Source: Syntrophobacterales bacterium GWC2_56_13
Lineage (GTDB): Bacteria; Desulfobacterota; Syntrophia; Syntrophales; UBA5619
Assembly (NCBI GenBank): GCA_001830835.1
Contig: MICJ01000066.1
Location: 7,047-43,761 of the forward strand
Reading direction: 5' to 3'
DNA length: 36,715 nucleotides
The translations under genes and the position numbers were made by a program. The notes beneath the pieces are model-generated. The model ran no database searches. It saw only the letters and a program-made list of their open reading frames with translations, and was not told the DNA's origin. Positions 1 through 36,715 of this stretch are shown here, piece by piece; the first letter of the stretch is position 1; the number at the start of each line of letters is the position of its first letter.

Positions 1-1
1 C

Positions 2-253
2 AATCTGGTCCTGCAAACGCCGAGGGAAGAGACGCCGGACGCGATGATCGCCCACCTCCGCCACAAGGTCGCCTTGGAGAAGGCGGCGGAAAGCCTTATC
101 CGCGCCCGGGACGGCCTGAATAAAGGCCTCCCGCCCGAGTTGGCCGCCCTCGAGATCCGAGAGGCTCTCGACGCTCTGGGCGAGATCACCGGCCGGACAA
201 CAACAGAGGACGTCCTCGAGAGAATCTTCGCCAACTTCTGCATTGGAAAATAG
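2..253 (+). CDS. mnmE: tRNA modification GTPase MnmE, C-terminal fragment
   Basis: This is the 3' end of a gene entering from the left edge; the frame is open from base 2, so the ATG at 44 is internal. MnmE works with MnmG to install the 5-carboxymethylaminomethyl group on U34 of certain tRNAs. The product ends in FCIGK, the near-invariant MnmE C-terminus whose Cys belongs to the active site. The preceding helical segment (LAALEIREALDALGEITG, then TTEDVLERIFANF) matches the C-terminal helical domain. The G domain and the N-terminal folate-binding domain lie outside the window. The next gene starts 17 bp downstream on the same strand, so they are probably co-transcribed. Confidence 0.93.
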   Translation, partial: NLVLQTPREETPDAMIAHLRHKVALEKAAESLIRARDGLNKGLPPELAALEIREALDALGEITGRTTTEDVLERIFANFCIGK

Positions 254-270
254 TTCCTGAGGAGAAAGAG

Positions 271-600
271 ATGCCGGAATACCTGCACCAGGAACCCGGA
301 ACGGAGGTTCGTTTCATCGCCGGCCATTACGCCATCGTTGAAGAGAGGCGGATCGCCCACCGCGGCCGGGAACTCCTTGTTGTCGTCGGTATCGCCGTCG
401 TCGGGAGCGCCTGCTGCGGCGCCCAGGGGTGCCGTTTTCTGAATGTCCCCGGTTACGTCGCGGCCTGGAAGCACCGCCTCACTGAAAACGGCCTGCCTGT
501 AAGCGAGGTCGAACCGGTCGAGGACGAGAAGGAACAGGCGGAGATCCGGCAGATCCTGGAGAGTCAATTCCCCTACTCCCAGATCCTCTTCCCGGCGTGA
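271..600 (+). CDS. Small conserved protein downstream of mnmE, function unknown
   Basis: A 109-residue protein I cannot assign to a named family. The ATG at 271 follows AGGAG (AGGAGAAAGAG) at a suitable distance. Visible features are a hydrophobic core around residues 35-50 (LLVVVGIAVVGSACCG), a Cys-Cys pair and a third Cys close by (SACCGAQGC), and an acidic C-terminal stretch (EVEPVEDEKEQAEI). The Cys cluster could bind metal or reflect a buried core, but nothing shows a function. It sits 17 bp after mnmE on the same strand and has normal regional GC. Its stop lies at the edge of the AT-rich accessory patch. Confidence 0.75.
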   Translation: MPEYLHQEPGTEVRFIAGHYAIVEERRIAHRGRELLVVVGIAVVGSACCGAQGCRFLNVPGYVAAWKHRLTENGLPVSEVEPVEDEKEQAEIRQILESQFPYSQILFPA

Positions 601-625
601 TGCTGAGACGAACCGGAATGGCTCA

Positions 626-799
626 TTATCGGGAGATCCCAAATATGTATCGCCACAGGGTAGATGGTCAACTTTTCTGAGTCGCCGGTATTACAATTAC
701 GTTCTTAAATTACTTGATGATATCGAATATGCAAATGTTGTTGGGAAATTCACATTGACAACGGCCATAGCCAAGGATAAAAAAGGCTCATCCGGTTAA
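626..799 (+). pseudogene. Possible gene remnant without a start codon
   Basis: This frame is open from inside the preceding gene to a TAA at 797-799 and reads plausibly as protein near its end (YYNYVLKLLDDIEYANVVGK). No credible start codon or ribosome-binding site precedes it. Its last codons overlap the first copy of the 22-bp dispersed repeat. It may be the tail of a gene truncated when the downstream cassette arrived. Family not recognised; chance openness is possible. Confidence 0.25.
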
Positions 800-806
800 T
801 GCGTAC
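785..806 (-). repeat. 22-bp dispersed repeat, copy 1 (inverted, two mismatches)
   Basis: On the minus strand this matches GTACGCATCAACCGGATGAA plus two further bases at 20 of 22 positions, compared with the exact copies at 3193 and 19571. Relative to the 3193 copy it is inverted, so the two bracket the AT-rich three-gene cassette. Confidence 0.7.
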
Positions 807-1316
807 TCCCTGTTTTTTTTGATTTGGGATAGTCCATATATGCTTTCAATCCGAAATTAATGAAATCACCTCATCACTGGCATTATATGTATTCACATGC
901 TCAGCAATCAAAAAGGGGTAGTATACCTTTAACTTGAGATATAGTAAGGTTATCAAAATAAAGACATTGGGCGCGTACGTAACCCATAATATAATTAACA
1001 CTTCAACGATGAAACATGATAGCATTTGACTACGAATAAGCGTCAATCCGAAGTTGTTAAAAGGAAGAATATAAATATATTCAAGGCATAGCAGACAATT
1101 TTGGATTGACGCATGAAGGACTGAGCCGCAGCGCAAGGAAGGCACACATTATATTATGGGGTTTCAATCAGGGTATTCCCCATAAATTTAGCAATGAAAT
1201 ATCAATATGAGCGGGATTGTCAATCATTATTTACCACTAATACAGGGCTCCAGATCTACCGCGCAGCGGTTTAGTTCTTCGATTTATAATCAATTAAATA
1301 ATTAGGAATAATTATC
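807..1316. other. AT-rich intergenic stretch
   Basis: About 510 bp without a credible gene. The 99-residue minus-strand ORF here has poor coding character. The 13-mer CTTTCAATCCGAA near 843 recurs in direct orientation near 3124, on the far side of the cassette. A weak promoter-like pair (TTGTCA at 1217, TAATAC at 1238, 15-bp spacer) precedes the TIGR04255 gene. Confidence 0.5.
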
Positions 1317-2066
1317 ATGGCCGAAAAATTACCGATAAAACTAAATAAAGAGCCGCTGTTAGACGCAATTTTTGAAGTGCGTTTTTCCATGATTACCCCT
1401 GCGTCTAACATTTTACCGGGGATTTTTTTTAGCAAGCTCGATGGCGAAAAATCAATTGAGCGATTGCCTGCCGCGGATCTACCCACGCAAATGCGGGATG
1501 CAGAACCTAACTTGCAGTATGCCCCAGTTATGCGAATACACTGGAAAGAATTCGTTCTTTTAATTAGCGATCGAAGCGTTGCTGTTGCTTGCAAAATGCC
1601 TTATGCCGGATGGAAAAAATTTAAAAATGCCATCATTCAGATGGTCAAGATTCTCGATGAAGTTGAGATTCTTGAAAGCATTCAGCGGTACTCTATGAAA
1701 TACATAGACTTGATCCCTATCAAGAACTTGAGTGAGCAGATTGCATCCGTTAACATCAACATCAGCTTAGGCGATCATAAATTGGAAAAAGAGATGTTCC
1801 AGTTTCGGATTGAAATTGTAGATGGTGAATTTATCAACGCCGTGCAAATTGTTTCTTCTGGAGTAGTAAGAACAAAGGACAAAACCACAAAAGAAGGCTT
1901 AATTATTGATATTGACACCATCCGCAAAGTCGATAATCTCAATATCAAGACTTTTCTTTCTGAACTTCAAGAAATATTGGAAAATATCCATGAAAAAAAC
2001 AAAGTAATGTTTTTCAAATGTATTACCCCCACTACACTCGAGTTCTTGGAGCCTATCTATGTATAA
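1317..2066 (+). CDS. TIGR04255 family protein
   Basis: A 249-residue protein with the two ends typical of the TIGR04255 family: an N-terminal LNKEPLLDAIFEVRF segment and a C-terminal TLEFLEPIYV. The family is sporadically distributed and has no agreed biochemical function; members often sit in accessory regions. The start has a modest ribosome-binding site (AGGAAT). GC is clearly lower than in the chromosome on either side, which suggests horizontal acquisition. The stop overlaps the start of the next gene by 8 bp, and a third gene follows within 12 bp, so the three probably form one operon. A role in phage defence or conflict is inferred from context only. Confidence 0.8.
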   Translation: MAEKLPIKLNKEPLLDAIFEVRFSMITPASNILPGIFFSKLDGEKSIERLPAADLPTQMRDAEPNLQYAPVMRIHWKEFVLLISDRSVAVACKMPYAGWKKFKNAIIQMVKILDEVEILESIQRYSMKYIDLIPIKNLSEQIASVNINISLGDHKLEKEMFQFRIEIVDGEFINAVQIVSSGVVRTKDKTTKEGLIIDIDTIRKVDNLNIKTFLSELQEILENIHEKNKVMFFKCITPTTLEFLEPIYV

Positions 2067-2397
2067 CTATTTCATTAATCAAGAATCTGGCACCGTTAGT
2101 TCTGTTACCTTTAGAGGTATTCTCGCTGCACAATTTTTAGCTGATCAGATGAACGTTAAGCAGGAAGACGACCAATATAGACCTCCATACATACGCGATG
2201 TCTACCATTGGTTTGCGACTCCTGCTACTTTTGATCACTTTAGGACCATCGTAATGGGAGAGTACCAGCAGGAGAGTGATCAATTTGAGGTGCATGTTGC
2301 CAAATTCTATACCAAGTTACTTGCCAGTCAAGAATCGCTAGGGGCCGAATTTGAGAAGGTTCTGCATGAGAATTTATGGAATCTTTATGAAAGCTAA
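2059..2397 (+). CDS. Middle gene of the TIGR04255 cassette, function unknown
   Basis: A 112-residue protein with no family I recognise. It starts inside the last codons of the TIGR04255 gene, which suggests translational coupling and a joint function. It has no signal peptide, membrane segment or obvious catalytic motif. It is rich in aromatic residues (YRPPYIRDVYHWF) and looks like a small helical partner protein. Low GC matches its two neighbours. The coupling is the strongest evidence that it is real. Confidence 0.7.
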   Translation: MYNYFINQESGTVSSVTFRGILAAQFLADQMNVKQEDDQYRPPYIRDVYHWFATPATFDHFRTIVMGEYQQESDQFEVHVAKFYTKLLASQESLGAEFEKVLHENLWNLYES

Positions 2398-2408
2398 TCG
2401 GGTGCCTT

Positions 2409-3011
2409 ATGGATCTCAGTATCGATGCCATACAAAATCAAATCCCCTATTACCTGACACAAAGAGACAAAGAAGCCTTGGTTAAGGAGTTAAAGAACTT
2501 TAAATCCATCACTTATTACATAAATCTACATCCTGCCGTTGCTTTGCAAGGGGACGGTTGGTCTGAGTTGGGCTTAATTAGATACGAAACAGGGGAGCGC
2601 AAGCAAGTCCGTGGAATAGTCCTTTCCAACAGCTGTGATATTGATCCAACAAATAAAATGGACATACCGGCCAAACTTTTGTTTGCTCCCATTATTAAGC
2701 TAAAGGCTTATGCAGGGCTACTTGAAAAGGCTAATATTCCAAGAGAAAAAATCTTTGGCAAGTTCAATTCCATCCGTGAGCAGCGGGTAACAACTCTCTT
2801 CTATCTCCCCAAAGGTGCAGGTCTTGAAGATGAATATATCGCCTTGCTCGATGATATTCATTCACTTCCTCTTACGGCATTCTTCGAACAGAAGAATCGG
2901 ACCAAACTATTTACACTTAGCCTTGCCGGTTTTTATCTTTTTGTACTGAAGCTATCTGTGCATTTTTGCCGTTTTAGCGAAGAAGGTGTGATTCGGACTG
3001 AGGCGATTTAA
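2409..3011 (+). CDS. Third gene of the TIGR04255 cassette, SNSCDI-motif protein
   Basis: A 200-residue protein starting 12 bp after the previous stop. The central segment RGIVLSNSCDIDPTNK resembles the conserved [ST]-x-[DS]-C-D-[IL] core found in several uncharacterised accessory proteins; I cannot name the family. The C-terminal 30-40 residues contain a hydrophobic run (LAGFYLFVLKLSVHF) that could be a membrane-associated helix or a buried strand. GC is low, as in the rest of the cassette. It may be the effector partner of the TIGR04255 protein, but that is inference. The 245 bp after it hold the second 22-bp repeat and no gene. Confidence 0.7.
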   Translation: MDLSIDAIQNQIPYYLTQRDKEALVKELKNFKSITYYINLHPAVALQGDGWSELGLIRYETGERKQVRGIVLSNSCDIDPTNKMDIPAKLLFAPIIKLKAYAGLLEKANIPREKIFGKFNSIREQRVTTLFYLPKGAGLEDEYIALLDDIHSLPLTAFFEQKNRTKLFTLSLAGFYLFVLKLSVHFCRFSEEGVIRTEAI

Positions 3012-3192
3012 AAAGCAGAACAATAGAAAATATACCCAAATGGTTTACTCCTAATCCTGTATTCGAAACGTTCACCATGCTGGTGAATTGGCCACCCAAG
3101 ACTCGATAAATATGTCGTTACACCCTTTCAATCCGAATTCAACGATGCTTCGGGAATCGAAGACTCACACTTCGTAGGTGAACGAGAGAGAA

Positions 3193-3214
3193 GTACGCAT
3201 CAACCGGATGAACC
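3193..3214 (+). repeat. 22-bp dispersed repeat, copy 2
   Basis: Begins GTACGCATCAACCGGATGAA and is identical over 22 bp to the copy at 19571. It is inverted relative to the 785 copy. Upstream similarity to the 19571 copy extends loosely: CTTCGTAGGTGAACGAG here against CTTTGTAGGTGAAAGCGAG there. The element is therefore longer than 22 bp and has indels. Confidence 0.8.
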
Positions 3215-3256
3215 TAAAAAAAGACAATTTATTGACACAAAAAAGGTCATCGTCTT

Positions 3257-4555
3257 ATGAGCCGGCATAAAATCATCGTGGCAGATTCGCGTTCCATGCT
3301 GGAAACTGCGAACGAATACGTCCATCTGATCATCACGTCACCCCCCTACTGGCAGCTCAAGGATTATGACAGCGCAAACCAGATCGGATTCAATGACACC
3401 TATGAAGACTACATCAACAATCTGAACCTGGTCTGGCAGGAATGTCACCGGGTCCTGCACGGCGGGTGTCGCCTGTGCATCAACATCGGCGACCAGTTCG
3501 CGCGGTCCGTCTATTACGGCCGGTATAAAGTCATCCCCATCCGGACCGAAATCATCAAATTCTGCGAGACGATCGGTTTTGACTACATGGGCGCGGTCAT
3601 CTGGCAGAAGGTCACGACGTGCAACACCACCGGCGGCGCCACGATCATGGGATCGTACCCGTATCCCCGAAACGGCATCATCAAGATCGATTATGAATTC
3701 ATCCTTCTCTTCAAAAAGCCGGGGGCTCCCCCTCCTGTCGGCAGGTCGGAACGGGAGCAATCCGTCCTGTCAATCGAGGAATGGAATGAGTACTTTGCCG
3801 GGCACTGGAACTTCCCCGGGGAGAAACAGGACAAGCATCTCGCCATGTTTCCGGAAGAACTGCCCAAGAGGCTGATCAAGATGTTCAGCTTCGTCGGAGA
3901 AACCGTCCTCGACCCCTTCCTGGGGAGCGGCACCACCTCGCTGGCTGCAAAGCGTCTCCAGAGGAACTCGATCGGCTACGAAATCAACGACGCTTTCCTG
4001 CCGATCATCCGGAAAAAATTGGGCGCCGAACAGGGAGACATCTTCGATAAGACCCTCATCGAGGTTGTCGAACGCAAAAGCGAGGGCGCAGATTATCGGC
4101 AGAAAATCAAAGAACTGCCGTACCTGTTTGAGGACAAAGTCAAATTCGACAAGAAGATCGATCCCCGAAAGCTGACCTTCGGCTCCAGGATCGAAGCCGG
4201 CAGCAACAACGGAAAGGAGCAATATCTTCATTTTAAGCGCGTTGTCTCCCCGAACACGGTTGAATTCAACAATGACATGATTGTCAGGCTCTTAGGCATC
4301 AAGGGCATGGAAGGGAAAGAGCCGGTGGCCATGAAATGGTTGTGGGATAAACTGAAAGGACAGAGTGTTTACCTGAAATTCGACCAGATCAAATATGACG
4401 AAAACAACCGCCTTCTTTCCTACCTGTACCTGAAAAACAACACGTTCATCAATTTCCATTTCCTACGGTCGAATCTGGTCCAGGTCGACGAGACTTTCCC
4501 GTTTCGATATCATGCCAAGTTCAAATCCGTTGTGGAAGGGGAAAACCTCTCATGA
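3257..4555 (+). CDS. DNA (cytosine-N4) methyltransferase, MjaI-type RM system
   Basis: A 432-residue modification enzyme. Motif IV (TSPPYW, residues about 28-33) precedes the AdoMet-binding motif (DPFLGSGTTSLAA, from about residue 218), the order of beta-class amino-methyltransferases. The SPPYW form favours N4-cytosine over N6-adenine. The C-terminal 170 residues probably carry target recognition. It overlaps the downstream endonuclease gene by 4 bp (ATGA). Because that neighbour is MjaI-like, and M.MjaI/R.MjaI act on CTAG, CTAG is the predicted target. The start at 3257 keeps the expected N-terminal strand (KIIVADSR) that precedes motif IV; the ribosome-binding site is weak. Confidence 0.9.
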   Translation: MSRHKIIVADSRSMLETANEYVHLIITSPPYWQLKDYDSANQIGFNDTYEDYINNLNLVWQECHRVLHGGCRLCINIGDQFARSVYYGRYKVIPIRTEIIKFCETIGFDYMGAVIWQKVTTCNTTGGATIMGSYPYPRNGIIKIDYEFILLFKKPGAPPPVGRSEREQSVLSIEEWNEYFAGHWNFPGEKQDKHLAMFPEELPKRLIKMFSFVGETVLDPFLGSGTTSLAAKRLQRNSIGYEINDAFLPIIRKKLGAEQGDIFDKTLIEVVERKSEGADYRQKIKELPYLFEDKVKFDKKIDPRKLTFGSRIEAGSNNGKEQYLHFKRVVSPNTVEFNNDMIVRLLGIKGMEGKEPVAMKWLWDKLKGQSVYLKFDQIKYDENNRLLSYLYLKNNTFINFHFLRSNLVQVDETFPFRYHAKFKSVVEGENLS

Positions 4556-5136
4556 AGAAAATCAGGATCAAGAATGAGGAAGTTACGCAACTACTTGATG
4601 CGGAAGTCGTTTCGTTTCCCAAATATGCCACCCAGTTGATCAATCTGGCGAATCAGAACGCCCAGGGCACAAGGCCGGAAGTCGTCGGGCAGATGAGCGA
4701 TCTGATTCAACAGTTCAAAGGACGAAAACTCAGGGAATGGGAGGAGTGGTATCTGAACCGGCATCCCGAGGCGATTGAGAAGGCGAAAACCAGGATCCTG
4801 CAGATGATGGAGAATCTCAAGAAGGTCATCACGTTGATCGATGCGGATATGATCGAAGCCTGGGTTCGGGACCTCGTCATTGTCAAAACGTTTGTCGGCC
4901 TCAAATTCCAGGAAGCGATTCTGAAACATATCGCCACCTCTGTTAATAAATCCTATCGATTGTCGGATCCTGAAGAAGAAGCGAGGGGAATCGATGGTTA
5001 TATCGGAGAAACGCCCATCAGCATCAAGCCGCAAAGCTATGAATCGAAACCAATGCTTCCGGAAACCATCGGCGTCCGCATCATCTACTATGAGAAGGTA
5101 AAGGACGGGATCAATCTTTATTTTGAAGAATTTTAA
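4552..5136 (+). CDS. MjaI family type II restriction endonuclease
   Basis: A 194-residue protein matching the MjaI restriction enzyme family as I know it: NLANQNAQGTRPEVVGQMS near residue 32, LREWEEWYLNRHPEA near 60, DLVIVKTFVGLKFQEAIL near 104, and GIDGYIGETPISIKP near 146. The last segment fits a PD-(D/E)xK-like core, with the Asp of GIDGY and the Lys of ISIK as candidate metal and catalytic residues. The length is normal and no truncation is seen. It overlaps the methyltransferase gene by 4 bp, so the pair is translationally coupled. The predicted target is CTAG, from family knowledge rather than from this sequence. Confidence 0.87.
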   Translation: MKKIRIKNEEVTQLLDAEVVSFPKYATQLINLANQNAQGTRPEVVGQMSDLIQQFKGRKLREWEEWYLNRHPEAIEKAKTRILQMMENLKKVITLIDADMIEAWVRDLVIVKTFVGLKFQEAILKHIATSVNKSYRLSDPEEEARGIDGYIGETPISIKPQSYESKPMLPETIGVRIIYYEKVKDGINLYFEEF

Positions 5137-5197
5137 TCAGCAATTTTTTAAGCTGCCGGACATGACGACGATCAATCCCCTGGGAGGTCGGAACACC

Positions 5198-6337
5198 ATG
5201 CACAGGAAGACACTCTTCATCTTACTGGCTCTGATCCTTCTTCTGTTTCTCCCGCTGCCTGGCGTCTGCGCGGAAAAATGCGTACAGACGGAGGGCGAAG
5301 CAGCCATCGTCGACAGAGATCTCCCCTCCGCTAAGACGGAGGCCGTCGCCCGGGCGAAGTGGGCCGCCATTGAGCAGACGGTCGGCACGGAGGTCAAGGC
5401 GGGGAGCATCGTCCAGGACTTCACCCTCGTAGACGAGATCATCAAGACCCAGGCGGCGGGCGTCGTAAAGAGCTACCAGATCCTCGCCCAGGAAAACCGC
5501 GCCGATACGGTTCTGGTAAAGATCAAGGCCTGTGTGGAGCCGAAGATGGCCCAGGAGGCGGTCTCCGCTCTCGCCCTGAACAATGCCGTCGCCGTCTTCA
5601 TCCCGGCGAAGAAACCCTCGGCCAGAGAGACCGATGAATACGAAGAGACGAACATCCTCTCCGAAACCCTGATCGGGAAGCTGATTGAACAGGGATACCG
5701 GGTCGTCGACGTCGCGCCGACCCGGGCGGCCGACGCCGCGGAGATCGAAAGGGCCGTCAAGAGCGGCAGCACCCTCACCGTCCGCAGTCTGATGTATAAA
5801 TTCCTCTCTAATGTGATCATCATCGGGAAGATCGACTACGCCGTCTCTACAAAAAAGGGGGAGGATATCGGCTACGGGCTCTCCATGCCCTTCAACAACG
5901 TGACCGTCCGGATGACCTACCGGATCGTCGCCCGGAACAACAAGACGGGGAATACGGAGATCCTGACGGCGGGGACGGAACAGGCCCGGGGGATGGCCAG
6001 GAGCGTGGAGGATGCCGCGGCGGAAGGGCTGAAGAATCTGGCCGCAAAGCTGACGCCGGCCGTCCTCGACAAGATCGCTTCCTTCATCCGGGGAAACGTG
6101 AAGAAGGTCGCCATCCGGATCAACGGGGTGACCGATCTCGACACCAACCAGGAGATCAAGGGGATGCTCCAGCAGATCGTCTGGGTCACGGAAGTGGAGG
6201 AGAAGCGGATGGGCGAGTTCACCGTCGGCTATCCGGAGAATTCAATATACCTGGCCAACAGCCTCCGTCAGAAGGGACGCTTCAAAATCCTGGACTTCAC
6301 CCCCTATGCCTTGACGCTGGAGTGGATAAAACAATAG
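5198..6337 (+). CDS. Exported protein with FlgT-like N-terminal domain
   Basis: The ORF opens at 5123, but the ATG at 5198 follows GGGAGG and begins a clean signal peptide (MHRKTLFILLALILLLFLPLPGVCA), so 5198 is the likely start (379 residues). After cleavage, EGEAAIVDRDLPSAKTEAVARAKWAAIEQTVG and the following strand (VVKSYQILAQE) resemble the FlgT N-terminal/LPP20-type periplasmic fold. The middle and end alternate alpha and beta, with a second repeat-like unit (residues about 130-270) and a third (about 300-379). It probably acts in the periplasm or at the outer membrane. No flagellar genes are nearby, so a flagellar role is unlikely here. Confidence 0.75.
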   Translation: MHRKTLFILLALILLLFLPLPGVCAEKCVQTEGEAAIVDRDLPSAKTEAVARAKWAAIEQTVGTEVKAGSIVQDFTLVDEIIKTQAAGVVKSYQILAQENRADTVLVKIKACVEPKMAQEAVSALALNNAVAVFIPAKKPSARETDEYEETNILSETLIGKLIEQGYRVVDVAPTRAADAAEIERAVKSGSTLTVRSLMYKFLSNVIIIGKIDYAVSTKKGEDIGYGLSMPFNNVTVRMTYRIVARNNKTGNTEILTAGTEQARGMARSVEDAAAEGLKNLAAKLTPAVLDKIASFIRGNVKKVAIRINGVTDLDTNQEIKGMLQQIVWVTEVEEKRMGEFTVGYPENSIYLANSLRQKGRFKILDFTPYALTLEWIKQ

Positions 6338-6398
6338 GGAGAGGCGATAAGACGCGACCTGAAAGCGATGGGACTGGTAAAACGGCTGGCGCGGTGGA

Positions 6399-6423
6399 AA
6401 TAGGGGGGGCGCCCCTATTTTTC
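6399..6423 (+). terminator. Intrinsic terminator after the exported-protein gene
   Basis: AATAGGGG pairs with CCCCTATT across a short GC loop and is followed directly by a run of T. It lies about 60 bp after the stop at 6337, in the right orientation to end that transcript. Confidence 0.7.
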
Positions 6424-6445
6424 AGGGGGTCCTACGGAGAGAGAT

Positions 6446-6483
6446 CTCGGTAGGGGCCACCCGAAAGGGTGGTCCCTACCGAG
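6446..6483. repeat. Long near-perfect inverted repeat (17-bp arms, GAAA loop)
   Basis: CTCGGTAGGGGCCACCC pairs with GGGTGGTCCCTACCGAG around GAAA, with one non-Watson-Crick position. It lies between two convergent genes, 3 bp from the lipoprotein stop, and could act as a bidirectional transcript end. It has no T-run on either strand. The strength and symmetry also fit a dispersed REP-like element, though only one copy is seen here. Confidence 0.7.
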
Positions 6484-6486
6484 AGA

Positions 6487-7554
6487 TCATTTATTTTGAA
6501 GCTGTGCTTTTAGTTTTTCCTGATTTTTAATCGCCTGTGTAACTCTTGTAAGCGCCAGTGTAATATCGTCATCAGGCTTTCCGATTAATCGATCAGCCTT
6601 TTTATACAGAGGCAACGCAGCAACAACATCACCTCTGCTTTCGGCGCATACACCTAAATTATATGTAATAGATGCCGAATTAGACGCAATAGTGTCCGCC
6701 TCTCCCCATAATTCACAGGCGGCATCCAATCGGTTTTTCCCCGCATAATCAACCCCCTGTTTCAGCTTATCTTTCGCCTGAGAAGAGTCAATGCCATTAG
6801 TCGAATCCATTAATTTTATTTGGCGGACCACATAATAAGGTGCAATGTCTTTACGAAATCCAGCTTTAGCCATTTCGATTGACTGCCCGATGAGCTCACT
6901 TCCACCTTTCGGTGGGGTTCCATCTGTACATCCGGATGATGTTGCCGAACCATTAATGTCTCGTGTATAAATTATTTTTCCCGTTTGTACTTCAATTAAC
7001 TTGGGAGCGAAAGCAAAATAGCCAGATCTCTTAGTACAACTGACGTTGTATTTTCTCCACTGGAGACAATTACCCTGGTAGCAATTTCCTTTAGCATCGC
7101 ACTTCTGCGCGTACTGTGAACATTCTGATCTTTCTTCCGTATATTGCCCTTCCGTAGAATTATATTGAGTAACGGCGCCTGTATATATTCCTTGAGCGCC
7201 GATCAATTTACCCACCTCGGCCGCGGTGCTCTGATCCACCATTCCGCTTTGATTTAATTTCATTTCACCAAGGATCTTATCAATGGCATTCCTATCAACC
7301 ACGGTGAAATAATTTTTCCCGTCTATGCTTATACTGCCCAAAACGCCTTCTATTTCAGAAGTGATTTGCTGCCCTCCCTGACCGCTAAATGGCAATACCG
7401 CAACTGTTTTTGTAAGTGATGCCTGATGATATTCGGCAGGCTGGAGCATGTTGAGCACTATCTTAGTTGCGCATCCGTTAGTCAATAGTACAACGCAGAT
7501 TATAAAGATTACTTTCCCAAAAATACATGAATGCCGTAATCGAATCCTTTCCAT
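6487..7554 (-). CDS. CsgG-like outer-membrane lipoprotein with TPR-like tail
   Basis: A 355-residue protein. The N-terminus is a lipoprotein signal with lipobox LLTNGC, so the mature protein should start at Cys28 and sit in the outer membrane. TKTVAVLPFSGQGG and the following FTVVDRNAIDKILGEMKLNQSG, then AEVGKLIGAQGIYTGAVTQY, are characteristic of the CsgG/DUF799-type fold that forms or regulates secretion pores. A Cys-rich insert (residues about 143-175) interrupts the fold. The C-terminal 100 residues (YNLGVCAESRGDVVAALPLYKKAD) look like a TPR. AAGGAG precedes the start. GC is lower than in the flanking genes. No curli genes are present, so this is a CsgG-family paralogue, not curli CsgG. 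Confidence 0.78.
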   Translation of the reverse strand: MERIRLRHSCIFGKVIFIICVVLLTNGCATKIVLNMLQPAEYHQASLTKTVAVLPFSGQGGQQITSEIEGVLGSISIDGKNYFTVVDRNAIDKILGEMKLNQSGMVDQSTAAEVGKLIGAQGIYTGAVTQYNSTEGQYTEERSECSQYAQKCDAKGNCYQGNCLQWRKYNVSCTKRSGYFAFAPKLIEVQTGKIIYTRDINGSATSSGCTDGTPPKGGSELIGQSIEMAKAGFRKDIAPYYVVRQIKLMDSTNGIDSSQAKDKLKQGVDYAGKNRLDAACELWGEADTIASNSASITYNLGVCAESRGDVVAALPLYKKADRLIGKPDDDITLALTRVTQAIKNQEKLKAQLQNK

Positions 7555-7812
7555 AGCACTCTCCTTAATAAAATTGGGTTAACTTCAATTTTTCACGTTT
7601 GTAAATAGCTATATTAATTATCATTCATTAGTATTGAAGAGACTCAATCAGTGCAATATGCAATAGCTAAAATAAAAAAATGGTCCTTTCATGTCATCGT
7701 CCGCTTTTCATAATTCTTGATAAGAAAGCGCTTTGGCGTCAATTGAGGATACGGAAAGGAATTTTGTATGTCAAGGAGATTTTATCACAACCAGTTGTGT
7801 CGGAATAGGATT

Positions 7813-8271
7813 TTATTCCGGTTGTGCGGACATGGTAGCGGAGAGATGGATGAATCCGATCTGCCGGAGCAGTTTCAATGTGGTTTTCGTTGCCGGGAGA
7901 TCCCCGATCTCCTCCGGCGCGACCCAGCGGGCTTCGAGGGCGTCATCACCCCCCCTTACCTCGCCGCTCACGTAATCCGCCGCCAGATCGACAATCACGT
8001 AATGGAAACGGATGCGGCCGTCTCCGTCCCACTCGCAGACATCACAGGTAAATACCGGATCCCCGGCGCGGATGGTAATCCCGGTTTCCTCCAAGATCTC
8101 CCGTTCCGCCCCTTCTTTCAGGCTCTCTCCCAGTTCGAGCGCCCCGCCGGGGATCGCCCAGAGGCCCAGGGCAGGCGGAACGCCGCGCCGGACGAGAAGG
8201 ATACGGCCTTCCCGCAGGACGACCGCCCCCACGCCTACCCGTGGGCTGTCCGGATATTCACTGCGCGCCAT
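7813..8271 (-). CDS. NUDIX hydrolase
   Basis: A pyrophosphohydrolase acting on a nucleoside-diphosphate-linked substrate that cannot be named from sequence. The full Nudix box is present (GGALELGESLKEGAEREILEETGI, about residues 40-63), including the REIxEE metal-binding core. The ORF track starts at 8322, but the ATG at 8271 has AAGGAG seven bases upstream and gives a 152-residue protein with the usual short N-terminus (MARSEYPDSPRVGVGAVVL), so I prefer it. It lies downstream of the NRDE gene on the same strand, with a 103-bp gap. Confidence 0.9.
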   Translation of the reverse strand: MARSEYPDSPRVGVGAVVLREGRILLVRRGVPPALGLWAIPGGALELGESLKEGAEREILEETGITIRAGDPVFTCDVCEWDGDGRIRFHYVIVDLAADYVSGEVRGGDDALEARWVAPEEIGDLPATKTTLKLLRQIGFIHLSATMSAQPE

Positions 8272-8374
8272 GCTTTGCTCCTTGCGATACTCGGGGACAG
8301 CGCCCCCTGTTTTCCCTTTCAAAAGCGGCGAAGTCCCCTCCCTGAAAAATTCTCGACATCAGGGCTCCGTCCCC

Positions 8375-9145
8375 CTATTTCACCATGATCCGGAAGTCGA
8401 AACGGGCCGTCATCCAAGGATCGGCGCCGCCGTTGAACACCCGCTCGACAAAGGTCGCGTCTCCGTTCCGGTCGATGATGAGGGCCGTCGAGGAACGGGT
8501 GCCATAATCCGGGCTCTCGATGAAGAGCGGGGAGAGAACCCGCTCCCATTCCAATTCCACCCCCGTGTAGGGGAGCCGGTCGTCCGGCGGCCGCGTCCGG
8601 TCGGCAAGAAGATCGAGTAACGCCTCCGGCGAGAGCATACCCTTCCTCGCTAAGATATCCGCGAGCGCCTTCTTCCCACGTTCCACTTTAGGCCACGGGG
8701 TGTCGAGGAGGCGGTTGCTCAGGCCGTAGATCCCCGGTGTCAGGGGTCGCTGCCCATCCCGGTTCGAAAAGAAGAAGAGCTCGGCGGCGTCGCCCAGGAT
8801 CAGACTGAAATCGTTATACAGATCGGCGCGTGATTCCAGCAGCCGCAGATAGTCTTCCGGGGCATCTCGGCCGCGGAGATAATCGCTGACCAGATGTCCC
8901 CGCGACGGGGCCTTCTCCTTAAGCGTCGCCGGATCGCGGTAGTTCGTCAGCGCCGCCACCCTCCCCTCCCGGGTGATTCCGAGCCAGGTCCCCCCCTCCT
9001 TCAGATCCCTCCCGGCCAGGAGCTCCGGCGCATCGTCCCAGAAGGCGGCCGCCGCCGAAGGCCGATCATAGAACTCGTCCCGGTTGGCAGCCAGGATAAG
9101 CGGATATTTTTTTTGCGTTTTCCAGGCAAAAATGATCAGACACAT
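8375..9145 (-). CDS. NRDE (TANGO2-like) family protein
   Basis: A 256-residue protein beginning MCLIIFAW and carrying the family signature AANRDEFYDRP at residues about 19-29. GTWLGITREGRVAALTNYRDP and RGHLVSDYL are further conserved blocks. The invariant Cys2 could act as an N-terminal nucleophile after Met removal, as in the related Ntn-hydrolase fold; that is family inference. The biochemical role of bacterial NRDE proteins is not settled. Full length, no signal peptide. Its start overlaps the end of the small ORF at 9136-9339. Confidence 0.88.
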   Translation of the reverse strand: MCLIIFAWKTQKKYPLILAANRDEFYDRPSAAAAFWDDAPELLAGRDLKEGGTWLGITREGRVAALTNYRDPATLKEKAPSRGHLVSDYLRGRDAPEDYLRLLESRADLYNDFSLILGDAAELFFFSNRDGQRPLTPGIYGLSNRLLDTPWPKVERGKKALADILARKGMLSPEALLDLLADRTRPPDDRLPYTGVELEWERVLSPLFIESPDYGTRSSTALIIDRNGDATFVERVFNGGADPWMTARFDFRIMVK

Positions 9146-9339
9146 CCGGAGAGCCTCTGTTTGACCGCCTGCAGGATCCGCCCCATGACCTCCCCCGCGT
9201 TGGCTTGAATGACGACGTCCGCGACCCGGTAGATCTTCTCTTCCGCCGCCTGATCGATCACGTTACCCCCCACTGATGTATAGCCCGCCGTCCGCTGCGG
9301 AGAGTGCTGAACTATACCCGAACAGAACCGAAAAAACAA
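9136..9339 (-). pseudogene. Small ORF, possibly the tail of a P-loop kinase
   Basis: A 67-residue frame overlapping the NRDE start by 10 bp. The second half (EEKIYRVADVVIQANAGEVMGRILQAVKQRL) looks like genuine protein and loosely resembles the C-terminal end of shikimate-kinase-type P-loop kinases (Y-x-x-ADVVI, then a terminal helix). No P-loop or other kinase motif lies upstream. The first 20 residues look random. Either it is a truncated remnant whose start is fortuitous, or a small protein translationally coupled to the NRDE gene. Confidence 0.35.
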
Positions 9340-9420
9340 AACGAAAAACTGTCTCTGTCGGGGATCAGATGCGAAAGGCTTTTTTGAATGTAAAAAAATC
9401 TTTTTGAATCGGATATATTC

Positions 9421-9450
9421 TTGACACGCCGTGGACCTTTTGCTTATATT
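9421..9450 (+). promoter_or_regulatory. Sigma-70-type promoter for cdaA-ybbR
   Basis: TTGACA at 9421-9426, an 18-bp spacer and TATATT at 9445-9450, 87 bp before the start codon at 9537. A second TATAAT at 9460-9465 lies just downstream with a poorer -35. The -35 hexamer matches the consensus exactly. Confidence 0.65.
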
Positions 9451-9536
9451 GAGAACGCTTATAATGTTTTTTCAAACATCCCGTACCGATAGACAACCCG
9501 GCCCTCTCCCGACGGGCGGAAAGATGAAAGTGTGAT

Positions 9537-11000
9537 ATGGTCGAAAGCGCGCTGGCGATACTCCGCAATTTCCGGATTCTGGACCTCGTCGACATTGCCA
9601 TCATCTCGGTAATGATCTCGGCGCTTTTGATCTGGTTCAAGAACCGCGCAACCCGGTTCGTTTTTCTCGGCATCACCCTGCTCGGGGTCATCTATATCCT
9701 CGCCCGTTTCTTTCAGCTTTACCTGACGACGGTTGTCCTGCAGGCCTTTTTCGCGATCCTGCTGTTCGTCCTTGTGGTCATCTTCCAGGAGGACCTCCGC
9801 CGCTTCTTTGAACGGCTCGCCCTTCTTGGCAGGTTCCGGAAAAAAATCCTCACGGCGACCACCTTCAGCGAGAGCGCGGAGATCATCGCAGAGACCACCG
9901 CCGCCCTCGCCCACAAGAGGATCGGCGCACTGATTGTCATCCAGGGGGAGGATCCGCTCGACCGCCACCTCACCGGGGGCAGCAATCTCGACGGTCTGCT
10001 CAGCCAGCCCCTCTTAGAGAGCATCTTCGATCCCCACTCGATCGGTCACGACGGCGCCGTCCTCGTCGACGACAACCGGGTGATGCGGTTCGGCTGCCAC
10101 CTGCCCCTTTCGGCTAACGCCGCCCGGCACGGGAACCTTGGTCTTCGCCACTCAGCGGCCCTTGGCCTTTCGGAGAGGTCGGACGCGATCTGCATCGTGG
10201 TCTCCGAAGAGCGGGGCACAATCTCGCTCGCAAGAGAGGAGAGGATCCAGGAGATCGCCAACGCCTCGGCTCTCCGCATCGAGCTGGAAACCTTCTTCGC
10301 AAAAAGGACGCCACTCTCCAAACAGACGCCCATCCTGAACTGGCTGAAGAAAAACCAGCGGGAAAAGGTGCTTGCCATCGTCCTTGCCGGTATCCTTTGG
10401 GTCGTCTTCGGCTATCAGCGGGAAACGATCGGCCGCGATTTCGTCGTGCCCATAGAATATGTGAACGCCCCGGTGGAATGGGTCCTGGAAGAGCCTAAGG
10501 TCACGGAGGTAAAGATCTTGCTGATGGGCCCCACACAGGCCTTTCAGCTCCTGCACCCGGAGAGAATGAAGGTCTCCGTCGACCTCGCCCAGCTTAGACC
10601 CGGAACCCAGGAGATCACCCTGACGCAAGACATGATCAAGGCCCCCTCCAATCTTTCGGTCGCCAGCATCTCGCCGGGACGGATCAAGATCACCACGTCC
10701 CGACTCCTCCGGTTGACCGTCCCTATCGAGGTCCTCACGGAAAACAACCCGCCCCGGGAGATGTCGGTCCAAGGCATCACGGCCTCCCCCGCTGAGGCGC
10801 AGGTCCTCATCCCCCGCCGGCTCCGCGGCAAGAAGATACGGGTCATGACCGAACCGATCGATCTGTCGCTCCTGGACGTCCAGAGCGTCTTTACCCCGCC
10901 TCTCCGGTACTCGCCGGATATCCAGTTCGCCGGCGGAAAGGCGCCGATAGTCCGGGTTGTCGTCAAGACCCTCAAGAAGACCACCCCCTCACGCCGTTAG
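9537..11000 (+). CDS. cdaA: Diadenylate cyclase CdaA fused to YbbR domains
   Basis: A 487-residue membrane protein predicted to make cyclic di-AMP from two ATP. Three N-terminal membrane helices (residues about 15-35, 41-58, 66-84) are followed by a DAC/DisA_N domain. The DGA motif is at 172-174; the site usually reading RHR is RHS (204-206), followed by AALGLSERSDAICIVVSEERG. A fourth hydrophobic segment (about 286-301) leads into two YbbR-like repeats (about 308-395 and 397-478). In Firmicutes, CdaA and its YbbR partner CdaR are separate proteins; here they are one chain. No glmM lies downstream. It converges on the next gene with 3 bp between stops. Confidence 0.92.
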   Translation: MVESALAILRNFRILDLVDIAIISVMISALLIWFKNRATRFVFLGITLLGVIYILARFFQLYLTTVVLQAFFAILLFVLVVIFQEDLRRFFERLALLGRFRKKILTATTFSESAEIIAETTAALAHKRIGALIVIQGEDPLDRHLTGGSNLDGLLSQPLLESIFDPHSIGHDGAVLVDDNRVMRFGCHLPLSANAARHGNLGLRHSAALGLSERSDAICIVVSEERGTISLAREERIQEIANASALRIELETFFAKRTPLSKQTPILNWLKKNQREKVLAIVLAGILWVVFGYQRETIGRDFVVPIEYVNAPVEWVLEEPKVTEVKILLMGPTQAFQLLHPERMKVSVDLAQLRPGTQEITLTQDMIKAPSNLSVASISPGRIKITTSRLLRLTVPIEVLTENNPPREMSVQGITASPAEAQVLIPRRLRGKKIRVMTEPIDLSLLDVQSVFTPPLRYSPDIQFAGGKAPIVRVVVKTLKKTTPSRR

Positions 11001-11003
11001 GGA

Positions 11004-12404
<1,401 letters not shown>

Positions 12405-12434
12405 GGAACCTCCGAGAGGCAATATCCATTCATA

Positions 12435-12450
12435 CCCGGGGCGCCCCGGG
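12435..12450. repeat. 16-bp perfect palindrome CCCGGGGCGCCCCGGG
   Basis: A perfect GC palindrome about 30 bp upstream of the response-regulator start, so in its 5' leader or promoter region. It could be a protein-binding site or a stable hairpin; nothing decides between these. Confidence 0.5.
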
Positions 12451-12504
12451 ATTTAGGATTTTTCTCCGCAATTGCGGCCCTTTTGTCAAGTGAAAAAACA
12501 CGTG

Positions 12505-12531
12505 CGGCCGGCCGTTCCGGCCGACTTTTTT
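12505..12531 (+). terminator. Terminator-like hairpin between divergent genes
   Basis: CGGCCGG pairs with CCGGCCG around a 5-nt loop, followed two bases later by six T. On the plus strand it precedes corA, with no plus-strand gene closer than cdaA, so it may stop read-through or antisense transcription. TTGACA on the minus strand at 12488-12483 could be the -35 of the divergent regulator, but no good -10 was found. Confidence 0.5.
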
Positions 12532-12627
12532 ATTGTATTTCCCCCGCCGATGGGCTAAATTACCTGCGCTTTGCATCCGGCCATCCTCATCCCGACACGA
12601 TCCGTTCGACCCCGGAGGACAAGAGCG

Positions 12628-13686
12628 ATGCCCAGAACCAAGAAGAGAAGGTCCGCCAAGACCGGGCTCCCGCCCGGCGCCCTGATTCATATCGGGGAGA
12701 GGCATGCGGAAAAGGCGAAGATCACCCTCTGCGAATACGACGAATCCCGCTTCGAGGAAAGAGAGATCCATACCCTGGAAGGCGCCCTGCAGCCCCCGGA
12801 CAAGGAAGCCGTTACCTGGGTCCACATCGACGGTCTCCAGGACGTCCGCCTCCTCGAACAGATGGGAAACGTCTTTGGCCTCCACCCGCTCACCCTTGAA
12901 GACATCCTGAACACGGAACAGCGTCCGAAGAGCGAAGACCACGGCGATTATCTCTATGTCGTCCTCAAACGCTTCCATGAAAACGGGGGCGCGCTCGTTT
13001 CGGAGCAGGTCAGCATCGTCCTCGGCCCCAACTGGCTGATCTCCCTTCAGGAAAAGGAGGGAAAACTTCTCGACCCCGTCCGTGATCGGCTCCGCAACGG
13101 AAAGGGACGCCTCCGGAAGTCCGGTGTCGATTACCTCGCCCATGCAATTCTTGACGGGATCGTCGACAGCTATTTCGTCATCCTGGACAACCTGGGCGAG
13201 CGGATCGAAGACCTGGAAGAGGCTCTGGTCGGCCGCCCCTCGCCTGAGACCCTCCTGACGATCCAGACCCTCAAGCGGGAGATGCTCCTCCTGCGCAAAT
13301 CGGTATGGCCCCTGCGGGAAATGATCGGCAGTCTCGCCCGGTCCGATTCGCCGCTCATCCGGGAGCCGTCCGTTATCTATTTCCGCGATGTTTACGACCA
13401 CGCCGTCCAGGTCATCGACACGATCGAAAATTACCGGGACATGCTCTCCGGAATGCTGGACATCTACCTCTCGACCATCAGCAACCGGATGAACGAGATC
13501 ATGAAAGTTCTCACCATCATCGCGACCGTTTTTATGCCGTTGACCTTCCTTGCCGGGGTCTACGGGATGAATTTCAAGTACATGCCGGAGCTGGAGAAGC
13601 CCTGGGGATACTTCGCCCTCTGGGGCGTGATGATTGTCATCGCCGTTTTCATGCTGATCTACTTCAGACGAAAAAAATGGCTGTAG
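12628..13686 (+). CDS. corA: Magnesium/cobalt transporter CorA
   Basis: An inner-membrane Mg2+ (Co2+) channel that works as a pentamer. The YGMNF signature closes the first of two C-terminal membrane helices (IIATVFMPLTFLAGVYGMNF, then GYFALWGVMIVIAVFMLIYF). The chain ends in a basic KKWL tail. The large N-terminal cytoplasmic funnel domain (residues 1-290) contains VTWVHIDGLQD and LHPLTLEDILN, both typical. GGAGG lies nine bases before the ATG at 12628, so this is preferred over the ATG at 12571, leaving 352 residues, a normal length. No Mg2+ riboswitch was recognised upstream. Confidence 0.93.
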   Translation: MPRTKKRRSAKTGLPPGALIHIGERHAEKAKITLCEYDESRFEEREIHTLEGALQPPDKEAVTWVHIDGLQDVRLLEQMGNVFGLHPLTLEDILNTEQRPKSEDHGDYLYVVLKRFHENGGALVSEQVSIVLGPNWLISLQEKEGKLLDPVRDRLRNGKGRLRKSGVDYLAHAILDGIVDSYFVILDNLGERIEDLEEALVGRPSPETLLTIQTLKREMLLLRKSVWPLREMIGSLARSDSPLIREPSVIYFRDVYDHAVQVIDTIENYRDMLSGMLDIYLSTISNRMNEIMKVLTIIATVFMPLTFLAGVYGMNFKYMPELEKPWGYFALWGVMIVIAVFMLIYFRRKKWL

Positions 13687-13752
13687 AAATAATCGATTTC
13701 CATTCACAGGGGGGCATTCTGCGGCAGGATTTTATAAACCAGGAGGTTGAAC

Positions 13753-14232
13753 ATGGCTGTCTTCGAAGCGAGTGACATTGTCGAGGTGGCGATCCGGATC
13801 GAAGAGAACGGCGCGAATTTCTACCGCTACGCGGTGCAGATCGCCGGCAAGGAAGAGGTGAAGACCCTCTTCCGGCGCCTTGCCGACGAGGAGATGAAGC
13901 ATCAGCAGACCTTCACGGAGATCCTGGCCGGGATGGACCCGTCCATCCCCCCGGAGGGTTATGACGGTGAGTATGCCGCCTACCTCCACAGCTACGTGGA
14001 CAACCGCCTCGTCTTCAAGATGGAAGTCCTGGCCGGCGAACTGGCGAAGATCCGGGACGAGGCATCGGCCTTCGATTTCGCCATCCGGCGGGAGCTCGAT
14101 TCCATCCTCTATTACCGGGAGATCCGGGAATTCCTGCCGGCGGACCGGCGGGAAGAAATCGACCGGATCATCGCCGAGGAGAAGGCACATTTCAAGAGGC
14201 TGTCGGAGATGAGGAAGCGCCTCGGATGCTGA
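13753..14232 (+). CDS. Ferritin-like diiron (rubrerythrin-type) protein
   Basis: A 159-residue four-helix-bundle protein. Glutamates consistent with a diiron site appear as RIEENGANFY (helix 1), DEEMKHQQTF (helix 2), FKMEVLAGELAK (helix 3) and AEEKAHFKRL (helix 4). There is no C-terminal rubredoxin-like Cys4 domain, so it is not classical rubrerythrin. A role in iron handling or peroxide reduction is expected for the family. The ATG at 13753 has a perfect AGGAGG six bases upstream; the ORF track begins two codons earlier at a TTG. It lies 66 bp after corA on the same strand, possibly co-transcribed. Confidence 0.88.
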   Translation: MAVFEASDIVEVAIRIEENGANFYRYAVQIAGKEEVKTLFRRLADEEMKHQQTFTEILAGMDPSIPPEGYDGEYAAYLHSYVDNRLVFKMEVLAGELAKIRDEASAFDFAIRRELDSILYYREIREFLPADRREEIDRIIAEEKAHFKRLSEMRKRLGC

Positions 14233-14285
14233 AAATGATGTATTGATGCACAGCCTTGCCTTCCGAGAAAAAGGGGTATCTTACC

Positions 14286-14585
14286 TTGAACGATTTTATC
14301 CAGAGAATCATTGCTTCCAGAAAAGGACTGTTCTGGGATAAAGGTCCGTTGGATCCGGAGAAAGATAAGTTCGTTATCGTCGAAAGGATTCTTGAGCTTG
14401 GAACGGAAAGGGAGTTCCAAACGGTTATTTCCTACTACGGCGATGAATTCATCAGGGAGGTGGTTCGTAACAGCCGGAACCTCAGCCCCAAAACGGTTAA
14501 TTATTTTGCCTGGTTATTAGACATTTCCCGGGAGGCTACACGATGTTTTTCCGCTGTATCACCGCGGACATGGCAGCCATTCTGA
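14286..14585 (+). CDS. DUF6922-like antitoxin partner of AbiEii
   Basis: About 99 residues from a TTG start at 14286, which has AAGGGG nine bases upstream; the TTG at 14256 has no such site. GLFWDKGPLDPEKDKFVIVERILELGTEREFQ and RNLSPKTVNYFAWLLDI match the small proteins I know as partners of AbiEii-type nucleotidyltransferase toxins. The last 20 residues (SAVSPRTWQPF) overlap the toxin frame and look less conserved. Together with the truncated toxin, this seems to be a decayed toxin-antitoxin or abortive-infection module. Confidence 0.7.
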   Translation: MNDFIQRIIASRKGLFWDKGPLDPEKDKFVIVERILELGTEREFQTVISYYGDEFIREVVRNSRNLSPKTVNYFAWLLDISREATRCFSAVSPRTWQPF

Positions 14586-14785
14586 AAAACCCGTTCCTAA
14601 GGGAGCTCCCCCCGCAAACATATCTGGCGGGCGGCACCGCTGTGGCGCTTCATCTTGGCCATCGACTCTCCGTGGATCTTGACTTTTTCACACCCCATGA
14701 CCTGGACAGCCTGCTATGGTACAAGGGGCTGCAAACAGCCTTTTCCAGGGATTTTAAATTATTTCATATCCAACCGGGTCGATAA
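14543..14785 (+). pseudogene. Truncated AbiEii-type nucleotidyltransferase toxin
   Basis: An 80-residue product carrying the N-terminal signature of AbiEii/AbiGii toxins: TYLAGGTAVALHLGHRLSVDLDFFTP, with the GGT and the D-x-D metal-binding pair of the nucleotidyltransferase fold. Family members usually exceed 200 residues. This frame stops just after the second conserved segment, so most of the fold is missing. GGGAGG precedes the ATG, and the gene overlaps the antitoxin by 43 bp, so the start region is intact. No matching continuation was found downstream. The toxin is almost certainly inactive. Confidence 0.8.
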
Positions 14786-14849
14786 TAAACCTCTCTAAGG
14801 AAGGAGTATCACCGGTAATCACGAGACATCAGGAAAGGAAGCTGACAAT

Positions 14850-15056
14850 ATGAATCTGTTGAACTATACGGGGTCTATCCTCATCTCCCTCTGCATCGGC
14901 CTGGGAGGGTTTGTCTTGGCATTCAAGATCTTCGACTGGTTGACGCCCGGGGTGCATTTTTCCGAACAGCTTAAACAAGACAACCGCTCGGTGGCCATAT
15001 TCCTGGCCGGGCTCTTTATCGGCTTGGGCCTGCTACTTGGAAGCACGGTAAAATGA
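14850..15056 (+). CDS. Small DUF350-like membrane protein
   Basis: A 68-residue protein with two membrane helices (YTGSILISLCIGLGGFVLAFKIFDW and SVAIFLAGLFIGLGLLLGS) separated by a polar loop ending in a QDNRSVA segment, the pattern of a single DUF350 unit. Larger DUF350 proteins have two or more such units. Function is unknown for the family; an envelope role is likely. AGGAAG lies about eight bases upstream. Its stop overlaps the start of the NlpC/P60 gene by 4 bp (ATGA), so the pair is translationally coupled. Confidence 0.8.
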   Translation: MNLLNYTGSILISLCIGLGGFVLAFKIFDWLTPGVHFSEQLKQDNRSVAIFLAGLFIGLGLLLGSTVK

Positions 15057-15529
15057 AAAAACTGGCTTTCATGATCTTGTTGTGCGCATTTATTCATTTT
15101 TTGGCCAAGCCGGCTGTCTCGGAGACGACCGGTATGGACGCACCGGAATTTAAAGCTTTCTGGGACCGGTTACGGACGACTATCGAGCTCCACCTTCACA
15201 GACCCTATGTCTGGGGGTCAAGCGGCTTAAAGAGTTTCGATTGTTCCGGATTTGTCTGGCGTGTGCTGAACGACAGCGGGGTGTTGATCAAGCGCACGAC
15301 TGCACGCAAATTTTACCTGTCGCTGCCGGCCGTCGAGCCGGATCGGGAGTACAGACCCGGGAATGTCGTTTTTTTCGATGACCTCAAGCACTGCGGTATC
15401 GTGTCGAACAGGCAAAAATTCTACCACGCCAGAAGCTCGACGGGGACCACCCTCGATAGTTTCGACACTTATTGGCGTCAGAAGGTAATTGGTTTCCGGG
15501 CAATACCTGTGCCGGACATCTCGCGGTAA
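15053..15529 (+). CDS. Secreted NlpC/P60-type cysteine peptidase
   Basis: A 158-residue exported protein with signal peptide (MKKLAFMILLCAFIHFLAKPAVS) and an NlpC/P60 core. The catalytic Cys is in SFDCSGFVWRVL (about residue 64), and the expected His lies in LKHCGIVSN (about residue 122), followed by FYHARSSTG. YVWGSSG before the Cys is the usual Y-x-x-GG-like lead-in. Such enzymes cut peptidoglycan stem peptides. The compact single-domain form lacks cell-wall-binding domains. It is coupled to the DUF350 gene, which suggests a joint role at the envelope. Confidence 0.87.
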   Translation: MKKLAFMILLCAFIHFLAKPAVSETTGMDAPEFKAFWDRLRTTIELHLHRPYVWGSSGLKSFDCSGFVWRVLNDSGVLIKRTTARKFYLSLPAVEPDREYRPGNVVFFDDLKHCGIVSNRQKFYHARSSTGTTLDSFDTYWRQKVIGFRAIPVPDISR

Positions 15530-15574
15530 TGACACGTGCGGGAGGTGCCCTCAGTCTTGCGCATGCCTTGAGCG

Positions 15575-15739
15575 GTGCTCATCCATTTATCCAATGCCGA
15601 AGGCGCCTACGCCATGCAGTTCACATTGGAGGATGCCGGTTGGTCTGTGGAACGGGTGGCCCCGTTTGACGATCTCACGTGGATAAAGGCACAATGGTCG
15701 GAGCGCGTTGCTGCCCTTGGGCAGAAGGAACAAACATAA
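15575..15739 (+). pseudogene. Possible C-terminal gene remnant
   Basis: A 55-codon frame from a GTG at 15575 to TAA at 15737-15739 that reads like protein (TLEDAGWSVERVAPFDDLTW). There is no good ribosome-binding site and a stop lies just upstream in frame. Family not recognised. It may be the tail of a deleted gene. The two ORFs listed across this stretch in other frames look non-coding. Confidence 0.3.
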
Positions 15740-16046
15740 GAGAGCTGCGAATCGGGTAGCCGGGGGTTTTTCTCCCTTTGGTGTTTCTCTGTAATGACAA
15801 CTTCCTGTAGTCGAGCATGAGCTATCTTATCGATTTATACTCGGTTATTAGTGGCAATCGTTGCGTTCACTGGTTATCGCCTTCTGAAGAAAAGACGAAT
15901 GGATATGCACAAAATCGCCTCTCAATGTTTCTCAATGTCTTGATTCGCCCTACCTGGTACCTCATAATTAAAAGTTACCGAAGGAGAGTTTGGAAAGCGG
16001 GACGTTGACTCGAAAGCTCAGGCAATGCAGGCGACAACACTACCGC
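15740..16046. other. Intergenic stretch, no gene seen
   Basis: About 300 bp of mixed composition between a plus-strand remnant and the minus-strand CoA-transferase stop. The 63-residue ORF at 15817 lacks coding character. No clear terminator or repeat was found. Confidence 0.4.
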
Positions 16047-17261
16047 TCAGTAGATCACTTCTTCCTTTACGAGTTCCTCAATCTCTTCCGTTGACATGCC
16101 GAGGATCTGTCTGAAATAAAGATCATTGTGCTCACCTAGGAGAGGGGCATGGCGTTGAATCTCAGCCGGTGTGGCTGAGAGCCGCCACGGAGGCGTAATG
16201 GTCCAGTCCTTTCCCACCTCCGGATGCTCGACAATCCTGAAAATGCCGCGCTCCTGCAAATGGGGGTCTTTGAAGAGGTCCTCACTGCTCATGGACGGGG
16301 CAGCCGCAACACCTTCCTTCTGCAGAAGCGCCATGGCCGTGTAGACGTCATACTCGGTAGTCCATGCGGTGACGATTCGATCCAATTCCCCCTGATTGGC
16401 GAAGCGCCGGTAGCTATCGGCAAACCGCTCGTCTCCTGCCAGTTCCGGCTTGCCCATTGCTCTGCACAGGCCGCACCACTCCTCTTCCGTGGCCACGGCA
16501 ATGCTGATCCATTTGTCTTCCCCCCGACAGCGATAACAATTATGGGGGGCCATCGTGTCTTCTTTGTTACCTTTGCGCATCTGAACGCGGCCGTTCATGA
16601 TGTAGTCGAGAATCACCTCCCCCATCATGACGGTGATTGTTTCCTGCGATGCCAGGTCGATGTACTGTCCTTTCCCCGTTTTCTGCCGATAAACGAGGGC
16701 CGCGAGGATGGCAAAGGCGGATGTCGCGGCACTGCGCAAATCGATGGAACCCATGAGATTGCTCGGCTGACAGTCTTCGTAGCCGGTCAGGAAGGATACC
16801 CCTCCCAGGGCGGCAAACGTCGGGGCATAGCCGACATACTTCCGTTCCGGACCCACCTGACCGCATGCCGAAGAGGAAAGGTAAATAATATCCGGTTTGT
16901 ATTTGCTTACTGCATCATAACCAAGGCCGAGTCTTTCGATGACACCCGGCCGCATGTTCTCGATAACTACATCACTGATGGTGATCAATTTCTTGGCGAC
17001 GTGCGCCGCTTCGGGTTTGGAGATATTCAAGGTCACGCTCTTCTTGTTAAAATTGAGGCTGTTGAAAACCGAAGACTGATCGGGACTCGTAAACTGCACG
17101 CCCGTCGTGAAGGAAAGCGATCGGGAATGATCCAGACGGCGCCTGCTCTCAACCTTGACGATCTCAGCACCCAGCAGGCCGAGGAGGCACGTCGCATACG
17201 GCCCCGCCCAGGCCGCGGTAAATTCAGTGACTCTTACTCCCTGTAATGGTCCTCCGCTCAT
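16047..17261 (-). CDS. CaiB/BaiF family CoA-transferase, predicted catalytic partner
   Basis: A 404-residue class III CoA-transferase. GVRVTEFTAAWAGPYATCLLGLLGAEIVKVE is the family N-terminus, and LLGEHNDLYFRQILG near the end is its usual closing block. The catalytic Asp, which forms the acyl-Asp/CoA-thioester intermediate, falls in GSIDLRSA (about residue 169), eleven residues before ILAA. The donor and acceptor cannot be told from sequence. The gene follows the second CoA-transferase gene with a 16-bp gap and has GGAGGAGG upstream. Two similar-length paralogues in tandem recall heteromeric enzymes such as the benzylsuccinate CoA-transferase BbsEF; no bbs genes are in the window. Confidence 0.92.
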   Translation of the reverse strand: MSGGPLQGVRVTEFTAAWAGPYATCLLGLLGAEIVKVESRRRLDHSRSLSFTTGVQFTSPDQSSVFNSLNFNKKSVTLNISKPEAAHVAKKLITISDVVIENMRPGVIERLGLGYDAVSKYKPDIIYLSSSACGQVGPERKYVGYAPTFAALGGVSFLTGYEDCQPSNLMGSIDLRSAATSAFAILAALVYRQKTGKGQYIDLASQETITVMMGEVILDYIMNGRVQMRKGNKEDTMAPHNCYRCRGEDKWISIAVATEEEWCGLCRAMGKPELAGDERFADSYRRFANQGELDRIVTAWTTEYDVYTAMALLQKEGVAAAPSMSSEDLFKDPHLQERGIFRIVEHPEVGKDWTITPPWRLSATPAEIQRHAPLLGEHNDLYFRQILGMSTEEIEELVKEEVIY

Positions 17262-17277
17262 GTTCTGTTCCCTCCTC

Positions 17278-18492
17278 CTAGATGATGGCAGCTTCCCGCA
17301 GCTTCACCAATTCTTCCCGATTGTATCCCAAGCGGCCGCAGTAGATCTCCTCGTTATGTTCACCCAACAGGGGCGCTGCCCGTCTCAGTTGCCAGGGTGT
17401 TTCGCTAAAATGGTAAGGCGCAGAGGGGAATTTCATTTTGCCTGCAACGGAATGATCCATCTCGACGAAAAAGCCCCGGGCCTGCAATTGCTCCGACTTC
17501 ACCATATCCTCGGTGGAATGGAGGGGAGCGACGGGACAGCTCAGCGATTGCCCTTCCCGATATATTTGCTCTTTCGTGCGCTTTACCATCCATTTACTGA
17601 TCAGTTTTGTCAATTCCAGAGCATTCTCTGAACGGGCATTACGATCCTTGCACCAATCCTGCTTTGCCCAGTCAGGATCACCGATGAGCTTTATCAGAGA
17701 GTTCCACTGGTGATCTTCGGGGGTCACCGAAACGACGTACCCATCCTTGCAGGGCATGACACCGCCCGGCATGGCGCTTGCCTGCCGTCCCGTCCTGTTC
17801 ATGACAACACCGCTGTTGGCATAGGTCACCGACTCGATGCGCTGCATATTGATCAGGGTTTCCTGCTTCGAGATTTCAATGAACTGCCCTTCACCGGAAA
17901 CCCCTTTCCAGAAATACGCCGCCAGGATGGCGATAAGAGCCATGAGGGCCGGATCGTAATTGCAAAGATTGCCACCCGGCTTAACAGGAGGCCTCTCAAG
18001 ATCTGGAGATGGGAGGGGCAAGAGATACGCCTGCCCACTCACATTGGCCAAATTCAGCTGGTATGCCTTGTAATCCTTGTGGGGCCCGCTTCTTCCATAG
18101 GGCGTGATCGATGTCATGATCAGGCCCGAGTTGATTTTTTTCAATTCCTCGTAGCCCAATCCCCACTGTTCGATCTCGCCCGGAGCGCCGTCTTCCACGA
18201 GAATGTCGACGTCACGTACCAGCTTCTTGAAGATTTCACCCCCCGTAGGTTTGCGCGGATCCATTGTGACGCTTAACTTATTGCTGTTGAGGTAGAGAAA
18301 AAGGCCGCTCTTTTCATGGTGAGGTATATCATCAGGAAATGGCCCTTTTCTCCTCGCCTCATCGCCTTCCATCGGCGGCTCAATCTTTATCACCTCCGCG
18401 CCCAGATCGGCCATGATCTTCGTGGTGTACGCCCCCGTGACAGTCCGACAGTATTCGAGGATCTTCACCCCCTCCAGACACGTGTCCTGCAT
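17278..18492 (-). CDS. CaiB/BaiF family CoA-transferase-like partner, catalytic Asp apparently absent
   Basis: A 404-residue paralogue transcribed first in the pair. The N-terminus (GVKILEYCRTVTGAYTTKIMADLGAEVIKIE) and C-terminus (APLLGEHNEEIYCGRLGY) are typical. At the Asp position, counting eleven residues back from ILAA as in the partner, this protein has Asn (GGNLCNYDPALMA); an Asp two residues later is out of register. If the gapless alignment holds, this subunit is non-catalytic and the two proteins act as a heteromer. AAAGGAGG lies upstream of the ATG at 18492. A PadR regulator gene lies 99 bp upstream on the same strand and probably controls the operon. Confidence 0.9.
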   Translation of the reverse strand: MQDTCLEGVKILEYCRTVTGAYTTKIMADLGAEVIKIEPPMEGDEARRKGPFPDDIPHHEKSGLFLYLNSNKLSVTMDPRKPTGGEIFKKLVRDVDILVEDGAPGEIEQWGLGYEELKKINSGLIMTSITPYGRSGPHKDYKAYQLNLANVSGQAYLLPLPSPDLERPPVKPGGNLCNYDPALMALIAILAAYFWKGVSGEGQFIEISKQETLINMQRIESVTYANSGVVMNRTGRQASAMPGGVMPCKDGYVVSVTPEDHQWNSLIKLIGDPDWAKQDWCKDRNARSENALELTKLISKWMVKRTKEQIYREGQSLSCPVAPLHSTEDMVKSEQLQARGFFVEMDHSVAGKMKFPSAPYHFSETPWQLRRAAPLLGEHNEEIYCGRLGYNREELVKLREAAII

Positions 18493-18591
18493 TGTGTATC
18501 GTTCCTCCTTTCCACGTATTCCGTTCGGATCGAGCCCCTTTCGGTAATCCGACGGTGTGCCCGGGTAACTGCACTCACCGTCCTCTCGCCC

Positions 18592-19191
18592 TTACGGCCT
18601 CGTCCGCTGCTTCTTCAGCCCTTTCCCCCCCTGTGCATTGGATGCAGCCACTCTTGGCAAACTCCCGTTCACAATCTTCTGCATTGCCTCTTCCGCCCAT
18701 TCCAATTCGGCCTTACAGCGCCTTACCAGGAAGTCCAAGACCAATTCCCAGTAGAATCTGTCCAGGTTGTCCCTTCCCAGTGCGGTCTTCTCGATGTGTT
18801 TCCGGGCTTCGGTTTCATAATAGGCCAGCTCCTCCTTTTTGACCTTAATGAAGTTATCCATGCCCGCGATAATAGCTTTCTTCTTGACTTGGGAGGCGAA
18901 GGAGAGTTTCAACACGAGGCGCTCCTTCACCGGGGCAACCTTCCAGGCTCCCGCCATCCAACGCTGAAACTCCGCCTTTCCTTTCTTTGTCAGACAGTAC
19001 ATGTTTCGCGCGGGGCGCTTTTCCTGCTGCTCCCGTGTGGAGGTGACCAGACCTTCCACCGCCATTTCCTTAAGGGTACGATAGACCTGTGAGAGTTTGG
19101 GCATGCCGGGTTGGAAGAACCTCTTACGGAGAGAATAGCCGCTTTCCGGCCCATAGGTGAGAAATCCCAACAATACGTATTTTAGAGACAT
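18592..19191 (-). CDS. PadR family transcriptional regulator
   Basis: A 199-residue regulator. The winged-helix domain occupies residues 1-85 (LKYVLLGFLTYGPESGYSLRKRF, LSQVYRTLKEMAVEGLVTS). The C-terminal half is helical and matches the Vir_act_alpha_C dimerisation domain. Many PadR proteins repress genes for aromatic or xenobiotic acid metabolism and release DNA on binding a ligand. Here the natural targets are its own gene and the two downstream CoA-transferase genes, by position. The basic tail (KGLKKQRTRP) is unusual but harmless. Confidence 0.9.
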   Translation of the reverse strand: MSLKYVLLGFLTYGPESGYSLRKRFFQPGMPKLSQVYRTLKEMAVEGLVTSTREQQEKRPARNMYCLTKKGKAEFQRWMAGAWKVAPVKERLVLKLSFASQVKKKAIIAGMDNFIKVKKEELAYYETEARKHIEKTALGRDNLDRFYWELVLDFLVRRCKAELEWAEEAMQKIVNGSLPRVAASNAQGGKGLKKQRTRP

Positions 19192-19325
19192 GCCATACCC
19201 GCTCCTCTTTTCACATTCTCCATTATCTCCTCCAAACCTGCAGGACCGGGATAAATCGTCGTCCCCATCCGTCTAAATCACCACGTCCCAAGCCGCTCTT
19301 GGATATACTTGTATTATATTCACTT

Positions 19326-19354
19326 TGTATCATAGGTCACAGTAATCCTGTCAA
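19326..19354 (-). promoter_or_regulatory. Promoter for padR, overlapping ATAC/GTAT elements
   Basis: On the minus strand, TTGACA (19354-19349), a 17-bp spacer and GATACA (19331-19326). Just downstream, ATACAAGTAT (19314-19305) and the -10 itself carry ATAC/GTAT half-sites of the kind PadR proteins bind, which suggests autoregulation. The rest of the 405-bp gap (19192-19596) holds the third 22-bp repeat and no gene. Confidence 0.5.
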
Positions 19355-19570
19355 GTAAAATATGGAGTGATTACATTACGGTTGGGATACCTCAATTTCA
19401 TTCAGGACTCAGCCGATCTCCGCGGAGATGATTGCCATATATTGTGACCTGCTATCTCTATTCATTTCAATCAGTAATGCTTACGTTTCTAAGATAACCC
19501 TGGCCAACGCTTTGTAGGTGAAAGCGAGGTTGCTTGCTATCAGGCTTTGATCTCGTCCTTTTTCACGAAT

Positions 19571-19592
19571 GTACGCATCAACCGGATGAACC
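19571..19592 (+). repeat. 22-bp dispersed repeat, copy 3
   Basis: Identical over 22 bp to the copy at 3193. It ends five bases before the stop codon of the response regulator at 19597, so it may form part of that gene's 3' region. Confidence 0.8.
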
Positions 19593-19596
19593 GCTT

Positions 19597-20964
19597 TTAC
19601 CCCGCCTTCAGCCCGTACTTCTTGAGCTTGTAGCGAAGCATTCGCTCGCTGATCCCGAGGAGCTCGGCGGCGCGGGTCTGGTGGTCGCCGGCCTTCTCCA
19701 TCGCCTCGACGATCAGCTTCTTCTCCAGTTCCTCGATGGAACCGCGGAGGAGACTCTCTTCAGACCTCCGGCCCTCCAGGGCCTCTTCCATCCCCTCGCG
19801 AAAGGGGAGGTCTTCAACGGAGATCACATCCTCCCGGGCGATGACGACGGCCCGCTCGATGATGTTCTCTAACTCCCGGACATTCCCGGGATAGTCGTAC
19901 TTGAGCAGAAGGTCCTGCGCCTCGCGGCTCAGGCCGTCGATCCCCTTCCCGTTCTCCTCGGCGTACCGCTTAAGGAAATGGTCGATCAGGACCGGGATAT
20001 CCTCCTTCCGTTCCCGGAGCGGCGGGATGGACATCATGACGACGTTCAGGCGGTAGAAGAGATCCTCCCGGAAGGCCCCCTCCTTCACCCTTTGCTCCAG
20101 GTCGCGGTTCGTCGCGCTGATCACCCGGACGTCGGTGCGGAGCATCTGGTTCCCGCCGAGGCGCTGGAACTCGTGCTCCTGGAGGAAGCGGAGGAGCTTG
20201 ACCTGGACCTGGGGCGAGAGCTCGCCGATCTCGTCGAGGAAGAGGGTCCCCCCGTCCGCCTCCTCGAACCGGCCGATCCGCCGGGCCGTCGCCCCGGTGA
20301 AGGCCCCCTTCTCGTGTCCGAAGAGCTCGCTCTCCAGGAGATTCTCGTGGAGGGCGCCGCAGTTCACGGCGATGATCGGCCGCGTTGAGCGGGGGCTCAG
20401 GTTGTGGATCAGCCTCGCCAGAAGCTCCTTCCCCGTCCCGCTTTCCCCCTGGAGAAGGACCGTGGCGCGGCTCGCGGCCACCCGGCCGGCCATATTGATC
20501 AGTACGCCCATCTTCCCACTCCGGTAGATGATCCGGTCCGTCGTTACCCCCTTGTCCCGGAGTTCGCGGCGGAGGATCTCGTTCTCCCGCAGCAGCGTCC
20601 TGCGCTCCGAAACGCGGTCCACGAGGAGCAGGAGTTCCTCGAATTCCACAGGTTTGGTGATGTAGTCCAATGCCCCGGCTTTCATGGCATCCACGGCCGT
20701 TTCGATCGTCCCGTAGGCCGTGATGATCACGATGTCGATTTCCGGATTGATCCCTTTGAGCGCTTGGAGGACCTGCATTCCGTCCATCCCCGGCATCTTG
20801 TAATCGAGGAGGATCAGGTCATAGTGACCCTCCCGGACCCGCTGAATCGCCCGGTCTCCGCTTTCGGCCTCGCCGACGGCGTGGCCTTCCTTCCGGAGGA
20901 AATCCCGGAGCATCTCCCGCTGCGACCGGCCGTCTTCCACAACCAGAATGTTGAGCTTCTTCAT
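19597..20964 (-). CDS. Sigma-54-dependent response regulator (NtrC/ZraR type)
   Basis: A 455-residue activator with receiver, AAA+ and Fis HTH domains. Receiver: acidic pair in VVEDGRSQ, phosphoacceptor in LILLDYKMPGMDG (Asp about 53), and the usual Lys in LDYITKPVEF. AAA+: GESGTGKELLARLIH, GAFTGATARRIG (sigma-54 contact), LFLDEIGELS and RLNVVMMSIPPLRERKEDIP. HTH: HQTRAAELLGISERMLRYKLKKYGL. All key residues are present. Its start overlaps the stop of the upstream histidine kinase by 4 bp, so the two are a cognate pair. Confidence 0.95.
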   Translation of the reverse strand: MKKLNILVVEDGRSQREMLRDFLRKEGHAVGEAESGDRAIQRVREGHYDLILLDYKMPGMDGMQVLQALKGINPEIDIVIITAYGTIETAVDAMKAGALDYITKPVEFEELLLLVDRVSERRTLLRENEILRRELRDKGVTTDRIIYRSGKMGVLINMAGRVAASRATVLLQGESGTGKELLARLIHNLSPRSTRPIIAVNCGALHENLLESELFGHEKGAFTGATARRIGRFEEADGGTLFLDEIGELSPQVQVKLLRFLQEHEFQRLGGNQMLRTDVRVISATNRDLEQRVKEGAFREDLFYRLNVVMMSIPPLRERKEDIPVLIDHFLKRYAEENGKGIDGLSREAQDLLLKYDYPGNVRELENIIERAVVIAREDVISVEDLPFREGMEEALEGRRSEESLLRGSIEELEKKLIVEAMEKAGDHQTRAAELLGISERMLRYKLKKYGLKAG

Positions 20965-22760
20965 TCGGATTTTACCCCCTTGCCGTTGCCGTGTCTTTCC
21001 GCAGGCAGCAGGACCTCGAAGGTCGTCCCCGACTCCTTTAGGCTCAGGACGCGGATCTCCCCGCCATGGCCGCGGATGATCTCATGGGCGAGAGGCAACC
21101 CGAGCCCCAGCCCTTTCTCCTTTGTCGTATATTCGGGGTTGAATATCCGATCGACCTCTTCGGAGGTCATTCCACACCCGGTGTCGGTGATCCGGATGCT
21201 CACCCGTCCATCCACCGGCTTCAGGACGGAGATGGTCACCGTCCCTTCTCCGCTGATCGACTCCATTGCGTTCTTGATGAAATTGAGGAAGGCCTGCTGG
21301 AGTTTGTCCATATCCATCGGGATGACGACCGGGTCGCTTCCCCAGTCGGTCCGGAGGGTGATGCCTTTCGTCGCGGCCTCCGCGGAGATCAGGTTGACGA
21401 TCTTCTGGAGGATCTCCTGGACCGTGCAGTCGTGGAGTTCCAGTCGCCGGCTCTTCGAGAAGGTAAGAAATTCCTCGATGATTCCATTGAGCCGCCGGAT
21501 CTCGTCGCGGATCACACCGGTCATCGCCTTGAATTCCGTCATCTTTTCCTGATCGGCCGGCAGGAATTCCCGCTTCAACCGCTGGCTCGCCATACTGATC
21601 GCATTGAGGGGATTGCGGATCTCGTGCGCCACCCCGGCGGCCAACTGACCGAGGGACGAGAGCCGCTCCGCTTTTTCGAGCTGCCGTTCCATCTCCACGA
21701 TCCCGGCGAGGTGCCGGTTCTGGTTGTGATAGAGGAGCCACATTGACAAAAGGGCGATCAGGACGACGAAGGCAAGAAAGACAAACATATTCCGCCGGTT
21801 CTCAGCGAGGATCTGATCGGTGTTCCCTCGCTCCAGCCCCAGGCGGACGATTCCGGCGATCTTTTCGTTCAGATGGAAGGGAGCGACGATTTCGAGGATG
21901 CTCTTCCCGCCGAAGGTCACCTTCCGGCTTTCCATCGGCCTTGTACCATTTATGATCTTCACGACCAGTGGATGGTCATTGCCCCACTCCTCCGGAAGTT
22001 CGCCGGCATTGCCCAGGAGCATCCCCTTTTTTTCCCGGACGGTGAGATAGACGAGACCCTGTCCCTGTCCCTCCCCAAGCTTCTCGATCGCCTTTTCCAC
22101 GGAGACCCTTGTCCCCCAGTAACGCACTCCATCCTGGTCCAGGGCGATGACGATGGTTCCGCTGCCGTCCGGACGGCGCAGGGCAAGAAAACCGATCTTC
22201 TGGCGGGCGAGCCGGGTGAAAAGATCGGGGGCCCCCTCCCGGCGGCTCCCCTTCATCGCCGCCCTCTTTCCGGGGAAAGCCTCGTCCGGAAGATCGCGGC
22301 TCTGGAAGGCGATGTCCCCCCAGGCATTGAGGACGGCCAGGAGCCAGAGATTCTTTTCCTGGGCGTACTTTCGCAGATAGTTCCCGCTCAGATGTTCTGT
22401 CTTCCAATGGATGTCGACCTCGCGCGCCATCGCAACGATCTTCTCGGTCAGGAATTTCTGCGGGGAGATGGCCTGTTCGGTCAGGGGAACGAAGACATTT
22501 CCCCCGGCTTTCTGGGAGGCCTGAATCATCGTATTCAGGTTCTCCTGGGTGAGCCTCTCCACCACCCCGACGATCCGCATCCCCTGGTTCTCCATGAAGC
22601 CGGCGAGGGTCTGGTCGCTCCTTCGGAGATCCATCACCCCCATCGTCAGGATGAGACCAATAAATATAGCACAGACAAGGGCCACGGCCAAGGGCTGCAT
22701 AAAGGGGCGGTCATAGCGGGGGGTGCGGTGCTGCCAGATGATCTTTCCTTGAGGGCTCAT
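20961..22760 (-). CDS. Membrane sensor histidine kinase (NtrB-like)
   Basis: The kinase of the two-component pair, 599 residues from the ATG at 22760; the ORF track extends 13 residues further upstream, where the peptide looks unlike an N-terminus. The ribosome-binding site is weak for both. TM1 is near residues 24-44 (PLAVALVCAIFIGLILTMGVM). A periplasmic sensor of about 270 residues follows, then TM2 (FVFLAFVVLIALLSMWLLY). HisKA carries the phosphoacceptor in GVAHEIRNPLNAIS. HATPase_c shows NFIKNAMESI (N box), DTGCGM (G1) and GLGLPLAHEII (G2). The signal is unknown; the sensor region has the size of a dCache domain. Confidence 0.92.
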   Translation of the reverse strand: MSPQGKIIWQHRTPRYDRPFMQPLAVALVCAIFIGLILTMGVMDLRRSDQTLAGFMENQGMRIVGVVERLTQENLNTMIQASQKAGGNVFVPLTEQAISPQKFLTEKIVAMAREVDIHWKTEHLSGNYLRKYAQEKNLWLLAVLNAWGDIAFQSRDLPDEAFPGKRAAMKGSRREGAPDLFTRLARQKIGFLALRRPDGSGTIVIALDQDGVRYWGTRVSVEKAIEKLGEGQGQGLVYLTVREKKGMLLGNAGELPEEWGNDHPLVVKIINGTRPMESRKVTFGGKSILEIVAPFHLNEKIAGIVRLGLERGNTDQILAENRRNMFVFLAFVVLIALLSMWLLYHNQNRHLAGIVEMERQLEKAERLSSLGQLAAGVAHEIRNPLNAISMASQRLKREFLPADQEKMTEFKAMTGVIRDEIRRLNGIIEEFLTFSKSRRLELHDCTVQEILQKIVNLISAEAATKGITLRTDWGSDPVVIPMDMDKLQQAFLNFIKNAMESISGEGTVTISVLKPVDGRVSIRITDTGCGMTSEEVDRIFNPEYTTKEKGLGLGLPLAHEIIRGHGGEIRVLSLKESGTTFEVLLPAERHGNGKGVKSE

Positions 22761-23279
22761 AATGCCTGTCCATGTTCGCAGTCCATGAAGACCATGCAAA
22801 AATACCCGTCGGCGCAGTCTGGGAAAGGGGTCTTCCTTTGGAAATCCATAATCATATCGTGGGCGTCATCATAGGCCATTCACTTCAAAAGTCAACGATT
22901 TCTTTCCCGGCGGCCGCGTCGGTGAGGCCGCGACGTTCCTGGTCCCGATCCAACTGAGTGAAAAAGGGATATCGGAGGTTTTTCTGGAAAGCAGAAGACG
23001 GCTTTACGGAGGATCTGGAGATTTCTTTGTTCGCTGCGAACGGCGAAGGCCGCGAAGAAGCATTGAAAAGGGTCTTCGACATTTTTGTCGATCTGCGGGC
23101 TCAAGCGATTTTTAGATGCAACCATTTGATGCAAGGGGATTTTTAATGGCGCCGCTTCCGCGAAGCGACAATTCTTGCCGCCTGTTATCTGCCATCGGAC
23201 AGGCAACCGGGAGGACCTCCTCGTTGAATATTACCTGATTTCTATGGCTTGCAGAAAGCCAGCACTGTTGGCATAGGAG
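22761..23279. other. Intergenic stretch, no assignable gene
   Basis: About 520 bp between the divergent histidine kinase and a candidate small RNA. Several short frames are open on both strands, including a 62-codon plus-strand frame at 22958, but none has a convincing start or composition. Confidence 0.4.
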
Positions 23280-23419
23280 ATGCACCACTTTCCAACCAAA
23301 GGAAGTTTGTCGACTGTGGGAACGGGCACGATCAGCCGACAGTAAAACGACCAAAGGGAAAAGCAAAAGTCTTTCCCACTCCTGAACGCGGGGGGGTTCT
23401 CGGAACCCCCCCTTTTTTT
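23280..23419 (+). ncRNA. Candidate small RNA ending in a strong terminator
   Basis: No plus-strand gene precedes the terminator at 23390, so an RNA is one explanation. A weak promoter-like pair lies upstream (TTGCAG, 17-bp spacer, CATAGG near 23270). Within the interval GTGGGAA pairs with TTCCCAC, and ACTTTCC with GGAAGT, so the transcript would be structured. It lies next to rarA; I recall 6S RNA genes near rarA in some bacteria, but I could not fit the 6S shape. Confidence 0.3.
23390..23419 (+). terminator. Strong intrinsic terminator (GGGGGGGTTC stem, seven T)
   Basis: GGGGGGGTTC pairs perfectly with GAACCCCCCC around a 3-nt loop, followed by seven T. It is oriented for plus-strand transcripts. 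It also lies between that strand and the convergent rarA stop, 24 bp away, but lacks a T-run on the minus strand. Confidence 0.85.
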
Positions 23420-23442
23420 GCATCAACCATGCCCGAAGCCTC

Positions 23443-24795
23443 TCAGGGCTTTTCCTTCTTTGCGGCGTTTGCCTCCCGGATCTTCCGCCACTGCTCCAGA
23501 CGCTCCCCGATGATCTTCTCATACCCCCGGTCCGTCGGCTGATAGAACTGAGGCCCCTTCCCCCGCAGCTCATCGGGAAGATATTCCTGAGGAATATAGG
23601 CATCGGCGAAATCGTGGGCATAGAGGTAGCCCTTGCCGTAATCCAGCTCCTTCATCAGTTTCGTCGGCGCGTTCCGAATATGGAGCGGCACCGGCAGGGT
23701 CCCCGTCTTCTCGATGGTCTGGCGTACCCGGCCGTATCCGGCATAGAGCGAATTGCTCTTTGGCGCCGTGGCCAGGTAGACGGCCGCCTGAGCGAGGGCC
23801 AGCTCCCCCTCGGGCAAGCCGAGGAAGTGGTAGGCCTGCATCGCATCAATGGTAACGGTGAGTGCCCGCGGATCGGCGTTCCCTACATCCTCGGAGGCAA
23901 AGCGGATCAGACGCCTCGCGACGTAGAGGGGGTCTTCGCCCGCCATCAGCATCCGGCCGAGCCAGTAGAGGGCCGCGTCGGGGTCGCTCCCCCGGAGGCT
24001 CTTGTGGAAGGCCGAAATGAGGTTGTAGTGCTCCTCTCCGCTCTTGTCGTACTGGAGCGCCTTTTTCTGGATCGCCTCCTCGACGAAGGCCCGGGTGATC
24101 CGCCGGCCCGTCTCTCCCGAGTTGTCCATGACCGATGCCGCGGCTTCGAGGCTGTTCAGGGCGGATCGGGCGTCCCCGTCGGCCGACCAGACGATGTGCG
24201 AGAGGGCCTCCGGTTCGATCTCGATACCGAGACCGCCCAGCCCCCTTTCACTGTCCGCAAGGGCGCGCCGGACGATCCCGGAGAGGTCCTCCTCCGTAAA
24301 CGGCTTGAGGGTCAGGACGCGCATCCGCGAGAGGAGCGGCGCGATCACCTCGAATGAGGGATTTTCCGTCGTGGCGCCGATCAGGGTGATCAGGCCGCTC
24401 TCCACGTGGGGGAGAAAGGCGTCCTGCTGCGCCTTATTGAAGCGATGAATCTCGTCCACAAACAGAATCGTCCTTCTCCGCTGATGGCGCCACAGCTCGG
24501 TGGCCTCTTCGACGACGCCCCGGATCTCCTTCACGCCGGAGAGGACCGCGGAAAAGCCGATGAAGTGGGACTTCGTCTCCTGGGCCATGATCCGGGCAAG
24601 CGTCGTCTTCCCCGAGCCGGGCGGCCCCCAGAAGATGACGGAGAAGAGCCGGTCTTCCACCACGGCGCGCCTGAGGAGGCTGTCCGCGCCGAGGAGGTGA
24701 TCCTGGCCCACGTATTCGTCGAGGCTCCGGGGGCGCATCCGGTCGGCCAGCGGCCGGTTGTCGCTCTTCCCATCCTGCTGATCGAAAAGATCCAT
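23443..24795 (-). CDS. rarA: Replication-associated recombination protein A
   Basis: An AAA+ ATPase (RarA/MgsA, related to eukaryotic WRNIP1) that acts at stalled replication forks. LADRMRPRSLDEYVGQDHLLG opens the family, followed by Walker A GPPGSGKTTLA, Walker B LFVDEIHRFNKAQQDAFLP, sensor 1 GATTENPSF and the arginine finger region LLSRMRVLTL. The C-terminal tetramerisation domain is intact and ends with GYEKIIGERLEQWR. I use the ATG at 24795 (MDLFDQQ), the family's usual N-terminus, rather than 24828. The protein is about 450 residues, a full length. Confidence 0.95.
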   Translation of the reverse strand: MDLFDQQDGKSDNRPLADRMRPRSLDEYVGQDHLLGADSLLRRAVVEDRLFSVIFWGPPGSGKTTLARIMAQETKSHFIGFSAVLSGVKEIRGVVEEATELWRHQRRRTILFVDEIHRFNKAQQDAFLPHVESGLITLIGATTENPSFEVIAPLLSRMRVLTLKPFTEEDLSGIVRRALADSERGLGGLGIEIEPEALSHIVWSADGDARSALNSLEAAASVMDNSGETGRRITRAFVEEAIQKKALQYDKSGEEHYNLISAFHKSLRGSDPDAALYWLGRMLMAGEDPLYVARRLIRFASEDVGNADPRALTVTIDAMQAYHFLGLPEGELALAQAAVYLATAPKSNSLYAGYGRVRQTIEKTGTLPVPLHIRNAPTKLMKELDYGKGYLYAHDFADAYIPQEYLPDELRGKGPQFYQPTDRGYEKIIGERLEQWRKIREANAAKKEKP

Positions 24796-24907
24796 CTCTC
24801 TACACCTGAATTTCCGCCCCGGCTGCACCGATGAAAACCGCCTGCGGAAATAACTCTCCCGCGCCCCATTGCCCCTCTCCCGTTAGGGGAAGGACAACCC
24901 GAATTTT

Positions 24908-25216
24908 CTAAGATGACGATCCTGTTCCTTCTTTCCGCCGCCGCTTCGCAGCCTCGACAAGATCGATCAGCATCGTCATCCGGTCCTTCGGGACCTGCCC
25001 GCAAAAGCGCTCCCACGCCTCCGGCGTCATGGTTTCACGCAGGCAGGTCTCCACCGGGAAACCGGCCTCCCAGCAGCGCACGACCTGACGACAGGGAAGA
25101 TCACCTGCCTCCCGTTCGCAGTAAGAAAATGGAACCTCGCCGCCGAGACGCGGACATCTCATCACCAGATCGCGATACGATTTCATCTCTTCCCCCGTGA
25201 CGTTTTCAGGCGACAT
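24908..25216 (-). CDS. Cys-rich conserved small protein, function unknown
   Basis: A 102-residue protein starting at the ATG at 25216 after GGGGGTAGG. The ORF track runs this frame upstream to 25675, but that part is antisense shadow of the metallopeptidase gene. CPRLGGEVPFSYCEREAGDLPCRQVVRCW holds four cysteines at regular spacing, a pattern I associate with small conserved proteins of Desulfobacterota; it may bind a metal or Fe-S cluster. The C-terminal half is a charged helix (MLIDLVEAAKRRRKE). It follows the metallopeptidase gene by 23 bp on the same strand. Confidence 0.75.
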   Translation of the reverse strand: MSPENVTGEEMKSYRDLVMRCPRLGGEVPFSYCEREAGDLPCRQVVRCWEAGFPVETCLRETMTPEAWERFCGQVPKDRMTMLIDLVEAAKRRRKEGTGSSS

Positions 25217-25239
25217 CCTACCCCCATTCGATCGTGCAA

Positions 25240-26139
25240 TCAAGTCGCGATCTCCTCTTCCTCCGCCATTTCTCTCAGCCGCCGTTCCGCCTGTCGTTTC
25301 TTCCGCATGTACCCGTAGATGAAGATCAGCGCCGCAATAAACCAGAGCGTGGAGACGCTGGTGATGATCGGTATCCAGGAGACGCGGAGCTTGAGATAGA
25401 CCAGCCACCGCTCCTCCAGATTGGCGAGGGTCATCCCCGTCCCCCGCCGGAGCGCCCCCTCCAGGTCCCCATAGCGGGTATAATCCCGGATCAGGCGGTG
25501 AAAGGCCTCCCGGCCGACCTTGTTGATCATAAAGGAGATGAACATGAAGCTTTCCGCATAGGCCAGTTCGGCCGGCTCCACATCCGCCGGAAAGGAGAGG
25601 GTGAGAACGGGCAACGGAATCAAGCTGTCCATCAGCGAGGCCCTCGTCAGGACGGCGATCCGGGAGAAGGTCCACTCCCGGGCCTCGTAAATAGCGAGCC
25701 CTTCGTTGAGCCAGACCGGGACTTTCACGCCCGTCAAGGCCCTCCCCAGGGCAATATGGCTAAATTCATGGGCGAAGACATCAATCACGTCGATGCGACT
25801 CCCTTTGACTGCCCGCGGCGAGCAAAGGACGATCACATTCTCCCCGGGATAGGCCACACCGACCGCCCAGAGTGGAACCCAGGTCCTTCCGGGCTGGGCC
25901 GCCCGGAACGCTTCGAGGGTGGGGGCGATACGGATCTCCGTCTTTCCGGGAAAATCGACACCGATGTCGGCGATGATCCGCACCCGGATGCCGGGCGATT
26001 CCCGGCCAAGTTCCGAAGCGATCCGCTCGTCACCAGACGCATAGCGAATGATGAAATGGTCGTTTTCCATCCGCAGGTCACCCGCGCCGGCGGTTGTCGC
26101 GGGCAGGAAAATGAGCAGAAAAAAGATGATCGCCGGCAT
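25240..26139 (-). CDS. Membrane-anchored peptidase MA family metallopeptidase
   Basis: A 299-residue exported zinc peptidase. A signal peptide (MPAIIFFLLIFLPATTAGA) is followed by a gluzincin-like domain. The zinc motif is HEFSH (about residues 123-127), and WLNEGLAIYEA, about 20 residues later, supplies the third ligand. A single C-terminal helix (IPIITSVSTLWFIAALIFIYGYM) anchors it in the inner membrane, leaving a basic and acidic cytoplasmic tail. The catalytic domain should therefore face the periplasm. The substrate is unknown. It is upstream of, and probably co-transcribed with, the Cys-rich small protein. Confidence 0.87.
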   Translation of the reverse strand: MPAIIFFLLIFLPATTAGAGDLRMENDHFIIRYASGDERIASELGRESPGIRVRIIADIGVDFPGKTEIRIAPTLEAFRAAQPGRTWVPLWAVGVAYPGENVIVLCSPRAVKGSRIDVIDVFAHEFSHIALGRALTGVKVPVWLNEGLAIYEAREWTFSRIAVLTRASLMDSLIPLPVLTLSFPADVEPAELAYAESFMFISFMINKVGREAFHRLIRDYTRYGDLEGALRRGTGMTLANLEERWLVYLKLRVSWIPIITSVSTLWFIAALIFIYGYMRKKRQAERRLREMAEEEEIAT

Positions 26140-26167
26140 GACACTCCTTATCTCAGGGATGGGCGCC

Positions 26168-26341
26168 TTACCGGAGTCCCGCCATCGTCCGGAGGATGAG
26201 GATCACCTCGACCAGGCCGATTTCCCCGTCCCCGTCCGCGTCGGCACGCAGGTTGATAGTCCTGCCGGTCATATCCACGCCGCTCAAGGACTGCACCGCC
26301 ACGCTGAGCGAGGAAGAGCAGCGCCTATCGATCGAGAAGAA
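26168..26341 (-). pseudogene. C-terminal scrap with EF-hand/dockerin-like repeat
   Basis: A frame without a start, ending at the stop 26168-26170. It reads DADGDGEIGLVEVILILRTMAGLR, the calcium-binding-like tail found at the C-terminus of many large secreted proteins in Desulfobacterota (compare D-x-N-GDG-x-IGLEE). An in-frame stop lies just upstream, so only the tail remains. It is upstream of the metallopeptidase gene by 28 bp on the same strand. Confidence 0.6.
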
Positions 26342-26441
26342 TTACCCGATGTTCTCGCGGGTGATGACGCACACCGAATTCCTGGAGGCGCTCGCCGGCG
26401 AACAGGTCGCGGCGGGCTCGGGCAGGGGATACAACCAGTAA
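26284..26441 (+). pseudogene. Plus-strand gene remnant, unknown family
   Basis: The end of a plus-strand frame (TLSEEEQRLSIEKNYPMFSRV, then THTEFLEALAGEQVAAG) reads like genuine protein up to the stop at 26441. The N-terminal part of the listed ORF is antisense to the dockerin-like scrap. The join near 26284 suggests a rearrangement in which two gene ends were brought together tail-on. Confidence 0.45.
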
Positions 26442-26536
26442 AGCCCGGGAGAGGGCAAATCCCGGTGTGGCTTAGAAGGCCACCACCAGCTCCTCGGCAG
26501 CTCCAACTCGAGGGTACAAGAAAAAAGTTACAAGAA

Positions 26537-27247
26537 TTAAGAAACTGCGTAACGGGAACGCAAGCCAGCACGCGCAAAGCCGGGAGGGCGCCAGTGAACC
26601 ATAAACTGGGCGCTGAACCAGTTGACGCCCGGCACAGGGCCAAAACTACAGCGCGAACCCGCGCAGAGCGTCCAATTTTTAATGTCCAGATGTCTGTTGG
26701 TTTCCTTAAAAAATTTGAGCTCAAATATCTCCCGCTCTTCCAAGGTAATGCCCGGAATATTTTGCTGTTTCAGATGATTAGCTGAAAGATTTTTCAGTTC
26801 TTCATCGGCTTCCACGCAGTTACGGACACGGATAGCGTATGAACCGTCTTTCGCCGTTCTGTCCGATGTCACAATCTTGTCCAAGTCATCATCCGTGCAT
26901 TTCCAACACGGAAAATTCTTGGCGCAAAGGTCGTAGGCCGATTGTGGAGTGATGCCTTTGGCCATAACGATAACCTGGTTGAATCCGCCCGGGTCATCGG
27001 GGATAATGACGTCCGACAAACCGCAGTCAATGCCAAGGTTCCGATAAAACGCCTCCCAATCGGCGAGCAAAGGCGAATAGTCGACGGCGGGCACAACCAT
27101 CATTCGCTTGTTTTCAATCAACAGCTGCAATCCGTCCAGCGTTTGTTCCGGTTCAAGGATGTTTTTCCGCCAGCAGTTTTCCAGTTCCCATAATCTGTCA
27201 TGGAACTTCTTTACCTGTTCGTCGGCAACAACATATTTTTTCTTCAT
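26537..27247 (-). CDS. Uncharacterised protein with DGR-target-like C-terminus
   Basis: A 236-residue protein of a family I have met as unannotated proteins in metagenome-assembled genomes. N-terminal KFHDRLWELENCWRKNILEPEQ, central FNQVIVMAKGITPQSAYDLC and FPCWK, then SDRTAKDGSYAIRVRNCVEADEELKNLS and HLDIKNWTLC. The last 45 residues (SRCSFGPVPGVNW, then MVHW, then LRSRYAVS) look like the variable face of a C-type-lectin fold. In that stretch most codons end in C or T, as expected if an AAY-rich template had been mutated at adenines. No reverse transcriptase or template repeat is in the window. AGGTATTTGTC-like leader, weak ribosome-binding site (GGGAGG about nine bases upstream). Confidence 0.72.
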   Translation of the reverse strand: MKKKYVVADEQVKKFHDRLWELENCWRKNILEPEQTLDGLQLLIENKRMMVVPAVDYSPLLADWEAFYRNLGIDCGLSDVIIPDDPGGFNQVIVMAKGITPQSAYDLCAKNFPCWKCTDDDLDKIVTSDRTAKDGSYAIRVRNCVEADEELKNLSANHLKQQNIPGITLEEREIFELKFFKETNRHLDIKNWTLCAGSRCSFGPVPGVNWFSAQFMVHWRPPGFARAGLRSRYAVS

Positions 27248-27335
27248 GACAAATACCTCCCTTTCCTAAAAACTTTTTAAAGATCCAACGGGCGCTCTAT
27301 TTGGCGCATAATTGCAACCTAAAAGCTATAATATA

Positions 27336-27365
27336 AGTATGGCACGATAAAGTATTATATGTCAA
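27336..27365 (-). promoter_or_regulatory. Promoter upstream of the DGR-like gene
   Basis: On the minus strand, TTGACA (27365-27360), an 18-bp spacer and CATACT (27341-27336), followed by an AT-rich stretch. It lies about 90 bp upstream of the start codon at 27247 and indicates that the gene has its own transcript. Confidence 0.5.
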
Positions 27366-27394
27366 GATTCACTACATTTGTAGCATGTGTCTGA

Positions 27395-27514
27395 ATGAAA
27401 CGTTTTCTCGACGCGGCGATCGCCCAAGGCATGACCGATACCGACTTTTCGCGTCTCTACGAGCGCTTCGACGAGATCGTCGCGACAGTCGGCAATACCG
27501 AATCGTCAGGTTAA
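27395..27514 (+). pseudogene. Short remnant, possibly the tail of a dehydrogenase
   Basis: A 39-codon frame (MKRFLDAAIAQGMTDTDFSR, then LYERFDEIV) that looks like the C-terminal helix of a 3-hydroxyisobutyrate-dehydrogenase-type enzyme (AAIAxGxGDxDFS). The ATG has no clear ribosome-binding site. Its stop overlaps the end of the convergent gene by 9 bp. Remnant status is inferred from size. Confidence 0.35.
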
Positions 27515-28009
27515 ATCATACTTTTCGGTCACATCCAGTCTGCGGACCAGCCGTTTGTGCTCCTCCGGCGTGATCCACGACACGCGGAGATAATTGGCGA
27601 TGGCCTCATCTTTCAAACCGATTCGGCGGGCCTCCTGTACGGTTACCTGGTAAGCCTCGATTTCTGTCTCCCGATCTACATAAGCCTTGCTCCTGTCGTA
27701 AAGATTCCGTCCCTGCAGGTGCTGTTTGACATGGCACAGCTCGTGAATGATATCCAGATACAGGAATTCGTCCGAGGCTTCACGCAGATGCGTCAGGCCG
27801 ATGGTGATGGAACCGTCGTCGTTATCTACGAACATCTCACTGCGCCGGTCCACCACAAACACCTTGGTGTGCGCCATGACCCCATCGATCTCTTCCGCGT
27901 CGGCAAAGATGGCGGGCAGAATGCCATAGGTTCGGATATCCCAAAATAGTTCCACCAGACGGTACTGTCCGGGTTCAACCCGGCGATGGATGCGAAAAAT
28001 ATTTTTCAT
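27506..28009 (-). CDS. HExxH-motif protein, probable metallopeptidase
   Basis: A 167-residue protein with LDIIHELCHVKQH (residues about 89-101), a clear HExxH zinc motif. DRETEIEAYQVTVQEARRIG, some 20 residues later, has acidic positions suitable for a third ligand. It resembles small zinc-dependent proteins of the ImmA/SprT kind in layout only; no named family is certain. No signal peptide, so it is cytoplasmic. It overlaps the preceding small ORF by 4 bp (ATGA). It belongs to an accessory stretch rich in gene scraps. Confidence 0.75.
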   Translation of the reverse strand: MKNIFRIHRRVEPGQYRLVELFWDIRTYGILPAIFADAEEIDGVMAHTKVFVVDRRSEMFVDNDDGSITIGLTHLREASDEFLYLDIIHELCHVKQHLQGRNLYDRSKAYVDRETEIEAYQVTVQEARRIGLKDEAIANYLRVSWITPEEHKRLVRRLDVTEKYDLT

Positions 28010-28203
28010 CCGGATTGCCTCGCCTCATGGTCGACCCGTTTCAAGCCGGCGTTGGCCATGGCATGTTTGACGTCGTATGGTATTTTCACGGGGGGAAGCA
28101 TAAGCAGAACGGGTTCATATGTCAATAAAATCCCGGCTGCAAAATGGGGGGCGCCGTGCCGATGATCGTGGTTGGGGTGTAGCGGAATGTTCATAAAAAA
28201 CAT
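28006..28203 (-). CDS. Small ORF coupled to the HExxH gene
   Basis: A 65-codon frame whose stop overlaps the HExxH gene start. The end (VKIPYDVKHAMANAGLKRVDHEARQSG) reads like protein; the first half, rich in His and Pro, does not. It may be a genuine small partner with a later start, or the tail of a lost gene. No family recognised. Confidence 0.35.
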   Translation of the reverse strand: MFFMNIPLHPNHDHRHGAPHFAAGILLTYEPVLLMLPPVKIPYDVKHAMANAGLKRVDHEARQSG

Positions 28204-28320
28204 TGCGAAATCGGCATCGGCACGATAAGAATCTTTGCCTCCACGATGGCGTTCGTAGCCAGGGTCGTTGAAAGGCCGATGGCGGCGCTCATGGTTTATC
28301 CTGGAAACAGATCATTCCGT

Positions 28321-28956
28321 TCAGCGTGTCGTGAGGATGCGGGCCTTTTCGACGGCGCTGGTCGCATCGGGGGAATAGCCGTCCGCCCCGATATCCTGGG
28401 CGAACTTCTCCGTCACCGGCGCCCCCCCCACCATCACCTTCACACTGCCCCGCAGCCCCGCTTCCACGAGGGATTCGATGACCTCCCTCATCCGGGGCAT
28501 CGTTGTGGTGAGCAGCGCAGAAAGTCCGACGATATCGGGCTTATGGGTCCTCACCGCCTCGACAAAACGCTCCGGCGCCACATCCACGCCCAGGTCGATC
28601 ACCTGATAGCCCGTTCCCTCGCACAGCATCCCCACGAGGTTCTTGCCGATATCATGGAGGTCCCCCTTGACGGTGCCGAGGACAATCATCCCGGCCGTTC
28701 TCACCCCCGTTTCGATGAGCTTGGGCCTCAGGACCTCCATGGCTGACTGCATGGCCTTGGCGGCTATGAGGACCTCGGGCATGAAGAGCTCATCCCGGCG
28801 GAACTTCTCGCCCACCACATCCATGCCGGCGACCAGGGCATCGCTGAGGATCACTGCCGGTGCAATGCCCTGGGCGAGGGCTTCCCTGGTCAGCTTGGGC
28901 ACATCGATATAATTGCCGTTCTGCAGTTCCTCGGATATTCTCTCTAAAAGCTCCAT
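28321..28956 (-). CDS. Corrinoid (B12-binding) protein of a methyltransferase system
   Basis: A 211-residue MtbC/MtaC-like protein that carries a methyl group on cobalamin between a substrate methyltransferase and a second acceptor. The N-terminal helical cap (LLERISEELQNGNYIDVPKLTREAL) is followed by the B12 domain with GDLHDIGKNLV (lower axial His in DxHxxG), VGLSALLTTTM and MVGGAPV. The ATG at 28956 has AAGGAG eight bases upstream; the ORF track's 76-residue extension is not credible. No cognate MttB/MtgB-type methyltransferase gene is adjacent, so its substrate is unknown. It follows the ABC ATPase genes with a 172-bp gap. Confidence 0.92.
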   Translation of the reverse strand: MELLERISEELQNGNYIDVPKLTREALAQGIAPAVILSDALVAGMDVVGEKFRRDELFMPEVLIAAKAMQSAMEVLRPKLIETGVRTAGMIVLGTVKGDLHDIGKNLVGMLCEGTGYQVIDLGVDVAPERFVEAVRTHKPDIVGLSALLTTTMPRMREVIESLVEAGLRGSVKVMVGGAPVTEKFAQDIGADGYSPDATSAVEKARILTTR

Positions 28957-29128
28957 CGGTTCATCTCCTTTTCTCGATTGCGTATCCCCCATCCTGTCCT
29001 TTCCCCGACCGGAGAGGGGTTTCTCCTGTGCCCCGGGAAGCCCCAGAGGCTTATGGTCCGCAAGCAGGCGTTTCGCCGCAGCGACGGCCTTCTCCTCCAC
29101 CGTCGGCCCCCCGCTTTTTCCCCCGCGG

Positions 29129-30112
29129 CTACTGCCGCCAGTGAGCCGCCAGGGTCGCATCGAGTTTATGACAGGCGGCCTCATGCTCCTTCGCCACCTC
29201 TACGAGCGGCGGTTCCCGCTCGGCGCAGACCGGCCGGGCATACGGGCAGCGTGTGCGGAAGCGGCAGCCGGAGGGGGGGTTGATCGGGCTGGGGACGTCC
29301 CCCGTCAGGATGATCTGCTTGCGCTCCAGCGTCGGATCCGGCACCGGTACGGCGGAAAGGAGGGCCTCCGTATAGGGATGGAGAGGATGAGAGTAGAGTT
29401 CCTCCGTACCGGCGGTTTCCATGATCTTTCCCAGGTACATGACGGCTACCCGGTGGGAGATGTGCCTGATGACGCTCAGGTCATGGGCGATGAACAGATA
29501 AGTGAGGCCGAAACGGGCCTGCAGGTCCTCCAGGAGATTGATCACCTGGGCCTGAATCGACACATCGAGGGCCGACAAGGGTTCGTCGCAGACGATCAGC
29601 TTGGGATTCAGCGCCAGTGCGCGGGCGATGCCGATCCGCTGCCGCTGCCCGCCGCTGAACTCATGGGGATACTTCTGCGCATATCGGGGATCCATCCCCA
29701 CTGTCTCCAGCAGGGCGTTCACGCGGTCCGTCTTCTCCCTGCCCCGGGCGACGCCGTGGATCTGGAGCGCCTCGCCGATGATGTCCCCTACCGTCATCCG
29801 GGGATTCAGGGAGGAATAAGGATCCTGGAAGATGATCTGCATGTCCCGCTTGATCCGGCGCAGTTCCTCTTTCGTAAGCCCCGCCAGATCCACCCCTTCG
29901 AAGAGGACCTCCCCGGCCGTCGGCTCCAGGAGCCCCAAGACCAGCCTGCCTACCGTCGTCTTACCGCAGCCCGATTCTCCGACGAGCCCCAGGATCTCGC
30001 CCCGTCGGATGTGAAAGCTGACGCCGTCCACGGCCTGAACATACCCCCTGATCCGGGAAAAGACTCCGCCCCGGATGGGGAAATATTTCTTCAGGTTTCT
30101 TACGTCCAGCAC
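29129..30112 (-). CDS. Peptide/nickel-type ABC transporter ATP-binding protein (OppF/DppF-like)
   Basis: A 327-residue ATPase of the Opp/Dpp class. Walker [10 protein letters not shown], signature [12 protein letters not shown], Walker [13 protein letters not shown] and the H-loop [11 protein letters not shown] are intact. The C-terminal oligopeptide-binding-associated extension carries the usual Cys cluster ([14 protein letters not shown]). The start is a GTG. It is the second of two ATPases in tandem, 24 bp after the OppD-like gene. No permease or solute-binding protein gene is adjacent, so the transporter is incomplete here and substrate cannot be inferred. Confidence 0.92.
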
Positions 30113-30136
30113 TTTTTACCCCTCTCCTCTGTCCTC

Positions 30137-31135
<999 letters not shown>

Positions 31136-31197
31136 CGTTTCTTCTCCTGTTTTCTTCCCGCTTTACGAAAGCATCAGAATGCTGCGCCTCCTCTTCT

Positions 31198-31314
31198 TCA
31201 AACCAGGTAAAGCACTATATCGCTGACTTTGTGCTCCTCGAAACTCTCCACCAGCTCCAGGATCTCCCGGACCAGCCCGCGTAAAATTGGGTGGTGGATG
31301 TAGACAAGGAGAAT
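31198..31314 (-). pseudogene. Possible remnant between trpB and the ABC genes
   Basis: A frame of 38 codons before the stop at 31198 reads like a helical protein tail (LRGLVREILELVESFEEHKV, then SDIVLYLV) but has no start codon. Family not recognised. The 77-codon ORF listed over it in another frame looks random. It may mark where genes upstream of oppD were lost. Confidence 0.3.
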
Positions 31315-31346
31315 TGAGCATGAACATGGGGAAGATCGAATTTTAG

Positions 31347-31368
31347 GGCCGCCCCGGTTGGGGCGGCC
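31347..31368. terminator. GC-rich hairpin after trpB
   Basis: GGCCGCCCC pairs perfectly with GGGGCGGCC around GGTT, about 85 bp downstream of the trpB stop. The T-run on the minus strand is short (CTAAAATTC), so termination may be weak or Rho-assisted. Confidence 0.6.
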
Positions 31369-31450
31369 TTAAAAGAAGTTATGTGATATGATGCGCCCCT
31401 GTCACCTCCCGCTGGAGAATGGAATGACAAAAACCGGGATTGGGGCACGG

Positions 31451-32812
31451 TTACGGCTTCGGAAAGCCCTCGATCGCCTTCAAGGCCCGCTGGATATCCT
31501 CATCGGGGAGTTCATGGGGAGTCAGTTTTCCGGTGAGGTAGGCGTCGTAGGCCGCCATATCGACCAACCCGTGACCGCTCCAGTTGAAGAGGATCGTCCG
31601 CTCCTTCCCCTCCTCCTTCGCCCGCCGCGCCTCTGCGACGACCGCGGCGATGGCGTGGTTGGTCTCCGGGGCGGGGATAAAGCCCTCGGTCCGCGCCCAC
31701 TTCACGCCCGCCTCGAAGGTTTCGATCTGGTCGTAAGCCTTGGCCTCGATCAATCCCTCCCGGAGGAGGTGGCTCACGATCGGCGCCATCCCGTGGTAAC
31801 GGAGCCCCCCGGCGTGTATCGGCGCGGGCACGAAGTCATGGCCGAGCGTGTACATCGGCAGCAGCGGCGTCTTCATCGCCAGATCGCCGAAGTCGTAGGC
31901 GAAAGGCCCCCTCGTCATCGTGGGGCAGGAGGCCGGTTCGGCAGCGACGATCCGCACCTGCTTCCCATGGATCTTGTCCCGGACGAAGGGGAGTGCGGTA
32001 CCGGCGAAATTGCTCCCGCCGCCGGCGCAGCCAATCACCACGTCGGGATAGACCCCGATCTTTTCGAACTGTTTCTGCGCCTCCAGGCCGATGATCGTCT
32101 GGTGGAGCAGAACATGGTTCAGGACGCTTCCCAGGGAATAACGGGAATTCTCGTGGGAGACCGCATCCTCCACCGCCTCGCTGATCGCGATCCCGAGGCT
32201 CCCCGGAGAGTCGGGATGCGCGGCCAGGACCTGGCGACCCGCCTCGGTCCGGTCGCTGGGGCTCGGGATGCACTCGGCCCCCCAGGTGTTCATCATCATC
32301 CGCCGGTAGGGCTTCTGCTCGTAGCTCACCCGGACCATGAAGACGCGGCACTCCAGACCGAACATCCGGCAGGCCATCGCCAGGGCGCTGCCCCACTGGC
32401 CGGCGCCGGTTTCCGTGGAAAGCCGTTTCACACCGAAGACCTTGTTGTAATAGGCCTGAGCGACGGCGGTGTTCGGCTTGTGGGAGCCGGCAGGGCTCAA
32501 CCCCTCGTTCTTGTAGTAGATCTTCACGGGGGCATCGAGAAGCTTCTCAAAATTCCGTGCCCGGCAGAGGGGACTCGGCCGCCAGATCAGGTACTTCTCG
32601 AGGACCTCGCCGGGGATGTCGATCCACCGCTCCTGGCTTACCTCCTGTTCGATGAGGTTCATCGGGAAGACCGGCGCCAGATCCCCCGGGCCGACCGGTT
32701 TTCCCGTCCCGGGATGGAGCGGGGGGCTCATCGGTTTGGGCAAGTCCGCCTGGATGTTGTACCACTGCCTCGGGATCTCGTGATCCGCCAGAACGACCTT
32801 TGTCTGTTCCAT
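31451..32812 (-). CDS. trpB: Tryptophan synthase beta chain, TrpB2 type
   Basis: A 453-residue PLP enzyme that joins indole and serine to give tryptophan. The PLP Lys is in GSHKPNTA (about residue 110), and the phosphate-binding loop is [11 protein letters not shown]. The length, the long N-terminal extension ([23 protein letters not shown]), and [15 protein letters not shown] are marks of the TrpB2 subfamily rather than the 400-residue TrpB1 that pairs with TrpA. No trpA lies nearby, consistent with a stand-alone, indole-salvaging enzyme. AAGGAGG precedes the ATG. The 5' leader contains a Trp-codon leader peptide and an attenuator (see separate entries). Confidence 0.94.
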
Positions 32813-32885
32813 AATCTGCCTCCTTTTTTATGAAAATACATGTCGCCCCGGACTACTCAAAGGGTGACATGACACGTCATGGCTC

Positions 32886-32907
32886 GATCCTTCGACGGGC
32901 TCAGGAC
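32886..32907. repeat. Motif resembling a widespread dispersed repeat
   Basis: Contains CCTTCGACGGGCTCAGGAC. From memory, variants of CCTTCGACAGGCTCAGG are scattered through many bacterial genomes as a short dispersed repeat. It lies in the trpB leader, between the attenuator and the start codon. Only one copy is seen in this window. Confidence 0.4.
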
Positions 32908-32944
32908 AAACACCATGATAACAACCTTACGAAACCTCCAAAAA

Positions 32945-32973
32945 CTAAAAAGCCATGGGAACTTTCCATGGCT
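32945..32973 (-). terminator. Attenuator terminator in the trpB leader
   Basis: On the minus strand AGCCATGG pairs with CCATGGCT around a 7-nt loop and is followed by TTTTT. It lies about 65 bp after the leader-peptide stop and 132 bp before trpB. An alternative pairing of its 5' arm (CATGGAAAGTTCC) with upstream GGAACCCTTCCCATG would prevent its formation. Confidence 0.8.
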
Positions 32974-33038
32974 TCATGTACGGTCGTCCCGAGACATGGG
33001 AAGGGTTCCACCCTGCCCACGGCCCATTTTACGGAGAG

Positions 33039-33107
33039 CTAATGCGGGCAGACTTCTGAGGTCTGCCACCACCAGAACAACGATATCACTTCTGCACCTA
33101 TTTTCAC
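33039..33107 (-). CDS. trpL: trp leader peptide with three tandem Trp codons
   Basis: A 22-codon frame too short for the ORF track. The GTG at 33107 has GGAGAG eight bases upstream; the peptide contains FWWWQTSEVC and ends at TAG 33041-33039. The Trp codons fall at positions 12-14, just before a hairpin (GGCAGAC/GTCTGCC). CTGCCC of that hairpin's 3' arm can instead pair with GGGCAG (33018-33013). Stalling on the Trp codons would favour the second pairing, free downstream sequence and block the terminator at 32945-32973. A possible -35, TTGACA, lies at 33166-33161; the -10 is unclear. Confidence 0.85.
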   Translation of the reverse strand: MKIGAEVISLFWWWQTSEVCPH

Positions 33108-33174
33108 GGTTTCAACTCTCCAAAGACTTTGGAACTCCCCTAACATACCCAAAAAACAGATGTCAAGAATTTAT

Positions 33175-34377
33175 TTACTGGTTCGCCAGGAAGCCGCGGT
33201 GGCGCCGGTACCAGAGGTTTGGAAAAAGCCGGTAGATGAGGCGCGATAACGGACCGATGAACTCATTCGTCCGCCGGTCGAACTGCGTCGCCTGGAGAAT
33301 CTGCTCCCGGATCTCCTCCCGGGACCGCTCTTCGTTGAAGATCTTGTAGGCGCAATGGAAGATCGGGCTGTACATGTTCCGTTTTTCCAGGAACTTGTGG
33401 ACATTGAGGATGGTGTTCGGCCCTTCCGGTTTCCCGTCGATCCGCTGGAGGACCTTAAGATGGGTCTCGATTGAATTCCCGGTGAAGAGTTCGTAGAAGA
33501 AGCGGCCGTAGCGGTGATTCTTGCTCGCATCCGAGGAGAAGGTGACATACATGTCTCCCACTCCGGCCTGACTCTGGAAGGCCTGAAAACTCCCTCCGAG
33601 AAGACGGGAGAGTGACCTCATCTCCACGCCGGAGCGTGAAAAGATAGTCCCCGGGATCGAGTCGCCGAGGTCGAGACAGTCCGTCACCCCCTTGAGGTTG
33701 GCTGCGATGTTCTTCAGGGCGCCGCAGATCTCGATCCCGACGTCATCGAAATTGTAGAATGAGGTCAGCTCCCGCCGGTTGGAACCGATGAACCCGTTCC
33801 GGACGATCCGGCAGACATCCTTAGCGCCCGCCACGGTGAGGCAGACCGGCTTCCCCAGGGCGATATCCATGTCGAAGAACGGCCCCCCGATGGAAACCAC
33901 ATCGAATCGGTCCTTTAGGGTGAAGAAGTTGCTGCGGATGAGCCGGGAGGGGGTGATGAGCAGGCGGTTGATCTCGCTCGCAGTCAGCCCCTTGATCGCC
34001 GAGATAAAGCAGGTATGCGTACTTTTCCTCTCCAGGATCGGCTTCATCTGATTCAGGATCTCCGGAAGCCGGTCCATCGTGACGGAGAGGAAAAGGAAGT
34101 CGTTGTTCTCTACCACCTGCTCCAGGTTGTTCGTGGCATAGACCTTCGGGGAAAGCCTGGGTACCTTGTCGATCCCGCCGAGGCGCCGGGCGAGGTCCTC
34201 GGTCAGGTGTTTCGGGTTGAGGTGCTCCCGGTTGATCGCCTTGCAGACGTCGACGTCATGGTAGTAGACGATCACCCGTTTGTTGTCGCGGCCAAACTTG
34301 TAGGCAAAAGCGGTCCCCAGCCGGCCCGGCCCGATGATGGCTATTCTGCCTGTATCGAAGGAAGATGAAAACAACAT
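33175..34377 (-). CDS. GpsA-like NAD(P)H-dependent glycerol-3-phosphate dehydrogenase
   Basis: A 400-residue dehydrogenase, from the ATG at 34377 rather than the ORF track's 34461. The Rossmann motif is GPGRLGTAFAYKFG (GxGxxG form), and FISAIKGLTASEINRLL corresponds to the usual ATKG segment. GIEICGALKNIAANLKGVTDCLDLG contains the catalytic Lys region (GALKN), and GVGDMYVTFSSDASKNHRYGRFF matches the G-x-GDL-x-T-C-x-S...RN block. The C-terminal 60 residues exceed normal GpsA, which is about 335 residues. It may be a paralogue with another substrate. It begins 4 bp after the stop of the HTH chimera, so the two are co-transcribed. Confidence 0.83.
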   Translation of the reverse strand: MLFSSSFDTGRIAIIGPGRLGTAFAYKFGRDNKRVIVYYHDVDVCKAINREHLNPKHLTEDLARRLGGIDKVPRLSPKVYATNNLEQVVENNDFLFLSVTMDRLPEILNQMKPILERKSTHTCFISAIKGLTASEINRLLITPSRLIRSNFFTLKDRFDVVSIGGPFFDMDIALGKPVCLTVAGAKDVCRIVRNGFIGSNRRELTSFYNFDDVGIEICGALKNIAANLKGVTDCLDLGDSIPGTIFSRSGVEMRSLSRLLGGSFQAFQSQAGVGDMYVTFSSDASKNHRYGRFFYELFTGNSIETHLKVLQRIDGKPEGPNTILNVHKFLEKRNMYSPIFHCAYKIFNEERSREEIREQILQATQFDRRTNEFIGPLSRLIYRLFPNLWYRRHRGFLANQ

Positions 34378-34381
34378 AGGA

Positions 34382-34681
34382 TCAGTCTTGCATGACCTCC
34401 CGGGCAATAACGATCCGCTGGACCTCGGAGGTCCCCTCGTAGATCGAGGTGACCCGGGCATCCTCCTCCGTCTCCAGTTCGTCCATGTTCAGCTTCAGGA
34501 CGCGGCTGAGCTGGAGGACGAGCGACACAGGCGGTACGGTACGGTCCTCCTCCACCCCCTTGAGAACCTCCGGCAGGTACCCCGTCTCCAGGGCGAGGTC
34601 CTCGACGCTCATTCCCATCTTCTCCCGGCCGGCCTTCATCCGCAGGCCGAGGGTTATCTTCTTAATTTTCTTTCGAGCCAT
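34382..34681 (-). CDS. Chimera: XRE-type HTH joined to an acyl-CoA dehydrogenase tail
   Basis: A 99-residue product from the ATG at 34681, with GGAGG upstream. Residues 1-73 are an XRE-like HTH (LGLRMKAGREKMGMSVEDLALETGY and VPPVSLVLQLSRVLKLNMDELE), as in HTH-cupin regulators. Residues 75-99 (ARVTSIYEGTSEVQRIVIA, then REVMQD) are the C-terminal signature of acyl-CoA dehydrogenases (IYEGTSEIQR). The cupin domain and over 300 residues of dehydrogenase are missing. An in-frame deletion between neighbouring genes, or a misassembly, would explain this. As a protein it may still bind DNA; the tail cannot be enzymatic. Confidence 0.82.
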   Translation of the reverse strand: MARKKIKKITLGLRMKAGREKMGMSVEDLALETGYLPEVLKGVEEDRTVPPVSLVLQLSRVLKLNMDELETEEDARVTSIYEGTSEVQRIVIAREVMQD

Positions 34682-34991
34682 CAGACACCTCCTCAATCTC
34701 AGCAGCATTGATCACCACAGGCCGATGCCGGCTGTAGAACCGCCGGGACGGGAAGAGGCACAATCCACTCCCTGCATTCCCTGCGAAATAAGGACTTTCA
34801 CAGGTAACGGTGAACAACCTATACCAAGCGTGCATTTTTGTAAAGCCCCTTGGACAGAACGGGGGGCCGCATCAACAAGAGGTACGAATAATACTATTTC
34901 CCAGTCGGCGCAGCGGGTTTCCCCGCCTTCAGGATCGGCCGCGCCCCATCTTTTCTCGATTCCGCACTCATCCCGGGCAGCAACACTATCC
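34682..34991. other. Intergenic stretch, no gene seen
   Basis: About 310 bp between two minus-strand genes. The listed plus-strand ORF crossing it is a shadow. No clear terminator, repeat or promoter was identified. Confidence 0.4.
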
Positions 34992-35588
34992 TTATGGCAC
35001 CAGGCATACCAACTTCTTTCCCAGCTCCTCGGCCGCCTTCATCAGGACATCATTCGCCCGGATCTCCCCTGCCTCGTACGCACTGCCGTAGACCATCCCG
35101 ACAATCTTCGCCCGCGTGTAGTTGAAGGCATCCTGGAAGGTGCGCAGGGCGTTGACGCAACCCGAGCTGAACGGATCGGCATCGCCGTAGCTCATCGCGA
35201 TGGCGATCCGTTTTCCGGCGAACGCTTCCTTCGCATAAGCGGGCAGGGCGAAGCAGCGGTCCATAAAGATCTTCGTCTGCGCCGACATCGTGAACCAGTA
35301 GACGGGGCTCGCGATGACCCAGGCCTCCGCTTCGAGGAGCTTCGGATAGAGGTCCTGCATCGCATCCTTGATGGCGCAGCCCTTGCTCTTCTCCTTCTGG
35401 CAGGCGTAGCAAGAGTTGCAGGGAGCGATGTTCAGACCGTGAAGGAAGATGGTCTCCACCTTCGCCCCGGACGCCTTGGCCCCCCTGGCGATCCGGTCCG
35501 CCAGAATGCCGCTATTCCCCTTCTTCCTGGGGCTCCCCAGCAGTACCAGAACCTTCTTCGTTTCCCTCTTTTCCACTTTACCCGCCAT
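34992..35588 (-). CDS. Iron-sulfur flavoprotein (NADPH-dependent FMN reductase-like)
   Basis: A flavodoxin-fold protein of 198 residues, from the ATG at 35588 with GGAGG six bases upstream (the track begins one codon earlier at a GTG). VLVLLGSPRKKGNSGILADRI is the FMN-phosphate loop. The compact Cys cluster CNSCYACQKEKSKGC is the 4Fe-4S site of the ISF family. VIASPVYWFTMSAQTKIFMDR is the second FMN contact. These proteins transfer electrons or reduce O2/H2O2 in strict anaerobes. Full length, cytoplasmic, apparently a single-gene unit. Confidence 0.9.
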   Translation of the reverse strand: MAGKVEKRETKKVLVLLGSPRKKGNSGILADRIARGAKASGAKVETIFLHGLNIAPCNSCYACQKEKSKGCAIKDAMQDLYPKLLEAEAWVIASPVYWFTMSAQTKIFMDRCFALPAYAKEAFAGKRIAIAMSYGDADPFSSGCVNALRTFQDAFNYTRAKIVGMVYGSAYEAGEIRANDVLMKAAEELGKKLVCLVP

Positions 35589-35740
35589 CACTCACCTCCG
35601 ATAGTTGTATGGGCTCCCCCGGCCAACCCGCGCACCCCTTCACTGCCCCTCGGCCAGGCGCCGGGCGAGGCCGGACATTCCGTTGACCCGCTGGACTGAA
35701 TGATATTTTAACGGAATATGCGAAGGATTGGAAGGTTTTT

Positions 35741-36715
35741 TCAAACCTGCGGCGTCCCGCGGGGGATGACGTGGACCGCCGTCGCCTTGAAGGAGGCCGT
35801 CACTTTTTTGCCTTCGTACAGTGTTAGGTTTTCGAGCGATTGGCGCGTCACATAGGCCACAAGGTCGAAACCGCAGTCGAGGCGGACCCGGTGGAAAAGC
35901 CCGAGGGGCGTGATCTTCCGGATCGTTCCGGGAAAGACATTCCGTACGCTCGACCCGGACAGCGGGGAATTCGTCGAGAGGGTCACGTGCTCCGGACGGA
36001 TGCAGCAGAGAACCGCGGCTCCCGGGCGAACCTGGCCTACCGCCTCTATCTCACCGCCTTCCACGGCGGCAGTGAAAACGCCGTCGGAGGTCCTGATGAC
36101 CCGCCCCGGCAGGACCGTCTCCACGCCCACGAAAGAGGCGACAAAACCGTCCGCCGGCCGGTTGATCACCTCGGCGACCGGCCCGATCTGGGCGATCTTC
36201 CCCTCGTTCATGACTGCGATCCGGTCGGCCAGCCGGAGGGCCTCCGCCTGATCATGCGTGGCCACGGTCGCCGTCGTATGCGTCTCGCGCAGAATCCTTT
36301 CGAGATCCCCGATCAGCTCCTCCCGCGTCGGGGCATCGAGCGAGGAGAAGGGCTCGTCGAGAAAGATGATCTCCGGTTTCGTTACGAAGGCGCGGGCGAG
36401 GCTCGTCCGCTGCGCCTCCCCTCCGGAAAGCTTCCGGGCGGACCGCGGGGCCAGGTGGCCGATGCCGAAACGCTCCAGATATGCGGACACGGTCCGCCCG
36501 ATCTCCGCCCTCCCCATGCCGCGGATCTTCAGGCCCGCGGCGACATTGTCGAAAACGGTCGCATCGAAGAGTAGCGGCTCCTGGAAAGCCATCGCGATCC
36601 GCCGGCGGTAACCGGAACCGCCGGCGTCGATCTCCTCCCCCCGGATGAGGAGGCTCCCCTGCGCGGGTTTCAGCAAACCGGCCAGGGTCAGGAGCAGCGT
36701 CGATTTCCCCGCGCC
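35741..36715 (-). CDS. Tungstate/molybdate-type ABC transporter ATP-binding protein, 5' end missing
   Basis: The frame is open to the right edge (GAGKSTLLLTLAGLL, the Walker A region), so the track's start at 36676 is internal. Signature LSGGEAQRTSLARA, Walker B IIFLDEPFSSLD and H-loop VATHDQAEAL are present. The C-terminal regulatory part (residues about 215-325) contains TOBE-like segments (RPEHVTLS, GTIRKITPLGLFHRVRLDCG, and the final AVHVIPRG), as in ModC/WtpC/TupC. Tungstate or molybdate is the likely substrate; which one cannot be told. The permease and binding protein genes are probably beyond the edge. Confidence 0.88.
   Translation of the reverse strand, partial: GAGKSTLLLTLAGLLKPAQGSLLIRGEEIDAGGSGYRRRIAMAFQEPLLFDATVFDNVAAGLKIRGMGRAEIGRTVSAYLERFGIGHLAPRSARKLSGGEAQRTSLARAFVTKPEIIFLDEPFSSLDAPTREELIGDLERILRETHTTATVATHDQAEALRLADRIAVMNEGKIAQIGPVAEVINRPADGFVASFVGVETVLPGRVIRTSDGVFTAAVEGGEIEAVGQVRPGAAVLCCIRPEHVTLSTNSPLSGSSVRNVFPGTIRKITPLGLFHRVRLDCGFDLVAYVTRQSLENLTLYEGKKVTASFKATAVHVIPRGTPQV

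Follow-up and report, generated by a model that had tools for sequence, protein, structure and literature searches.

The gene at positions 26537-27247 of the minus strand is predicted to encode a target of a diversity-generating retroelement (DGR), since some of its relatives are encoded next to template repeats (TRs) and DGR reverse transcriptases (RTs), and the differences between the relatives' variable regions (VRs) and TRs are almost confined to template adenines. We consider it likely that this protein, P0001, is an orphan variable protein of the Patescibacteria type, horizontally acquired without an RT or a TR, whose VR was diversified in the donor or in a recent ancestor and is now probably fixed. 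According to these sequence data, P0001 is a real DGR-type target, familiar in kind but unusual in its location, and the reading that involves a remote cassette is unsupported by the assembly.

The Gene and Its Variable Region

The window, i.e., the whole stretch of DNA analyzed, is 36,715 nucleotides long and belongs to assembly G000. The gene can be divided as follows:

26537-27247 (minus strand): probable orphan DGR-type variable protein P0001; intact ORF, from a family of Patescibacteria and phage DGR targets
26660-27247 (minus strand): conserved body of the target protein (VEADEELKNLSA, GITLEER, HLDIKNWTLCAG), from the protein alignment of 39 members
26552-26659 (minus strand): putative VR, from GSR to LRSR, with variable codons at 26564-26650; it aligns without gaps to Patescibacteria DGR template repeats, its differences are concentrated at template A, and it is adenine-poor and NNY-rich
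26541-26563 (minus strand): conserved 3' end, TTGCGTTCCCGTTACGCAGTTTC, at the IMH position of a VR; the same nucleotide pattern occurs in the VR/TR of relatives

The earlier note, which regarded the gene as a possible remote DGR target, had placed it correctly: the coordinates correspond exactly to an ATG-initiated ORF of 236 codons, whose product terminates in GSRCSFGPVPGVNWFSAQFMVHWRPPGFARAGLRSRYAVS before the stop. The C-terminal part of P0001 is built on the scaffold GSR..G.VP.V.W....V.W..P..A...LRSR.AVS.

Between GSR and LRSR, 22 out of 29 codons end in C or T (76%; the body has 52%, P=0.005 by resampling), in agreement with the previous remark that the codons of the tail mostly do so. 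The same 29 codons contain seven adenines, whereas segments of 29 codons in the body have an average of 24 and a minimum of 10 (P about 1e-5). Only one of the 7,259 segments of the same length in the 21 other genes of the window equals these extremes in both measures; the observation is thus real and unlikely to be due to chance. Considering all 36 codons from GSR to LRSR, none ends in A (vs. 37 out of 196 in the body), 75% end in C or T, and the adenine content is 6%, a composition that fits an NNY design derived from AAY codons, with no A at the third codon position.

Searches of Pfam, NCBIfam, PADLOC, and PDB did not retrieve any match to P0001 (236 aa), and the one obtained from PHROGs is insignificant. 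Its AlphaFold model (mean pLDDT 92) consists of helices followed by short strands that run through the VR. Probing PDB and BFVD with this model (Foldseek) did not retrieve any match at E<1, and a profile search of PDB with P0001 retrieved nothing significant. The tail had been described as C-type-lectin-like; its spacing is indeed a real motif of the family, but the fold was not confirmed by structural comparison (Foldseek and PDB profiles), and the lectin assignment is unproven because no solved or viral structure matched the confident model.

The Protein Family and Its DGR Anatomy

Scanning genome and viral collections with the single P0001 sequence did not retrieve any family member; the family was reached only by alignment queries, via three relatives that a sensitive search had retrieved from 197 related genomes. 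The alignment queries yielded 40 loci from the genome collection, most of them under titles of Patescibacteria lineages and some only under "bacterium", and six loci in viral contigs (L011, L052-L056); some 35 bacterial targets and several phage targets count as homologues of P0001. Nearly all members combine a body of conserved sequence (VEADEELKNLSA, GITLLER, HLD..N.TLC.GSR) with a tail that is hypervariable but built on a constant scaffold. The overall identity between P0001 and the family members in the alignment is 33-52%, with E146, D148, E149, HLD, GSR, and R.R being invariant. The closest relative is L012, from a Portnoybacteria MAG (58% identity, tblastn); in the tree built on the body only, P0001 groups with L012 and L013 (Patescibacteria) with values of 92/82, just below the strong-support mark of the tool.

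A template repeat was found for ten bacterial loci of the family, with 12-33 mismatches between VR and TR, 0-5 of which fall at non-A template positions. ORFs harboring YCDD and the RT motif in its DGR version, LGN[VI]TSQ (e.g., LGNVTSQ), lie beside these cassettes. The Portnoybacteria genome of L012 also has DGR RTs, but the sequence around them does not match the VR of L012. Template-like sequences were observed upstream of two of these several RTs (L130 and L131) and are of another type; thus, the family target of L012 seems to be an orphan too.

Regarding the viral contigs, four records (L052, L053, L054, and L056) embed DGR-type targets of the family, with no RT found in these four. The target of L056 is located at 7027-7836 of a 38.6-kb contig, and the 3' end of its VR is common to the TR and VR of the bacterial locus L021; the target of L054 (1-495) is upstream of terminase-, portal-, and capsid-like genes.

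Comparison of the Variable Region with the Templates of Relatives

A template for the VR itself was not found in the assembly. The comparison was carried out with the templates of relatives: five Patescibacteria templates were compared directly with the VR, without gaps, and that of L017 was added later. At codon positions 1 and 2, the VR differs from the L027 TR at 29 out of 32 template adenines and at 7 out of 40 other bases (P=4e-10); the corresponding values are 24 out of 29 vs. 11 out of 43 for the L021 TR and 19 out of 24 vs. 9 out of 48 for the L017 TR. As a control, L006, a homologue that does not look like a DGR target, was compared with the L027 TR; it differs at 20 out of 32 template adenines and at 7 out of 40 other positions, and this weaker contrast implies that part of the difference between A and non-A positions comes from the location of the variable residues.

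The pattern at the 3' end is common to both the VR and the TR of L021 and to the VRs of L010/L056 and L040. Among the 197 related genomes, the exact pattern was found only in G000, where it occurs once, in the VR itself. No erosion was seen in the VR or in the 3' end of P0001, which would also fit an ongoing diversification.

Search for the DGR Machinery

The assembly G000 consists of 119 contigs (2.6 Mb) and is 90.8% complete. It harbors only two RTs, both of the group-II-intron type (motifs QGSPLSP and QGGVISP), which score 90 and 82 bits on the DGR-RT profile, vs. 223-276 bits for the intact DGR RTs of related genomes. On the basis of these motifs and low scores, and with no RT of the [IVL]GxxxSQ type, they were rejected as DGR RTs. 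Degenerate template patterns, allowing for any template A and up to three mismatches, matched only the VR itself in G000, and neither a template repeat nor a paralogue of P0001 was found there. The absence of an RT and of a template repeat from the window, reported previously, was thus borne out; the whole-genome search that had been proposed for a DGR RT and a near-copy template retrieved neither from the assembly. Hence, of the suggestion that this is a remote DGR target, the target status stands, resting on relatives with TRs, DGR RTs, and adenine-directed differences, while a cassette located elsewhere in the genome finds no support in the 90.8% that the assembly covers.

These searches were capable of success: with this profile, DGRs were detected in roughly twelve related genomes, among them G014, of the same family, and their TR/VR pairs could be retrieved, while the 3'-end pattern located the TR as well as the VR of L021. 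Clear adenine-biased TR/VR pairs, with several template types, were observed at 12 out of 14 DGR-RT loci of the related genomes (L088, L090-L098, L100, and L101). These DGRs were considered as possible servers of the VR and were rejected, their template repeats being of other types.

A different scenario is that of a live target, the VR of which is still diversified in trans by an RT and a TR that would be encoded in the unassembled 9% of the genome or carried by a phage or plasmid residing in the cell. We judge this to be improbable, although it is the best of the alternatives. The remote variable proteins of cyanobacteria represent a precedent (PMC7517822), the matching TR and RT in the Patescibacterium of L019 are ~19 kb away from the target, and the VR and the 3' end of P0001 are uneroded; a cassette may lie in the ~9% of the genome that is missing, and DGRs are carried by related genomes, one of which is of the same family. 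However, 90.8% of the genome yielded no RT, TR, or paralogue, and the templates of the related DGRs are of unrelated types.

Homologues in the Same Order

A homologue with an almost fixed C-terminus (GSRYLCGDLPRVRWDG..FF.HWF.TD.A) is present in three further genomes of the order (L006/L032, L007, and L008). The VR of L006 has eight A-ending codons and an eroded codon signature, and most of the body of L007 is deleted. From their sequences, these loci look like domesticated or decaying targets; the nearly fixed C-terminus and the A-ending codons of L006 suggest that the domestication of family targets does occur.

P0001 itself might, in principle, be an ordinary domesticated protein of the family, whose C-terminus changes by normal substitution and whose DGR appearance reflects ancestry only. 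The presence of such homologues in the same order speaks for this possibility, which is nevertheless very improbable, the VR having no A-ending codons and 6% adenine, like the VRs with live templates and unlike that of L006. Its shortage of adenine and the absence of A from third codon positions set the VR of P0001 apart from that of the domesticated L006 and group it with the VRs that have an adjacent template. P0001 and the homologues of the order are alike in belonging to the same family outside Patescibacteria, with no matching cassette seen nearby; they differ in the tail, nearly fixed in the latter, in the codon signature, and, for L007, in the loss of most of the body.

Genomic Setting

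The neighborhood of the gene includes the following features:

27248-27394 (no strand): AT-rich upstream region (35% GC, from GC by segment), presumed to have arrived with the gene
25240-26139 (minus strand): flanking genus-native gene, Peptidase_MA_2 (Pfam), with a 78% DNA match in G005, of the same genus
27506-28009 (minus strand): flanking genus-native gene with no Pfam family; DNA matches of 74-77% in G001, G002, and G003 (same genus) and a weak PADLOC match to PD-Lambda-2_B (E=5e-5)

The GC content is 47% in the gene body and 35% in the upstream region, vs. 61-63% and 53-54% in the left and right flanks, respectively. On either side, the flanking sequence has matches in further genomes of the genus, and the proteins encoded there are ordinary chromosomal ones. 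Outside the genome of the window, the family was not found in any of 394 other genomes drawn from the phylum, and it is present in 3 out of 196 other related genomes, i.e., the three genomes of the order mentioned above. A syntenic empty site was not recovered in the genus, where the flanking genes are present but not joined on one contig. An assembly or binning artefact, in which a Patescibacteria fragment would have been fused to a Deltaproteobacteria contig, might be suspected, since the closest relatives of P0001 are Patescibacteria, but it is hardly credible, given that both flanks lie within one 43.8-kb contig, have counterparts in further genomes of the genus, and code for ordinary chromosomal functions, and that the order has homologues in three more genomes.

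A short open stretch at 27395-27517 (plus strand), 81 bases of which have an 89% match in G002, resembles a leftover gene fragment beside an acquired segment. At 3257-5136 (plus strand), the window also harbors a methyltransferase and a restriction enzyme that form a type II restriction-modification pair (PADLOC), beside an AT-rich stretch (about 500-3000).

Possible Origin of P0001

P0001 looks horizontally acquired and once diversified, since it stands alone on an unrelated, Deltaproteobacteria-type chromosome, and no machinery was found in that genome. In the orphan scenario that we favor, an AAY-rich template RNA would have been reverse transcribed with random bases placed opposite A, and the resulting cDNA would then have replaced the VR (adenine-directed mutagenic retrohoming). 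This diversification may have occurred in the donor, either a Patescibacterium or a phage with a member of this family, or else in a recent ancestor, before the arrival of the gene or soon after it. The target gene would have moved horizontally from Patescibacteria without its cassette, perhaps on phages holding such targets (L011 and L052-L056). Since the gene would have arrived without RT or template, the present VR is probably fixed and may represent a snapshot of one diversified binding surface, which would assign a ligand-binding role to P0001.

More tentatively, DGR variable proteins might travel between phyla as single-gene cargo without machinery, possibly on RT-less phages; the recipient would either fix a ready-diversified binding domain or have it re-diversified in trans by the cassette of a partner (e.g., an associated Patescibacterium or a phage). 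We consider this generalization rather doubtful at present. The case of P0001 suggests that a DGR target can be recognized from nothing more than its family and its codon signature, and that such a target may reside in another phylum without a cassette. If such orphans were common, the reach of DGR-made diversity would exceed that implied by RT counts, and Patescibacteria and their neighbors may trade diversified binding proteins.

Comparison with Known Systems

DGR clade 2 of Roux et al. (2021; PMC8144416) is restricted to Patescibacteria (CPR), and its targets lack recognizable transmembrane or other domains; the survey finds targets beside RTs, and remote targets, by its own statement, escape it. 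Likened by features, P0001 resembles these CPR variable proteins in its C-terminal VR, in the same template geometry, and in the lack of a recognizable transmembrane or other domain; it differs from them in being alone in a non-CPR host, with no RT or TR in the assembly.

A second comparison concerns the remote variable proteins of cyanobacterial DGRs (PMC7517822). Like these, P0001 is encoded by a VR-containing gene far from any RT, with a 3'-terminal VR and a conserved 3' end; unlike P0001, for which neither was found, they share the genome with their cognate RT and TR.

Lastly, the DGRs of the order and the phylum (L088, L090-L098, L100, and L101) show that adenine-biased TR/VR pairs and DGR RTs exist in related genomes, one of them in the same family; these systems, which do not occur in G000, differ from P0001 in having other template and target types, mostly GGSWNN...NRN...GFRL.
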